Shown piece by piece: positions 1 to 64,000 of a DNA stretch of 64,000 nucleotides (position 1 is the first letter of the stretch; the number at the start of each line of letters is the position of its first letter). Both the position numbers and the translations under genes were made by a program. The notes beneath the pieces were generated by a model, which saw nothing but the letters and a program-made list of their open reading frames with translations, searched no databases and was not told where the DNA came from. Source of the stretch: Leifsonia sp. CL147 (GTDB taxonomy: Bacteria > Actinomycetota > Actinomycetes > Actinomycetales > Microbacteriaceae); contig NZ_FOTM01000006.1 in the NCBI RefSeq assembly GCF_900114565.1, positions 74,247 through 138,246 on the forward strand, given 5' to 3'.

Positions 1-372
1 ATGCCCGGCGCCGGTGCGGGGCCGGTGGCGCGGAGCTGGCGGAGCGGGTCTCTGCCGCACGGGCATCCACTCAGGTGCGTCTGCTGAGGTGCTCGTTGTT
101 GTAGTCGACACGCCGTGTGCGTGTGCAACAACGAGCACTTCGGCGAGAGGGGAGCGCGGAACCGAGGCCCGGGCGACCGGAGGCGGTGGCACAGGGATGA
201 GCGGCACCGGCCTCGCCGCCGGCCGTCCCCGTCCGCGGCGCCGGCCGCGCCGGCGCCCACCCCCGTCCGCGGCGCCGGGCGCGCCGGCGCCCGCCCCGGC
301 CGCGCGGGCGCCGCCGGCCGCCCCCGGGACGGGGGAACGGCACGTATACCCTCGGACGGGTGAAGTCAAGGA
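1..372. other. GC-rich gap with no convincing gene
   Basis: No reading frame here has a recognisable product, a good ribosome binding site or a domain. The overlapping frames are arginine/proline/alanine-rich shadows of GC-rich DNA. Positions about 200-345 are low-complexity repeats of a CGGCGCC-like core. The only structured element is the inverted repeat at 87-140. The end of an upstream gene could lie in the first bases but cannot be identified. Confidence 0.6.
87..140. repeat. Long inverted repeat (hairpin)
   Basis: The left arm AGGTGCTCGTTGTTG (87-101) and right arm CAACAACGAGCACTT (126-140) pair over 14 of 15 positions. The interior continues the stem with ACACGC/GCGTGT after a bulge. 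There is no T-run on either side. Its sequence is unrelated to the palindrome families elsewhere in the window. Confidence 0.75.
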
Positions 373-400
373 TTGACACCTGAACCGGTTAAGTTAGGCT
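373..400 (+). promoter_or_regulatory. Probable sigma-70 promoter of the sugar ABC operon
   Basis: A perfect TTGACA at 373-378 is followed after 16 bases by TAGGCT at 395-400, an acceptable actinobacterial -10. It lies about 75 bases upstream of the solute-binding protein gene. Predicted by eye. Confidence 0.55.
381..392. promoter_or_regulatory. Possible LacI-type operator
   Basis: TGAACCGGTTAA sits between the -35 and -10 elements, with a perfect 8-bp palindromic core AACCGGTT. LacI-family repressors of sugar operons commonly bind CG-centred palindromes in this position. No LacI gene lies in the window, so the regulator would be encoded elsewhere. Confidence 0.3.
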
Positions 401-473
401 TCCCCTGGCGCACCCCGCCCGGACTCGCACCGGGCCGGCACGCGCCCCCATCAAGAGACGAAGGAGTCACACA

Positions 474-1778
474 ATGAGGAAACGCGCCATCGCCGCAGCG
501 GCAGTAGCCGCGGCGGTCTCGCTCGTGGTCGCGGGCTGCAGCAGCTCGGGGTCCGGATCGTCGTCCAGCGGCGCGACGATCACGTACTGGGCGAGCAACC
601 AGGGCACCAGCCTCGCCAACGACAAGCAGGTCCTCACCCCGGTGCTCGACGAGTTCACGAAAGAGACCGGCGTCAAGGTCAAGCTCGAGGTCATCGGCTG
701 GAACGACCTGCAGACGCGCATCCAGACGGCCGTCACCTCCGGCCAGGGGCCGGACGTGCTGAACATCGGCAACACGTGGGCGGCCTCCCTGCAGGCGACC
801 GGAGCGTTCCTGCCGTTCGACGACGCCAACATGAAGAGCATCGGCGGCAGCGACAAGTTCGTGAAGACCGCGCTCGAGACCGGCGGCGCCCCCGGCAAGC
901 CCGTCACCAGCGTCCCGCTCTACGGCCTCGCCTACGGCCTCTACTACAACAAGAAGATGTACAGCGACGCCGGCCTGCAGCCGCCGACGACGTGGGAGGA
1001 GCTGGTGACCGCAGCCAAGAAGCTCACCACCGGCAGCCAGTACGGATTCTCGCTCGCGGCGGGCAGCTACACCGAGAACGTTCACTTCGCCTTCATCAAC
1101 GCGTCGCAGAACGGCGGCGAGTGGTTCGACAGCAAGGGCAACCCGACGTTCACGCAGCAGGCGAACATCGACGGCATCAAGCGCTACCTCGACCTGATGC
1201 AGACGGACAAGGTGGTCAACCCCTCCAACGCCCAGTACGACAACGGCGTGCAGGCGGTCAACGACTTCGCCACCGGCAAGGTCGCGATGATCCTCAGCCA
1301 GAACAACGCGGACGCCTCCATCGTCTCCAACGGCATGAAGAGCGACCAGTACGGCGTCGTCCCGTTCCCCGCGCCGGAGGGTGCGAAGAAGATCGCCAGC
1401 TTCCCGGCCGGCATCAACCTCTCCATCTTCAAGAACACGAAGAACAAGGATGCGGCCCTCAAGTTCGTCAAGTACATGACGAGCGAATCCACCCAGGGCA
1501 AGCTGGCGAAGCCGTACGCGGTGCTCCCCGTGCTGAACGGCCTCAAGCCGGGCTTCACGGACAACGCCGACGAGGCGGCGACCTTCCAGAAGATCTACAA
1601 CGACATGACGAAGCCGTTGCCGCTGGTGCCCGCCGAGGACCAGTTCGAGAACACGGTCGGAAAGGCGATGAACGACATGTTCGCCAAGATCGCCACCGGC
1701 AGCACGATCAGCGACGCCGACATCAAGACGGCGATGCAGAACGCGCAGGACCAGGTCAAGCAGTCCCTGGGCGGCTGA
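474..1778 (+). CDS. Sugar ABC transporter substrate-binding lipoprotein
   Basis: A 434-residue extracellular solute-binding protein of the MalE/UgpB type (family 1). It captures a carbohydrate outside the membrane and passes it to the permeases encoded next. The N-terminus MRKRAIA is followed by a hydrophobic stretch and lipobox VVAGC with Cys22, so it is a lipoprotein, then a Ser/Gly-rich linker. The mature part has typical features (TYWASNQGT, TGQGPDVLNIGNTWA-like segments, and a PLYGLAYGLYYNKKMY segment near residue 145). The start is fixed by AAGGAG at 461-466, seven bases upstream. First gene of an operon with two permeases and a glycosidase. The sugar cannot be read from sequence; the glycosidase suggests an oligosaccharide. 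Confidence 0.92.
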   Translation: MRKRAIAAAAVAAAVSLVVAGCSSSGSGSSSSGATITYWASNQGTSLANDKQVLTPVLDEFTKETGVKVKLEVIGWNDLQTRIQTAVTSGQGPDVLNIGNTWAASLQATGAFLPFDDANMKSIGGSDKFVKTALETGGAPGKPVTSVPLYGLAYGLYYNKKMYSDAGLQPPTTWEELVTAAKKLTTGSQYGFSLAAGSYTENVHFAFINASQNGGEWFDSKGNPTFTQQANIDGIKRYLDLMQTDKVVNPSNAQYDNGVQAVNDFATGKVAMILSQNNADASIVSNGMKSDQYGVVPFPAPEGAKKIASFPAGINLSIFKNTKNKDAALKFVKYMTSESTQGKLAKPYAVLPVLNGLKPGFTDNADEAATFQKIYNDMTKPLPLVPAEDQFENTVGKAMNDMFAKIATGSTISDADIKTAMQNAQDQVKQSLGG

Positions 1779-1861
1779 TCCGCCGATCACGACAACTCGC
1801 CGGGCGGGATGCGCCCCCGCTGCATCCCGCCCGGCGAACCGCCACATCCTCAAGGAGACTC

Positions 1862-2842
1862 ATGTCGACGACGACAGACGTCCGCGGGCCGGCGACCACG
1901 ACGCCGCCCGCCGCACCCCCCAAGCCCAAGCGCCGTCGGCCGAAGGGATGGTGGCTGCCGTTTCTGCTGCTGCTCCCGGCCATCCTGTTCGAGCTGCTCA
2001 TCCACGTCGTCCCGATGCTCACGGGCATCTGGATCAGCTTCACCCAGCTGACCAAGTTCTTCATCGCCAACTGGGGCGAAGCGCCGTTCGTCGGTTTCAA
2101 GAACTACACGGTCGCCCTCGACTTCACGAGCTCGATCGGCTCGGGACTGTACAAGTCGTTCTTCGTGACGGTCGGGTTCACCATCCTGGTCGTCGGCCTG
2201 TCCTGGGTGCTCGGGATGGCCGCCGCCGTCGCGCTGCAGGGCCGGTTCCGGGGGCGTTCGTTCTTCCGCACGCTGTTCCTCGTGCCGTACGCGCTGCCGC
2301 TCTACGCGGGCATCATCACCTGGAAGTTCATGTTCCAGAAGGACACAGGCGCGATCAACCACTTCCTGTTCGACAACCTGCACCTGCCCGGCGACAAGCC
2401 GTTCTGGCTGATCGGCGGGAACGCGTTCTGGTCGATCGTCATCGTCGCGATCTGGCGGCTGTGGCCGTTCGCGTTCCTGATGCTGATGGCGGGCCTGCAG
2501 TCCATCCCGACGGACGTGTACGAGGCCTCGGCGGTGGATGGCGCGAAGCCGTTCCGGCAGTGGCGCGCCATCACCCTCCCGATGCTGCGCCCGGTGAACG
2601 CCGTGCTGCTCCTGGTGATGTTCCTGTGGACGTTCAACGACTTCAACACGCCCTACGTCCTCTTCGGGAGCACCGCCCAACCCGCCGCAGGCGACCTGAT
2701 CTCGTTCCACATCTACAACGCGTCGTTCCTGACCTGGAACTTCGGCTCGGGAGCCGCGATGAGCGTCCTCCTGCTGCTGTTCCTGCTGATCGTGACCGGC
2801 ATCTACCTGATCTTCGTGAACCGGAGGAACCGCAATGCGTGA
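1862..2842 (+). CDS. Sugar ABC transporter permease, MalF-type
   Basis: A 326-residue integral membrane permease of the binding-protein-dependent family. A basic, proline-rich cytosolic N-terminus (PPKPKRRRPKGWW) precedes about six transmembrane segments. The EAA loop that docks the ATPase is visible near residues 220-243 (YEASAVDGAKPFRQWRAITL). The start at 1862 is preceded by AAGGAGACTC; the much longer upstream frame is a shadow of the lipoprotein gene. Its stop overlaps the next permease by 8 bases, indicating translational coupling. No ATPase is encoded in the operon, so a shared MsiK-like ATPase elsewhere is likely, as is common in actinobacteria (inference). Confidence 0.92.
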   Translation: MSTTTDVRGPATTTPPAAPPKPKRRRPKGWWLPFLLLLPAILFELLIHVVPMLTGIWISFTQLTKFFIANWGEAPFVGFKNYTVALDFTSSIGSGLYKSFFVTVGFTILVVGLSWVLGMAAAVALQGRFRGRSFFRTLFLVPYALPLYAGIITWKFMFQKDTGAINHFLFDNLHLPGDKPFWLIGGNAFWSIVIVAIWRLWPFAFLMLMAGLQSIPTDVYEASAVDGAKPFRQWRAITLPMLRPVNAVLLLVMFLWTFNDFNTPYVLFGSTAQPAAGDLISFHIYNASFLTWNFGSGAAMSVLLLLFLLIVTGIYLIFVNRRNRNA

Positions 2843-3674
2843 GACCCGCTCATCCCACGTCTTCCGCTGGGTGACCATCGCCGTGCTGACCGTGTTCACG
2901 GTCGTGCCGCTCTACGTGATGATCACCTCGTCGGTGAAGCCGCTGTCCGAGGTGCAGTCCGCCTTCACCTGGTGGCCGCAGACGTTCACCATCCAGCCGT
3001 TCATCGACATGTGGTCGACGGTGCCGCTGGCGAACTATTTCGTGAACAGCCTGATCGTGTCGAGCGCTGCGACCCTGATCTCGCTCGTGATCGCCGTGTT
3101 CGCCGCCTATGCGGTGTCGCGCTACCGCTTCAAGGGCCGGACGGCGTTCACGACGACGGTGCTGTCCACGCAGATGTTCCCCGGCGTGCTGTTCCTGCTG
3201 CCGCTGTTCCTCATCTTCGTCAACATCAACCAGGCGACCGGGATCCAGCTGGTCGGCACGCGCTGGGGCCTGATCATCACGTACTTCACGTTCGTGCTTC
3301 CCTTCTCGATCTGGATGCTCGCCGGCTACTTCGACGGCATCCCGCGCGACCTCGACGAGGCCGCGAAGGTGGATGGGTCGGGCCCGATGGGCGCGCTGTG
3401 GCACGTCGTGCTGCCCGCGGCCCGTCCCGGCCTCATCGCCGTCGCGATCTACTCGTTCATGACAAGCTGGGGCGAGGTGCTGTTCGCGTCGGTGATGACG
3501 ACGGATGAGAACCGGACGCTCGCGGTCGGCCTGCAGCTCTACTCCACGCAGACGAACGTGTACTGGAACCAGATCATGGCGGCGTCGCTGGTGGTGTCCA
3601 TCCCGATCGTCGTCGCGTTCCTGCTGCTGCAGCGCAACTTCGTCGCAGGTCTCACGGCCGGTGCGGTCAAGTGA
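2835..3674 (+). CDS. Sugar ABC transporter permease, MalG-type
   Basis: A 279-residue permease, the usual length for MalG-like partners, with about six membrane helices. The EAA loop is at about residues 172-192 (LDEAAKVDGSGPMGALWHV). Its start lies inside the end of the MalF-type gene. It forms the second half of the transmembrane channel. It is followed after 31 bases by the glycosidase gene, so import and hydrolysis are probably co-expressed. Confidence 0.92.
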   Translation: MRETRSSHVFRWVTIAVLTVFTVVPLYVMITSSVKPLSEVQSAFTWWPQTFTIQPFIDMWSTVPLANYFVNSLIVSSAATLISLVIAVFAAYAVSRYRFKGRTAFTTTVLSTQMFPGVLFLLPLFLIFVNINQATGIQLVGTRWGLIITYFTFVLPFSIWMLAGYFDGIPRDLDEAAKVDGSGPMGALWHVVLPAARPGLIAVAIYSFMTSWGEVLFASVMTTDENRTLAVGLQLYSTQTNVYWNQIMAASLVVSIPIVVAFLLLQRNFVAGLTAGAVK

Positions 3675-3705
3675 CGCACGCCCGCACCTCCCACTGAAAG
3701 GCATC

Positions 3706-5637
3706 ATGGATCGTCCTTCCCCGGTCTTGCAGGTCGACGACGCCCCGGCGGTGTGGCTCGGCGCCAACTTCTGGTCGCGCACCGGCGGCCCCCTCATGTG
3801 GACGCGCTACGACGCGGGCATCGTGCGGGACGAGCTGCGCGTGCTCGCCGAGCACGGCCTCAACATGACGCGGTCGTTCTTCTACTGGCCCGACTTCCAC
3901 CCGACGCCCGACTCGCTCGACGAGCAGTGCATCGCCAACTTCGCCGACTTCCTCGACGCCCATTCGGAGATCGGGATGACGACCGTCCCGACGTTCCTCG
4001 TCGGACACATGTCCGGCGAGAACTGGGACCCCGCCTGGCGCGACGGGCGCGACCTGTACCACGACGTCTGGTTCGTCGGCCGGCAGGCGTGGTACGTGCG
4101 GGAGCTGACCTCGCGGTTCGCCGCGCATCCGGCGGTCGCCGGGTGGCTGCTGACCAACGAGGTGCCGATCTACGGCGGCGAGGCGCCGCGTCCCGTCGTG
4201 GATGCGTGGGCGTCGCTGCTGGTGGATGCGGTGCGCGCGGGCGGCGGGACGCAGCCGGTCGCGGTCGGGGACGGGGCGTGGGGCATCGAGACGACGGGGC
4301 ACGACAACGGCTTCTCGGTGCGCGACCTGGCGAAGTTCACCGACTTCATCGGGCCGCACGTGTACCGGATGGAGACCGACCAGGTCCGGCAGCACCTGAA
4401 GGCGGCCTATATCGCGGAGCTCGCGGCGACGGACGGACTTCCCGTGATCATGGAGGAGTTCGGGCTGACGAGCGATTTCGTGTCGGACGCCGGAGCGGCC
4501 TCCTACTACCGGCAGCTGCTCTACTCGACGCTGCTGGCCGGCGCGACCGGGTGGATCGCCTGGAACAACACCGACTACGACGACCTCGCCGACCAGCGGC
4601 CGTACTCGCACCATCCCTTCGAGATGCACTTCGGGATCACCGACCGCCACGGAGCGCCCAAGCCGCCGCTGCGCGAACTGGCGCGGTTCGCGTCGGATCT
4701 CGCCGCGATCGACCTGCCGTCGGCGCGGAGGGCGCCGGTGGATGCGGCTCTCGTCGTTCCGTCGCACCTCGCGGAGGATTATCCCTTCACGCAGGAGGAG
4801 GAGCGGGCGCACATCGTCGCGACCGGCGAGCAGGCGTACGTCGCAGCGCACGAAGCGCACATCCCGGTCGCCGTGGTCCGCGAGAAGGCGGACGGCGGAC
4901 TGCCGGCCGGATACGGGCTGTACGTGCTGCCGTCGGTGAAGCAGCTGTGCGCATCCTCCTGGCAGCAGTTGATCGCGCTGGCGCAGGAGGGCGCGACCGT
5001 CTACGCGTCGTACTCGCACGGCCCGGGAGGAGTGCAGCGCGGACCGTGGTGGGCGCACACCGAGGAGCTGTTCGGCGTCCGGATGGAGAGCGCGTACGGG
5101 CTCGCCGAGCCGGTGCCCGACGAGACCGTCGAGGTGCGGTTCACCGAGTCGTTCGGGCCGCTCGCGGCCGGGACCACGCTGTCGTTCACGGCCGCGGGCA
5201 CCGAGAACGGGCGCACCTACCTGCCGGTGCGGGCGACCTCGGGACGGGTGGTGGCGGTGGATGCGCACGGCCGTCCCGCTCTCGTCGTGCAGGACCACGG
5301 TGCGGGGCGCGCGGTGCTGAGCACCTATCCACTCGAGTACTTCGCGTCGGCGCAGGCGCGGGTGAATCCCGAGCAGACCTGGCGGCTGTACGACGCGCTC
5401 GCCGACGTGGCGGACGTGGAGCGGGATGTGCGGCTCGACGACCCGCGCGTGTTCACAGATGCGCTGGTGCACGACGACGGCCGCCGCTTCGTCGTCTTCG
5501 TCTCGCAGCACGAGACCCCCGCGACCGTGACCCCGTCCGTCCCCGGTGGCGCCCTGGTCACCCTCGACGGCGAACCCTCGCCGACCGTCTCCCTCGCCCC
5601 CTACGGCGTCGCCCTCCGCCTCCTCACCCACGACTGA
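3706..5637 (+). CDS. Cytosolic glycoside hydrolase, GH5-like clan GH-A
   Basis: A 643-residue glycosidase without signal peptide. Residues about 10-320 look like a clan GH-A TIM barrel: LLTNEVP carries the candidate acid/base Glu152 and VIMEEFGL the candidate nucleophile Glu251, followed by a barrel-end tryptophan segment (GWIAWNNTDYDD). Residues about 345-480 resemble a Rossmann/GATase-like domain as in GH42 enzymes (YVLPSVKQL), then a beta-rich C-terminus. The start follows GAAAGG at 3696-3701. Being cytosolic and last in the transporter operon, it probably cleaves the imported oligosaccharide. Family (GH5 subfamily, GH42-like or beta-mannosidase-like) and substrate are uncertain. Confidence 0.8.
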   Translation: MDRPSPVLQVDDAPAVWLGANFWSRTGGPLMWTRYDAGIVRDELRVLAEHGLNMTRSFFYWPDFHPTPDSLDEQCIANFADFLDAHSEIGMTTVPTFLVGHMSGENWDPAWRDGRDLYHDVWFVGRQAWYVRELTSRFAAHPAVAGWLLTNEVPIYGGEAPRPVVDAWASLLVDAVRAGGGTQPVAVGDGAWGIETTGHDNGFSVRDLAKFTDFIGPHVYRMETDQVRQHLKAAYIAELAATDGLPVIMEEFGLTSDFVSDAGAASYYRQLLYSTLLAGATGWIAWNNTDYDDLADQRPYSHHPFEMHFGITDRHGAPKPPLRELARFASDLAAIDLPSARRAPVDAALVVPSHLAEDYPFTQEEERAHIVATGEQAYVAAHEAHIPVAVVREKADGGLPAGYGLYVLPSVKQLCASSWQQLIALAQEGATVYASYSHGPGGVQRGPWWAHTEELFGVRMESAYGLAEPVPDETVEVRFTESFGPLAAGTTLSFTAAGTENGRTYLPVRATSGRVVAVDAHGRPALVVQDHGAGRAVLSTYPLEYFASAQARVNPEQTWRLYDALADVADVERDVRLDDPRVFTDALVHDDGRRFVVFVSQHETPATVTPSVPGGALVTLDGEPSPTVSLAPYGVALRLLTHD

Positions 5638-5659
5638 CCCCCCGCCCCACCGCTCCCGC

Positions 5660-5733
5660 CCCACCATCGAGTCCACAGAGATTGCACGCGACACGCCGGG
5701 GGAGCGTGCAATCTGTGTGTACTCGACGGTGGG
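5660..5733. repeat. Intergenic palindrome, family P1 (copy A)
   Basis: Two arms of about 30 bases, mostly complementary, flank a short GC-rich loop. Key blocks are ATCGAGTCCACAGAGATT and GCACGC on the left, and GCGTGCAATCTGTG and ACTCGACGG on the right. It fills the gap between the convergent glycosidase and ramB genes. Related copies occur at 12884-13256 and 25637-25708. It could act as a bidirectional terminator but lacks T-runs. Confidence 0.85.
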
Positions 5734-5735
5734 GG

Positions 5736-7220
5736 TTACGCCGAGGCGGAGGTGGGGGCGTGGCGGTCGAGGAAGGCGTAGACCTCGGTGGGGTCGACGC
5801 CGGGGAAGGTGCCCGTCGGGAGGGCGGCGAGCAGGGAGGTGGGGGTCCGGGCAGCGGGCCACGCCATCCCCTCCCAGCGACCGGCGAGGGCGGAGGGCGG
5901 CCGGCGGCAGCAGGACTCCTCGGGGCACCGCGAGACGGCGCGGTGCACGGTCTCGCGTCCGCGGAACCACTTCACGTGCGCGAACGGCACGCCGACGCTG
6001 ACCGAGTAGTCGCCCTCCTTGGCCTTCTCGACGCGTGACGTGCACCAGAAGGTTCCGCTCGGCGTGTCCGTGTACTGGTAGTACGGGCTGAAGCGGTCGG
6101 CGACGTCGAACACGGTGCGCGCGGTCCAGCTGCGGCAGACCGGCGTCCCCTCGACCGCGCCGAGCGCATCGGAGGGGAAGGCGACGGAGTCGTTCTCGTA
6201 CGCCTTGATGATCGTCCCCGACTCGTGCACCTTCATGAAGTGCACCGGGATGCCGAGCCGCGCGGTGGCGAGGTTGGTGAACCGGTGCGCCGCCGTCTCG
6301 TACGACACCGCGAACGCATCCCGCAGGTCCTCCATCGAGATGCGGCGGAAGTTCTTCGCCTCGGTGAGGAACGCGACCGCATCCTTCTCCGGCAGCAGGA
6401 GCGCCGCCGTCAGGTAGTTGGTCTCGATGCGCTGCCGCAGAAAATCGGCGTAATTTCCCGGCTCGTCGTGATCGAGCAGGTGCGAGGCGAACGCCTGCAG
6501 GATCGGCGAGCGCGAGTCGCGGGAGGCCGACCGCTCGGTCGGCAGGTAGATGCGTCCGTTCCGCCGGTCGGTGACCGAGCGGGTGGAGTGCGGCAGGTCG
6601 CCGACGTAGTGCAGCGAGTAGCCGAGGTGGTCGGCCATGTCGGAGACGGTCTGGTGCGAGACCGGCCCTCCGGTGTGCCCGACGACCGCGAGGAGCTTCG
6701 CGGCGATCGCCTCCAGTTCGGGGAAGTGGTTGTCGCGCGCCCGCATCGTGGCGCGCAGTTCCGCGTTGGCGCGCCGTGCCTCCTCGGGCGTCGCGGCCCG
6801 CTCCCGGTGCAGCCGCTCCACCTCCTGGTGCAGGGCGAGGATGGCGTGCAGCGTCGTGTCGGGCACGGTCCGCGAGACGCGGGTCGGCTCGATGCCGAGG
6901 GAGGCGAACACCGGTCCGCGCTGCGCCCGCTCGACCGCGATCTCGAGCGCCGCGCGCTCGTCCGGCGCCTCGGGCGCGAGCAGGTCGTCGACTGTCACGT
7001 CGAGCGCCGCGGCGATCCCGCGCAGCAGGGCGAGGCGCGGCTCGCGGTTGCCGTTCTCGATCGTCGACACCTGCGACGGCGCCCGGTCGACGGCCGCGGC
7101 CAGCGCCTCCAGCGTCATCCCGCGCTTCTGGCGGAACGCGCGGATGCGCCGGCCCAGGGTGAGCGCGTCGGCTGCGGGGTGGTCGTCGTGCACGTCCTCG
7201 ATGACGGTCATGGTGGCCAT
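5736..7220 (-). CDS. ramB: RamB-type regulator of acetate metabolism (XRE + ScfR domains)
   Basis: A 494-residue XRE-family regulator of the RamB/ScfR type. A helix-turn-helix lies at about residues 24-80 ([20 protein letters not shown] ... [14 protein letters not shown]). The central IrrE/ImmA-like region has a degenerate metal motif ([10 protein letters not shown] where HExxH would be expected), and a C-terminal short-chain-fatty-acyl-CoA-regulator domain holds a Cys-rich segment ([11 protein letters not shown]). In Corynebacterium, RamB represses aceA and aceB. Here it is divergent from aceA-aceB with about 130 bases between, matching that role. The start ATG at 7220 is one of two close in-frame ATGs (the other at 7211); neither has a strong ribosome site. 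Confidence 0.85.
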
Positions 7221-7238
7221 CGTGACACTGCGCCGAAG

Positions 7239-7253
7239 TTCTGGCAAACAGAA
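7239..7253. promoter_or_regulatory. Candidate RamB operator in the ramB-aceA gap
   Basis: TTCTGGCAAACAGAA has perfect 5-base arms (TTCTG/CAGAA) around a GGCAAA (TTTGCC) core. RamB boxes described in Corynebacterium contain a TTTGC/GCAAA core. It lies immediately upstream of ramB and about 100 bases upstream of aceA, so it could serve both genes. Confidence 0.35.
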
Positions 7254-7353
7254 GAACGGCCGGATTTCTCCCGATGGAGGTGGATGCGCGGTTCGCGGCA
7301 GGGCGAAGGATCGAGTCATCCGATCCGAGAGATCCCGACCGATGGAGGTCCCC

Positions 7354-8763
7354 ATGCCCGACCAGCCGATCCCCGCGCAGCCGATCCCCGCGCAGCCGAC
7401 GCCGGCGCAGCCGACGCCCGGGCAGCCGACGCCCGGGCAGCCGACGCCGGCAGACCGCACGCCCGCCCACCGCCCCGGCGACATCATCCAGACCGCCGCC
7501 GGACTGCAACTGGAGTGGGATGCCGACCCGCGCTGGTCCGGCATCCGCCGCGACTACACGGCGGCCGACGTCGTGGCGCTCCGCGGCCCGGTCCGCGAGG
7601 AGCAGACGCTCGCCCGCCGCGGCGCCGAGCGGCTCTGGGAGCTCCTCCAGCGCGAAGGCGCAACGGACGACCCGCGCTGGGTCGCCGCGCTCGGGGCGCT
7701 GACCGGCAATCAGGCGGTGCAGCAGGTCCGCGCCGGCCTGCAGGCGATCTACCTGTCCGGCTGGCAGGTGGCCGCCGACGCGAATCTCGCCGGGCAGACC
7801 TACCCCGACCAGAGCCTGTACCCGGTCAACTCGGTGCCGGCCGTCGTCCGCCGCATCAACAACGCGCTCCTGCGCGCGGGCCAGGTCGAGGGAACCGACG
7901 GCCCGGTGCCCGAGTGGATGGCTCCCATCGTCGCCGACGCCGAGGCCGGTTTCGGCGGTCCCCTCAACGCCTACGAGCTGATGCACGCGATGATCCAGGC
8001 GGGCGCCGCGGGCGTCCACTGGGAGGACCAGCTGGCGAGCGAGAAGAAGTGCGGCCACATGGGCGGCAAGGTCCTCATCCCAACCGGGCAGCACATCCGC
8101 ACGCTCAACGCTGCGCGCCTCGCCGCGGACGTCGCGGGGGTCCCGACCATCGTGATCGCCCGGACGGATGCGCTGGCCGCGACGCTGCTGACGAGCGACC
8201 ACGACGAGCGGGACCGGCCGTTCCTCACCGGGACCCGGACCGCCGAGGGCTTCTACGAGGTCACGAACGGCATCGAGCCGGTCATCGCCCGCGGCCTCGC
8301 GTACGCGCCCTACGCCGACCTGCTCTGGGTGGAGTCCGCCGAACCGGACCTCGACCTCGCCCGGCGATTCGCCGAAGCCGTGCACGCCGAGTTCCCGGGC
8401 AAGAAGCTCGCCTACAACTGCTCCCCGTCGTTCAACTGGCGCAGCCACCTCGACGACGAGACCATCGCCCGGTTCCAGCGGGAGCTCGCAGCGATGGGAT
8501 ACGCCTTCCAGTTCATCACGCTGGCCGGCTTCCACGCCCTCAACCACTCCATGTTCACGCTCGCCCGGGACTACGCCACCCGGCAGATGAGCGCCTACGT
8601 CGACCTGCAGGATGCGGAATTCGCCTCCGAGGCCGACGGCTACACCGCCACCCGCCACCAGCGGGAGGTCGGCACCGGCTATTTCGACCGCATCGCGACC
8701 GCGCTCAACCCCGACAGCGCCACGCTCGCCCTGGTCGGCTCCACCGAAGCACACCAGTTCTGA
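7354..8763 (+). CDS. aceA: Isocitrate lyase
   Basis: Cleaves isocitrate to glyoxylate and succinate, the first step of the glyoxylate bypass. The protein has 469 residues; the catalytic signature KKCGH is at 231-235 (Cys233 catalytic), and [14 protein letters not shown]-type and NCSPSFNW segments are typical of the family. The start at 7354 is chosen over ATG 7342 because GGAGG at 7344-7348 is correctly spaced. Unusual: residues about 3-32 are six imperfect pentapeptide repeats ([20 protein letters not shown]), a proline-rich tail before the conserved core, which begins near [14 protein letters not shown]. Divergent from ramB; aceB follows after 35 bases. Confidence 0.97.
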
Positions 8764-8798
8764 CCCCAGCCCCAGCTGTTCCTGAAGGAGACACGCAC

Positions 8799-10424
8799 AT
8801 GATCGAGATCACCGGGCCGCGCATCGACGGCACCGACCACATCCTGACTCCGGAGGCGATCGCCTTCGTCGACCACCTGCACCAGGCCTTCGCCGGCCGG
8901 CGGCAGGAACTGCTGGCGGAACGTCAGCGGCACCGCGCGGACGCCGGCAACGGCCGCGACCCGCGATTCCTGAGCAGCACCGCCGCGATCCGCGACGACG
9001 ACTCCTGGCGCGTGGCCGGAGCGGGTCCCGGCCTCGCGGACCGCCGTGTCGAGATCACCGGACCCACCGATCCCAAGATGGCGATCAACGCCCTCAACTC
9101 CGGCGCCCGCGTCTGGCTCGCCGACCTGGAGGACGCGACGAGTCCCACCTGGGAGAACATCGCCGGCGGCCAGCGGACGTTGCACGACGCCGTGCGCGGA
9201 CGCCTCGCCTTCACCAGCCCGGAGGGCAAGGAGTACCGGGTCACCACGCCGTTCGCCCACACACCGACGATCGTGATGCGCCCGCGCGGCTGGCACCTGG
9301 TCGAGAAGCATCTCGCGTTCACCGACCGGGCCGGTCGCACGTCGCCCGCCAGCGCCTCCCTCACCGACTTCGGCCTGTACTTCTGGCACAACGCGCAGGC
9401 CCTGGTGGATGTGGGACGCGGCCCCTACTTCTACCTGCCCAAGCTGGAGTCGCACCACGAGGCGCGGCTGTGGAACGACATCTTCGTCTTCGCACAGCAG
9501 CGCATCGGGATGCCCGTCGGCACCATCCGCGCGACCGTGCTGATCGAGACGATCCCGGCGGCGTTCGAGATGGAGGAGATCCTCTACGAACTGCGCGAGC
9601 ACTGCGCCGGCCTCAACGCGGGACGCTGGGACTACATCTTCTCCATGATCAAGACGTTCCAGGGCCGCGGGCGCCGGTTCGCCTTCGGAGACCGCGACCG
9701 CATCACGATGACGGTCCCCTTCATGCGGGCGTACACCGAGCTGCTGGTCGCGACCTGCCACCGCCGCGGGGCGCACGCGATCGGCGGGATGAGCGCGTTC
9801 ATCCCGAACCGGAGGGATGCCGAGGCCACGACGCGAGCACTGGCGCGGGTCGCCGAGGACAAGCGGCGCGAGGCCGGGGACGGCTTCGACGGCACCTGGG
9901 TGGCGCATCCCGATCTCATCCCGACGGCGCTCGCCGAGTTCGACGCGGTCCTGGGGGAGCGGCCCCACCAGGTGTCGCGGCGGCGGGACGACGTGCGGGT
10001 CAGCGCGGACGACCTGCTCGCCGTGGGCGACGCCGACGCCACCGTGACGGATGCGGGGGTGCGGTCGAACGTCTCGGTCGCCCTCCGGTACATCGAAGCC
10101 TGGCTGCGCGGAACCGGCGCCGTCGCGATCGACGGGCTGATGGAGGATGCGGCGACAGCCGAGATCTCCCGCTCGCTGCTGCGGCAGTGGATCGACAACC
10201 GGATCGTCACGGCGGAGGGCACGGCGGTCTCGCACGAGACGGTCGCGCGCATCCTGGACGAGGAGCTCTCACGGCTGGACGACGAGGGCACCCGGTTCGC
10301 GGACGCCGCCGAGCTGCTGCGCGAGGTGGCACTGGGGGAGGAGTTCCCGACGTTCCTCACGATCCCGGCCTACGCGCGGTACCTGGTGGATGCGGGAACG
10401 CCCGACCTGGCGCTCGCCGGCTGA
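8799..10424 (+). CDS. aceB: Malate synthase A
   Basis: Condenses glyoxylate with acetyl-CoA to malate, the second step of the glyoxylate bypass. It has 541 residues, the size of the AceB (not GlcB) isoform. Family segments are visible: DPKMAINALNSGA, VWLADLEDATSP, MRPRGWHLVEKH and RIGMPVGTIRATVLIET, with FQGRGRRFAFGDRDRITMTV near residue 290. The start is preceded by GAAGGAG at 8784-8790. In operon with aceA and presumably repressed by the divergent RamB when acetate-like carbon is absent. Confidence 0.96.
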   Translation: MIEITGPRIDGTDHILTPEAIAFVDHLHQAFAGRRQELLAERQRHRADAGNGRDPRFLSSTAAIRDDDSWRVAGAGPGLADRRVEITGPTDPKMAINALNSGARVWLADLEDATSPTWENIAGGQRTLHDAVRGRLAFTSPEGKEYRVTTPFAHTPTIVMRPRGWHLVEKHLAFTDRAGRTSPASASLTDFGLYFWHNAQALVDVGRGPYFYLPKLESHHEARLWNDIFVFAQQRIGMPVGTIRATVLIETIPAAFEMEEILYELREHCAGLNAGRWDYIFSMIKTFQGRGRRFAFGDRDRITMTVPFMRAYTELLVATCHRRGAHAIGGMSAFIPNRRDAEATTRALARVAEDKRREAGDGFDGTWVAHPDLIPTALAEFDAVLGERPHQVSRRRDDVRVSADDLLAVGDADATVTDAGVRSNVSVALRYIEAWLRGTGAVAIDGLMEDAATAEISRSLLRQWIDNRIVTAEGTAVSHETVARILDEELSRLDDEGTRFADAAELLREVALGEEFPTFLTIPAYARYLVDAGTPDLALAG

Positions 10425-10428
10425 TGGA

Positions 10429-10788
10429 TTACGGATGGTGCTCGAGGTACTCCTCGAGCACCTTTCCGTGGTTCACCTCCGGGTCGCGAAGCCCGACCAG
10501 CAGCGTGATCACGGGATGCTGCCGCGCGAGCGTCCGCAGCTCCTCCACGGCCGGATTCGTGTCGAGCTCGCTCTCATAGCGAGCGCGGAACTCGTCGAAG
10601 GCCTGGTGCTCGCCGGACGGGTTCTGATGGAACCACCGGCGCAACTCCGTGGAGGGCGCCACCTCCTTCAGCCACAGGTCGATGTCGGCGCGCTCCTTGC
10701 TGAGACCCCTCGGCCAGAGCCGGTCGACGAGCACGCGGAACCCGTCCTCGGGTGCCGGCGGATCGTAGATGCGCTTCACCGTGAACAT
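10429..10788 (-). CDS. DUF488 family protein
   Basis: A 119-residue protein with the hallmarks of the DUF488/YeaO family: an N-terminal VKRIYDP, then VLVDRLWPRGLSKE at about residues 19-32, and a C-terminal VITLLVGLRDPEVNHGKVLEEYL. Molecular function is not established for the family. Its 3' end almost abuts that of aceB (convergent, 4 bases apart). It lies 34 bases downstream of the PfkB kinase on the same strand and may share its transcript. Confidence 0.85.
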   Translation of the reverse strand: MFTVKRIYDPPAPEDGFRVLVDRLWPRGLSKERADIDLWLKEVAPSTELRRWFHQNPSGEHQAFDEFRARYESELDTNPAVEELRTLARQHPVITLLVGLRDPEVNHGKVLEEYLEHHP

Positions 10789-10822
10789 GTGATGCCCCTC
10801 TCTTCTGCGGCTTGCCGGTCCC

Positions 10823-11752
10823 TCACTCGCCGCCCAGCAGCGCGTCCGTCTCGGCCGCCCGCGGCGCGGTCGCCGGTCCTCGTCGCGAGACGGAGAGCGC
10901 CGCCGCGGCGTTCGCCCGCCGTGCGGCCTCGAGCGGCGGGAGGCCGCGGGTCAGCGCGGCGGCCAGAACGCCTCCGAACGCATCGCCCGCCCCCGTCGTA
11001 TCCACCGCGGTGACGGGGAACGCCGGCAGGTGCGCCGGCGCCGGCTCCTCCGTGGCGACCCAGCATCCCGACGCCCCATCGCGCACCACGGCGACCCCGC
11101 CCGTGCGCAGCATCCCGCGCAGGGCGCCGGCGGCCGGAGCGGGATGCGCGTTGCTGCGGAGGATGCGGGCTTCGCGCGCGTTCGTGCTGAGCACGTCCGT
11201 GCGGCGCAGCGTCGCCTCGAGCAGGTCGGCATCGAGCGAGCCGACCAGCGGCGACGGGTCGAACACCACCTGGGTCTCAGTCCGTAACGTCGTGAGCCAG
11301 CCGGCGACGGCGGCACCCGCGACGGGATGGGCGAGGCTGTACCCGGACACGTACACGACATCGCTCGCCGTGGGTCGTACCGCCTCCAGGTCGGCGCGGG
11401 TCAGCATCCCCTCGGCGCCCGGCGCTGTGACGAACGTGCGCTCGGCGTCCGCGTCGACCAGGACCACGCAGTAGCCGTTGTCGGCGGACTCCAGAGGCGG
11501 GTTGGCGACGCCGATCCCCTCCCGCCAGAGCGCCTCGGCCACGACTTCGCCGAAGGGCCCGCTGCCCGACCGGCCGGCGAAGACCACCTCCGCGCCGTCG
11601 CGCGCGGCCGCCGCCATGACGTTGAAGCCGCCGCCCGCGGTCATCCCGGCCGACGAGGCCAGGACGTCGCCGCCGCGCTCGGGAAGCGCATCCACCTGCA
11701 GCAGCAGATCGACTACGACCGTCCCGGTGAAGATCAGGCGTCCGTCAGCCAT
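10823..11752 (-). CDS. PfkB/ribokinase-family carbohydrate kinase
   Basis: A 309-residue sugar or nucleoside kinase of the ribokinase family. The N-terminal substrate-binding glycines (AGGGFNVMAAAARDGAEV, about 37-55) and the C-terminal catalytic motif DTTGAGDAFGG (about 250-260, Asp256 the general base) are intact. Its start overlaps the end of the ADP-ribosylglycohydrolase gene by 8 bases, so the two are translationally coupled. A hydrolase releasing an ADP-ribose-like sugar followed by a kinase suggests salvage of ribose or a modified nucleoside (inference). The exact sugar is unknown. Confidence 0.88.
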   Translation of the reverse strand: MADGRLIFTGTVVVDLLLQVDALPERGGDVLASSAGMTAGGGFNVMAAAARDGAEVVFAGRSGSGPFGEVVAEALWREGIGVANPPLESADNGYCVVLVDADAERTFVTAPGAEGMLTRADLEAVRPTASDVVYVSGYSLAHPVAGAAVAGWLTTLRTETQVVFDPSPLVGSLDADLLEATLRRTDVLSTNAREARILRSNAHPAPAAGALRGMLRTGGVAVVRDGASGCWVATEEPAPAHLPAFPVTAVDTTGAGDAFGGVLAAALTRGLPPLEAARRANAAAALSVSRRGPATAPRAAETDALLGGE

Positions 11753-12773
11753 GTCGCGTCCTCAGCTGCAGCAGTCCGTCGACGAGCCGCTCGAAGTCGA
11801 GAGCGTTCACGCGGCGGACGGTGTCCAGGGCCGTCCGCGGCCAGTCCGCCGCACCGGTCGCGCCGAGCACCGCACCGGCCATCGCCGCGATCGTGTCGGT
11901 GTCGCCGCCGAGACCCGCGGCGCGGCAGAGCGTGTCCCACGCCGCATCCGGATCGGTGGCCTCGCCGCTCTCGACGGTCACGGCGACCAGCGCGAGTGCC
12001 GCCACCACCGACTCCTGGGCGGCGACGGAGGTGCCGATCACCTCCGCGAGCGCGTCGTCCTGCTCATCGGCGGAGAGGCCGAGGAGGAAGGGGACGGCCC
12101 ACGCCAGCCGCTCGGCGATGTCGCCGCCCGCGACCCAGTGGCCGCGTCGACCGCCTTCGCGGGCCGCCGCGACCGCCAGCTCCAGAGCCTCCGGCGTGTC
12201 GGCGCCGTCGATCCCGGCGCTCACCGCGGCCCCCACGGCGGCGGCGCTCGCGATGCCGATCCCGGTGTTGTGCGTCAGCGTGCTCACGTGGGCGACCGCA
12301 TCCACGAACTCGCCGAGGGGTTCGACGGGGACGGCGATCCCGACCGGCGCGATCCGCATGGCGGCGCCGTTCGTCGCGCCGAAGCGTCCGGCTTCCTCGG
12401 GCGGCATGCCGTCCTGGAGGCGCTGCAGCGCCGCGCGGGTGCTGGGACCGAGCAGGTCGAGCGAGCCGCGCGCCTCCATCGCCCGCTCCCAGGCGAGGAG
12501 CTCGGCGGCGAAGGCGGCCGGACGTACGGTGCCGCCGCCGTCGATGAGCAGCCGCGCGAGCAGCACGGCCTGCTCGGTGTCGTCCGTCACGGAGCCGGCC
12601 GGCATGCCCGCAGCGATCTGCTGGTGCGGACCCGCCGCCACGAGGCCACCGATCCGGCCGTGGTCGGCGTGGATGCGGTCCCGCGACATCGACTGCGTCG
12701 GCATCCCGAGAGCGTCGCCCAGCGCCAGGCCGTGGAGGGCAGCGAGGGACCGGGCGCGTGCGCTGTCCCTCAC
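11745..12773 (-). CDS. ADP-ribosylglycohydrolase family protein
   Basis: A 342-residue DraG-like hydrolase. Motifs for the dinuclear Mg site are present: HGLALGDALGMP near residue 14, SVTDDTEQAVLLARLL near 59, and GLGGDTDTIAAMAGAVLGA near 290. Members remove ADP-ribose from proteins or act on free ADP-ribosylated small molecules. The start is GTG at 12773, which overlaps the stop codon of a 20-codon upstream ORF (GTGA overlap); no independent ribosome site precedes it, so translation probably depends on the leader. Coupled to the PfkB kinase downstream. Confidence 0.88.
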   Translation of the reverse strand: MRDSARARSLAALHGLALGDALGMPTQSMSRDRIHADHGRIGGLVAAGPHQQIAAGMPAGSVTDDTEQAVLLARLLIDGGGTVRPAAFAAELLAWERAMEARGSLDLLGPSTRAALQRLQDGMPPEEAGRFGATNGAAMRIAPVGIAVPVEPLGEFVDAVAHVSTLTHNTGIGIASAAAVGAAVSAGIDGADTPEALELAVAAAREGGRRGHWVAGGDIAERLAWAVPFLLGLSADEQDDALAEVIGTSVAAQESVVAALALVAVTVESGEATDPDAAWDTLCRAAGLGGDTDTIAAMAGAVLGATGAADWPRTALDTVRRVNALDFERLVDGLLQLRTRHG

Positions 12774-12832
12774 AGCGCCGCCATCGCGCGGACCCGCGCG
12801 TCGGACGGTTCAGGGGTGCGGATGATGCTCAC
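12770..12832 (-). CDS. Putative 20-residue leader peptide coupled to the ADP-ribosylglycohydrolase
   Basis: GTG at 12832 is preceded by a perfect AAGGAGG (12838-12844 on the complement, 5-base spacing), the best ribosome site for the operon. The product would start MSIIRTPEP and end in AMAAL. Its TGA (12770-12772) overlaps the GTG start of the downstream hydrolase, a classic termination-reinitiation junction. Alternatives: a regulatory uORF, or a sequencing or real frameshift that once joined the peptide to the hydrolase as its N-terminus. No similarity to a known leader is recognised. Confidence 0.5.
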   Translation of the reverse strand: MSIIRTPEPSDARVRAMAAL

Positions 12833-12883
12833 GGCTGCCTCCTTGCGTGCTGTCCCTCCCATTCTCGCGCGCTCGCCGCCCCG

Positions 12884-13256
12884 CCATCGAGTCCGCGGAG
12901 ATTGCACGCCGCCGCGGCGTGTCGCGTGCAGTCTGTGCGGACTCGATGCAGGGGCGCGATGCGGGGACGCAACGACTCGAGGTGGGGCGCAACGGCGAGT
13001 CCGCAGAGGTTGCACGCCGACGCGGCGTGTCGCGTGCAGTCTGTGCGGACTCGATGGAGGTGCGCAATGCGGGGGTGCAACGACTTGATGTGGGGACGCA
13101 ATGCCGAGTCCGCAGAGATTGCACGCCGACGCGGCGAGTCGCGTGCAATCTGTGCGGACTCGATGGAGGGGCGCGATGACTCGAGGGGGCGCAACGGCGA
13201 GTCCGCAGAGATTGCACGTCGAGGCGGCGTGTCGCGTGCAATCTGTGCGGACTCGA
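12884..13256. repeat. Tandem block of four P1 palindromes
   Basis: Four long-armed palindromes at about 12884-12948, 12996-13055, 13105-13163 and 13198-13256. Shared blocks are CGAGTCCGCAGAGATTGCAC on the left and GTGCAATCTGTGCGGACTCG on the right, with a variable GC-rich centre. The linkers (for example GGGGACGCAA and GGTGGGGCGCAACGG) are also related, so the whole unit of about 93-110 bases has been duplicated in tandem. The block fills most of the 440-base gap between the hydrolase leader ORF and the MFS gene. No protein is credible here; in-frame translations are all repeats. Confidence 0.9.
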
Positions 13257-13272
13257 TGGAGGGAGGGACGGC

Positions 13273-14775
13273 TCAGTGCGCGAGTGACGGGGCCTCGGAG
13301 GGGAGGTCGGCGGGCTTGCGCAGGAAGAAGGAGCCGGCGACGGCGAACAGGGAGATGATCGCGCCGGCCACGAAGGCGGCGCGGATGCCGCCGGCCTGCG
13401 CCGCATCCACTCCCGCACCGCCGGCCGCGAGTCCGGTGGCCTGAAGGGTGAGGACCGCGACGAGGAGGGCCGTACCGGCCGCCCCGCCGACCTGCTGGAT
13501 CGTGCCGAGGATGGCGCTGCCGTGCGAGTAGAGGTGCGGTGGTACCGCTCCGAGCCCGGCTGTGAACAGCGGGGTGAACATCATCGCGAGCCCCAGGCTC
13601 ATCACGACGTGCGCCGCGATGACGAGGCCGACCGGCGTGTGCTCGGTCAGCATGGTCAGCGACCACAGCACGAGGCTCACCAGGATCGACCCGGGAACGA
13701 CGAGCACGCGCGGATCGTACCGGTCGTACAACCGCCCGACGAATGGCGCCGCGAGCCCCATGATGAGTCCGCCCGGGAGCAGGATGAGCCCGGTGGACAG
13801 CGTGTCGAGGTGCAGCACGTGCTGGAGGTACAGCGGAAGCACGATGATGACGCCGAACATGGATGCGGTGGTGATCGACATCAGGACGATCGACACCGTG
13901 AAGATCGGGTAGCGGAAGGTCCGCAGGTCGAGCAGGGCGCGGTCCCGTCGCTGCAGGAGCAGCTGCCGGGTGATGAAGGCAGCGAGACCGATCACGCCGA
14001 CCACCAGCGAGCCCCAGAGCATGAACGGGCTCGCGGACGCGGGCCCGGACTCGCCGGAGAGGGTCAGCCCGTAGACCAGCCCTCCGAAGCCGAACGCCGA
14101 CAGGATCACCGAGATCACGTCGATCCGGACCTTCTGCGGCTCGGTCACGTTCTCGACGAACCGCATGCCGATCAGCAGCATCACCAGGGCGATCGGCAGC
14201 ACGATCAGGAAGATCCACCGCCAGGCCAGGAAGTTGAGGATGAGGCCGGAGATCGTCGGTCCGATCGCGGGAGCGACCGAGATGACGATCGAGACATTGC
14301 CCATCGTCCGGCCGCGCATCGCCGGGGGCACCAGCGTCATCAGCGTCGTCATGAGCAGCGGGATCATGATGGCCGTGCCGCTCGCCTGGATCACGCGGGC
14401 GGCAACCAGGACCGCGAACCCTGGCGCGAGTGCCGCGGCCAGCGTGCCGAGCGAGAACAGCGACATGGCGGCGATGAACATCTGCCGGGTCGTGTATCGC
14501 TGCAGCAGGAAGCCGGTGATCGGGATGACCACCGCCATCGTCAGCATGAAGGCCGTCGAGAGCCACTGCGCGGCAAGGGCATCGATGTGCAGGTCGTCCA
14601 TCAGCCGGGGGATGGCGACCGCCATGATCGTCTCGTTGAGGATCACCACGAACGTGGCCGCCAGGAGCAGCCAGATCACCCGCTGGTCGCGTGGCGAGAT
14701 CCGTGGTGCGGGGTCGGCGGGCAGCGGGAGGGCGCCGGTATCGATCGAAGGCGCAGGTGAGGTCTTCTCAGTCAC
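13273..14775 (-). CDS. DHA2-family MFS multidrug efflux transporter
   Basis: A 500-residue major facilitator with about 14 predicted membrane helices, the size of the EmrB/QacA (DHA2) group. Recognisable are LDxxI-like motif ILNETIMAVAIPRLMDDL (about 38-55), the QWLSTAFMLTMAVVIPITGF helix, motif A GRTMGN and a cytosolic loop. A proton antiporter exporting drugs or metabolites; the substrate is not predictable. The start is GTG at 14775; no nearer ATG is in frame before the first helix. Monocistronic, with the P1 palindrome block just past its stop. Confidence 0.88.
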   Translation of the reverse strand: MTEKTSPAPSIDTGALPLPADPAPRISPRDQRVIWLLLAATFVVILNETIMAVAIPRLMDDLHIDALAAQWLSTAFMLTMAVVIPITGFLLQRYTTRQMFIAAMSLFSLGTLAAALAPGFAVLVAARVIQASGTAIMIPLLMTTLMTLVPPAMRGRTMGNVSIVISVAPAIGPTISGLILNFLAWRWIFLIVLPIALVMLLIGMRFVENVTEPQKVRIDVISVILSAFGFGGLVYGLTLSGESGPASASPFMLWGSLVVGVIGLAAFITRQLLLQRRDRALLDLRTFRYPIFTVSIVLMSITTASMFGVIIVLPLYLQHVLHLDTLSTGLILLPGGLIMGLAAPFVGRLYDRYDPRVLVVPGSILVSLVLWSLTMLTEHTPVGLVIAAHVVMSLGLAMMFTPLFTAGLGAVPPHLYSHGSAILGTIQQVGGAAGTALLVAVLTLQATGLAAGGAGVDAAQAGGIRAAFVAGAIISLFAVAGSFFLRKPADLPSEAPSLAH

Positions 14776-14941
14776 CGGTACACCGTATCGATCAGCACCG
14801 ACATCGCGAGTGTCGTTCTCGTGAACTGTGGAGAAGTTCGCTCTGGGCAGAACGGGGGAATAAACATCCCCTGAGCAAAGCAGTGGTTCGCCGCATCGAG
14901 CTCGACGGCCGAGCCACCGCATCCACCCCCGGCGCCGCCGC

Positions 14942-16084
14942 TCACCCCGACAGCCCGCGCACCACCCGCACCGCCTCGCCGACCGCAGGCGCGACCGCCG
15001 CGAGCTGCGCCGCCGGCACCTCGGGCCCCCACGAGAACCGCACGGCGGTCCGCGCGACGTCCTCCGGGTACCCGAGCGCCAGCAGCACGTGCGACGCGTC
15101 CTCGCTGCCGGCCGCGCAGGCCGACCCGCTGGAGGAGACCACGCCACGCCGTTCCAGCTCCAGGAGCACGGCCTCGCCGTTCGTGCCCGGGAAGACGAAG
15201 GAGGCGGTTCCCGGCAGCCGCGACGAGGGATGCCCGGTGAGCGCCGCCCCCGGCGCCTCCGTGAGCACGGCGGTCACGAACGCATCCCGTGCCTCCGCCG
15301 CCGCCCGCGCCCGCGCATCCCTGCCGTCCGAAGCCAGTCGCGCCGCCGTGGCCAGCCCCACCGCGCCGGCGACGTTCTCCGTTCCCGACCGCCGGCCCCG
15401 CTCCTGTCCGCCGCCGTGGATCACGGGCTCCAGCGGGATGCGCCCGCGCACGAACAGGGCGCCCACCCCCTTGGGCGCACCGAGTTTGTGGCCGGAGACG
15501 CTGAGCGCATCCACCCCCAGCGTCCCGACGTCGAGCGGCAGCCAGCCCGCCGCCTGAACGGCGTCCGTGTGGAGGGGGATGCCGTGCTCATGCGCGAGAC
15601 CGGCGAGCGCCGCGATCGGCTGCACCGTCCCGACCTCGTTGTTCGCGAGCATCACCGAGGCCAGGGTGGTGCCGGGCCGGAGCGCCGCCGCGAAATCCTC
15701 GGGCGCCACCATCCCGTCACGGCCGACCGGGACGAACGTCACCTCGAAGGCGTGCAGCCGCACCAGATAGTCCACGGACGCGAGCACGGCCTCGTGCTCG
15801 ATCCTCGTCGTCACGATGTGACGGCCGCGCGGGTTCGCCAGCGCGATCCCTTTGACGGCGAGATTGTCCGCCTCCGTGCCTCCGGAGGTGAAGGTCACCT
15901 CCGACGAGCGGCAGCCGAGCCAGGATGCGACCGCCGCACGCGCATCCGCGAGGGCGTGCGCCGCCGACTCGCCGACGCTGTGGTGGCTGGACGGATTGCC
16001 GAAGTCGCCGGTCAGGTACGGCCACATCGCCTCCAGCACCTCGCGGCGAACCGGTGAGGTGGCGGCGGCGTCGAGGTAGATCAC
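14942..16084 (-). CDS. Cysteine desulfurase (NifS/IscS-like)
   Basis: A 380-residue PLP enzyme that transfers cysteine sulfur for Fe-S assembly. The start MIYLDAAATSPVR is typical of the family. PLP Lys200 lies in SGHKLGAPKG, and the active-site Cys323 in SSGSACAAGS. It is the last gene of the nrtR-nadA-nadB-nadC operon, overlapping nadC by 4 bases. NadA needs a 4Fe-4S cluster and nad operons often carry a dedicated desulfurase, so it likely supports NadA maturation (inference). No IscU or SufU gene is adjacent. Confidence 0.93.
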   Translation of the reverse strand: MIYLDAAATSPVRREVLEAMWPYLTGDFGNPSSHHSVGESAAHALADARAAVASWLGCRSSEVTFTSGGTEADNLAVKGIALANPRGRHIVTTRIEHEAVLASVDYLVRLHAFEVTFVPVGRDGMVAPEDFAAALRPGTTLASVMLANNEVGTVQPIAALAGLAHEHGIPLHTDAVQAAGWLPLDVGTLGVDALSVSGHKLGAPKGVGALFVRGRIPLEPVIHGGGQERGRRSGTENVAGAVGLATAARLASDGRDARARAAAEARDAFVTAVLTEAPGAALTGHPSSRLPGTASFVFPGTNGEAVLLELERRGVVSSSGSACAAGSEDASHVLLALGYPEDVARTAVRFSWGPEVPAAQLAAVAPAVGEAVRVVRGLSG

Positions 16085-16935
16085 TCCACCACCACGTCAA
16101 GTCCCAGGTCGAGCGAGCGGACGCTGTGGGTGAGGGATCCCGCCGAGATGACGTCGACGCCGGTCTCGGCGATGCTGCGGACGGTGCCGAGGCCGACGTT
16201 TCCGCTCGCCTCCACGATCGCCCGGCCCCCGACGCGCGCGACGCCCTCGCGGAGCTCGTCGAGCGTGAAGTTGTCGAGCATGATCGTGTCCACGCCCGCG
16301 GCCAGCACCGGCTCGATCTGGTCGATCCGGTCGACCTCGACCTCCAGGTGGGTGGTGTGGGAGAGCTGCTCCCGCACACGCAGCAGCGCCTCGGTCACCG
16401 TCAGCCCGGTCTGGGCGGTGAGGACGGCGAGGTGGTTGTCCTTGGCCATCACGGCGTCCGAGAGGGAGTAGCGGTGGTTGTGGCCGCCGCCCGCCCGCAC
16501 GGCGTGCCGCTCGAACGCCCGCAGCCCGGGCGTGGTCTTGCGGGTGTCCACGATCCGCGCGGAGGTGTGGGCCACCTCGGCGACGAAGGCGGCCGTGAGC
16601 GTCGCGATGCCGCTCATCCGCTGGGTGAAGTTGAGGGCGACGCGCTCGCCCTGCAGCACGGAGCGCGCCGGTCCGGTCACCGTCGCCAGCGCATCCCCGG
16701 CCGCGAAGACGGCGCCGTCCGGGACGTGCAGAATCACCTCGATGGAGGGGTCCGTGAGCGTCATCGCCGCCGCGAAGACCTCTCCGCCGGCGAAGGTGCC
16801 GGACTCGCGCGCGACCAGCCGGGCGGTCGCGCGCGCCGCCTCCGGGATCAGCAGCTGGCTGGTCACATCGCCCCACGGCGCGTCCTCGACGAGGGCGGCC
16901 TGGACGACGGTGTGGATGAGCTGGCGGGTCAGCAT
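16081..16935 (-). CDS. nadC: Nicotinate-nucleotide diphosphorylase (carboxylating)
   Basis: Converts quinolinate and PRPP to nicotinate mononucleotide, CO2 and PPi. The protein has 284 residues. Family motifs include EDAPWGDVTS (about 17-26), ARIVDTRKTTPGLRAFE with the phosphate-binding Arg/Lys, GGGHNHRYSLSDAVMAKDNH, and a C-terminal VDVISAGSLTHS. ATG 16935 is chosen because residues MLTRQLIH fit the family N-terminus; the longer frame upstream is a shadow of nadB. It overlaps nadB by 7 bases and the desulfurase by 4. Confidence 0.95.
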   Translation of the reverse strand: MLTRQLIHTVVQAALVEDAPWGDVTSQLLIPEAARATARLVARESGTFAGGEVFAAAMTLTDPSIEVILHVPDGAVFAAGDALATVTGPARSVLQGERVALNFTQRMSGIATLTAAFVAEVAHTSARIVDTRKTTPGLRAFERHAVRAGGGHNHRYSLSDAVMAKDNHLAVLTAQTGLTVTEALLRVREQLSHTTHLEVEVDRIDQIEPVLAAGVDTIMLDNFTLDELREGVARVGGRAIVEASGNVGLGTVRSIAETGVDVISAGSLTHSVRSLDLGLDVVVE

Positions 16936-18602
16936 GCTGCGGAAACCTCGAGACGGGTCGACTGCGGAACAAGGACGGTGTGGGCCGGCGTGCCGTCGGC
17001 CGGGAGCGGGAAGTCGGACCGGAAGTGCGCGCCCCGCGACTCCTCGCGGGCGAGCGCCGCAGCCACGACGAGCCGCGCCAGCGTGAGGAGGTTCGCGTCC
17101 TCGCCGGAGGTGGGGTCGCCCGAGGCGGGATCGGCGGAGGCGGGGTCGCCCGAGGCGGGATCGGCGGAGGCGGGGTCGCCCGAGACAGGATCGGCGGTCG
17201 CCGCGAGTTCGTCCGCGGCGGCAGCGAGCCGGGCGCCGTCGCGGTGGACGCCAGCCGCCTCCAACATCAGCCGCTGCAGCCGCTCGCGGTCGTAGGGGAC
17301 GGATGCGGGATGCGCGTCCGCGCCGCCCGAACGCACTGCGCCGCCCGAACGCACCGCACCGCCCGAACGCGCCGCGCCGGCGACCGCCGCGTCCTGCACC
17401 CAGGCCGGCGACGCCATCCACGGCTCGTCGATCGCCCCGGCCGCGCGATGCGCGAACACGAGCCCCTCCAGCAGTGAGTTGGAGGCGAGCCGGTTGCCGC
17501 CGTGCGCGCCGGTGCAGGCCACCTCGCCGACGGCGAAGAGCCCGGGGACGCTGGTCCGCCCCTCCGTGTCCGTCGCCACGCCGCCCATGGCGTAGTGCGC
17601 CGCGGGCGTGACGGGGATCGGCTCGCGGCCCCAGTCGTAGCCCGTCGCCCGGCACGCCGCATCGATCGTGGGGAAGCGGCGGGCGAGGAAGTCCGCACCC
17701 AGCGCCGTCGCATCCAGCAGCACGGGATGCCCGCCCTGCGCGGCCATCTCGACCGCGATGCCGCGGGCGACCACGTCGCGCGGCGCCAGCTCCCCATCCG
17801 GATGGACGTCGAGCATGAAGCGCTCGCCGGCGGCGTTGCGGAGGACCGCTCCTTCGCCGCGCACCGCCTCCGAGACGAGGAAGGCACCCGCGGTGCCGCC
17901 CGCGACCGAGGCGGCGAGCGCGGTCGGGTGGAACTGGGTGAACTCCAGGTCGGCGAGCACGGCGCCCGCGCGCCACGCGGCGGCCACGCCGTCTCCGGTG
18001 GCCACCGCCGGGTTGGTGGTGTGCGCGTAGAGCTGCCCCCACCCGCCGGTCGCCAGGATCACCGCGTCGGCGTCCACGGCGAGGTCCGCGCCCTCCGCCG
18101 GGCGCAGCGACACCCCGGCGGCTCGGCCGTCGCGCAGGATCACATCGCGCAGGAAGACGCCCTCGACGACCGGGATGCCCGCCGCCCGCACGGCCGCGAC
18201 CAGCGCGCGCTCGAGCTCGGCGCCGGTCGCATCGCCGCCCGCGTGGAGCACCCGGGCCGAGGAGTGGGCCGCCTCCAGCCCGCGGGCGAGTGCGTCGCCG
18301 TCGCGGTCGAACGCGGCACCGCGCGCGATCAGCTCGCGGACGCGATCCGGTCCGTCGGCGCAGAGCGCCTCCACCGCCTCCCGTACGTTCAGCCCGGCGC
18401 CGGCGCGCAGCGTGTCGGCGACGTGCGCGGCGACGCTGTCGTCCGGGAACAGCGCTGCGGCGATCCCGCCCTGCGCATACCGGGTGCTGCCGTCCGACAG
18501 TGCGGACTTGGTGACGATCGTCACGTGGTGCCCGAGCGTGTGCGCCCGGAGCGCGGCCGTCAGGCCTGCGATCCCGCTGCCGACGACGACGACGCGGGTC
18601 AT
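16929..18602 (-). CDS. nadB: L-aspartate oxidase
   Basis: FAD enzyme oxidising L-aspartate to iminoaspartate for quinolinate synthesis. It has 557 residues. The N-terminal dinucleotide fold is VVVGSGIAGLTAALRA; later come STRYAQGGIAAAL, HAGGDATGAELERAL, and the FAD/substrate segment GAHGGNRLASNSLLEGLVFAHRAAG. Odd feature: the C-terminal helical domain is interrupted by repeats, GGAVRS-type units near residue 420 and a decapeptide repeat (SGDPASADPA, about 2.5 copies) near 490. The underlying 30-base DNA repeat is at about 17107-17193. The repeats lie outside the active site, so activity is probably kept. Confidence 0.95.
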   Translation of the reverse strand: MTRVVVVGSGIAGLTAALRAHTLGHHVTIVTKSALSDGSTRYAQGGIAAALFPDDSVAAHVADTLRAGAGLNVREAVEALCADGPDRVRELIARGAAFDRDGDALARGLEAAHSSARVLHAGGDATGAELERALVAAVRAAGIPVVEGVFLRDVILRDGRAAGVSLRPAEGADLAVDADAVILATGGWGQLYAHTTNPAVATGDGVAAAWRAGAVLADLEFTQFHPTALAASVAGGTAGAFLVSEAVRGEGAVLRNAAGERFMLDVHPDGELAPRDVVARGIAVEMAAQGGHPVLLDATALGADFLARRFPTIDAACRATGYDWGREPIPVTPAAHYAMGGVATDTEGRTSVPGLFAVGEVACTGAHGGNRLASNSLLEGLVFAHRAAGAIDEPWMASPAWVQDAAVAGAARSGGAVRSGGAVRSGGADAHPASVPYDRERLQRLMLEAAGVHRDGARLAAAADELAATADPVSGDPASADPASGDPASADPASGDPTSGEDANLLTLARLVVAAALAREESRGAHFRSDFPLPADGTPAHTVLVPQSTRLEVSAAC

Positions 18603-18603
18603 G

Positions 18604-19899
18604 TCACGCCGCCATCGTGGTGTCGGGCCGCGCGGCGAGCATCCGCTCGAGGGCCACCCGTGCCGGCTCGGCGACCGTCGCAGGCACGCTCACCTGGTTG
18701 AGCACCTCGCCGCGGACCAGCCCCTCCAGCACCCAGGCCAGGTAGCCGGGGTGGATGCGGTACATCGTCGAGCACGGGCACACGACCGCGTCGAGGCAGA
18801 AGATGGTGTGCTGCGGGAACTGCGCGGCCAGCCGCTGCACCAGGTTGATCTCGGTGCCGATCGCGAACGTGGAGCCGGCCGGCGCCGCCTGGATCGCCTT
18901 GACGATGTAGTCGGTCGAGCCGTACTCGTCGGCCGCATCCACCACCTCCATCGGGCACTCGGGATGCACGATCACCCGGACCCCGGGGAATTCGGCCCGT
19001 GCGTGCTCGATCTGGCCGACCGTGAAGCGCTTGTGCACCGAGCAGAAGCCGTGCCACAGGATGACCTGCGCCTCCTGGAGGGTCTCGGCGTCCGTCCCGC
19101 CCCAGGCCTTGCGCGGGTTCCAGAGCGGCATCCGCTCGAGGGGGACGCCCATCGCCTTGGCCGTGTTGCGGCCCAGGTGCTGGTCGGGGAAGAAGAGGAC
19201 GCGCTGCCCCCGCTCGAACGCCCACTGCAGCACGGTGGCGGCGTTCGAGGAGGTGCACACGATCCCGCCGTGCTCGCCGCAGAACGCCTTCAGAGCGGCC
19301 GACGAGTTCATGTAGGTGACCGGGATGACCGGGACGCGGCCGTCCGCATCGGGCTCGGTGCCGTACAGCTCCTCCAGCTGCTCCCAGCACTCCTGCACCG
19401 AGTCGAGGTCGGCCATGTCGGCCATCGAGCATCCCGCGGCCAGGTTCGGGAGGATGACCCGCTGGTCGGGACGCGACACGATGTCGGCCGTCTCGGCCAT
19501 GAAGTGGACGCCGCAGAAGACGATCGCCTCCGCCTCCGGCCGGGCCTTCGCGGCGTTCGCGAGCTGGAACGAGTCGCCCACGAAGTCGGCGTACTGCACC
19601 ACCTCCTCGCGCTGGTAGAAGTGGCCCATGACGGCGACGCGGTCGCCCAGCGTCTCTTTGGCGATCCGGATGCGCTCGGCCAGCTCCTGCGCGGAGGCGG
19701 TGCGGTACTCCTCCGGGAGTTCGCCCTGACGCGGCGTCTGCGCGGGGATCGGATCGGCCATGGAGGCGCCAGGGCCGTAGGAGGGCGGTGCCGCGTCGAA
19801 CGCCCACGGCGCCTCCGCCAGCTCCGGAGTGCAGGTCTCGCCGGCGAGCTCGCCGGCGGCGATGAGCCGGATGGTGGTGTCGACCGAAGCTGTGGTCAT
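18604..19899 (-). CDS. nadA: Quinolinate synthase
   Basis: 4Fe-4S enzyme condensing iminoaspartate with dihydroxyacetone phosphate to quinolinate. It has 431 residues, the long form with an extended N-terminus. Visible motifs are VAVMGHFYQREEVVQYADFV, FCGVHFMAETA (cluster Cys), LPNLAAGCSMADM, VTYMNSSAALKA, FFPDQHLGRNTA, HPECPMEV (cluster Cys) and the C-terminal CPCSTMYRIHP (cluster Cys). The start ATG 19899 overlaps nrtR by 4 bases; nadB begins one base after its stop. Confidence 0.96.
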   Translation of the reverse strand: MTTASVDTTIRLIAAGELAGETCTPELAEAPWAFDAAPPSYGPGASMADPIPAQTPRQGELPEEYRTASAQELAERIRIAKETLGDRVAVMGHFYQREEVVQYADFVGDSFQLANAAKARPEAEAIVFCGVHFMAETADIVSRPDQRVILPNLAAGCSMADMADLDSVQECWEQLEELYGTEPDADGRVPVIPVTYMNSSAALKAFCGEHGGIVCTSSNAATVLQWAFERGQRVLFFPDQHLGRNTAKAMGVPLERMPLWNPRKAWGGTDAETLQEAQVILWHGFCSVHKRFTVGQIEHARAEFPGVRVIVHPECPMEVVDAADEYGSTDYIVKAIQAAPAGSTFAIGTEINLVQRLAAQFPQHTIFCLDAVVCPCSTMYRIHPGYLAWVLEGLVRGEVLNQVSVPATVAEPARVALERMLAARPDTTMAA

Positions 19900-20627
19900 G
19901 ATTCGCTTCTTCCTTCGAACGGATGCTGCTGGCGGGGAAGCGGCCCCGCGTCGGCGAGGTCGATCTGGTCGTTGTAGCGGTAGAGCCGCGGCGGCCGGTG
20001 GGGGGTGCCGGTCAGGTACTCGTCGGTGGCGACGACGGCGCCGGATCCCTCGATCGTGCGCCGGAAGTTCGCCGGGTCGAGGGGCCTCCCGAGCACGGCC
20101 TCGTGCACGGCGCGGAGCTGGGCCAGGGTGAAGCGGTCGCCGAGGAACGCGTGGGCGATCCGCGAGTACTCCATCTTGGTGCGGAGGCGCCAGAGGGCGT
20201 ACTCGACGATGACGTTGTGGTCGAACGCCAGCTCGGGGAGGTCGTCGGCCGGGAACCAGCGGACGTTCTCGCCGACGCTCGCGCGCTCCGCCTCTTCGCT
20301 TCGGACCAGCGCCCAGTACACGACGGAGACGACGCGCTCGGCGCCGGGGGAGCGGTCGGCGTCCCCGAAGGCGTACAGCTGCTCCAGGTAGCGCGGGGTG
20401 AGGCCGGTCGTGTCGTTGAGGGTGCGGGCGGCGGCGAAGGCGAGGTCCTCGCCGACGCGCAAGGGGCCGCCGGGCAGCGCCCACCGCCCGTCGAACGGCT
20501 CCCGGATGCGTCGCACCAGCGGCAGCCACACCTGGGGCACTCCGGCGGTCTCGTCGTCCGTGCGCAGCGCGAAGATGACCGTCGACACGGCGAGGATCGC
20601 GCTCTCGCGCTCATGCCGTGCCGCCAT
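19896..20627 (-). CDS. nrtR: NrtR-type transcriptional regulator (Nudix-like + winged helix)
   Basis: A 243-residue NrtR/NUDIX-related protein. Residues about 10-150 form a Nudix-like fold but the Nudix box is degenerate: after GGPLRVGEDLAFAAAR the expected catalytic glutamates are Thr/Asp (TLNDTTGL), as in NrtR repressors that bind ADP-ribose without hydrolysing it. The C-terminus (residues about 155-230, FTLAQLRAVHEAVLG ... FRRTIEGS) is the NrtR winged helix. Start ATG 20627 is preceded by GGTGGGAG. First gene of the NAD operon, so it probably autoregulates and represses nadABC. Confidence 0.88.
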   Translation of the reverse strand: MAARHERESAILAVSTVIFALRTDDETAGVPQVWLPLVRRIREPFDGRWALPGGPLRVGEDLAFAAARTLNDTTGLTPRYLEQLYAFGDADRSPGAERVVSVVYWALVRSEEAERASVGENVRWFPADDLPELAFDHNVIVEYALWRLRTKMEYSRIAHAFLGDRFTLAQLRAVHEAVLGRPLDPANFRRTIEGSGAVVATDEYLTGTPHRPPRLYRYNDQIDLADAGPLPRQQHPFEGRSES

Positions 20628-20641
20628 GCCGCACTCCCACC

Positions 20642-20662
20642 TAAAGGTCAACGTGACTCTAA
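20642..20662. promoter_or_regulatory. Candidate NrtR operator
   Basis: TAAAGGTCA-ACG-TGACTCTAA is an imperfect inverted repeat with a perfect GTCA/TGAC core. It lies 15-35 bases upstream of the nrtR start, where it would overlap the operon promoter. The local DNA is markedly AT-rich for this genome. Assignment rests on position and symmetry only. Confidence 0.45.
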
Positions 20663-20736
20663 CGTTCCCACCATCTTAGTGTCATCCAGACCCGAACCAC
20701 AAACCGGTGCTGCGAGCGGTACGCCGTCGAACCGGA

Positions 20737-20742
20737 TATGCT
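20737..20742 (+). promoter_or_regulatory. Possible -10 box of the gcv operon
   Basis: TATGCT at 20737-20742 would place the transcript start just upstream of the first glycine aptamer. No convincing -35 is seen at the expected distance. Confidence 0.3.
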
Positions 20743-20778
20743 GGCCGACATCCAACTGAATACCGGGCCAACGAGGTC

Positions 20779-20976
20779 GATGCGGGAGAGTCGCACGCGC
20801 AGGCGGGCGACACCGAAGGAGCAATCCTCCCCGACAATCTCTCAGGTACGCGTACCGCATCGAACTGGCCACTCTGAAAAGCAGGACGGCGCCCGCCGTC
20901 CTCGCCCACGGTGAAAGCCGCGTCGTCCAGCAGGGTGCCGCGGTGAAACTCTCAGGCCGGATGACAGAGGGGGAGT
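20779..20976 (+). ncRNA. Tandem glycine riboswitch upstream of gcvT
   Basis: Two glycine aptamers in series. Aptamer 1 (20779-20861) has P1 arms GATGCGG/CCGCATC, the conserved CACCGAAGGAGCAA junction and AATCTCTCAGGTA. Aptamer 2 (about 20864-20976) ends in GGTGAAACTCTCAGGCCGGA followed by ACAGAGGGGGAG, the typical 3' half. Together they should sense glycine and switch on the cleavage operon when glycine is abundant. A short hairpin (GGGAGC-loop-GCTCCC, 20986-21002) follows and may belong to the expression platform. No U-tract is seen, so control may be translational. Confidence 0.92.
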
Positions 20977-21038
20977 TCTTTCCGGGAGCTCGTCGCTCCC
21001 GCCGCCCCCGGCCGGATGGCCGGCGAATCGGAGAACTC

Positions 21039-22268
21039 ATGACCTCGCAGCAGAGCCACGAAGCGCAGAGCGATGAAGCGCAGACCGAGCGAGCGCAGCA
21101 GCAGGAAGCGCCGAGCGCACACACCTCCCCTCTGCACGCCGCCCACGTCGCGGCCGGCGCCTCCTTCACCGATTTCGCCGGATGGCAGATGCCGGTCCGC
21201 TACTCGTCCGACCTGGCCGAGCACCACGCCGTGCGCACAGCCGCGGGCCTCTTCGACCTCTCGCACATGGGCGAGATCGTCGTCCTCGGACCTGAGGCGG
21301 GGCAGGCGCTCGACTACGCGCTCGCCGGGAAGCTCTCCTCTATCGCGGTGGACCAGGCCAAGTACAGCCTCCTGCTCTCCCGCACCGGCGGAATCGTGGA
21401 TGACCTGGTCGTCTACCGCACGGGCGACGACCGCTACATGGTGGTCGCGAACGCGTCCAACCGGGATGCGGTGGCGCAGGAGCTGCGCGACCGCACCGCG
21501 CCGTTCGACGTCGAGGTGTTCGACGAGTCCGACGACATCGCCCTCATCGCCGTCCAGGGTCCGGCCGCGCTCTCCATCCTCCTCGCGACGCCGGGCCTCG
21601 CCGCCGACGAGGGCGCCCTCGACGGGGAGGACTTCGGAGAACGCCTCTCGGCTCTGAAGTACTACCGCTCGCTGCCGGCGGAGTTCCAGACGCATCCCGC
21701 GCTCATCGCCCGCACCGGCTACACCGGCGAGGACGGGTTCGAGCTGTACGTCGCCCCCGATGACGCGCGCGCCCTCTGGGATGCGCTGCTGGAGGTCGGC
21801 GCCGAGCAGGGCCTCGTGCCCGCGGGCCTCGCGAGCCGCGACACCCTCCGGCTCGAAGCGGGGATGCCGCTGTACGGCCACGAGCTGGGCCTCGCCACGA
21901 TGCCGGCCCAGGCGGGTCTCGGCCGCGTCGTCAACCTCGCCAAGGCGACCGACTTCGTCGGCCGGGCCGCCAGCGAAGAGGGACCCGACGCGCAGGCGCC
22001 CGTCCTCGTCGGCCTCGCCGGAGAAGGCAAGCGCGCCGCACGCGCCGGCTACCCCGTCTTCGCCCGCGACGACAGCACGGGGGAGGACGCGGAGGTCGGG
22101 ATCGTCACCTCCGGTGCGCTCTCTCCCACGCTCGGCGTGCCGATCGCGATGGCGTACGTCGCGCCCCGCTTCGCCCGCGAGAACACCGTCCTCGACGTGG
22201 ATGTGCGCGGCTCCCGCCTGAAGTTCACCGTCACCGCCCTCCCCTTCTACAGCAGAAAGAAGCGCTAG
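21039..22268 (+). CDS. gcvT: Glycine cleavage system T protein (aminomethyltransferase)
   Basis: Transfers the methylene unit from H-protein-bound glycine to tetrahydrofolate, releasing ammonia. The protein has 409 residues. Family segments include [66 protein letters not shown] and [17 protein letters not shown]. The start ATG at 21039 (MTSQQSHE) gives a Gln/Glu-rich tail of about 30 residues before the core; the next in-frame candidates are inside the conserved domain. Downstream of the glycine riboswitch; gcvH begins 2 bases after its stop. Confidence 0.95.
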
Positions 22269-22270
22269 CC

Positions 22271-22645
22271 ATGGCCGCAGAACGAGACCTGAAGTACACC
22301 GCCGAGCACGAGTGGCTCCTCGTCGAGGGCGACGTGGCGACCGTCGGCATCACCGCCTACGCCGCCGAGAAGCTGGGCGACGTCGTGTTCGTCGAGCTGC
22401 CGGAGGTCGGCAGCGACGTGACCGCGGGCCGCGTCGTCGGCGAGATCGAGTCGACGAAGTCCGTCGGCGAGCTGTTCGCGCCGGTCGACGGCACGGTCGC
22501 CGAGGCGAACACCGCGGTGGTGGACGCTCCCGAGCTCGTCAACTCCGACCCCTTCGGCGACGGCTGGCTGGTGAAGGTCCGCTTCACCGAGCTGCCCGCG
22601 AACCTCCTGAGCTACGACGAGTACGCCGCCCTGACCGGCGAGTAA
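22271..22645 (+). CDS. gcvH: Glycine cleavage system H protein
   Basis: A 124-residue lipoyl carrier shuttling the aminomethyl group between GcvP, GcvT and the L protein. The lipoylated residue is Lys63 in the motif ESTKSVGEL, with the usual [17 protein letters not shown] start and [13 protein letters not shown] end. Its length is normal. It lies between gcvT and gcvP with very short spacers. Confidence 0.97.
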
Positions 22646-22661
22646 GGCATTCGACCCTGAC

Positions 22662-25577
22662 ATGACCGACCACTTCCCGACGCGTCACATCGGCACCGAT
22701 GGGGATGCGCAGAGCACCATGCTGTCCGCGATCGGCGCCGCGGCCTCCCGCGACTGGTCCTCCGTCGAGGACCTCGTGGCCGCGGCCGTCCCCGACTCGA
22801 TCCGCAGCGACGGAGACCGCCTCTCGGCGCTGCCGGCGCCGCTGAGCGAACGCGCCGCCCTCCGCGAGCTGCGTGCGATCGCCTCGCGCAACACCGTGAA
22901 CCGCAGCCTCATCGGACTCGGCTACTACGGCACCATCACGCCGGCGGTGATCAAGCGGAACGTGCTCGAGAACCCCGGCTGGTACACCGCCTACACGCCG
23001 TACCAGCCGGAGATCTCGCAGGGCCGGCTGGAGGCGCTGATCAACTTCCAGACGATGGTCTCCGACCTCACGGGGCTCGACACGGCCAACGCGTCGATGC
23101 TCGACGAAGGCACAGCGGTGGTGGAGGGGATGCTGCTGGCGCGCCGCGCATCCAAGGCGGCATCCGGCCGGTTCATCGTGGATGCCGACACCTTCCCGCA
23201 GACCCTCGCCCTGCTGCGCAACCGGGCGGAGGTGGTCGGGATCGAGCTCGTCGTGCTCGACCTCGCCGGGCTGCCGGCCGACGCGCCCGAGCTGTCGGAC
23301 GCGTTCGGGCTGTTCGTCCAGTACCCCGGCGCCTCCGGGCGCGTCTGGGATCCGAGCGCCGTCATCCGCACGGCGAAGGAGGCGGGCGCGGTCATCGTCG
23401 CCGCTGCCGACCTTCTCGCGCTGACCCTGCTGCGCGCGCCGGGCGAGCTCGGCGCGGATGTCGCGGTGGGTACGAGCCAGCGCTTCGGCGTCCCGATGGG
23501 CTTCGGCGGTCCCCACGCCGGCTACATGGCCGTTCGGAAAGGCCTGGAGCGGCAGCTTCCCGGCCGACTCGTCGGCGTCTCGCAGGATGCCGTCGGCAAG
23601 CCCGCCTACCGGCTGACGCTGCAGACGCGCGAGCAGCACATCCGGCGCGAGAAGGCGACCTCCAACATCTGCACCGCCCAGGTGCTCCTCGCCGTCATGG
23701 CGGCGATGTACGCGGTGTACCACGGCCCGGCGGGACTCCGCGCGATCGGTCGGCAGGTGCACCTGTCGACGGCGGCGGTCGCCCGTGCGCTCCGAGCCGC
23801 CGGCGTCGAGGTCGTGTCGCGATCGTTCTTCGACACCCTCCAGGTCGAGGTGGACGACGCGGCCACCGTGGTCGCGCGGGCGCACGACCGTGGGCTGCTG
23901 CTGCACGCCACCGACGCGGGCCTCGTCTCGCTCAGCATCGACGAGGAGTCGGCGGCCGACCTCCGCGACGGAACCTTCCCGCTGGCGGACCTGATCGAGG
24001 CGCTCGGCGGGACGGTCGACGGCGAGGTCGTCCTCGACCTCGGCGCCGAGGAATCGTTCGACGCGGCCGTCGCGCGCGACACCGGCTACCTGACGCATCC
24101 CGTCTTCAACACGCACCACTCCGAGACCGCGATGATGCGCTACCTGCGCCTCCTGCAGGACCGCGACTACGCCCTCGACCGCGGCATGATCCCGCTCGGC
24201 TCCTGCACCATGAAGCTGAACGCCGCGACCGAGATGGAGGCGGTGACCTGGCCCGAGTTCGCGGCCCTCCATCCCTTCGCCCCGGCCGCCGACGTCGCCG
24301 GCTCGCTCGAGCTGATCGACCAGCTGGAGCGCTGGCTCGCCGACGTCACCGGATACGACACCGTCTCGCTGCAGCCGAACGCGGGCAGCCAGGGGGAGCT
24401 CGCCGGACTGCTCGCGATCCGCGGGTACCACCGCGCACGCGGCGACGAGGCGCGGACCGTGTGCCTCATCCCGCAGTCCGCCCACGGCACGAACGCGGCC
24501 TCGGCGGTCCTCGCCGGGATGAGCGTCGTGGTCGTCGCGACCGATGAGCTCGGCAACGTGGACCTCGACGATCTGCGTGCCAAGATCGCGCAGCATGCGG
24601 ATGAGCTGGCGGCCCTGATGATCACGTACCCGTCGACGCACGGCGTCTACGAGCACGAGGTCGTGGCGATCACGCAGGCCGTCCACGACGCCGGCGGCCA
24701 GGTCTACGTCGACGGTGCGAATCTCAACGCACTGCTCGGCTACGCGCGGTTCGGCGACTTCGGCGGCGACGTCAGCCACCTCAACCTGCACAAGACGTTC
24801 TGCATCCCGCACGGCGGCGGCGGCCCCGGAGTCGGGCCGGTCGCGGCGAAGGCGCACCTCGCGCCGTTCCTGCCCGGGCATCCGCTCGCTCAGGATGCGA
24901 CGCATCCACTCGTGGGCGGCGGCCGGGTCGAGCACGGCGGAGCGCCCGTCTCGGCGGCGCCCTACGGCAGCCCCAGCATCCTCCCGATCAGCTGGGCGTA
25001 CGTGCGGATGATGGGCGCCGACGGCCTCAAGGACGCGACCGGCGCAGCCGTGCTGGCCGCCAACTACGTCGCCGCGCGCCTGCGCGATTCCTTCCCGGTG
25101 CTCTACGCGGGGGAGGACGGCTTGGTCGCGCACGAGTGCATCCTGGACGTGCGCCCGCTGACGGAGCGGACCGGCGTGACGGTGGACGACGTCGCCAAGC
25201 GGCTCATCGACTACGGCTTCCACGCGCCGACCATGTCGTTCCCGGTCGCCGGGACGCTCATGGTGGAGCCGACGGAGAGCGAGGACCTCGCCGAGCTCGA
25301 CCGTTTCGTCGCCGCGATGGTGGCGATCCGCGCGGAGGCGGACGCCGTGGCCTCCGGAGACTGGCCCGCGGACGACAATCTGCTGCGCAACGCCCCGCAC
25401 ACGGCCGAATCCGTCGTCTCCTCGGACTGGGCTCACCCCTACTCCCGCGAGCAGGCCGTCTATCCCGTCCCGGCTCTCGTGCGCGCCAAGTACTGGCCGC
25501 CCGTCCGCCGCGTCGACCAGGCCTACGGCGACCGCAACCTCTTCTGCGCCTGCCCCCCGCCCGAAGCCTTCGCCTAA
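22662..25577 (+). CDS. gcvP: Glycine dehydrogenase (aminomethyl-transferring, P protein)
   Basis: PLP enzyme that decarboxylates glycine and loads the residue on GcvH. It has 971 residues, the full fused homodimer form. N-terminal [26 protein letters not shown], and the PLP attachment Lys711 in [18 protein letters not shown] are intact. The C-terminal half contains [13 protein letters not shown] and [10 protein letters not shown]. Third gene of the riboswitch-controlled gcvTHP operon; the lpd (L protein) gene is elsewhere. A P1 palindrome follows the stop. Confidence 0.97.
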
Positions 25578-25590
25578 CCCCCGCCCCCCT

Positions 25591-25630
25591 CCTCGCGCCT
25601 CCTCGCGCCTCCTCGCGCCTCCTCGCGCCT
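25591..25630. repeat. 10-base tandem repeat
   Basis: Four perfect copies of CCTCGCGCCT between the gcvP stop and the P1 palindrome. Non-coding and probably a slippage product. Confidence 0.85.
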
Positions 25631-25636
25631 CCCGCC

Positions 25637-25708
25637 CCACCGTCGAGTCCCCAAAGATTGCACAGTTTCGGCTGATTTTCGTGCAGTCTGTGCGGACTCG
25701 ACGGTGGG
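25637..25708. repeat. Intergenic palindrome, family P1 (copy C)
   Basis: The outer arms CCACCGTCGAGTCC and GGACTCGACGGTGG are a perfect 14-base match, with inner AAGATTGCAC/GTGCAGTCT parts and a diverged centre. It sits between the convergent gcvP and CPBP genes, as copy A does between two convergent genes. Confidence 0.88.
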
Positions 25709-25732
25709 GCGGAGGGGGGGAGGGGGAGGGGG

Positions 25733-26536
25733 TCAGGCGAAGATGTGGGGGAAGAGGTGGACGGCGAGGGGGTAGCCGACGAAGGAGACGATGTCGATCA
25801 GCGTGTGGGCGATGACGAGGGGGGCGACCCGGCCCCAGCGGGTGTAGCACCAGCCGAAGACGACCCCCATGATCGCGTTGCCGACGAACGGGCCGAAGCC
25901 CTGGTACAGGTGGTAGCTGCCGCGCAGCACGGCGGCGGCCAGGATGATCGGCCACGTCCCCCAGCCCAGCTGACGCAGCCGGGTGAAGAGGTAGCCGACG
26001 ATGATGACCTCCTCCTGCAGACCCGCACGAAGCGCCGCGAGGATGAGGACCGGCACCGTCCACCAGTGCGTGTCGAGGGTCGACGCCTCGACGGTGACGG
26101 TGATCCCGAGCAGCCGGGTGATCGCGTAGAACAGGATGCCCGGCACCCCGATCGCGAGGAACAGCAGCGCCGCGCCGCCCGCGTCCCGCCAGGGCTGCGT
26201 CAGGTCGAGCCCGATCCGGCGGAAGCCGCTGCGCCGCGGCTGCCAGAGCAGGAAGATCACCAGCGCGACGGCGAACAGCGGGAAGAGATTGCCGAGCACC
26301 TGGTACAGGAAGTCGAACACCTCGCGGCTGGACTGGACCGGATTGACCTGGGTCTTCTGCTGCGCGAGCGGCGTGCTCTGGGTGGACCGGTCGATGATCG
26401 AGACGATGGCGTACACGGCCGCCTGCCCCAGGGAGAGCCCGAGAACGATGGCGATCTCCCACCAGATGCGCGAATGTGCAGAACGCTCCGGATTCTCGCG
26501 CAAGACGCGCGAATCGCGCATTTTCTGGCTAATCAC
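25733..26536 (-). CDS. CPBP-family intramembrane protein (possible protease)
   Basis: A 267-residue membrane protein with about 7-8 helices. The Abi/CPBP signatures are recognisable: a double glutamate in GLQEEVIIVGYLFTRL (about 180), a downstream SYHLYQG histidine and a LVIAHTLIDIVSF histidine (about 245). The first motif lacks the usual EExxxR spacing (Arg is nine residues after the glutamates), so catalysis is uncertain. The start is GTG 26536, eight bases after GGAGG; an upstream in-frame TTG at 26557 lies before that ribosome site. Divergent from the peptide-binding protein gene. Confidence 0.78.
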   Translation of the reverse strand: MISQKMRDSRVLRENPERSAHSRIWWEIAIVLGLSLGQAAVYAIVSIIDRSTQSTPLAQQKTQVNPVQSSREVFDFLYQVLGNLFPLFAVALVIFLLWQPRRSGFRRIGLDLTQPWRDAGGAALLFLAIGVPGILFYAITRLLGITVTVEASTLDTHWWTVPVLILAALRAGLQEEVIIVGYLFTRLRQLGWGTWPIILAAAVLRGSYHLYQGFGPFVGNAIMGVVFGWCYTRWGRVAPLVIAHTLIDIVSFVGYPLAVHLFPHIFA

Positions 26537-26680
26537 GCAACGATCCTCCGATTTCAATTACCAGTGTGTAACGTTTTCCCGCCCTATTTTGCAATCGCCC
26601 CATGTGATCCTTAGTGTCGTTCTATCTCGCGTGGCGGAGGCTTGAAGTGTCGTCGCGCTTACTTTTGCACAGGAGGATCA

Positions 26681-28462
26681 TTGAAGACCAAACGGCTGGC
26701 GCTCCTGGGCGCGATCGTCGCGACGGCGGCCCTCGCGCTCGCAGGATGCAGCACCTCAGGCGGCTCAGAAGTGCAGAGCGGAACATCGATCAGCGTGGCC
26801 CAGAACGGCGCGATGACGACCATGAACGCTCTGACCGCGACCGGGTACGCAACGTACAACTCCAACATCTCGTACATGTTCCAGTCGACCTTCAACTACT
26901 ACGACGACAAGCCGAAGCTGGTGAAGAACACCCAGTTCGGAACCTACAAGGTCGAGTCCACCAGCCCCCTCACGATCAAGTACACGATCAACGACGGCGT
27001 GAAGTGGAGCGACGGGGTTCCGGTGAACGCGTCGGACATGCTCCTCGCCTGGGCATCGAGCATCACCAAGTACAACAAGGACAAGGTCAACTTCGGTTCG
27101 GTCAACGCCGGGAGCGGCACCGACCTGATCACGAAGACGCCGACCATCTCCGATGGCGGTCGCTCGATGACCGTCATCTTCGACAAGCCGTACGTCGACT
27201 GGGAGCCGGTCACCGCTCTCAACCCGAACCTGCCTGCTCACATCGCATGGGAGCTTGCGGGAATCGACAAGAAGACCGGCACCGATGCTCAGCAAGCGCT
27301 GATCAAGGCGATCCAGGACAACAACACGGCTGACCTCGCCAAGGTCGCGGACGCGTGGAAGAACAAGTGGAACTTCACCACCACGCCGGCCGACAAGCGC
27401 CTCCTGGTGACGGATGGTCCGTACGAGGTCGTCAAGCTCACGAAGCAGTACGTGACCCTGCAGGCCAACAAGGACTTCAACTGGGGTCCGAAGCCCAAGA
27501 TCGAGAAGATCACGGTCCGCTTCATCCCCGACCAGACCGCGCAGGTGCAGGCTCTCCAGAACGGCGAGATCAGTGTCCTCTACGGCCAGGCGACCGCGGA
27601 CACGGTCAAGGCTCTGAAGGGGCTGAAGGGCGTTGAGTCGACCACCACTCCGACCGCTACTTTCGAGCACGTAGACCTGACCTTCAACAACGGCGGTCCG
27701 TTCGACCCGAAGACGTACGGCGGAGACGCCCAGAAGGCCCTCGAGGTCCGCCAGGCGTTCTTCAAGGTGGTTCCCCGTCAGGAGATGCTCGACCGCCTGA
27801 TCAAGCCGCTGGCCTCGAACGCGACCCTGGATGACTCGTCGCTCTTCATCCCCGGCCAGGACGGCTACGCCGAATCCGCGAAGAACAACGGCTCTTCCGA
27901 GTACCAGAAGGTCGATGTAGCCGCAGCCAAGGACCTGCTGGCCAAGGCCGGCGTGACGGCTCCGATCACGGTCCGCTTCGCCTACGCGAACGACAACCCG
28001 CGCCGCCAGGGCGAGTTCCAGCTCATCCAGGCGTCGGCGAAGGCCGCCGGCTTCAACGTCACCGACGTCGGAAAGCCGACCGACCAGTTCTTCGACCCGA
28101 CGGTGGGTATCGGTTCGGGCAAGTACCAGTACGACGCCACGGTGTTCGCGTACCAGCTCACCTCATCGACTGTGACCCAGAGCGAGGCGAACACGACGAC
28201 GGGCAACGCCTACAACTACCAGGGATACTCCAACCCGGCAGTCGACCAGCTGTGGTCGCAGGCCAAGGTCGCCAAGGACATCCCCTCGGCGATCCCGCTC
28301 CAGCAGAAGATCGACGCGTACCTCTGGAAGGACGCCTCGACCCTCACCCTCTTCCAGCTGCCGGACGTATCGGCATGGTCGACGAAGATCTCGAACGTGA
28401 AGGACGCTCCGTACGCGCCCAACATCTTCTGGAACTTCTGGGACTGGGAAGTCAAGAAGTAG
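26681..28462 (+). CDS. Peptide/oligopeptide ABC transporter substrate-binding lipoprotein
   Basis: A 593-residue family-5 solute-binding protein (OppA/DppA-like). TTG at 26681 is chosen as start because AGGAGG (26671-26676) is 4 bases upstream and the product then begins MKTKRLALLGAIVATAALAL with lipobox ALAGCS. Core features: YTINDGVKWSDGVPVNASDML, RLLVTDGPYEVVKL, ITVRFIPDQTAQVQALQNGEI and a C-terminal FWNFWDWEVKK. It binds a peptide or similar ligand for the permeases that follow. A perfect hairpin between this gene and the first permease may set their different expression levels. GC content is slightly lower than its neighbours. Confidence 0.9.
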   Translation: MKTKRLALLGAIVATAALALAGCSTSGGSEVQSGTSISVAQNGAMTTMNALTATGYATYNSNISYMFQSTFNYYDDKPKLVKNTQFGTYKVESTSPLTIKYTINDGVKWSDGVPVNASDMLLAWASSITKYNKDKVNFGSVNAGSGTDLITKTPTISDGGRSMTVIFDKPYVDWEPVTALNPNLPAHIAWELAGIDKKTGTDAQQALIKAIQDNNTADLAKVADAWKNKWNFTTTPADKRLLVTDGPYEVVKLTKQYVTLQANKDFNWGPKPKIEKITVRFIPDQTAQVQALQNGEISVLYGQATADTVKALKGLKGVESTTTPTATFEHVDLTFNNGGPFDPKTYGGDAQKALEVRQAFFKVVPRQEMLDRLIKPLASNATLDDSSLFIPGQDGYAESAKNNGSSEYQKVDVAAAKDLLAKAGVTAPITVRFAYANDNPRRQGEFQLIQASAKAAGFNVTDVGKPTDQFFDPTVGIGSGKYQYDATVFAYQLTSSTVTQSEANTTTGNAYNYQGYSNPAVDQLWSQAKVAKDIPSAIPLQQKIDAYLWKDASTLTLFQLPDVSAWSTKISNVKDAPYAPNIFWNFWDWEVKK

Positions 28463-28492
28463 TTCGGATTCCAGCGGCGTAAACTACCGCAA

Positions 28493-28534
28493 TCCGCAGA
28501 TTGGGCCGTGCGCGAGCACGGCCCAATCTGCGGA
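28493..28534 (+). terminator. 19-bp perfect hairpin between SBP and permease genes
   Basis: The arms 28493-28511 and 28516-28534 (left arm TCCGCAGATTGGGCCGTGC) are fully complementary around a GCGA tetraloop. No T-run follows. It may be a partial terminator or a 3' stability element that keeps binding-protein mRNA abundant relative to the permease mRNA, as hairpins after binding-protein genes often do. Confidence 0.7.
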
Positions 28535-28572
28535 ACCCCCACGATACGTCTACTCAAAAGGTCCCCAACGAC

Positions 28573-30111
28573 GTGCTCTCGTTCATAACCCGACGGCTCC
28601 TGGCATCCCTGGCCGTACTCCTTGTCGCCTCCTATATCGTCTACATCCTCGCGGCCGGGTCAGGCGACCCCCTCTCCGATCTGCGGCAGAGCAGTCTTCC
28701 CAACAAGGCGACCCTGATCCAGCAGCGGACCGAGCTCCTCCACCTGGATGTTCCCCCGTTCCTCCGCTACTTCCTCTGGCTCGGCGGAGTGCTCGGCTTC
28801 GTGGTCGGCAAGTTCGACCTCGGCAAGACCGTCGACGGCCAGCAGGTGACCGAGCAGCTCGCCTCGGCGATGGGGTCGACCCTGCAGCTGGTCACCGGTT
28901 CGCTCCTGATCGGCATCGTGATCGGCATCACTCTCGGCATTGCTACGGCGCTGCGGCAGTATTCCGGCTTCGACTACTCCGTCACCTTTCTGTCGTTCCT
29001 CTTCTTCTCGCTGCCCGTGTTCTGGATCGCGGTCATGCTGAAGCAGTTCGGCGCCATCGGCTTCAACAACTTCCTCACCAACCCGGTCGTGTCCATTCCG
29101 GCTCTCGTGATCCTGTCAGTGTTGTCAGGAATCGTGTGGATGGGCATCGTCGGGGGCTCTGCCAGACGGAGGCTGCTGACCTTCGCCATCGGCACGGTCG
29201 CAGCGCTCGCGGTGCTCGGCTATGTCTCCCTGACCGGGTGGTTCTTGAACCCGAACCTCGGCCCCGTCATCACGACAGGCTTGTCCGTCGGCGCCGCCGT
29301 GATCGTGACCGTGCTGTCGACGGGCTGGCAGAACAAGCGGTCGCGCTACACGGCGTTGACCGTGGCCGGTCTCGGGCTGGTGCTGTACCTCCCGCTGCAC
29401 CTCTTCTTCGAGCAGTTCGGGATCGTCAACTTCTGGTCCATCCTCCTGATGCTCATCGTGCTCACGGCACTCGGCGGGCTCACCGGCTGGCTGTGGGGCG
29501 GGCTCGATCGCTGGCAGTCCGTCCGGACCGGCGCGATCACGGCCTTTATCGTCGGCCTGATCATGCTGCTCGATCGGTACCTCGCTTCCTGGAACATCTA
29601 TGTGACTCAGGTGGCACAGGGCAGGCCGATCAGCACGATCGGGGCGTCGACGCCGGATCTCACCGGGTCGTTCTGGATCGAGGGGATCGACACCTTCACG
29701 CACCTCGCGCTTCCGACGCTGGCCCTCATCCTCGCCTCTCTGGCCGGCTACAGCCGCTACTCGCGCGCCAGCCTGCTCGAGGTGATGAACCAGGACTACA
29801 TCCGGACCGCCCGGGCGAAGGGCCTGAATGAGCGCACGGTGGTGATGCGCCACGCGTTCCGCAACGCCCTCATCCCGATCACTACGGTCATCGCGCTGGA
29901 CTTCGGAGCTCTGATCAGCGGTGCGATCGTCACCGAGAACGTGTTCGCCTGGTCCGGGATGGGTGCGCTGTTCAATCAGGCGCTCAACCGGGTCGACCTC
30001 AACCCCATCATGGGCTTCTTCCTGGTCACGGCGATCGCCGCAATCTTGTTCAACTTCCTCGCCGACGTGATCTACTCGGCCCTCGACCCCAGAATTCGAG
30101 TAAGCGCATGA
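28573..30111 (+). CDS. Oligopeptide-type ABC transporter permease, DppB/OppB-like with insertion
   Basis: A 512-residue permease. The N-terminal MLSFITRRLLASLAVLLVASYIVYIL and the C-terminal EAA loop (LLEVMNQDYIRTARAKGLNE, then FRNALIPITTV) are standard for DppB. The family norm is about 310-340 residues; here about 180 extra residues with extra hydrophobic segments (about residues 185-365, from a GGSARRRLLTF stretch to the GRPISTIGASTPDL loop) separate the two halves. The start is GTG 28573, 11 bases after AAAAGG; the upstream frame crosses the hairpin. Overlaps the next permease by 4 bases. Confidence 0.88.
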   Translation: MLSFITRRLLASLAVLLVASYIVYILAAGSGDPLSDLRQSSLPNKATLIQQRTELLHLDVPPFLRYFLWLGGVLGFVVGKFDLGKTVDGQQVTEQLASAMGSTLQLVTGSLLIGIVIGITLGIATALRQYSGFDYSVTFLSFLFFSLPVFWIAVMLKQFGAIGFNNFLTNPVVSIPALVILSVLSGIVWMGIVGGSARRRLLTFAIGTVAALAVLGYVSLTGWFLNPNLGPVITTGLSVGAAVIVTVLSTGWQNKRSRYTALTVAGLGLVLYLPLHLFFEQFGIVNFWSILLMLIVLTALGGLTGWLWGGLDRWQSVRTGAITAFIVGLIMLLDRYLASWNIYVTQVAQGRPISTIGASTPDLTGSFWIEGIDTFTHLALPTLALILASLAGYSRYSRASLLEVMNQDYIRTARAKGLNERTVVMRHAFRNALIPITTVIALDFGALISGAIVTENVFAWSGMGALFNQALNRVDLNPIMGFFLVTAIAAILFNFLADVIYSALDPRIRVSA

Positions 30112-31211
30112 CAATCGGACCGCTTCCCCCGGAGAACTCTGACGCCGGCCTCGGCCGCGACGGCGTGGACCCGCGCGCCACCATCAGCACCTTCGATGCA
30201 ACGGCCGTGGAGGCGGGGATCGAGTCCTCGTCGATCGAGACGAGAGAGGTCGAAGGCCTCAGCCTCGGTCGCATCGTCTTCCGCCGCTTCCTCCGCCACC
30301 GCGCCGCGATCATCAGCCTGGTGCTGCTGGTCATCGTGATCATCCTGTCGTTCAGCTCGATCGGCATCCATGCGTTCGGGATCAACACCGGCGGCTGGTG
30401 GCACTGGAACTTCGACGACGTTCCCGCCATCGTCAACGGCGGCGCTCCGACGATGACCCTGTGGCCGCCGAGCCTCGGCGACCACCCGTTCGGCCAGGAC
30501 TCGGTCGGCCACGACATGTTCGCGATGGTGATGCGCGGCATTCAGCAGTCGATCATGATCGTCGTCGTCACGGGCGCGATCTCCACCGTCATCGGCGCCG
30601 TCCTCGGGGCGGTCGCCGGCTACTTCGGCGGTACGACGGACGCGCTGCTGATGCGCCTCACCGACATGGTCATCATCGTTCCGCTGCTGCTCCTGGCCGC
30701 GATCGTCGGGCGCTCCGTCAACGGGCCGTCCGTCATCCTCGCGATCGTGCTCGGGCTGCTGGTGTGGACAACGCTCGCGCGCCTCGTTCGCGGTGAAGTG
30801 CTGGCGCTCCGCGAGCGCGAGTTCGTCGACGCGGCACGTGTCGCGGGCGCGAGCCCTCTCCGGATCATGTTCCGTCACATCCTTCCGAACACCGTCGGCG
30901 TGATCGTGGTCAGCGCGACCCTCACGATGTCGGCGACGATCCTGCTGGAGACGGCGATCAGCTACCTCGGCTTCGGTGTGCACGCGCCGGACGTTTCGCT
31001 GGGCCTCCTCATCTCGAACTATCAGACGGCGTTCACCACCCGGCCCTGGCTGTTCTGGTGGCCCGGTCTGTTCATCGTCATCATCGCGCTGACCATCAAC
31101 TTCATCGGCGACGGGCTGCGGGATGCGTACGACCCGCGTCAGCGCCGTGGATTGAAGCGCAGCGCCCGCAAGGAGCAGGCTGCGCTCCGGCAGAAGCCGG
31201 TCAAGTCGTGA
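30108..31211 (+). CDS. Oligopeptide-type ABC transporter permease, DppC/OppC-like
   Basis: A 367-residue second permease. A long cytosolic N-terminus (about 65 residues) precedes the first helix (AAIISLVLLVIVIILSF). The HPFGQDSVGHDMFAMVMRG segment, typical of DppC, and the EAA loop (EFVDAARVAGASPLRIMFRH, about 240-260) are intact. The basic tail is QRRGLKRSARK. Its stop is 20 bases from the end of a convergent PH-domain-like gene, which separates it from the ATPase gene of the same transporter. Confidence 0.92.
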   Translation: MTIGPLPPENSDAGLGRDGVDPRATISTFDATAVEAGIESSSIETREVEGLSLGRIVFRRFLRHRAAIISLVLLVIVIILSFSSIGIHAFGINTGGWWHWNFDDVPAIVNGGAPTMTLWPPSLGDHPFGQDSVGHDMFAMVMRGIQQSIMIVVVTGAISTVIGAVLGAVAGYFGGTTDALLMRLTDMVIIVPLLLLAAIVGRSVNGPSVILAIVLGLLVWTTLARLVRGEVLALREREFVDAARVAGASPLRIMFRHILPNTVGVIVVSATLTMSATILLETAISYLGFGVHAPDVSLGLLISNYQTAFTTRPWLFWWPGLFIVIIALTINFIGDGLRDAYDPRQRRGLKRSARKEQAALRQKPVKS

Positions 31212-31231
31212 GCCTCGTGCTCATCCCCGTC

Positions 31232-31822
31232 TCACGGCCACAGGATGCCGACGAGCGTCAGCGCGCCGAGCGCCGTTACCACGATCACGGAGCGGCGATT
31301 CCAGCGGATCGTCGCCTCGCCCGCGGCCTCCGGCCCTTCGCGATGAGCGGCCCACTGCTGGTTCACCAGCGGGGCGATGGCCGTCGTGGGCGTCCCTGCG
31401 CCTGCGAGGGACGGACGCCCGAGTGCGTCACGACGAAGCGTGCCGACGGCGCTCCAGGGGCTCTGGGCGGGAGCCGACCATACGGCGAAAGCACCGGCAG
31501 TGGTCCTCACGGTCAGCGTCCACCGCGCGGTCATCGCGTCGACGGCCGACCAGGGCGCCACCAGCGTCCGGAACGGGTTCACGGCGATCAGGCTTTGCGG
31601 TGTGAGCACGACATGCGGCTGCCAGAGGACCACGTACGAGGTCGCCGCCGCGAAGAGCACCGCCGGGAGCGCGCGCAGTGTCACCTCGACGTGACCGTAT
31701 TCGACGAGCGACACCGCGGTGATGGCGCAGACGACGAGCACCGCAATGCATACGAAGCGCGAGAAGCGTGGAGCAAGGACAGAAGTTTGTGGGCCGACAG
31801 CCATACCCCCATTGTCGCCCAC
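31232..31822 (-). CDS. Small membrane protein, PH-domain-like (bPH)
   Basis: A protein of 196 residues from GTG 31822, or 190 from ATG 31804. Two hydrophobic segments near the N-terminus (FVCIAVLVVCAITAVSLV, then a second at about 50-65) are followed by a soluble stretch with VVLTPQSLIAVNPFRTLVAPWSAVD, typical of bacterial PH-domain (DUF304-like) proteins, and a final helix near the C-terminus. Function unknown. Neither start has a clear ribosome site. The gene lies antisense between the DppC permease and the ATPase of one transporter. Confidence 0.7.
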   Translation of the reverse strand: MGDNGGMAVGPQTSVLAPRFSRFVCIAVLVVCAITAVSLVEYGHVEVTLRALPAVLFAAATSYVVLWQPHVVLTPQSLIAVNPFRTLVAPWSAVDAMTARWTLTVRTTAGAFAVWSAPAQSPWSAVGTLRRDALGRPSLAGAGTPTTAIAPLVNQQWAAHREGPEAAGEATIRWNRRSVIVVTALGALTLVGILWP

Positions 31823-31839
31823 GGGAAGCAGAAGAACCG

Positions 31840-33549
31840 ATGACTACTGAAGCGCGCATCGCAGGGACACCGGCCATCCTGGAGGTCTCGGGTCTGGACG
31901 TCGACTTCTGGGTCGACGGCCAGTGGTATCCGGCGGCGGTCGACCTGGAGTACGACGTGAAGGCCGGCGAGATCCTCGCCATCGTCGGAGAGTCCGGATC
32001 GGGCAAGAGCTCGAGTTCGATGGCGCTGCTCGGGCTGACCCCGCCGAACGGCCGGGTCGCCGGCAGTGCGAAGCTGCTCGGCCGGGAATTGATCGGCATG
32101 TCCGGCACGGCGCTCCGCCGCGTGCGCGGCCGGGACATCGCGGTCATCTTCCAGGAGCCGATGACAGCGCTCAACCCCGTCTACAGCATCGGGTTCCAGA
32201 TCGTCGAGACGCTCCGCACCCACTTCGACATGTCGCCGTCGGAGGCGAAGGCACGCGCCATCGAGTTGCTCGATCTGGTCGAGATGCCGACTCCCGAGCT
32301 GACGTTCGACAAGTATCCCCATCAACTGTCGGGAGGCCAGCGCCAGCGCGCCATGATCGCCATGTCGGTCTCGTGCGACCCGAAGCTGCTGATCGCCGAC
32401 GAGCCGACCACGGCGCTCGACGTCACCGTCCAGGCGGAGATCCTGGAACTCCTCCGGAACCTGCGGGACCGTCTCGACAGCGCCATCGTTCTGATCACCC
32501 ACGACATGGGAGTCGTGGCGGACCTGGCCGACAAGGTCATCGTGATGAAGGATGGCCGGATCGTCGAGTCCGGCTCCGTCGAGCAGATCTTCCACGCGCC
32601 CACCGAGACGTACACCCAGCAGCTGCTCGCCTCGGTGCCCCACCTCCGGCTGGAGGGCGAGGTGTCGACGGCGCTGCAGACCGACATGGAAGGGGGCGTC
32701 CAGCCCTATCTGTCCTTCCGGAATGTGGCCATCGAATACCCCAAGCGCGGCAGGATCCCCGCATTCCGTGCGGCCGAGAACATCGACATCGATGTCTACC
32801 CGGGAGAGATCGTCGGTCTGGTGGGGGAGTCCGGCTCGGGCAAGACCACGCTGGGCCGGGCGGCCGTCGGGCTGCTCCCCGTCGCGGAGGGCGAGCTGCT
32901 CGTGGGCGGTCACAATCTGGCGGCGATGTCCAGTCGCCAATTGCGAGCCGCCCGGAAAGAGATCGGCATCGTCTTCCAGGATCCCGGCTCCTCCCTCAAC
33001 CCGCGTTTCCCGATCGGCCAGAGCATCGGTGAGCCGCTCATGCTCGCGACCGGCACCAAGGGCGACAAGCTCGATCGGGTCGTGGAGTCGCTGCTCGACC
33101 AGGTGGAGCTGCCGCGCAGCTTCCGCAACCGCTACCCGCACGAGCTCTCCGGCGGGCAGCGGCAGCGCGTCGGGATCGCCCGCGCTCTGGCGCTGCGTCC
33201 GAAGCTGCTGGTCGCCGACGAGCCGACGTCGGCCCTGGACGTCTCGGTGCAGGCGCGCTTCCTCGTGCTCCTTCAGGAGCTGCAGCGCGAGATGGGCTTC
33301 GCCTGCCTCTTCGTCAGCCACGATCTGGCGGTCGTCGACCAGCTCGCCGACCGGATCGTCGTGATGCACCGCGGTCACATCGTCGAGCAGGGCAGCAGTG
33401 ACCAGATCCTCCGATCCCCGCAAGAGGCGTACACGCAGCGCCTCCTGGCCGCCGTCCCGCTGCCGGATCCGGCAGCGCAGCGCTCGCGCCGCGAGGAGCG
33501 CATCCGCCTCCTGGGCACGGAGGAAGCCGACGGGTCGGCAGCGAGCTGA
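31840..33549 (+). CDS. Fused dipeptide/oligopeptide ABC transporter ATPase (DppD-DppF)
   Basis: A 569-residue protein with two complete ATPase domains in one chain. Domain 1: Walker A GESGSGKSS (about 50), signature LSGGQRQR, Walker B LLIADEPTTALD. Domain 2: Walker A GESGSGKTT (about 330), signature LSGGQRQR, Walker B LLVADEPTSALD. Each is followed by the C-terminal oligopeptide-binding tail (APTETYTQQLLASVP; SPQEAYTQRLLAAVP). It energises the two permeases upstream. The start ATG 31840 is 17 bases from the divergent PH-like gene start, so either a very compact promoter or read-through from 31211 drives it. Confidence 0.95.
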   Translation: MTTEARIAGTPAILEVSGLDVDFWVDGQWYPAAVDLEYDVKAGEILAIVGESGSGKSSSSMALLGLTPPNGRVAGSAKLLGRELIGMSGTALRRVRGRDIAVIFQEPMTALNPVYSIGFQIVETLRTHFDMSPSEAKARAIELLDLVEMPTPELTFDKYPHQLSGGQRQRAMIAMSVSCDPKLLIADEPTTALDVTVQAEILELLRNLRDRLDSAIVLITHDMGVVADLADKVIVMKDGRIVESGSVEQIFHAPTETYTQQLLASVPHLRLEGEVSTALQTDMEGGVQPYLSFRNVAIEYPKRGRIPAFRAAENIDIDVYPGEIVGLVGESGSGKTTLGRAAVGLLPVAEGELLVGGHNLAAMSSRQLRAARKEIGIVFQDPGSSLNPRFPIGQSIGEPLMLATGTKGDKLDRVVESLLDQVELPRSFRNRYPHELSGGQRQRVGIARALALRPKLLVADEPTSALDVSVQARFLVLLQELQREMGFACLFVSHDLAVVDQLADRIVVMHRGHIVEQGSSDQILRSPQEAYTQRLLAAVPLPDPAAQRSRREERIRLLGTEEADGSAAS

Positions 33550-33601
33550 GCCCACTTCGAGCCCCGGGCGACCGCATCCCGCGCATGCTGTCAGCGCACA
33601 C

Positions 33602-33653
33602 AGGAGAAGGGGAGCGGATCCACGATAGAATGGACCGTTCCCCTTCCTTCTGA
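33602..33653. promoter_or_regulatory. typA leader: imperfect inverted repeat and possible promoter
   Basis: GAAGGGGAGCGGATCCA and TGGACCGTTCCCCTTC form an imperfect stem around a possible -10 TAGAAT (33626-33631). No convincing -35 is visible. Confidence 0.35.
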
Positions 33654-33673
33654 CGAGAGTCGAGTCTGTACGC

Positions 33674-35602
<1,929 letters not shown>

Positions 35603-35652
35603 CGCCGCTCGCGCACGTCGCTGCCGCGTCGCTGCCGCTCGCGCTCGTCGCC

Positions 35653-35700
35653 GAAAGGGAGGAGATCCCGCCCCCACCCGGGCTGGATCTCCTCCCTTTC
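35653..35700. repeat. Perfect 16-bp inverted repeat downstream of typA
   Basis: GAAAGGGAGGAGATCC (35653-35668) and GGATCTCCTCCCTTTC (35685-35700) are perfectly complementary around a C-rich 16-base loop. A small palindrome GATTCG-CGC-CGAATC and another GGAGATT-type fragment (AATCTCCTCCG) follow. A terminator role is possible, but no T-run is present. Confidence 0.8.
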
Positions 35701-35789
35701 CGCCATTTCCGGCCGATTCGCGCCGAATCTCCTCCGTAACCCGCGCATCCCCACCTCACACCAGCGGAGGCGTCGGCCAGAATGGGACC

Positions 35790-36257
35790 ATGAACCGCCG
35801 CCTTGTCGCGCTGCCGCTCGCCGCAGCCCTGCTGCTGGGCGTCGCGCCCGCCCTCACTGCCTGCAGTTTCCAGACGGTCGTGAAGAACGTGACGGGAGGC
35901 AATGTCGATCTCGGCGGCGCATCCGTGCCCACGGACTTTCCGAAGGCGGTCCCGCTCGCACCCGGCTCCGTCGTCTTCGGCGCGGCGCTCGGCTCGGGCG
36001 CGGACAAGGTCTGGAATGTGACCGTGAAGGTCGGCGGCGCCGATGCGTACACCGCGATCGGCAAGCAGCTCACCGACGCCGGCTTCACGGGCGAGTTCGG
36101 CACGAAAGCGCCCGACGGAGGCGGAACCGGCACGTTCACCAACGGAACCTACGGCGTGCTCGTCGTCGTCACGGACGCGGGCAGCAACGGCTGGGTCGCC
36201 AACTACTCCGTGTCGAAGGGATCGGCGCCCACCCCGACGCCGACCCCGAGCCCCTGA
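35790..36257 (+). CDS. Hypothetical secreted lipoprotein
   Basis: A 155-residue protein with a signal peptide (MNRRLVALPLAAALLLG) and lipobox-like ALTACS, Cys27. The mature region (VPTDFPKAVPLAPGSVVFGA ... AYTAIGKQLTDAGFTGEFGT) looks like a small alpha/beta domain and ends in a Pro/Thr tail (APTPTPTPSP). No family is recognised. Monocistronic. Its stop lies inside a 13-base DNA repeat. Confidence 0.75.
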   Translation: MNRRLVALPLAAALLLGVAPALTACSFQTVVKNVTGGNVDLGGASVPTDFPKAVPLAPGSVVFGAALGSGADKVWNVTVKVGGADAYTAIGKQLTDAGFTGEFGTKAPDGGGTGTFTNGTYGVLVVVTDAGSNGWVANYSVSKGSAPTPTPTPSP

Positions 36258-36315
36258 AACAGGCCCCCGAAACAGTCCCCTGAAACAGGCCACCGAAACA
36301 GGCCCCTGAAACAGG
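36251..36315. repeat. 13-base direct repeats at converging gene ends
   Basis: About five degenerate copies of CCCCTGAAACAGG run from the last codons of the lipoprotein gene to the end of efeB. The repeat supplies the lipoprotein stop codon. Confidence 0.8.
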
Positions 36316-36316
36316 A

Positions 36317-37594
36317 CTACGCGAACAGCCCCGCCCCCACGAACGACCCCTCCTTCGCCCCGGGCGGCACGGCGAACACGCCCGAACCCACATGGCGGGT
36401 GTACTCGTTCATCAGATCGCTGGACGCCAGGCGCTGCTGGATCGGGATGAACTGCTTCCGTGGATCCCGCTGGAACGCGATGAAGAACAGCCCGGCGTTG
36501 AGCCTCCCCAGCTCGTCGTTGCCGTCCACGAAGTTGTACCCGCGCCGCAGGAGCTGGGCGCCGGAGTTGACCGAGGGATGCGCGAGCCGCACATGCGACG
36601 CCGGGTCGATCTTCGTGCCGCCGTCCTTCGCGAGCGCGAGGAAGTTCGGTGCCGTGAACTCGGTCCCTCCGGAGAGCGGCGCGCCCTCGCCCTTGTCGCG
36701 GCCGATGATGCGTTCCTGCTCGCCGAGCTGCTGCCGGTCCCACGTCTCGATGACCATGCGGATCTTGCGGGCGACGAGGTAGGAGCCGCCGGCCATCCAC
36801 GGGGCGCCGTCGCCGGACCCGGCCCAGACCTGGTCCTCGACGATGGAGGCGTCCTCCGACTTGATGTTCGCCGTCCCGTCCTTGAAGCCGAACAGGTTCC
36901 GCGGAGTGACCTGCGCCCGGGACGTCGAGGAGGTGCGGCCGAATCCCAGCTGCGACCAGCGGATGGCCGCCCGGCCGAACGCGATGCGCGACAGGTTGCG
37001 GATGGCGTGGACCGCGACCTGCGGGTCGTCGCTGCAGGCCTGCACGCACAGGTCGCCTCCGCTGATCGCCTCCACGAGGGCGTCTCCCGGGAACCGCGGC
37101 AGGTCGACCAGAGCGGCCGGGCGGCGGGACGCGATCCCGAACCGGTCCTCGCCGGCGGCCGTCCGGAACAGCGTGGGGCCGAATCCGAAGGTCAGCGTCA
37201 GGCCGGCAGCGGGCAGGTCGAGAGCTTCGCCCGTGTCGTCCGGAGGAGCATCCATCGGGCCGGAGGCGGGGCCGTACTTCCCGGCCGGGCGACCCTGCGT
37301 CATGCGTGCGGCGGCGACGGTCCAGTCGTGCAGCAGCTCGATCAGTCCGTCGCGATCGAGCCCCGGAGCCGCGTCGAAAGCGGCGAAGTGGAGGCGGTCC
37401 TGCGCGGGCGTGGTGATGCCGGCCTGCTGCGCGCCGTAGAACGGGTACGTCGTCGAGGATGCGGTGGAGGCGCCCAGCACCGCGCGGTCCGCCGCGACGC
37501 CCGCACCGATCCCGACCACCCCGGCGCCCACCGTGGCACCGGCCAGGCCGAGTGCGGCGCGCCGCGAGAGCGTGGGGCGATCCTCGCTGCTCAT
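36317..37594 (-). CDS. efeB: Deferrochelatase/peroxidase EfeB (Dyp-type)
   Basis: A 425-residue heme peroxidase exported by the Tat system: SRRAALGLAGATVGAGVVG is a twin-arginine signal. The Dyp motif GFKDGTAN (about 235-242) supplies the distal Asp, and a C-terminal NFVDGNDELGRLNAGLFF segment follows. EfeB works with EfeU and EfeO in ferrous iron uptake and is proposed to oxidise Fe2+ or release iron from heme. The start is ATG 37594, six bases after the efeO stop. Last gene of efeUOB. Confidence 0.95.
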   Translation of the reverse strand: MSSEDRPTLSRRAALGLAGATVGAGVVGIGAGVAADRAVLGASTASSTTYPFYGAQQAGITTPAQDRLHFAAFDAAPGLDRDGLIELLHDWTVAAARMTQGRPAGKYGPASGPMDAPPDDTGEALDLPAAGLTLTFGFGPTLFRTAAGEDRFGIASRRPAALVDLPRFPGDALVEAISGGDLCVQACSDDPQVAVHAIRNLSRIAFGRAAIRWSQLGFGRTSSTSRAQVTPRNLFGFKDGTANIKSEDASIVEDQVWAGSGDGAPWMAGGSYLVARKIRMVIETWDRQQLGEQERIIGRDKGEGAPLSGGTEFTAPNFLALAKDGGTKIDPASHVRLAHPSVNSGAQLLRRGYNFVDGNDELGRLNAGLFFIAFQRDPRKQFIPIQQRLASSDLMNEYTRHVGSGVFAVPPGAKEGSFVGAGLFA

Positions 37595-37599
37595 CTGCA

Positions 37600-38826
37600 C
37601 TACTTGACGATCGTCGAGGTCAGCCGGCTGAGCGGCTCGCTCAGCGCGTTGACCTGGTCGGAGAGCTCCTTCACCTGTGCGGTGCTCAGTTCCGTGTAGT
37701 TCACGAAGCCGTCGCCGGACCGGTAGCGGGTCAGCGTCGCGGCGACCGTCGCGAACTCCGCATCCAGCTTCTTCACGACGTCCGTACCGGTGCTTCCCTT
37801 CTTCGCGGCGATGTCGCGGACGACACCGTAGGCGACCTGCGCGCCCTCGAGGTTCGCCTGGAAGTCCTGCAGGTCGGTGTGCGAGAACGCCTCCTCCTCG
37901 CCGGTGATCTTCGAGCTCGCGACCTCCTCCATCAGCCCGATCGCGCCGTTCGAGATCTGGTCGATGGTGAGAGTGAAGTCCTTCGCGTGGACGAGGTCGT
38001 ACAGCCGCTGCGTGTCCGCGACGAGCGTGTCGGCGAGCTTCGTGCGTGTCGCCGGGTCGGCCGCGGTGTAACCGGCCGGCGGCCACAGGTCCTTCTCGAT
38101 CCGGTGCCAGCCGGTCCACTCCTGCCCCTGGGCGAGGTCGGCTTCGCGCAGGTCGAGCGCCGGGTCGATGTCGCCGAACTGCTCGGCCGTCGGCTCGATC
38201 CGCTCGTAGAAGGAGCGGGCGGAGGCGTACTGCGCCCGTGCGGACGCGTCGTCGCCGCCGGCGTAGGCCGCCGCGAACTTCTGCGTCGCGGTCACGAGGG
38301 CGCCCGACTGGTCCCTCACGTAGCCGAGATAGTCGTCCACAGCCTGGGCCACCTGCTTGTTCTCGCTCTGCGACGCGGTCTTGCCGGACCCGGGCGTCAC
38401 GGTGAAGGCCGTGACGTGGTTCGGCTCGCCGACCATCCCCTTCCGGCAGGCGGAGAAGTAGTCGCCCTCGGCCAGCTGGACGACGTAGTTGACCGTCGTG
38501 CCCGGGCCGATGTTCTCCTTCTCGCCGACGATCCGCAGCTTGTCCCTGGCGAGCAGTTCGAACTCGTTGACGTCACTCCCGCTGTTCGTCACCTGGAACG
38601 TGATCGGGCCGGCCGTGGCGCGGTCGGTGGAGACGGTGCACCTCGTGTCCGTCAGCGTGACGGCGATGGCTTCGTCCGAGGCGGTCGCCTCGTTCGGGAC
38701 GCAGCCGGTGAGCGTGGCCGCGAGGGCGGCGCTCCCGGCGAGGGATCCGGCGAGGGCGACCAGGCTGCGGCGGGCAGGCAGGCGGCGGGCAGGCAGGCGT
38801 CGGCGGGCAGGGCGGAGTCGAGGCAT
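37600..38826 (-). CDS. efeO: Iron uptake system component EfeO
   Basis: A 408-residue periplasmic-face iron-binding lipoprotein. The basic N-terminus with RLPARRLPARR repeats precedes a hydrophobic stretch and lipobox TLTGC, Cys42. Domain 1 (about 55-140) is cupredoxin-like (FQVTNSGSDVNEFELL; YFSACRKGMVG). Domain 2 (about 160-400) is an M75/imelysin-like helical domain with the metal motif WHRIEKDLW (HxxE). It delivers iron to EfeU. Unlike short Alpha-type EfeO proteins it has both domains. Confidence 0.94.
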   Translation of the reverse strand: MPRLRPARRRLPARRLPARRSLVALAGSLAGSAALAATLTGCVPNEATASDEAIAVTLTDTRCTVSTDRATAGPITFQVTNSGSDVNEFELLARDKLRIVGEKENIGPGTTVNYVVQLAEGDYFSACRKGMVGEPNHVTAFTVTPGSGKTASQSENKQVAQAVDDYLGYVRDQSGALVTATQKFAAAYAGGDDASARAQYASARSFYERIEPTAEQFGDIDPALDLREADLAQGQEWTGWHRIEKDLWPPAGYTAADPATRTKLADTLVADTQRLYDLVHAKDFTLTIDQISNGAIGLMEEVASSKITGEEEAFSHTDLQDFQANLEGAQVAYGVVRDIAAKKGSTGTDVVKKLDAEFATVAATLTRYRSGDGFVNYTELSTAQVKELSDQVNALSEPLSRLTSTIVK

Positions 38827-38866
38827 AGGTGTAGTGGGCTTTCTGGTGACGAGGGAAAAGGGGGAC

Positions 38867-39730
38867 TCAGGAGGCGATCGGCGCCTGTGGTGCGGAGGCC
38901 TCGGCAGCCTTGGCCACCGGTGCCGTCCGGCCCGAGGAGCGGTGCTGACGGACGTAGAAGTACCCGACGATCGCGAGGTAGCCGATCCAGGCGATCACCT
39001 GGAGCCACGTCGGCGACGGGTTGAAGTTGAGGATGCCGGCGGCGAGCGTTCCGTACCAGCTGGAGGACGGGATGGCGCCGCTGATGTCGTAGGCGTGGGC
39101 GCCGCCGGCGATGATGCCGGCCTCCTGCAGATCGCCCAGGCCGTAGGCGAAGACGCCGGCGGCGACGAGGATGAGGAAGGCTCCGGTCCACGTGAAGAAC
39201 GCGCCGAGGTTGATCTTGACCATGCCGCGGTAGAGCAGGACGCCGAGCACGGCGGCCGTGAGCAGTCCGAGCAGCGCGCCGACGGCCGGCTCCCAGCTCC
39301 CGCCGGTGCTGGAGACGGTCGCCCAGACGAAGAGCGAGGTCTCGATCCCTTCCCGGCCCACGCTGAGCATCGCGAGCACCACGACGCCCCAGCCGGCGCC
39401 GACGAGGGCGGAGTCCAGACGCTCGTGAAGAGTGGATTTCATGGTGCGGGCGGTCTTGCCCATCCAGAACACCATCCACGTCACGAAGCCGACCGCGACC
39501 AGGGACAGTGTGCCGCCGAGGATCTCCTGCGCCTCGAAGCTCATGCCGTACGGCCCCCAGGTGAGCAGGGCCCCGATGGCGAGCGGGATGACGAGGGCGA
39601 CGCCGACGCCGATCCAGAGCTTGGAGAGCACGTCGGTACGGCCGAGCTTGACCACGTAGGCGACCAGGATGGTGACGATGAGCGCCATCTCGAGGCCTTC
39701 GCGGAGGCCGATCAGGTAGTTCGCGAGCAC
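38867..39730 (-). CDS. efeU: Ferrous iron permease EfeU (FTR1 family)
   Basis: A 287-residue membrane protein with about seven helices. The two REXXE iron-binding motifs are REGLE (about residues 9-13) and REGIE (about 122-126). The start is GTG 39730. First gene of efeUOB; efeO follows after 40 bases. The DtxR/IdeR-type box upstream implies expression under iron limitation. Confidence 0.95.
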   Translation of the reverse strand: MLANYLIGLREGLEMALIVTILVAYVVKLGRTDVLSKLWIGVGVALVIPLAIGALLTWGPYGMSFEAQEILGGTLSLVAVGFVTWMVFWMGKTARTMKSTLHERLDSALVGAGWGVVVLAMLSVGREGIETSLFVWATVSSTGGSWEPAVGALLGLLTAAVLGVLLYRGMVKINLGAFFTWTGAFLILVAAGVFAYGLGDLQEAGIIAGGAHAYDISGAIPSSSWYGTLAAGILNFNPSPTWLQVIAWIGYLAIVGYFYVRQHRSSGRTAPVAKAAEASAPQAPIAS

Positions 39731-39760
39731 AGAGAACCTCAGAGGTATCGGGGGCGAATG

Positions 39761-39779
39761 TTGGTAAGGCTAACCTTAC
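39761..39779. promoter_or_regulatory. DtxR/IdeR-type iron box upstream of efeU
   Basis: Read on the minus strand, TAAGGTTAGCCTTACCAA closely matches the DtxR/IdeR consensus TTAGGTTAGCCTAACCTAA. It lies about 30-50 bases upstream of the efeU start, over the probable promoter. Iron-loaded DtxR would repress efeUOB. Confidence 0.75.
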
Positions 39780-39862
39780 TTTTCGAGCGTAGATCACTCT
39801 TCGCCGCCTGTCCAGCCGCGATCTCACGGCCCGCTGCCGGGTCGCCCGGATAGGATGCGGGG

Positions 39863-40258
39863 ATGCTCAGCCGGATCGTCAGCGGAGTCCTCCTCGTGCT
39901 CGCCGGGGCCGTCTTCGGCGCGATCGGGACCGTCGCGCACCAGAGCTCCGTCACCTGGGGCGTCGCGATCCCGCTCGGGCTCATCGGTTCGCTCGCAGCC
40001 TTCGCGGCCCTGCTCGTCGGCCTCCGGCTGCTCGGACACAGCCGCCTGCCGGCGCTGCTGGCCGCGCTCGGCGCGATCGTGCTCATCCTGCTGTTCACCC
40101 AGGAGAGCGCGGGAGGCTCTGTGCTCATCCCGAACAACCTGCCCGGGATGGCATGGCTGGCCGGTCCCATCCTGATCGCGGCGATCGTGGTCGCCTGGCC
40201 CGACGTCCGTGGCCACCGCCCGCCCGCGGCCGACCCCCGCGACCCGAACACCTACTGA
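39863..40258 (+). CDS. Hypothetical four-helix membrane protein (possibly DUF6113)
   Basis: A 131-residue protein with four hydrophobic segments (starting IVSGVLLVLAGAVFGAIGTV) and a short proline-rich C-terminal tail (RPPAADPRDPN). It resembles the small membrane proteins often found upstream of the fdxA-dapC pair in Microbacteriaceae (DUF6113); that assignment is from memory of gene order, not a search. Function unknown. Confidence 0.72.
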   Translation: MLSRIVSGVLLVLAGAVFGAIGTVAHQSSVTWGVAIPLGLIGSLAAFAALLVGLRLLGHSRLPALLAALGAIVLILLFTQESAGGSVLIPNNLPGMAWLAGPILIAAIVVAWPDVRGHRPPAADPRDPNTY

Positions 40259-40307
40259 GCCCCGCCCGCCCCGCCTCCCGGCGTGCCCCGGCTGCCCCGC
40301 CGATAAC

Positions 40308-40534
40308 GCACATTCGTCACGAATGTGCACCTACTGCGCGCTGAACCGCACATTCGTCACGAATGTGCACCTACCGCGCGCTGAACTGCACATTCGTGAC
40401 GAATGTGCGCCTCCCGCGCGCTGAACTGCACATTCGTCACGAATGTGCACCTCCCGCTCGGGGTCGCCTCAACGCGGGATTCGTGACGAATGTGCACTTA
40501 CGAGTCGCCTAAGTGCACATTCGTGACGAATGTG
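40308..40534. repeat. Array of 21-bp palindromes with 40-bp period
   Basis: Six copies of a palindrome with core CACATTCGT(C/G)ACGAATGTG. Complete units are at 40308-40328, 40348-40368, 40388-40408, 40428-40448 and 40514-40534; a truncated unit is at about 40478-40495. The first four are exactly 40 bases apart. The 19-base spacers are also related (CTCCCGCGCGCTGAACT), so this is a tandem repeat and not a CRISPR. It occupies the gap upstream of fdxA, ending about 97 bases before its start. Each palindrome could bind a dimeric protein on nearly the same helix face. Confidence 0.93.
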
Positions 40535-40630
40535 CGAACCGCGGAGGGGGCGCTGCCGTCGAGGGCGCACCCCTCCCCGTGCGGCGTCTAAGCTAGGAGT
40601 ACCGCTCTTCGTGAAGGGATCCGAACCACC

Positions 40631-40951
40631 GTGACCTATGTCATCGCTCTCCCGTGCGTCGATGTGAAGGACAGGGCCTGTATCGACGAGTGCCCTGTCG
40701 ACTGCATCTACGAGGGCGAACGGTCGCTGTACATCCACCCCGACGAGTGCGTCGACTGCGGCGCCTGCGAACCGGTCTGCCCGGTCGAGGCGATCTACTA
40801 CGAGGACGACCTGCCCGAGGAGTGGAAGGACTACTACCGCGCGAACGTGGAGTTCTTCGACGACATCGGCTCGCCCGGCGGCGCCTCGAAGATCGGCGTG
40901 CTCCAGAAGGACCACCCGGTCGTCGCAGCGCTGCCTCCGCAGGCGCACTGA
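40631..40951 (+). CDS. fdxA: Ferredoxin (7Fe, 3Fe-4S/4Fe-4S)
   Basis: A 106-residue bacterial ferredoxin of the FdxA type. Cluster ligands are visible in CVDVKDRACIDECPVDCIY and CVDCGACEPVCPVEAI; the long C-terminal tail (EWKDYYRANVEFFDDIGSPG) is typical of mycobacterial 7Fe ferredoxins. An electron carrier. The start is GTG 40631. It precedes dapC by 2 bases, a common actinobacterial pairing, and follows the palindrome array. Confidence 0.96.
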   Translation: MTYVIALPCVDVKDRACIDECPVDCIYEGERSLYIHPDECVDCGACEPVCPVEAIYYEDDLPEEWKDYYRANVEFFDDIGSPGGASKIGVLQKDHPVVAALPPQAH

Positions 40952-40953
40952 CC

Positions 40954-42087
40954 GTGGCGCTCCAGGAGCTCCCGGACTACCCCTGGGATCTCATGACGCC
41001 GTTCGCGGCGCGCGCCCGAGAGGCTGTGCCGTTCGGCGACGACTCCGGACTCGTCGACCTGTCGATCGGCTCGCCGGTCGATGCGACGCCGGACGTGATC
41101 CGGGATGCGCTGGCCGCCGCGACCGACGCCCATGCCTACCCGCAGACGGTCGGCACTCCGGCGCTGCGCGAGGCGATCGTGGAGTGGTTCGAGCGCCGCC
41201 GGGGCGTTCCCGGCCTCACCGTCGAGAATGTGCTCCCGACCATCGGCTCGAAAGAGCTGGTGGCCCTGCTCCCGTTCATGCTGGGTCTCGGGGATGGCGA
41301 CATCGTCGTTCACCCGCGCGCCGCCTACCCGACCTACGCCATCGGCGCCACGATCGCGGGAGCGACGGCCGTCGCGAGCGACGACCCGGCGGAGTGGCCC
41401 GAAGGCACGCGGCTGATCTGGCTGAACTCTCCCGGCAATCCCGACGGCCGCATCCTGTCGGTCGAGGAGCTGCGCGCCGCCGTCGCCCGAGCCCGGGAGC
41501 TGGATGCGTACATCGCCAGTGACGAGTGCTACGCCGAGCTGGGCTGGGAGGCGCCGTGGGATGCCGAACGCGTCCCGAGCATCCTCGACCCGCGGGTGAT
41601 CGGCGAGGACCGCCGGAAGGTCCTGGCGGTGTACTCCCTGAGCAAGCAGTCGAATCTCGCCGGCTACCGCGCCGCGTTCGTGGCGGGCTGCCGTTCGATC
41701 GTCGGCCGCCTGGTGAACGTCCGGAAGCACGCCGGCCTGATGCTGCCCGGTCCGCTGCAGGCGGCGATGGTGGCCGCGCTGGGCGACGACGCGCACGTCG
41801 AGGCGCAGAAGGCGCGGTACCGCGCGCGGCGCGACCTGCTGAAGCCGGCGTTGGAGGCGGCCGGCTTCCGCGTCGACCGCAGCGAGGGCGGCCTGTACCT
41901 GTGGGCGACCGAGGGACGCGACGCCTGGGAGAGCATCGGACGCCTCGCCGACCTGGGAATCCTCGCCGGCCCCGGTCACTTCTACGGCAACGCGTATCCG
42001 CAGCACGTCCGCCTGTCCCTGACGGCGACGGACGAACGGATCGACGCGGCGGCCCGTCGGCTGCGCGCTTTTGGAGACACCCTCTAA
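40954..42087 (+). CDS. dapC: Succinyldiaminopimelate transaminase
   Basis: A 377-residue class I/II PLP aminotransferase converting N-succinyl-2-amino-6-ketopimelate to N-succinyl-LL-diaminopimelate in lysine and peptidoglycan synthesis. The N-terminus LPDYPWDLMTPFAARA, the motif LNSPGNPDGR, ASDECYAELGW, and the PLP Lys in YSLSKQSNLAGYR (about residue 231) support DapC. The start is GTG 40954, two bases after fdxA. Confidence 0.92.
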   Translation: MALQELPDYPWDLMTPFAARAREAVPFGDDSGLVDLSIGSPVDATPDVIRDALAAATDAHAYPQTVGTPALREAIVEWFERRRGVPGLTVENVLPTIGSKELVALLPFMLGLGDGDIVVHPRAAYPTYAIGATIAGATAVASDDPAEWPEGTRLIWLNSPGNPDGRILSVEELRAAVARARELDAYIASDECYAELGWEAPWDAERVPSILDPRVIGEDRRKVLAVYSLSKQSNLAGYRAAFVAGCRSIVGRLVNVRKHAGLMLPGPLQAAMVAALGDDAHVEAQKARYRARRDLLKPALEAAGFRVDRSEGGLYLWATEGRDAWESIGRLADLGILAGPGHFYGNAYPQHVRLSLTATDERIDAAARRLRAFGDTL

Positions 42088-42246
42088 CCGATCGGCCCCG
42101 GCTTTGCCCGATGCGGCAGTTGTCGCCGGCGTTCGTTAGGCTGTATGGGCACGACCCGTTCACGAAGCGGGGACCGTGCGGCGCCGCTCCGACGGGCGGG
42201 CCACAGATCACCCTATGAGGGCCCGATTTTCCCACCAGGAGGCGTT

Positions 42247-43626
42247 GTGAGCGGACTCGGCACCGAAAGCACGGGCACCCGGAAGCCCCCCACGAGCGAG
42301 GCTGCGGGCACGAACGAGGGAGCGCCGCTGGGCGCCGAGGCGGACGAGGCCGACCTGGCCACCGCATCGCTGACCTTCCCCGGCGGCGTCGCCGAGTTCC
42401 CGATCCGCCCGAGCGTCGACGGCGCTTCGAGCATCGACTTCTCGTCGCTCACCCGGCAGACCGGGCTCACCAGCCTCGACTACGGTTTCGTGAACACGGC
42501 GGCCACGCGCTCGTCGATCACGTACATCGATGGCGAGCAGGGCATCCTGCGCTACCGCGGCTACCCGATCGAGCAGCTCGCCGAGAAGTCCACCTTCCTC
42601 GAGGTCGCCTGGCTGCTGATCCACGGCGAACTCCCGTCGCCGGCCGAGCTGGCCGAGTTCGACGAGAAGGTGCGTCGTCACACGCTCCTCCACGAAGACC
42701 TGCGCCGCTTCTTCGACGCGCTGCCGCACGACGCCCACCCCATGTCGGTGCTGTCGAGCGCCGTGTCGGCGCTGTCGACCTTCTATCAGGACTCGCTGAG
42801 CGTCCAGGATCCGGAGCAGGTCGAGCTGTCGACCGTCCGGCTGCTCGCCAAGCTTCCGGTGATCGCGGCCTACGCGCACAAGAAGAGCCTCGGCCAGGCC
42901 TTCCTCTACCCGGACAACTCGCTCAGCTTCGTGGACAACTTCCTCCGCCTCAACTTCGGCACGCTTGCCGAGCCGTACGAGGTGAACCCGGTCCTCTCGC
43001 GTGCGCTCGAGCGCCTGCTGATCCTGCACGAGGACCACGAGCAGAACGCATCCACTTCGACCGTCCGGCTGGTCGGCTCCACGCAGGCCAACATGTTCGC
43101 CTCGATCTCGGCCGGGATCAACGCCCTCTACGGCCCGCTGCACGGCGGCGCGAACGAGGCCGTGCTGCAGATGCTCGCCGGCATCCGCGACTCGGGCGAG
43201 AGCGTCCAGAAGTTCGTCGAGCGGGTCAAGAACAAGGAGTCCGGCGTCAAGCTGATGGGCTTCGGCCACCGGGTCTACAAGAACTTCGACCCGCGCGCGA
43301 GACTCGTGAAGCAGTCGGCCGACGAGGTGCTCGAGGCGCTGGGCGTCCATGACCCGCTGCTCGACATCGCCAAGGAGCTCGAGGAGGTCGCGCTCGCCGA
43401 TCCGTACTTCGCCGACCGCAAGCTCTACCCGAACGTCGACTTCTACACGGGCGTGATCTACAAGGCGATGGGCTTCCCGACGCGGATGTTCACGGTCCTC
43501 TTCGCGATCGGCCGGCTTCCGGGATGGATCGCGCACTGGCGCGAGATGAACCTCGACCCGCAGACCAAGATCGGGCGCCCGCAGCAGCTGTATGTCGGCT
43601 CGCCGGAGCGCGACCTCGGTCGCTGA
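42247..43626 (+). CDS. gltA: Citrate synthase
   Basis: Condenses acetyl-CoA and oxaloacetate. It has 459 residues from GTG 42247, which follows AGGAGG with a short spacer; an upstream in-frame ATG at 42145 would add 34 unconserved residues. The catalytic His and Asp lie in LHGGANEAVLQML, FGHRVYKNFDPRA and NVDFYTGVIYKAMG. Type II (hexameric, GltA) architecture, with TYIDGEQGILRYRGYPIEQLA near the N-terminus. The first 45 residues are low-complexity and Gly/Thr/Glu-rich. Convergent with the acylase gene, 12 bases apart. Confidence 0.96.
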   Translation: MSGLGTESTGTRKPPTSEAAGTNEGAPLGAEADEADLATASLTFPGGVAEFPIRPSVDGASSIDFSSLTRQTGLTSLDYGFVNTAATRSSITYIDGEQGILRYRGYPIEQLAEKSTFLEVAWLLIHGELPSPAELAEFDEKVRRHTLLHEDLRRFFDALPHDAHPMSVLSSAVSALSTFYQDSLSVQDPEQVELSTVRLLAKLPVIAAYAHKKSLGQAFLYPDNSLSFVDNFLRLNFGTLAEPYEVNPVLSRALERLLILHEDHEQNASTSTVRLVGSTQANMFASISAGINALYGPLHGGANEAVLQMLAGIRDSGESVQKFVERVKNKESGVKLMGFGHRVYKNFDPRARLVKQSADEVLEALGVHDPLLDIAKELEEVALADPYFADRKLYPNVDFYTGVIYKAMGFPTRMFTVLFAIGRLPGWIAHWREMNLDPQTKIGRPQQLYVGSPERDLGR

Positions 43627-43638
43627 GCCGCCTCAGCG

Positions 43639-46317
43639 TCAGCCGGGCGGTCGCAGCGTGAGGGTCTGACGCGCCGCGGCCTGGATCGCTGCCGCGGAGA
43701 ACGGCCATGGTCGCGTCTTTCCGGCCGCCCACAGGTCGGTCTGATCGGTGTAGTGCGCGTCGAAGGCGTGGCCGGAGGCGCCGGTCAGGTTGATCCAGGT
43801 GCTCTTGTCGAAGTCGGAGAGGTCGACGACCATGCGCATCGACGGCACGCGGTCCGCCCCGAAGCCCTCGGACGCGTCCCAGCCCACAGCGTCCACGACG
43901 CTGCTGCTGCCGCCGACAGGCCACGGTCCGCGGTTGAACAGCCACTCGATCGGCGCGACGCCGGACGTGCCGAGGCTCGCGTTCCGCAACGTGAGCGTGT
44001 GGAGACGGTCCCACCGCCAGGCGGAGGTGTCCCCGCCGAGCAGCCGGCGCGTCTCGCCCCAGGCTTGCTCGGCCGCGTAGGCGAGCATCGAGTCGCGACC
44101 GGAGGTCCCGAGGGCCGAATCGGCCCACCAGGACGATTCCGGTTCGGCTAGCAGGGCGCCGACGACCGCGAACCAGCGGTCTCCGCCGCTCACCGTCGCT
44201 CCTGCCGGGAGCTTGCGCCCGAACGCGTCGTGCAGCAGTTCCTTCCAGAACACGGCGAAGTACGCGGCAGCCGCGCTGCCTGCGGTGTCGCGGTAGTCCC
44301 ATCCCGCAAGGACCCGGACCGCCTGCCTCAGCTCGGTCGAGGCGCCGGGTCTGGCGGCGACGGCGCGCAGCACCGGGACGAGGTTCGCGGCGTTCGCGTC
44401 GTACGTGTCCGCCTGGATCGCCGACATGTCGGCCGCCGTGACCTTCCGGCCCTCGTGGAACAGCCGCGACAGCCGCAGCTCCAGCTGGTTCGCGCGGTAC
44501 CCGTGGTCCCAATCGGCCGTGATCAGCGCTGGGAAGCCGGGACCGACGGCCGCGTTGTTCGCGGTCACGATGTAGCCGGCGGGAGGATCGAGCACGGACG
44601 GCAGCTGGTCGAACGGGATGGTGCCCGTCCAGGCGTAGCGGCTGCTCCATCCCGGCACCGGAGTCGTGCCGTCGCCGCCCGCCCGCGTCGGGATGAGGCC
44701 CGGCGCCTGATAGCCGATGTGCCCATCCACGTCGGCGTAGACGAGGTTCTGCGACGGCACCTGGAACTGGCGGGCGGCGTTGCGGAAGCTCGCCCAGTCG
44801 TGTGCGGTGTCGAAGGCGAAGATCGCGTTCGCGGTCGTGCCCGGGGTGAGGGCGGTCCAGGCGAGCGAGAGCTGGAACTCCTGCGCCGGGATGCCGAGCT
44901 TCCCGGCCTGATCCTTGGCGATGACGGCGTAGGCGTCGCCGATGTCGGTGACGATGGGCCCGTGCAGGGTCGACCGCACGGTGATGGTGACGTCGCGGCC
45001 GCCGGCGACGTGGATGCGCTCGGTGCGCTTCTGAAGCGGGACCTGCTTGCCGTCGTACTCGTAGGTGTCGCCGCTGACCTTCTCGACGAACAGGTCGGCG
45101 ACATCGGGGCCGAGGTTGGTGAAACCCCAGGAGACCCGGTCGTTGTGGCCGATGATGATCCCCGGGAACCCGGAGAAGCTGAAGCCGGCCACGTCGAACG
45201 GGCATGCCGGCCCGACGGTCGTGCAGTGCAATCCCATCTGGTACCAGACCGACGGCAGCGCCGCGCCGAGGTGGGGATCGTTCGCGAGCAGGGGCTTGCC
45301 GCTCGCGGTGTGGCTGCCGGCCACCACCCACGAGTTCGAGCCGATGTCGTCGCCCGCCGGGCCCATGAGCTGGGGGAGCGCCTCCACGCTGGCGGCGACC
45401 TGCTGCAGCTGGCTCCCGTACGCGCCCGGCTGGGCTGCGGCGTCCGGTTGGGCTGCGGCGTCCGGTTGGGCTGCGGCGCCCGGCTGGGCTGTCGTGCCCG
45501 GCTGAGCTGCCGCGCTCGCATCCCCGCCGGCGCTCGCCTCCCGGGCGACCGCTCCGGGAGCGACGTCCGGCGTCGCCGTGCGCGGGTCGCCTCCGCCCTG
45601 GTCGGTGATCGTCGGGTGGCCCTGGTACGGGTAGCCCGGGTGGAGTTCCGCGACCTGCTGCGGCTTCAGCTTGGTGGCGAGCAGCGCCCGGTCGATCTCG
45701 TCCTCGAGGTTGGAACGGAGATCCCAGGCCATGGCCTTCAGCCAGGCGATCGAGTCGGCGGGGGTCCACGGCTCCGGCGTGTAGGACGGGTTCTGAAGCC
45801 CGAGCACCGCGTACTCGAGCGACAGCGCGGCGCCCGACCGCTGCTTCAGGTAGGCGTTCACACCATCCGCGTAGTCCTGGTAGTACCGCCGCGAGGTCGG
45901 ATCGAGGAGCTTCACCTCCTCTTCCGCCACCCGCCGCCAGCCCAGGGTGCGGATGAACGTGTCGGTCGGCACCTGGCTCGCGCCGAACATCTCCGACAGC
46001 CGGCCGGCCGTGACGTGCCGCCGGAAGTCCATCTCCCAGAACCGGTCCTGCGCATGCACGAAGCCCTGCGCGCGGAACAGGTCGTCCGCAGTGGAGGCGA
46101 CCAGCTGCGGCACCCCGGCGTCGTCGCGGTACACGGTGACGGGATGTTGAAGGCCCGGCACATCCACGCTGCCCGCGGTCTGCGGGAACGAGCGCGTGAC
46201 CGTCCAGACGCCCACGCCGCCGGCGACCACCACGAGGATGAGCAGCACCGCGAGGACGCCGCCGACGACCCGGAGAACCCGATGGTGCCGTCTCAGCCGG
46301 GGGGTGTCGTCGCCCAC
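43639..46317 (-). CDS. Penicillin acylase family Ntn hydrolase
   Basis: An 892-residue precursor. Residues about 20-40 form a membrane anchor or signal (VLAVLLILVVVAGGVGVW), then the alpha chain. Autocleavage is expected before Ser327 in GSNSWVVAGSHTASGKPLLA, which becomes the N-terminal nucleophile of the beta chain. The family hydrolyses amide bonds of beta-lactams, acyl-homoserine lactones or acylated amino acids; the substrate cannot be told. The linker before the cleavage site has AAAQPDA-type heptapeptide repeats (about 275-310). The start is GTG 46317 with GGAG upstream. Monocistronic. Confidence 0.9.
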   Translation of the reverse strand: MGDDTPRLRRHHRVLRVVGGVLAVLLILVVVAGGVGVWTVTRSFPQTAGSVDVPGLQHPVTVYRDDAGVPQLVASTADDLFRAQGFVHAQDRFWEMDFRRHVTAGRLSEMFGASQVPTDTFIRTLGWRRVAEEEVKLLDPTSRRYYQDYADGVNAYLKQRSGAALSLEYAVLGLQNPSYTPEPWTPADSIAWLKAMAWDLRSNLEDEIDRALLATKLKPQQVAELHPGYPYQGHPTITDQGGGDPRTATPDVAPGAVAREASAGGDASAAAQPGTTAQPGAAAQPDAAAQPDAAAQPGAYGSQLQQVAASVEALPQLMGPAGDDIGSNSWVVAGSHTASGKPLLANDPHLGAALPSVWYQMGLHCTTVGPACPFDVAGFSFSGFPGIIIGHNDRVSWGFTNLGPDVADLFVEKVSGDTYEYDGKQVPLQKRTERIHVAGGRDVTITVRSTLHGPIVTDIGDAYAVIAKDQAGKLGIPAQEFQLSLAWTALTPGTTANAIFAFDTAHDWASFRNAARQFQVPSQNLVYADVDGHIGYQAPGLIPTRAGGDGTTPVPGWSSRYAWTGTIPFDQLPSVLDPPAGYIVTANNAAVGPGFPALITADWDHGYRANQLELRLSRLFHEGRKVTAADMSAIQADTYDANAANLVPVLRAVAARPGASTELRQAVRVLAGWDYRDTAGSAAAAYFAVFWKELLHDAFGRKLPAGATVSGGDRWFAVVGALLAEPESSWWADSALGTSGRDSMLAYAAEQAWGETRRLLGGDTSAWRWDRLHTLTLRNASLGTSGVAPIEWLFNRGPWPVGGSSSVVDAVGWDASEGFGADRVPSMRMVVDLSDFDKSTWINLTGASGHAFDAHYTDQTDLWAAGKTRPWPFSAAAIQAAARQTLTLRPPG

Positions 46318-46580
46318 GTCGCTCCTTCATCGGGCCGTTTCCGCCGTTCCTTGGGACTGTAGTGCATCCCGGTGACGCGCTCGGAACCGTCCCCCGGGTC
46401 GCCGCGGACGGCGGCGCCCGCGGTGGCCGCGGCGCCCGCGGTGGCCGCGGTGGCGGCGGTGGCGGCGGTGGCGGCGGTGGCGGCGGTGGCCGCGGTAGCC
46501 GGGGTGGTCGGGTCCGTACCGTGTCTGCTGCCGTCCGTTCCGTGTCTGCTTTCGTTCGTTCCGCGTTCGTAACGTTGTCT

Positions 46581-46639
46581 GCTGCCTTTCGTAACGTGTG
46601 CGGCTGCTCGCCCCGCCGCACACGTTCCGCAGACCCGCA
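46581..46639. repeat. 59-bp direct repeat with internal hairpin, copy 1
   Basis: Nearly identical to 46777-46835. Each copy contains AACGTGTGCGG and CCGCACACGTT arms (12 perfect base pairs in this copy, 11 in the other) around a TGCTCGCCCC-like loop. Confidence 0.85.
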
Positions 46640-46776
46640 GTCGCCGCTACGGGCATAAAGTGCATTTCGGTGACACGCTCCGGGGCCGCTCCGGGATCAC
46701 TCCGGGATCACTCCGGGATCACTCCGGGGCTCCCGCCGATGGCGAGTGGATGCGGTGCGCGCGTCCCGCAGTGTCT

Positions 46777-46835
46777 GCTGCCGTTCGTAACGTGTGCGGT
46801 TGCTCGCCCCGCCGCACACGTTCCGCAGACCCGCA
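46777..46835. repeat. 59-bp direct repeat with internal hairpin, copy 2
   Basis: Second copy of the 46581-46639 element, differing at only a few positions, including a loop-proximal C to T change. Confidence 0.85.
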
Positions 46836-46877
46836 TTTGCCCGGCGGCCGCGGCGTGCGCGTCGCTGCGCTGCCGGC

Positions 46878-46914
46878 GAAGGAGATTCGAACGGATGCCG
46901 TTCGAATCTCCTTC
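46878..46914. repeat. Perfect 17-bp hairpin with 3-base loop
   Basis: Left arm GAAGGAGATTCGAACGG and right arm CCGTTCGAATCTCCTTC around ATG. A second related palindrome, CGAAGGAGAT/ATCTCCTTCG at 46927-46956, follows 12 bases later. The GGAGATTC core is shared with the repeat downstream of typA (35653-35730). Confidence 0.9.
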
Positions 46915-47133
46915 ACTACTGCCATTCGAAGGAGATTCGACACCCGATCTCCTTCGATCCACGGTCTCCACGAAACGCGGACAGCAGCCCCGCCACGCAG
47001 TCGGCCCCGGGCGACCTCGGCGCGAACTCCGGGCGACCTCCGGCCTCCGGGCGGCCTCCGGCCTCCTGCCCCGGGCGGCCTCCGGCCCCGGCCTCCGGCC
47101 CACGGGCGACCTCGGGGCGACCTCGGGGCGACC

Positions 47134-47757
47134 TCAGGGAGAGGTCAGCGCCGCCCAGGCCATCCGTTCGAGCACGGGCCGGACCGCCTCGGAGGCGACA
47201 TGCGCGGAGCCGACGCGCGCGGTGTGCGGGGTCGAGTTCAGGAGGCCGAAGGTGCCCTGCACGCGCACGCGCAGCTCATCCTCGGCGAGGGCGGGATGCA
47301 GGCCGGCGAGGACGCGCATCCACACCTCGATGTACCGCCGCTGGAGCCGGCGCACCTGACGGCGGGCCGAGTCCGTGAGGGCGTCGAGGTCGCGGTCCTG
47401 GACGCGGATGGTGTCCGGCTCGGTGAGGGCGAAATCGACGTGGAAGCCGATGAGCGAGCGGAGGGCGGCGGCCGCATCCGCTCCGGCGTCCTCGACCGCC
47501 TGGCCGCCGGCGAGGAGTCGCTCGCTGACGCCGACGAGGAGCGCCTCGAGCACGGCCCGCTTGGAGGAGAAGTGCCGGTAGACCGCCGGACCGCTGACGC
47601 CCACGGCGGTGCCCAGGTCTTCGATCGAGACGCCGTTGAAGCCGCGTTCGGCGAAGAGGCCCGCGGCTGCTTCGAGCAGCGCGGCACGGCGGTCGGCCTT
47701 GGCAAGGGAGCGCTGCGTCGGTCGCTCCAGGGGAGTCGCGGGGTCGAGCTGGGTCAT
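47134..47757 (-). CDS. TetR-family repressor of the leucine-degradation operon
   Basis: A 207-residue TetR regulator. The helix-turn-helix is at about residues 25-70 (ALLEAAAGLFAERGFNGVSI, VGVSGPAVYRHFSSKRAVLE). The start is ATG 47757; the upstream frame would run through the operators. Divergent from the acyl-CoA carboxylase operon with two palindromic operators between. The gene order equals that around Mycobacterium tuberculosis Rv2506, and the role matches LiuQ-like TetR regulators of branched-chain amino acid catabolism. A CoA-ester inducer is likely (inference). Confidence 0.87.
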   Translation of the reverse strand: MTQLDPATPLERPTQRSLAKADRRAALLEAAAGLFAERGFNGVSIEDLGTAVGVSGPAVYRHFSSKRAVLEALLVGVSERLLAGGQAVEDAGADAAAALRSLIGFHVDFALTEPDTIRVQDRDLDALTDSARRQVRRLQRRYIEVWMRVLAGLHPALAEDELRVRVQGTFGLLNSTPHTARVGSAHVASEAVRPVLERMAWAALTSP

Positions 47758-47804
47758 CGTCCTCGGTGGGGTCGGCGCCCTTCGGCGGCGGTGCTGGACT
47801 TTTC

Positions 47805-47822
47805 GGTTAATGAACACTAACC
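47805..47822. promoter_or_regulatory. TetR operator 1 (divergent promoter region)
   Basis: GGTTAATGAACACTAACC is an inverted repeat of the form GGTTA-TG-CA-TAACC. It overlaps the probable promoter of the tetR gene. Confidence 0.75.
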
Positions 47823-47831
47823 TAAAATCGA

Positions 47832-47847
47832 GTTAGTAACCACTAAC
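47832..47847. promoter_or_regulatory. TetR operator 2 (divergent promoter region)
   Basis: GTTAGTAACCACTAAC has perfect 6-base arms and shares half-sites (TTAGTG/CACTAA) with operator 1, 27 bases away centre to centre. It lies about 30 bases before the carboxylase beta-subunit start. Confidence 0.75.
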
Positions 47848-47878
47848 CGATTGTCGACGACGACACACACGGAGCAGC

Positions 47879-49486
47879 ATGCCGATCCTGACCAGTGAGG
47901 CGTCCGCCACGGACACCCGGTTCGAGCAGAACGACGCGGCCCAGCGCGAGCTGGTGGCCGACCTGCGGCGGCGTCTCGCCACGGCGGCGGCCGGCGGCCC
48001 CGAGCGGGCGCGCGAGCGGCACGTCGCGCGCGGCAAGCTCCTCCCGCGGGACCGCATCGACGCTCTGCTGGACGAGGGCAGTCCGTTCCTCGAACTGGCG
48101 CCCCTCGCCGCCACCGGGATGTACGACGACGAGAGCCCGGCGGCGGGCGTGATCGCCGGGATCGGGCTGGTCGCGGGACGTCACGTGATGATCGTCTGCA
48201 ACGACGCGACGGTCAAGGGCGGCACGTACTACCCGATGACCGTGAAGAAGCACCTCCGCGCTCAGGAGGTCGCCCTGGAGAACCGGCTGCCGTGCATCTA
48301 CCTCGTGGATTCCGGGGGAGCGTTCCTGCCGATGCAGGACGAGGTGTTCCCGGACCGCGACCACTTCGGCCGTATCTTCTACAACCAGGCGCGGCTCTCG
48401 GCGGCCAAGATCCCGCAGATCGCCGCGGTCCTCGGATCGTGCACGGCGGGTGGCGCCTACGTTCCGGCGATGAGCGATGAGACGGTGATCGTGCGCAACC
48501 AGGGCACGATCTTCCTCGGCGGCCCTCCGCTGGTGAAAGCGGCCATCGGCGAGGTGGTGACCGCCGAGGAGCTGGGCGGCGGCGACCTCCACGCCCGGAC
48601 CTCCGGAGTCGTCGACCACCTGGCCGAGGACGACGAGCACGCCCTCGCGATCGTGCGCGACATCGTCGCGACCCTCCCGCCGCCGCTCGCGCCGGCCTGG
48701 CCGGTCGGCCCGGCTGTGGACCCGGCGGCCGACCCGGCCGAGCTGTACGGCGTGGTCCCGGTCGACGTTCAGGCGCCCTACGACGTCCACGAGGTCATCG
48801 CGCGGATCGTCGACGGCAGCGGATTCGAGGAGTTCAAGCCCGAATACGGGACGACCCTCGTCACCGGCTTCGCGCGCATCCACGGGCATCCCGTCGGAAT
48901 CGTCGCCAACAACGGCGTGCTGTTCAGCGAGTCGGCGCTCAAGGGCGCGCATTTCATCGAGCTGTGCGACCAGCGCGGCATCCCGCTCTTGTTCCTGCAG
49001 AACATCTCCGGCTTCATGGTCGGCCGCGACTACGAGGCGGGCGGCATCGCGAAGAACGGCGCGAAGATGGTGACCGCGGTCGCAACGGCCCGTGTGCCCA
49101 AGCTGACCGTCGTGATCGGCGGCTCCTTCGGGGCGGGCAACTACTCCATGTGCGGTCGCGCCTACTCGCCGCGCTTCCTGTGGATGTGGCCCGCCGCGCG
49201 GATCTCGGTGATGGGCGGCCAGCAGGCGTCGAGCGTGCTCGCCACCGTCAAGCGGGACCAGCTGGAGGCGCGGGGCGAGGAGTGGTCGGCCGACGACGAG
49301 GCCGCCTTCCGCGCTCCCATCGCCGAGCAGTACGAGGAGCAGGGCAATCCGTACTACTCGACCGCGCGGCTCTGGGACGACGGCGTCATCGACCCCGCCG
49401 AGACCCGGACCGTGCTGGGCCTCGCCCTGGATGTCGTCGCCCGCTCGCCGCTCCCCGACACCGCCTTCGGGCTCTTCCGGATGTGA
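47879..49486 (+). CDS. accD1: Methylcrotonyl-CoA carboxylase beta (carboxyltransferase) subunit
   Basis: A 535-residue carboxyltransferase (AccD1/LiuB-like) that carboxylates 3-methylcrotonyl-CoA to 3-methylglutaconyl-CoA in leucine breakdown. The segment [20 protein letters not shown] is diagnostic for the methylcrotonyl type over propionyl or acetyl types; [17 protein letters not shown] and [19 protein letters not shown] carry the oxyanion sites. First gene of the operon, directly under the TetR operators. The alpha subunit follows after 4 bases. Confidence 0.92.
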
Positions 49487-49490
49487 CGCC

Positions 49491-51806
<2,316 letters not shown>

Positions 51807-51829
51807 TCACCACGAGAGACAGGACCCGC

Positions 51830-53107
51830 ATGACCATGCAGATGACCCACCCCACCGGCAACCCCGCAGGCAACCCCGCCGGCGGCCCCGCAGGCCACCC
51901 CGCCGGCCACCCCGCGGACGGCGCCGCCGACACCGACGTCGCGGGCTTCCAGCTCACCGACGAGCAGCGGCGCCTCCGTGACACGGTCCGCGACTTCGCC
52001 GACACCGTCGTCGCGCCCGCGGCCTACGAGTACGACACCAAGCGCAGCCTCCCGTACGACATCATCGCCGAGATGGGACGCATGGGCCTGTTCGGCCTGC
52101 CGTTCCCGGTCGAGTACGGCGGCCAGGGAAAGGACTACCTCTCGCTCTGCCTCGCCGTGGAGCAGCTCGGCCGGGTGGACCAGTCCATCGGCGTCACCCT
52201 GGAGGCCGGAGTGGGGCTCGGCGCCATGCCGATCTTCCGCAACGGCACCGAGGCCCAGAAGCAGGAGTGGCTGCCGATGCTGGCGCGCGGCGAGGCGCTC
52301 GCCGGGTTCGGGCTGACGGAGGCCGAGGCCGGCTCCGACGCGTCCGGGACCAAGACCACCGCCGAACTGCGCGACGGCGAGTGGGTGATCAACGGGACGA
52401 AGCAGTTCATCACGAACTCCGGATCGGAGATCACGCGGCTGGTCACCATCACCGCGGTGACCGGCGAATCCCGCCGCCAGGACGGCTCCGTGAAGAAGGA
52501 GCTCTCGGCGATCATCGTCCCGAGCGGCACCCCGGGGTTCGTGGCAGAGCCGGTCTACGACAAGGTCGGCTGGCACACCTCCGACACGCACCCGCTGACG
52601 CTCACCGACGTGCACGTCCCGGAGGAGAACCTGCTGGGGGAGCGCGGGCGCGGGTACGCGAACTTCCTCATCACCCTGGATGAGGGCCGTGTCGCCTTCG
52701 CCGCGCTCTGCACGGGCGCTGCGCAGGGCTGCCTCGAGGAGGCCATCCGCTACGCGCAGAGCCGGAACGTGTTCGGCCGGGCGATCGGCTCCAACCAGTA
52801 CATCGCCTTCAAGATCGCGCGGATGCAGGCGCGGGTGCACGCCGCCCGGCTCGCCTACTACGACGCCTGCTTCAAGCTGATGGCGGGCAAGCCGTTCAAG
52901 CTGGAGGCGTCGATCGCCAAGCTGACCGCCAGCGAGGCCGCGATGGACAACGCGCGCGACGCCACGCAGATCTTCGGCGGCTACGGCTTCCTCAACGAGA
53001 ACCCGGTCGCGCGCCACTACCGCGACTCCAAGATCCTGGAGATCGGCGAAGGCACCAGCGAGGTGCAGCTCATGATCATCTCGCGCGCTCTCGGATTCTC
53101 GGCCTAG
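51830..53107 (+). CDS. Acyl-CoA dehydrogenase, probably isovaleryl-CoA dehydrogenase
   Basis: A 425-residue FAD flavoprotein feeding methylcrotonyl-CoA to the carboxylase. The core (about 42-425) has [30 protein letters not shown] and [22 protein letters not shown] near the end is the usual CoA/FAD segment. The first 38 residues are a repetitive tail of GNPAG/GHPAG units absent from relatives. Corresponds in position to FadE19 of M. tuberculosis. The exact chain-length preference is inferred from the cluster. Confidence 0.9.
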
Positions 53108-53169
53108 CCTGAAAGGGCCGGAAGAACTCAGGAACTGTTGGCTGGGGCTGTACTCGACGAGGAGGACGG

Positions 53170-53946
53170 ATGATCGACAAGACAGTGGGGAGCGCCCGGG
53201 AGGCGGTCGCCGACATCCCGGACGGCAGCACGCTCGCCGTCGGGGGCTTCGGGCTCTGCGGCATCCCGAGCGCGCTCATCCAAGCGCTGCTGGACGCGGG
53301 CACGACCGGCCTCGAGGTGGTCAGCAACAACTGCGGTGTGGACGACTGGGGTCTCGGCCTGCTGCTCGCCCAGCGCCGCATCCGCAAGATGATCAGCTCG
53401 TACGTCGGCGAGAACAAGGAGTTCGCGCGCCAGTTCCTCTCCGGGGAGCTGGAGGTGGAACTGACCCCGCAGGGCACCCTCGCCGAGAAGCTGCGGGCGG
53501 GCGGCGCCGGGATACCGGCCTTCTACACGCCGGCGGGCGTCGGCACGCAGATCGCGAGCGGCGGACTGCCCCGCCGGTATGCCGCCGACGGGTCCGTCGC
53601 GGTGGCGAGCGAGCCCAGGGAGGTGCGGACGTTCGACGACGCCGCCTATGTGCTGGAGCGGTCCCTCCGTCCCGACTTCGCGCTCGTGCACGCGGCGACG
53701 GGGGATCGGCACGGCAACCTGGTCTTCCACGCTGCGGCCATGAACTTCAACCCGCTCGCCGCGATGGCGGGGCGCATCACGATCGCGGAGGTCGAGGAGC
53801 TGGTGGAGCCGGGCGAGCTCGATGCCGGATCCATCCACTGCCCGGGGATCTTCGTCCAGCGCGTGGTGCACACGCCGGACGTCGAGAAGCGGATCGAGCG
53901 GCGGACGGTGGCGGAAGCATCCGGCGCGGAAGGGAGCGCACGATGA
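53170..53946 (+). CDS. scoA: 3-oxoacid CoA-transferase subunit A
   Basis: A 258-residue family I CoA-transferase alpha subunit (SCOT-A). The N-terminus carries the CoA-binding loop [19 protein letters not shown], then [20 protein letters not shown] and [20 protein letters not shown], all standard. With subunit B it exchanges CoA between succinate and acetoacetate, the end product of leucine. It overlaps subunit B by 4 bases. Confidence 0.94.
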
Positions 53947-54581
53947 GCCTCACACGGACCGAGCTCGCCGCCCGCGTGGCGCGGGAGCTCGAGAACGGCC
54001 AGTACGTCAACCTCGGGATCGGGATGCCCACGCTGATCCCGAACTACGTCCCCGACGGCGTGGAGGTCATCCTGCACTCCGAGAACGGCATCCTCGGCGT
54101 CGGCCCCTATCCCACCGACGACGCGGTCGACCCCGACCTCATCAATGCGGGCAAGGAGACGGTCACCATCAACCGCGGTGCCGCCTTCTTCGACTCCGCG
54201 CTGTCGTTCGGGATGGTGCGCGGCGGCCACGTGGACCTGGCCGTCCTCGGCGCGATGGAGGTGTCCGAGGGCGGCGACCTCGCCAACTGGATGATCCCCG
54301 GCAAGATGGTCAAGGGCATGGGCGGGGCGATGGACCTCGTCTTCGGCGCGAAGCGGCTCATCGTCATGATGGAGCATGTGGACAGGGAGGGCCGCCCCAA
54401 GATCCTCCGCGAATGCACCCTCCCGCTGACGGGCACGGGATGCGTCGACCGCATCATCACGGACCTCGCCGTGATCGATGTGACGGACGACGGGCTGGTC
54501 CTGCGGGAGGTCGCGCCGGGCGTGACCGTGGATGAGGTGGTCGCCGCGACCGGCGCGCCCCTCCGAGTCGAGCTGGACTGA
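53943..54581 (+). CDS. scoB: 3-oxoacid CoA-transferase subunit B
   Basis: A 212-residue beta subunit. [16 protein letters not shown] and the catalytic glutamate in [14 protein letters not shown] (about residue 45) are intact, as is [19 protein letters not shown]. Start ATGA overlaps the stop of subunit A. Confidence 0.94.
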
Positions 54582-54613
54582 CACTGGAGCCGGACGAGAG
54601 TGGAGCTGGACAC

Positions 54614-55267
54614 ATGAAAGAGATCGAACAGCGCGGCCTGTACTACGAGGAGTTCGAGCCGGAGACCCGCTACCTCCACCGGCCGGGGCGGACCGTGACG
54701 GAAGCGGACAATGTCTTCTTCACGACGCTGACGATGAACACGCAGGCGCTGCACCTCGACGCCGCCTGGTCGGCGCGGCAGCCGTTCGGCGAGCGGCTGG
54801 TCAACTCCATGTTCACCCTGGCGACCATCGTCGGCGCGTCCGTCGCGCAGCTCACCCAGGGCACGATCGTCGCGAACCTGGGCTTCAGCGACGTGGCGTT
54901 CCCGCATCCACTTCACCACGGCGACACGCTGTACTCGGAGACCGTGGTGCTCGCGAAGCGGCTGTCCGCCTCCCGTCCCGGCCAGGGCATCGTGACGCTG
55001 GAGCACACCGGTCGCAATCAGGACGGAGTCGTCGTCGCGACGGCCACCCGCCAGGTGATGGTGTGGTGCAAGGATGCGTCGCCGGTGCCCCCGGACCCCG
55101 GTGGGCGCACACCGGGCGGGGGGATCGACGGGGTCGACGGTGTGGACAAGACCTCCGGGGCCGGTGCCGATTCCGGGGCTGGGTCCGCTGCCGGCTTCGG
55201 CGGGCGCGGGACCCTGGATGCGGACGAGCTGGATCCCGGGGACATCGGGCCGGACGGGCTCCTGTGA
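54614..55267 (+). CDS. MaoC-like dehydratase/hydratase
   Basis: A 217-residue hotdog-fold protein of the MaoC type. Residues about 20-155 carry TVTEADNVFFTTLTMNTQ, and VAFPHPLHHGDTLYSETVVL. In this cluster it may hydrate methylglutaconyl-CoA, replacing the crotonase LiuC, but this is inference. The last 45 residues are a Gly/Asp/Ala-rich low-complexity tail (GVDGVDKTSGAGADSG). Orthologous in position to Rv2499c. Overlaps the lyase gene by 4 bases. Confidence 0.85.
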   Translation: MKEIEQRGLYYEEFEPETRYLHRPGRTVTEADNVFFTTLTMNTQALHLDAAWSARQPFGERLVNSMFTLATIVGASVAQLTQGTIVANLGFSDVAFPHPLHHGDTLYSETVVLAKRLSASRPGQGIVTLEHTGRNQDGVVVATATRQVMVWCKDASPVPPDPGGRTPGGGIDGVDGVDKTSGAGADSGAGSAAGFGGRGTLDADELDPGDIGPDGLL

Positions 55268-56088
55268 CCTCGCGGACGGAGGGCGCCGGGTTCCCCTGGG
55301 GGCCGGCCCTGCTGTTCTGCCCGGCGGACCGGCCGGAACGTTTCGCGAAGGCGCTGGAGCGGGCGGATGCGGTCATCCTGGACCTCGAGGACGCCGTCGA
55401 TCCTGCCCGTCGCCCTCTCGCCCGTGAAGCGCTCGTGGCTTCCGACCTCGATCCCGAACGCGTGATCGTCCGCGTCAATCCCGCGAGCAGCACCGACCAC
55501 GAGGTGGACCTGTCGGCGCTCGCCGCGACGCCGTACCGCACCGCGATGCTGCCCAAAGCCGAGCGCCTCGCGGACCTCGCCGAACTGCGTGCCTACGACG
55601 TGATCGCGCTGTGCGAGACGGCCGCCGGTGTGCTCGCGGCCTCCGAGCTGGCTCAGGCGCCCGGCGTGATGGCGCTGATGTGGGGAGCGGAGGACCTCGT
55701 CGCGTCCCTCGGCGGGACCTCCAGCCGCCACGGCGATGGCGGCTACCGAGAGGTCGCGCGATACGCCCGATCGGCCGTGCTGCTCGCCGCGGGAGCGGCC
55801 GGCGTCGCTGCCATCGACACCGTTCACCTCGACATCGCCGACCTGGAGGGCCTGGCGGCCGAAGCGGAGGATGCGGCCGCCGTGGGCTTCGCGGCGAGCG
55901 TGTGCATCCATCCCGGGCAGGTGGAGACGATCCGTGCCGCCTATCGTCCGGATTCCTCCGAGGTGGAGGCCGCCCGTGCGCTCCTGGCAGCAGCCGAGGA
56001 AGCGGGCGGGGGAGTCTTCCGTTACGAGGGCCGGATGGTCGACGGACCGGTACTGGCGCACGCCCGGGCGGTGCTCCGCCGTTCGTGA
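55264..56088 (+). CDS. CitE-like beta-hydroxyacyl-CoA lyase
   Basis: A 274-residue HpcH/HpaI-fold lyase of the CitE/CLYBL group. VILDLEDAV (about 37-45) supplies the Mg-binding and catalytic acids, with VIVRVNPAS, MLPKAE, ALCETAAGV and a C-terminal CIHPGQVETI. In M. tuberculosis the positional equivalent Rv2498c cleaves HMG-CoA in leucine catabolism and also (S)-citramalyl-CoA from itaconate; the same role is inferred here. The start is GTG 55264. Last gene of the operon. Confidence 0.87.
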   Translation: MTSRTEGAGFPWGPALLFCPADRPERFAKALERADAVILDLEDAVDPARRPLAREALVASDLDPERVIVRVNPASSTDHEVDLSALAATPYRTAMLPKAERLADLAELRAYDVIALCETAAGVLAASELAQAPGVMALMWGAEDLVASLGGTSSRHGDGGYREVARYARSAVLLAAGAAGVAAIDTVHLDIADLEGLAAEAEDAAAVGFAASVCIHPGQVETIRAAYRPDSSEVEAARALLAAAEEAGGGVFRYEGRMVDGPVLAHARAVLRRS

Positions 56089-56184
56089 TGAAACTGTGAC
56101 CAACCTTTCCTCTGCGGTTCACCCGTTTCGTCCGGGTGCTGTCGGTGGCGTGACGTAATCTGCAAGTGTTGGCTGGTGATCCGG

Positions 56185-56208
56185 CGTTCTCGAATCGATT
56201 CGAGAACG
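56185..56208. repeat. 24-bp perfect palindrome upstream of an aldo/keto reductase
   Basis: CGTTCTCGAATC followed directly by its reverse complement, with no loop. It is flanked by CCGG/GCGG and followed by a second weaker inverted repeat (GGCGGGTTCCCC / GGTGAACGCC). It lies about 76 bases before the reductase start and is a good candidate for a repressor operator. Confidence 0.85.
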
Positions 56209-56283
56209 GCGGGTTCCCCGGTGAACGCCGGTTGTTACGAGTGCGTCGAGATCGTCGAGGTCGTGTCGCGGGGAGGGGGCGAG

Positions 56284-57513
56284 ATGCCACAGTCGCTTCC
56301 CCTGCGCCTGCTCGAGACCGTGGGTCTCCGCGCGGCCGACGCCCGCGCCGCGCGGGCGGCCGAGCGTGCAGCCTCCGCCGCCGGCGATGTGTCCGGCGCG
56401 GGCGGATCCGAGGACCGTTCCGCGCGGCCTGACGCGTCGCGGAAGGAGGTGTCGCAGCCGTCGCAGGACGCGCGGTCGCAGGCGTCGCAGCCTGAGGTCT
56501 CGCACCGTGACGCCGCGCGCGCCGGCTCGGCCCAGCCTCCGACCGGCGTCGTGGACATCGACCCCGCGATCGAGAGCACCGGACCGCTGTCGATCATTGC
56601 CCCGCGCCGGATCGGCGAGAGCGATCTCACCGTCTACCCGCTGTCCCTCGGTGCGAGCGTCTTCGGCTGGACCGCCGACGGCGAGACCTCCCTGGCCATC
56701 CTCGACCGGTTCACGGAGCTGGGCGGCGACTTCATCGACACCGCCGACAGCTATGTCGGCGGCCGCAGCGAGGTCCTGATCGGCAGGTGGATGCACGAGC
56801 GCGGCAACCGCGACCGTGTCACCGTCGCGACCAAGGTGGGCCGCCACCACGAGAACCGCGGTCTGGGGGCTGTCAGCATCGTGCGCGCCGTGGAGGCGTC
56901 GCTGGAGCGTCTGCAGACCGATCACATCGACCTGCTGTACTTCCACGACGACGACCCCGAGACACCCCTCGAGGACAGCCTGGCGACGGCGGAATGGCTG
57001 ATCGAGAGCGGGAAGGTGCGCTACCTGGGCGCCTCCAACTTCTCCGCGGACCGCCTGATCGAGGCACGCATCCTGGCCTCCTCGGGTCTGCCCAAGTTCG
57101 TCGCCATCCAGACCCAGTACAACCTGATGCACCGGACCGAGTTCGAGAGCGCTCCGCGCATCGTCGCCGCGGCGCAGGGCCTCGGAGTGATGCCGTACTA
57201 CGCCCTCGCCAACGGCTTCCTGACCGGCAAGTACCGGTCGAAGGGCGACCTGACGGCGGGCGCTCGCAGCGTGCGCGCATCGGCCTACGTGAACCGGCGC
57301 GGCCAGCGCGTCCTCGCGGCCCTCGACCGCATCGCGGCGGAACACCGCGTCGCACCGGCGACCATTGCGCTCGCCTGGCTGCTCGCCAAGCGCACCGTCG
57401 TCGCCCCGGTCGCGAGCGCGAGCCGCCCGGACCAGGTCGGCGCGCTCATGGCCGCGGCCGGCGTCCGCCTGACCCGCGCCCAGATGCTCGAGCTCGACCG
57501 CGTCTCGGAGTAG
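56284..57513 (+). CDS. Aldo/keto reductase
   Basis: A 409-residue NADPH-dependent oxidoreductase. The AKR barrel begins only near residue 105; catalytic residues are seen in DFIDTADSYVGGRSEVLIG (Asp, Tyr), VATKVG (Lys) and LLYFHDDDP (His). The C-terminal cofactor site is PVASASRPDQVGALM. The first 100 residues are Ala/Ser/Gln-rich low complexity (including EVSQPSQDARSQASQPEVS) with no family match. ATG 56284 is chosen for GGGAGGGGG just upstream. The substrate is not predictable. Single gene. Confidence 0.88.
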   Translation: MPQSLPLRLLETVGLRAADARAARAAERAASAAGDVSGAGGSEDRSARPDASRKEVSQPSQDARSQASQPEVSHRDAARAGSAQPPTGVVDIDPAIESTGPLSIIAPRRIGESDLTVYPLSLGASVFGWTADGETSLAILDRFTELGGDFIDTADSYVGGRSEVLIGRWMHERGNRDRVTVATKVGRHHENRGLGAVSIVRAVEASLERLQTDHIDLLYFHDDDPETPLEDSLATAEWLIESGKVRYLGASNFSADRLIEARILASSGLPKFVAIQTQYNLMHRTEFESAPRIVAAAQGLGVMPYYALANGFLTGKYRSKGDLTAGARSVRASAYVNRRGQRVLAALDRIAAEHRVAPATIALAWLLAKRTVVAPVASASRPDQVGALMAAAGVRLTRAQMLELDRVSE

Positions 57514-57713
57514 CCGGGCGCGCTCGGCACGCGCGCCTCGCTTGTCGCGCGTACTGCGCGCGCTGCGAGACGCGCGCCTGGCGCACGCCTGCCATGCACG
57601 CGCGCCGGCACGCGTGCCGCGCACGCGCGCCTCGCGCACGCTTGCCTTGCGCGCTTGCCACGCGTGCCATGCACGCGTGCCGCGCACGCGCGCCGGGCGC
57701 ACGGCATCCATCT
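57514..57713. repeat. Low-complexity GCGC/ACGC tract
   Basis: About 190 bases of alternating CGCGC, GCACGC, GCCTCGC and GTGCCGC motifs after the reductase stop. No gene. It is rich in CGCG and GCGC sites. Confidence 0.8.
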
Positions 57714-57766
57714 AGTGGTCCCAACATGCCGTTTCGGCATTCGTATAACGGCGTGTCGGGACCACT
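57714..57766. repeat. 20-bp near-perfect inverted repeat between convergent genes
   Basis: Left arm AGTGGTCCCAACATGCCGTT (57714-57733) and right arm 57747-57766 pair at 18 of 20 positions around a 13-base loop. Lies between the converging aldo/keto reductase and tetR genes. Could be a bidirectional terminator, although no T-runs are present. Confidence 0.85.
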
Positions 57767-57818
57767 CGTTCATCTATGGGTCGCTACGCGCGGCGGCCGC
57801 CCGCGGCCGCCAGCCGGC

Positions 57819-58403
57819 TTACAGCTCGGCGAAGATGCGGGTGAGCGCGCGGTGCAGGGCGGCGCCGGCGGCGATCGGGTCGCCGACGTAGCCGCCCGCG
57901 AGCGCACCGTCCCGGGCGAGGATGAGATCGTCCGCCGCGTCGCCGGGCCGGGGGTGTCCCATCCGGCGGAACAGCTCCTCGATGTGGTCCGCATACCAGT
58001 CGCGGTGCGCCGTGACGGCGACGCGGACGGGGTCGGTCTCGTCGGAGAACTGGGCGGCCGCGTTGATGAACGGGTCGCCGTGGAAGCCGGGCTGCACTGC
58101 TTCCTCGTTGATCGAGTCGACGAGCTCACGGGCGATGTCGCGCGGGTCGGAGTGCTTCGCCTCCTGTTCGGCGAACCACTCGCGCACCTGACGGTCGCGG
58201 CCCTCGACATACGCGATGATGAGGAGGTCCTTCGAGCGGTAGTGCTTGTAGAAGGTGGCCTTGGTGACGCGGGCACCCGCGATGATGCGGTCGACGCCGA
58301 CCGTGTGGATGCCCTCCTGGTAGAAGAGCTCGTCCGCCGTCGCCAGGATCTTGATCTTCGATGGTGCGGGCGGCCGGATGGTCGCTCGGGCACTTACGAC
58401 CAT
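57819..58403 (-). CDS. TetR-family transcriptional regulator
   Basis: A 194-residue TetR protein. The helix-turn-helix is at about residues 16-62 (ILATADELFYQEGIHTVGVD, RVTKATFYKHYRSKDLLI). The start is ATG 58403, preceded by AAAAGGAG with 9-base spacing. The C-terminal domain resembles regulators of fluoroquinolone/NAD(P)-type reductases only weakly, so the ligand is unknown. Divergent from the M16 peptidase with a palindromic operator between. Confidence 0.87.
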   Translation of the reverse strand: MVVSARATIRPPAPSKIKILATADELFYQEGIHTVGVDRIIAGARVTKATFYKHYRSKDLLIIAYVEGRDRQVREWFAEQEAKHSDPRDIARELVDSINEEAVQPGFHGDPFINAAAQFSDETDPVRVAVTAHRDWYADHIEELFRRMGHPRPGDAADDLILARDGALAGGYVGDPIAAGAALHRALTRIFAEL

Positions 58404-58514
58404 TTCGCACGACTCCTTTTGACGAGGAGGCGCGAGCCTCCGATAGTGGTTCAGGGGCCACCGGAGTCCGGCGCAGGGGATACCGGACCCGGTGGCTGGT
58501 CTCAGTATAGCCAT

Positions 58515-58532
58515 AGACAGAAGACTCTGTCT
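58515..58532. promoter_or_regulatory. Candidate TetR operator
   Basis: AGACAGA-AGAC-TCTGTCT has perfect 7-base arms. It lies 112 bases upstream of the tetR start and 54 bases upstream of the M16 peptidase start, in a locally AT-rich patch with promoter-like AGTATAG. Confidence 0.7.
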
Positions 58533-58585
58533 GTCCTCAATTTCCCAGACAAGGGTTACAAGTGCCCTGGCGTAGGGTGGAGGGG

Positions 58586-59953
58586 ATGAACAGCGCAGTC
58601 GACCTTCCGCTCGGTTTGGCCGACCTGACCTTCGCGGCCTCGGGGGATGCGCTGGTCCGTCGCACTGTTCTGCCGAGCGGCGTGCGCATCCTGAGCGAAC
58701 AGGTCCCGGGGGCGCGCAGCGCCACCCTGGGCTACTGGGTCGCCGTGGGCTCGCGCGACGAGAGCGAGGCGGTGCCGGGCCTCGCCGACCATGCCGGCAC
58801 GCTGGGATCCACCCACTTCCTCGAGCACCTCCTCTTCAAGGGCACGCGAACGCGTACGGCGCTGGACATCGCGGTATCGTTCGACTCGGTCGGCGGCGAG
58901 CATAATGCCATGACTGCCAAGGAATACACCTGTTACTACGCCAAAGTCCAGGATCGCGACCTCGCGATGGCGGTCGAGGTCATCGGCGACATGCTCACGT
59001 CGTCGGTGCTCGATCCCGCCGAGTTCGAGAACGAGCGGGGCGTCATCCTCGAAGAGCTCTCCATGGCCGAGGACGACCCGGGCGATGTGGCCAACGAGCG
59101 GATGTTCCAGGCCGTGCTCGGCGACCACCCCCTGGGCCGGCCCATCGGCGGGCGCCCGGACACCATCCGCGCCGCCACCCGTGACGGCGTCTGGGCGCAT
59201 TACCGCGCCAGTTACCGCCCGCAGGACCTGGTCGTCACCGCGGCCGGCGCGGTCGATCACGACCTCCTCGTCGCGGGTGTCGAACGGGCGCTGACCTCCG
59301 CCGGCTGGGAGCTGGACCACGCGGCAGCGCCGGTTCCGCGGCGCCCGGCCGTACCGGCGACGATCGAGCGGCGCAGCGCGATCGTCACGGTGGAGCGCCC
59401 GACCGAACAGGCCAACGTGTTCGTCGGGATGCCGGGCATCGTCGCCACGGATGAGCGCCGCACGGCGATGAGCGTGCTCAACTCCATCCTCGGCGGCGGG
59501 ATGTCGAGCCGTTTGTTCCAGGAAGTCCGGGAGCGCCGCGGCCTGGCGTACGCCGTCTACTCGTTCTCCGGCTCGTACTCGGACGCCGGCGTGTTCGGCC
59601 TCTACGCCGGATGCGCACCCGCCAAGGCGCGCCAGGTCACCGAGCTGATGCTCGACGAGCTGCGCCGGCTCGCCTCCGACGGCGTGACGGCGGACGAGCT
59701 GCGCCGCGCTGTCGGGCAGCTCTCCGGCGGTGCGGCCCTCGCACTGGAGGACTCGGACACGCGCATGTCCCGGCTCGGCCGTGCCGAGATCACCCTCGGC
59801 GAGTTCGCCGATCTCGATGAGAGCCTCCGCCGCCTCCACCTCGTCACCGTCGACGATGTGCGCGACCTCGCCGCCGACCTGGCGGGCCGGCCGGTCTCCG
59901 TCGCCGCGGTGGGGAGCCTGACCGACGACGTGTTCGCCGGCCTCGCTTCCTGA
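58586..59953 (+). CDS. M16-family zinc metallopeptidase
   Basis: A 455-residue processing-peptidase-like enzyme. The inverted zinc motif is HFLEH (about residues 79-83), with the third ligand in ENERGVILEELSMAEDDP. The second half has GGGMSSRLFQEVRERRGLAYAVYSF, typical of the inactive C-terminal M16 domain. In many actinobacteria the homologue sits after pnp, but here it does not. A short extra segment (EAVPGLADHAGTLGS) precedes the zinc motif. ATG 58586 follows GGTGGAGGGG. Confidence 0.92.
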   Translation: MNSAVDLPLGLADLTFAASGDALVRRTVLPSGVRILSEQVPGARSATLGYWVAVGSRDESEAVPGLADHAGTLGSTHFLEHLLFKGTRTRTALDIAVSFDSVGGEHNAMTAKEYTCYYAKVQDRDLAMAVEVIGDMLTSSVLDPAEFENERGVILEELSMAEDDPGDVANERMFQAVLGDHPLGRPIGGRPDTIRAATRDGVWAHYRASYRPQDLVVTAAGAVDHDLLVAGVERALTSAGWELDHAAAPVPRRPAVPATIERRSAIVTVERPTEQANVFVGMPGIVATDERRTAMSVLNSILGGGMSSRLFQEVRERRGLAYAVYSFSGSYSDAGVFGLYAGCAPAKARQVTELMLDELRRLASDGVTADELRRAVGQLSGGAALALEDSDTRMSRLGRAEITLGEFADLDESLRRLHLVTVDDVRDLAADLAGRPVSVAAVGSLTDDVFAGLAS

Positions 59954-59991
59954 TCGCCTCCTTCCCGCTCCATCCTGAAAGGTCCTTCCTC

Positions 59992-60594
59992 GTGCCCCAC
60001 TACCTCTACCTCGTGCGTCACGGCGAGCAGCAGGATGCCCAGCACGGACTGCCGGACGGCCCGCTCTCGCCGCGCGGGAAGCGCCAGGCGCAACTGATCG
60101 CAGAGCGGTTGAGCGGCATCCCGTTCACGTCGATGTACCACTCGCCGCTGAATCGGGCGGCCGAGACCGCGGCGATCATGGCCGAGCGGATGCCGGCCCT
60201 CGTGCCGCAGCCGTCGAGCCTGCTGTTCGACTGCATCCCGTCGGGGCCGACGCCGGACATGCCGAAGGCGTTCGAGTCGTTCTTCGGCCCGGTGACCGAG
60301 GCGGAGATCGAGGCGGGACGGGCGCAGATGGAGGACGCGGTCCACGAGTTCCTGACCCCGGCGCTGGGCGACCGGCATGACCTGCTCGTCACCCACAACT
60401 TCGTGATCGGATGGTTCGTCCGGCACGTCTTCGACGCTCCCGACTGGCGCTGGCTGGGTCTGAATCAGGCGAACTGCGGCCTGACCATCATCCGCGTCCG
60501 CTCCGCGAAACCGCCGGTCCTCGTCGTCCACAACGATCTCGGGCACCTCCCGGTGGAGCTGCGCACCGGGCTGCCGGAACTCCAGCCCGTCTGA
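59992..60594 (+). CDS. Histidine phosphatase family protein
   Basis: A 200-residue phosphoglycerate-mutase-like phosphatase. The phospho-acceptor motif is YLVRHGEQQ (about residues 5-13); the second histidine is in DLLVTHNFVIGWFV (about 130-143), and a YHSPLNRAAETAAI arginine lies between. The substrate is unknown. The start is GTG 59992 with GAAAGG upstream. Confidence 0.9.
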   Translation: MPHYLYLVRHGEQQDAQHGLPDGPLSPRGKRQAQLIAERLSGIPFTSMYHSPLNRAAETAAIMAERMPALVPQPSSLLFDCIPSGPTPDMPKAFESFFGPVTEAEIEAGRAQMEDAVHEFLTPALGDRHDLLVTHNFVIGWFVRHVFDAPDWRWLGLNQANCGLTIIRVRSAKPPVLVVHNDLGHLPVELRTGLPELQPV

Positions 60595-60622
60595 GCCGCC
60601 CTGTCCGGGAGGAGGCGCTGGG

Positions 60623-61117
60623 TCAGGTGAGGGACTTGCGGAACCAGTCGGTGGCGTTGGGGTTGTCGTTGTAGGGCTGGATGGGCTCGTAGCCGTGAGA
60701 GCGGTAGAGGGCGCCCGCTGCTTCGAGGCTCGCGTTCGTGTCGAGCACGAGCTCGGTGGCGCCGAAGCCGCGGGCGCGGTGCTCCAGCTCGGCGAGGATC
60801 GCGCGCCCGAGGCCGCTCCCGCGCCGCTCCGGCACGACCCACAGATGCTTGACCTCGTAGCGCACCACCGGCGCGGCCTCCTCGGCGTCCGACAGCGGGA
60901 CGGGGAGCTCACGGATGCCACCGCAGCCGGCCGCGGCGCCGTCGTCGTAGGCGAGCAGGAAGACGCCGTCGGGTGCGACGAACTGGCCCGGATCGGGGAA
61001 CGTCGTCCGGTACGCGCCCTGGGCGGCGGGAAAACTCCCGGCGCGTTCCGCGAAATAGTCGGAGAGCATCCGGTGGGCGGTCGCGTCGGTGACGGCGACG
61101 TCTGCGAAGGAGACCAT
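60623..61117 (-). CDS. GNAT-family N-acetyltransferase
   Basis: A 164-residue acetyltransferase. The acetyl-CoA loop is VVPERRGSGLGRAILAELE (about 95-113), followed by ELVLDTNASLEAAGALYRSHGY, a strong GNAT C-terminus. The substrate is unknown. Its stop is 28 bases from the end of the phosphatase gene (convergent). Confidence 0.9.
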   Translation of the reverse strand: MVSFADVAVTDATAHRMLSDYFAERAGSFPAAQGAYRTTFPDPGQFVAPDGVFLLAYDDGAAAGCGGIRELPVPLSDAEEAAPVVRYEVKHLWVVPERRGSGLGRAILAELEHRARGFGATELVLDTNASLEAAGALYRSHGYEPIQPYNDNPNATDWFRKSLT

Positions 61118-61185
61118 CGACCCAGGGTATCCCCGCGGGCGCCGGACCAGCAGGAGGCTGTCGAGCGCGCAGGTAGGCTGGGCGG

Positions 61186-61992
61186 GTGAGCATTCGCGTG
61201 GCCGTCGCCGGAGCGACCGGAAAACTGGGAAGCGTGGCGGTGCGCCTCATCGAGCAGGCCGACGACCTCGAGCTGGTCGCGCAGCTGGGCTCGCGCTCGC
61301 CGCTCGAGGACATGCTCGGCGCCGATGTCCTGGTGGATATGACCCTCCCGCAGGTCAGCCCGGCCATCGTCGCGTTCGCGGTCGATCACGGCCTGAACGT
61401 GCTCGTGGGGACCTCCGGCTGGTCGGCCGACCGCATCCTCGACCTGGAGCGACGCGTGGCGCAATACGAGGGCCAGGGCGCTGTCGTCATCCCGAACTTC
61501 TCCCTCGGCTCGGCGCTCGGCACCGCCTTCGCGACCGCCGCCGCCCGCTTCTTCGACTCGATCGAGATCGTGGAGGCGCACGGCGCCGGAAAGATCGACT
61601 CGCCGTCGGGGACCGCCGTCCGCACTGCCGAGTTGATCGCCGCCGCGCGCGCCCGGAAGGGACCGGTGGAGGCGCCGCACTCCGACCAGCGCGCCCGCGG
61701 GCAGCAGGTGGCGAGCGTGCCCATCCACAGCCTCCGGATGCGCGGGGTCATCGCTCAGCAGCAGGTGATCTTCGGCGGTGCCGGGGAGCAGCTGACCATC
61801 CGGCACGACACGGTCGGGGCGGAGGCGTACGAAGCGGGGATCCTCGTGGCGGTGCGTGCGGCGGCCTCGGCCACGGGGGTGACCGTCGGGCTCGACAAGC
61901 TGATCGATCTCGGCATCCCCGAGCCGAGCGGTGAGCCGCCGCGCCCGGTCGTGCGCGACGCGGGTCACGACGGTACCGAGCTGGTCCCGTGA
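61186..61992 (+). CDS. dapB: 4-hydroxy-tetrahydrodipicolinate reductase
   Basis: A 268-residue NAD(P)H reductase of lysine and diaminopimelate synthesis. The cofactor loop is VAVAGATGKLG; PNFSLG and EAHGAGKIDSPSGTAVRTAE are the active-site segments. The family consensus there is HHxxKxDAPSGTA: the first His and the Lys are kept, but the second His is Gly and Ala is Ser. The C-terminal 25 residues extend past the usual end. The start is GTG 61186. Together with dapC in the window it serves the same pathway. Confidence 0.9.
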   Translation: MSIRVAVAGATGKLGSVAVRLIEQADDLELVAQLGSRSPLEDMLGADVLVDMTLPQVSPAIVAFAVDHGLNVLVGTSGWSADRILDLERRVAQYEGQGAVVIPNFSLGSALGTAFATAAARFFDSIEIVEAHGAGKIDSPSGTAVRTAELIAAARARKGPVEAPHSDQRARGQQVASVPIHSLRMRGVIAQQQVIFGGAGEQLTIRHDTVGAEAYEAGILVAVRAAASATGVTVGLDKLIDLGIPEPSGEPPRPVVRDAGHDGTELVP

Positions 61993-62020
61993 TGCCCGTG
62001 ATGCCCGTGATGCCCATGAT
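61989..62020. repeat. 9-base repeat at the dapB 3' end
   Basis: GTGATGCCC and close variants repeat at least three times from the dapB stop codon, then degenerate copies continue to about 62075. It offers several spurious ATG and GTG codons but no ribosome site. Confidence 0.8.
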
Positions 62021-62107
62021 GGCAGCGGCAGTGAGGGCAGTGGACGCCGTGATGCCCGTGACTCCCGCCGCGCTGTCGCCTCGTCCGACGACAGGCGGGC
62101 GGCCGCG

Positions 62108-62572
62108 ATGAGGGGCAGGCTCACCGCCATCCTCATGGCGCTCGTCCTGCTGGTGTACCTGGTGCTGGTCACGCAGCGGGCAGTGCTCCTGATCGCGTCG
62201 GGCCAGGCCGTGGGCATCGCCATGGGCGTGGCGCTGATCGTGCTGCCGATCATCGGCGCCTGGGCGATCGCACGGGAACTGCTCTTCGGGGTGCACACCG
62301 AACGTCTCGTGCGCCGCCTGGACGCGGAGGGCGGGCTTCCCGTCGAAGACCTCCCCACCCGGGCGAGCGGCCGTCCGCTGCGCGACGCCGCGGACGAGCA
62401 GTTCCCGCAGTACCAGGCCGAGGTCGAGGCCGAGCCCGAGAGCTGGCGTGCCTGGTTCCGGCTGGGGCTCGCGTATGACGCGTCGGGGGACCGCCGCCGG
62501 GCGCGCGACGCCCTCCGCCGGGCGATCCGGCTGGAACGGGTCGAGGCGAAGGGCGAACTGCCCGCGCGTTAG
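62108..62572 (+). CDS. Small membrane protein with TPR-like C-terminus
   Basis: A 154-residue protein from ATG 62108. Two membrane helices (AILMALVLLVYLVLVT and GIAMGVALIVLPIIGAWAI) are followed by a cytosolic part ending in SWRAWFRLGLAYDASGDRRRARDALRRAIRLE, a single tetratricopeptide-like unit. An earlier in-frame ATG (61931) lies inside dapB and would add repeat-encoded residues, so it is not favoured. Function unknown. The gene overlaps the end of the convergent epimerase gene by 4 bases. Confidence 0.75.
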   Translation: MRGRLTAILMALVLLVYLVLVTQRAVLLIASGQAVGIAMGVALIVLPIIGAWAIARELLFGVHTERLVRRLDAEGGLPVEDLPTRASGRPLRDAADEQFPQYQAEVEAEPESWRAWFRLGLAYDASGDRRRARDALRRAIRLERVEAKGELPAR

Positions 62573-63465
62573 ACGGCCCGCGCCTCCATCAGCCTGTCCA
62601 TCGCATCCTCGATCGTGGTGTCGCGGAACACGAACCCGTCGTCGAGCAGCGCCCGCGGGACGACCAGCTGGTCGGCGAGCAGCAGCTCGCGCCCGGCATC
62701 CCGCAGAGCGAGCTCGATCGCGAAGCGGGGGAGCGGAACCAGATACGGTCGCCGCACGGCCCGCGCGAGCGCCCGGACGACCTCGCCGGCGGTGGCGGGC
62801 GTGGGACCCGCGATGTTGACCGGTCCCTCGAGCTGCGACGTGAGCAGGTGCACGAGGGCGGCGGCCTCATCGTGGATGCTCACCCACGGCCAGTGCTGAC
62901 GACCTCCTCCGATGGGGCCGGCGAGGCCCGCCTTCGCGAGCGGGAGGAGCGGCGCGAGGGCCCCACCCCGGCCGATGACGACGCCCGTGCGCGCGAGGAC
63001 CACCCGCGTCGAGGCGGGGGCGAGGCGGGCGGCCGCCTCCCACGCCTGCACGACCTCGGTGAGGAACCCGCGTCCCGGCTGAGACGACTCCGTCAGTTCC
63101 TGCCCCGGGCGGTCGCCGTAGAAACCCACGGCCGACGCATTCACGAGGACAGCCGGCGCATTCGCTGCCCGGCGCATCGCCTCCGTCAGCGTCCCGGTCG
63201 CCTCCAGACGCGACGACAGGATGCGGCGCTTGGTCGCCCGTGTCCAGGGCAGCCGCTGCAGCGACGCACCCGCCAGATCGACGACGGCATCCGCCCACTC
63301 GAACACCTCGCCGTCGACCACGCGCTTCTCCGGCGCCCAGCGGAACTCGTCCGCGTCGGCCGGCTCGCGCCTCACCAGCCGGCGCGTCTCGTGACCGGCG
63401 GCTGCGAGCTGAGCGCGCAGTTCACCGCCGATGAAGCCGGAGGAACCGGCCAGCAGTACCCGCAT
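62569..63465 (-). CDS. TIGR01777-family NAD(P)-dependent epimerase
   Basis: A 298-residue extended SDR protein. The cofactor fold is VLLAGSSGFIGGELRAQLAA, and the family traits include DAVVDLAGASL, SAVGFYGDR, GGGRQHWPWVSIHDEAAALV and NIAGPTPATAGEVVRALA. Homologues are variously annotated YfcH or cell division inhibitor; function is not known. Convergent with the small membrane protein; the OsmC gene lies 16 bases upstream on the same strand, so the two may be co-transcribed. Confidence 0.9.
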   Translation of the reverse strand: MRVLLAGSSGFIGGELRAQLAAAGHETRRLVRREPADADEFRWAPEKRVVDGEVFEWADAVVDLAGASLQRLPWTRATKRRILSSRLEATGTLTEAMRRAANAPAVLVNASAVGFYGDRPGQELTESSQPGRGFLTEVVQAWEAAARLAPASTRVVLARTGVVIGRGGALAPLLPLAKAGLAGPIGGGRQHWPWVSIHDEAAALVHLLTSQLEGPVNIAGPTPATAGEVVRALARAVRRPYLVPLPRFAIELALRDAGRELLLADQLVVPRALLDDGFVFRDTTIEDAMDRLMEARAV

Positions 63466-63481
63466 CGGAAGCCCGCCGCGG

Positions 63482-63907
63482 TCAGGCGAGCGTGGCTTCC
63501 AGCGTGATCGGGATGCCGACCAGCGCTCGCGACACCGGGCACGTGGTCTTGGCCTCCTCGGCGAGTCGCTGGAAGTCCTCCTCCGACAGCCCGGGGACGG
63601 TCGCGTTGACGCGCAGACGGCTCCCGGTGATGCCCTGGGCCGGGTCGAAGGTCACGGCGGCGGTCGTCTGGATGCTGTCCGGCGTCGTCCCGAACTGCGT
63701 GAGGACGTTCGAGAACGCCATCGAGAAGCAGGCGGCGTGCGCCGCACCCAGGAGCTCCTCCGGGGTGGTGACCTCGGCGCCGCCTTCGGAGCGCGCCTTC
63801 CAGTTCACCGTCAGGTCGGCCGCGCGGGACGAGTCGAGCGTCACCCTGCCGGATCCGCTCTTCAGGTCGCCGCTCCAGACGGTGGTGGATTCGCTGGTCA
63901 CTGCCAT
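63482..63907 (-). CDS. OsmC-family peroxiredoxin
   Basis: A 141-residue OsmC protein that reduces organic peroxides through two cysteines. They are in AAHAACFSMAF (about residue 58) and KTTCPVSRAL (about 123), with the catalytic NPEELL-like motif TTPEELLGAAH. The start is ATG 63907, with AGGAGG 7 bases upstream. First gene before the TIGR01777 epimerase. Confidence 0.93.
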   Translation of the reverse strand: MAVTSESTTVWSGDLKSGSGRVTLDSSRAADLTVNWKARSEGGAEVTTPEELLGAAHAACFSMAFSNVLTQFGTTPDSIQTTAAVTFDPAQGITGSRLRVNATVPGLSEEDFQRLAEEAKTTCPVSRALVGIPITLEATLA

Positions 63908-64000
63908 GAAGGCCTCCTCGAGACGTGCCGCCGCCGGATGCGGACGGGCGTGATCCACCCTAGTGAGGGGGTCCGACAGCGGCGACGGCGCTCGGCGGAT

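Follow-up and report, generated by a model that had tools for sequence, protein, structure and literature searches.

Several short palindromes of about 13–16 bp that occur in multiple chromosomal copies, i.e. matS, the Noc sites and parS, are single palindromes read by dimeric proteins such as MatP and ParB. REPs are placed at gene ends, and some ISs prefer REPs. The element described here from Leifsonia, which we file as a dispersed palindromic repeat of a new variety, resembles matS, Noc sites and parS in being a dispersed palindrome of similar size (a dimeric reader being only predicted in its case), but consists of doublets with a 40-bp spacing and a phased A/T pattern that lie at gene ends. 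In Pseudomonas, REPIN ends are 16-mers, which in group I lie 71 bp apart, with complementary bases that permit hairpin formation and with clusters that adjoin RAYT genes, as set out in the part of PMC3116915 used here. The Leifsonia element comes closest to REPINs in its layout, in that a short conserved sequence occurs in scattered intergenic doublets, inverted and at a fixed distance around a spacer, with some tandem clusters; it differs in that its cores are themselves palindromes or near-palindromes, lie 40 bp apart, show triplet pairing at about chance level and occur without RAYT (in 0 of 28 genomes), so that it is a REPIN-like layout with hairpin pairing that is partial at best. CGTC-type REPs seem to lack a dedicated transposase according to the part of PMC3733652 consulted, and a word search of its main text returned no mention of Actinobacteria or Leifsonia. 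GTAG- and CGTC-tagged REPs, as presented there, are likewise small palindromic repeats, but the Leifsonia cores begin with ATT and end with AAT (ends that the loose search pattern itself demands) and bear no terminal tag.

The window analysed here, i.e. the whole stretch of 64,000 nucleotides from Leifsonia sp. CL147, contains in front of the ferredoxin gene fdxA an array of palindromic cores (table 1). The original prediction, made from the letters alone, had described five full copies and one partial copy of a 21-bp palindrome, the first four exactly 40 bases apart, with conserved spacers and a central base that flips between C and G. This anatomy is borne out: the palindrome GCACATTCGTSACGAATGTGC is complete at 40308, 40348, 40388, 40428 and 40515, the sixth copy differs by two mismatches within the 17-bp core, the distance of 40 bp is broken once, by 47 bp, the spacers within the array are alike and the central bases run C, C, G, C, G, G. 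Of the predicted limits, 40308 to 40534, the start stands and the end has to be corrected to 40535. Further doublets start at 40352, 40392 and 40479, the first two of them overlapping and the last on its own. Six palindrome matches with up to three mismatches lie in the window, whereas 100 dinucleotide shuffles averaged 0.04 and never gave as many as six.

Table 1. Features in and around the array, in window coordinates.
Feature	Position	Strand	Remarks
Upstream ORF, 131 aa	39863..40258	+	weak DUF6113 match, below Pfam cut-off
Whole array	40308..40535	.	six palindromic cores
Core 1	40310..40326	.	exact 17-mer, centre C
Core 2	40350..40366	.	exact, centre C, 40 bp from core 1
Core 3	40390..40406	.	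exact, centre G, 40 bp from core 2
Core 4	40430..40446	.	exact, centre C, 40 bp from core 3
Core 5	40477..40493	.	two mismatches outside 13-bp core ATTCGTGACGAAT, 47 bp from core 4
Core 6	40517..40533	.	exact, centre G, 40 bp from core 5
Example 53-bp doublet	40312..40364	.	13 + 27 + 13
TAAGCTAG segment	40589..40596	+	kept in 8/10 usable aligned relatives; positioned like fdxA −10 box
fdxA, ferredoxin	40631..40951	+	Fer4 match; 95 bp from array

The array represents an extended form of an intergenic element that is widespread in Leifsonia. The unit of this element is a 53-bp doublet of a 13-bp palindrome (ATTCGTSACGAAT in the CL147 genome), 27 bp and a second palindrome, and in relatives it occurs mostly as plain doublets. 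In the 3.78 Mb genome of CL147 the 17-bp core is found exactly 270 times (reversed control 0) and the 21-mer at 330 places with no more than three mismatches, and 331 core pairs match a loose pattern in which ATT-N-G-NNN-C-N-AAT occurs two times at a distance of 40 bp. With this pattern the doublet was detected in 23 of 28 Leifsonia genomes in 4 to 331 copies and in none of the other five (reversed control 0 in all), the 331 doublets of CL147 standing against 0–108 in the other 27. Among 398 genomes of the family, 11 match, i.e. nine of the ten Leifsonia sampled and two of 388 others, which have one site each with spacers resembling plain hairpins; and a search for the exact core in 149 genomes, including that of CL147, gave 14 positives, every one a Leifsonia. 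Since the array finds no match in plasmids or phages and the exact doublet pattern none in viral contigs, a phage, plasmid or viral origin was rejected. A comparison with Rfam 15 returned 13 weak matches, all under the gathering scores. Among the literature matches listed, titles and the openings of abstracts contain no account of this Leifsonia palindrome family, and matches to core strings are unrelated, judged by title.

The spacing of 40 bp is not confined to this locus. Among CL147 spacings of up to 200 bp, taken from the array in the window and 25 other array clusters (20 stretches of genome), 117 of 133 are exactly 40 bp, and across five species sets 292 are exactly 40, the next most frequent values being 35 (17) and 36 (12). 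Spacers are alike inside one CL147 array and differ among arrays. The scan of the genome for the palindrome, proposed along with the original prediction, uncovered many other copies, mostly behind stop codons at the loci read. A centromere-like role, which the prediction had also brought up, is unlikely because the arrays are scattered over many places in the genome.

Gene contexts were assigned with our own codon-based gene caller at loci chosen for holding the element. The 155 array clusters comprise 91 between convergent, 58 between tandem (149 in these two classes) and 5 between divergent genes, with one unplaced. None lies inside an ORF, while an earlier count with a looser core definition had two clusters inside low-scoring ORFs. 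Flanking stop codons lie most commonly at 10–14 bp (66 of 240), with 133 within −5 to 20 bp, a median distance of 17 bp and 33 at 100 bp or more; only 1 of 68 flanking start codons lies within 20 bp. When 400 kb of the genome G023 were sampled at even steps, the element was present in 4 of 64 convergent junctions versus none of 285 others (p 0.001). We consider it somewhat probable, judging from these sequences, that the element is double-stranded DNA read by a sequence-specific dimeric protein and serves most likely as a boundary behind stop codons.

The same location would suit a bidirectional terminator, i.e. a doublet whose RNA folds into a hairpin that halts RNA polymerase both ways. Besides the proximity to stop codons just given, the RNA of the array folds extremely well (z −13.8), so that a hairpin can form, and at one conserved junction compared by eye in 28 genomes, 7 have another long hairpin where 11 carry the cores (the remainder being 7 short junctions and 3 with another arrangement). 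Moreover, with cores masked, array-free convergent junctions in the G023 sample have a stem of at least 10 bp in 7 of 30 cases and array-bearing ones in 2 of 48 (p 0.023). This contrast is weak, however, as array-free convergent junctions of the array loci have such a stem in only 1 of 14 cases and much of the 110 nt considered is taken up by the arrays themselves. There is also no T tract, and a search for stem-loops followed by a T run, as in intrinsic terminators, found 0 sites in window positions 39700–40800, this array alone having been scanned. Together with the pairing and spacing data given below, this makes a terminator quite improbable in our estimate.

Among the 11 core-bearing copies of this junction, one has three cores at 20-bp steps, one has just one core, next to an IS at the end of a contig, and one is degenerate. 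At three loci (L187, L191 and L196), G020, G013 and G014 share the long hairpin CAGCTCCTGAGTT...AACTCAGGAGCTG at the junction that holds the doublet elsewhere.

Apart from the cores, the spacers themselves are patterned. In species other than G026 and G008 they carry two A/T triplets with nine mostly G/C bases between them. Counted from the dyad of a core, the centres of A/T triplets fall at about −5, +5, +14, +26 and +35. In G019 the A/T content at +13 to +15 is 98, 92 and 98%, the following positions being mostly G/C; it is weaker in CL147 (67, 66 and 43%). The left and right triplets, conserved as a class, show little complementarity: in G019 it amounts to 52, 45 and 58% versus 48, 43 and 54% in shuffled pairings, and pairing is around the shuffled level in five of seven species (G019, G023, G013, G018 and CL147). 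In G027 one of the three triplet positions (position 7) pairs above shuffles (65 versus 53%, reached by 38 of 500). Some other spacer positions do pair above shuffles, which is in favour of a terminator hairpin, i.e. position 6 in G013, G018 and G027 (reached by 14, 2 and 17 of 500 shuffles) and position 12 in G027, G023 and G019 (5, 17 and 35 of 500). Outer spacer positions also do so in G013 and G018, where two subfamilies in one genome would give the same result, and several positions in G026, a genome in which the spacer has a palindrome of its own. Against a terminator hairpin, the centres of the two cores in CL147 doublets are alike in 72 of 95 and complementary in 23 of 95 cases, the former count being inflated by tandem duplication. 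Asymmetric cores are mutually inverted in 33 of 46 doublets in G013, 27 of 36 in G018 and 20 of 36 in G027, a pattern that a hairpin would give as well.

Where spacings deviate from 40 bp, they peak at 25, 35–36, 45–47, 55, 65–67 and 75. This helical phasing reaches a maximum Rayleigh R of 0.585, matched by none of 2000 jittered sets, and an R of 0.565 (0 of 5000) without G023, the loci of which are partly orthologous to those of G019. By set, jittered sets as strong number 0 of 5000 for G026, 5 for G019 and 48 for CL147; in the small mixed set of other genomes phasing is not significant (1493 of 5000). Neither the 40-bp register nor the phasing has an evident role in an RNA hairpin. Taken together, these features seem more in keeping with double-stranded DNA that a dimeric protein reads on one face than with a hairpin of RNA or DNA. 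That a dimeric protein binds cooperatively, as put forward in the original prediction, thus gains support from the sequences, i.e. from a 40-bp register kept over unrelated spacers, A/T triplets about 10 bp apart, the phasing and the C/G flips.

An alternative that would also account for doublets at gene ends is a selfish, REPIN- or BIME-like doublet that is copied by a transposase via a hairpin and tolerated at gene 3′ ends, where REPs are found too. The two conserved ends with a spacer and tandem clusters match the description in the part of PMC3116915 used here, and inverted conserved ends at a fixed distance, the core–27–core arrangement, are present in 23 of 28 genomes. The presence of the element varies among species at one same junction, G013 has one spacer at two distant places (with two copies at one of them), and an IS of the CL147 genome targets cores as well. 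The Y1_Tnp family of RAYT transposases (PF01797), the only transposase family searched for, is however found in 0 of 28 Leifsonia genomes, with 5 of 14 control genomes positive, and the element was therefore rejected as a RAYT-driven REPIN. Triplet pairing at about the shuffled level in most species tested, differing spacers at most loci read in one genome, which is unlike recent copying, and the helical phasing, which copying leaves without explanation, also speak against a selfish doublet, and we regard it as unlikely. As for the IS, one of its ends was read in five copies in the CL147 genome; four of them (at L209, L211, L212 and L213, with L210 as the exception) directly abut or interrupt a core palindrome, and this IS seems to prefer core palindromes.

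Core and spacer types vary by species, and the 40-bp register recurs among them. Core types include ATTCGTSACGAAT, ATTTGGWCCAAAT and ATTTGCSGCAAAT as well as ATTCGTGCCGAAT and ATTTGCGCCAAAT, each of the latter two together with its complement; several retain their dyad via changes in both halves, and ATTCGTGCCGAAT and ATTTGCGCCAAAT are imperfect palindromes. In G026 and G008 the spacers mostly hold a 15-bp palindrome at +20, and such a +20 palindrome is present in 47 of 63 doublets in G026 and 4 of 9 in G009, but in 0 of 205 in G019, G023, G018, G027 and CL147. A tree of one locus requires three changes of the label, the clustering of which exceeds that of most shuffles (values as low in 13 and 9 of 500). 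Many orthologous junctions have the element in two or three species, which points to inheritance there rather than fresh scattering. An unusual site is a 53-bp doublet in G026 (L141:2941-2993), palindromic except for its centre base, between divergent genes; as a pointer to the gene of a regulator it was rejected, since the flanking proteins of 112 and 380 aa show no DNA-binding domain by eye.

Conservation within the unit is uneven. In 15 doublets matched between G019 and G023, cores differ at 8 of 390 positions, a figure biased downwards because the search pattern fixes 8 of the 13 core letters, matching demanded at least 17 of 27 like spacer positions and two doublets could share one partner. 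The flanking G/C boxes differ at 23 of 180 positions, the triplets at 13 of 90 (with the A/T class changed at 4 of 90 only) and the central positions at 43 of 135. This bears on a neutral minisatellite, i.e. lengthening of an old element into tandem copies that in CL147 would have no function beyond that of the ancestral doublet. Units inside an array are near copies with array-specific spacers, and the 331 doublets of CL147 exceed by far the 0–108 of its relatives, just as such lengthening would have it; but the cores remain exact or nearly so while spacers diverge, between species too, and the 40-bp register holds for the large majority of spacings. We regard this explanation of the tandem copies as very unlikely. 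A purely neutral minisatellite, which the original prediction had named as its refuting case, is unlikely for the core, kept across species as spacers change (with the bias just stated), though the lengthening of arrays in CL147 may itself be neutral.

The location in front of fdxA had suggested an operator controlling this gene, and a comparison of the region in relatives had been advised. In favour of an operator, the array ends 95 bp ahead of the fdxA start codon, but when the aminotransferase gene downstream of fdxA was compared with its surroundings at 80 loci of relatives, none had the array (a few of these loci end too soon to reach upstream of fdxA), two of them carrying one single palindrome match with two mismatches. 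In usable aligned relatives the array is missing in 10 of 10, with the TAAGCTAG segment near the fdxA start retained in 8 of 10. This segment, by its position a candidate −10 box of the fdxA promoter (a promoter scan found nothing), lies downstream of the array. Hundreds of copies elsewhere in the genome, at loci that when read are unrelated gene ends, also contradict an operator, which was rejected and which we hold to be highly improbable. The array is more plausibly assigned to the end of the upstream gene, despite the gap of 53 bp between the stop of the 131-aa ORF and the first 13-bp core, which is outside the common 10–14 bp.

How might a boundary of double-stranded DNA behind stop codons work? 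We infer a unit in which the two 13-bp palindromes have their dyads 40 bp apart and a third dyad lies halfway, at +20, in some species, and looks degenerate in the remaining ones. A sequence-specific protein would bind as dimers every 20 bp, i.e. about two helical turns, on a single face of the DNA, contacting the A/T triplets about 10 bp apart, and at this spacing neighbouring dimers would touch. Longer arrays could then nucleate a short nucleoprotein track, the cooperative filling of which behind stop codons would block or insulate against read-through and convergent transcription. Two candidates for the protein were rejected. Lsr2, common in Actinobacteria, occurs in 8 of 28 Leifsonia genomes and is missing from 20, including CL147, and its association with the doublet is not significant (p 0.12); ParB paralogues have counts without a matching pattern. 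It is possible, though short of probable, that all this amounts to a chromosome-wide gene-end boundary system, with strong–weak–strong dyads at 20-bp steps and a 10-bp A/T code read by a dedicated protein filament on one DNA face, and that the genome-wide concerted change of cores and spacers between species records the coevolution of this protein with dozens to hundreds of sites.

If a boundary of this kind exists, a bacterial genus marks many of its gene ends by a double-stranded DNA code with a recurrent register of 40 bp, which sets it apart from hairpin terminators and from REPs driven by RAYT. Should a protein indeed fill the tracks, the element would provide a countable and naturally varied test system, with 4 to 331 copies and several core types, for array formation by bacterial DNA-binding proteins, transcription block at convergent genes and protein–site coevolution.

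Other repeats are found in the same window. At 12888–13263, long palindromes, GAGTCCGCAGAGATTGCACG...CGTGCAATCTGTGCGGACTC, follow one another in a tandem array of their own at periods of roughly 93–108 bp, and a 13-bp tandem repeat, GCCCCTGAAACAG, lies at a gene end at 36250–36315. Directly upstream of a gene for an FTR1-family iron permease, positions 39759–39779 hold the palindrome-like sequence gttggtaaggctaaccttac, which we take to resemble an iron-repressor box.
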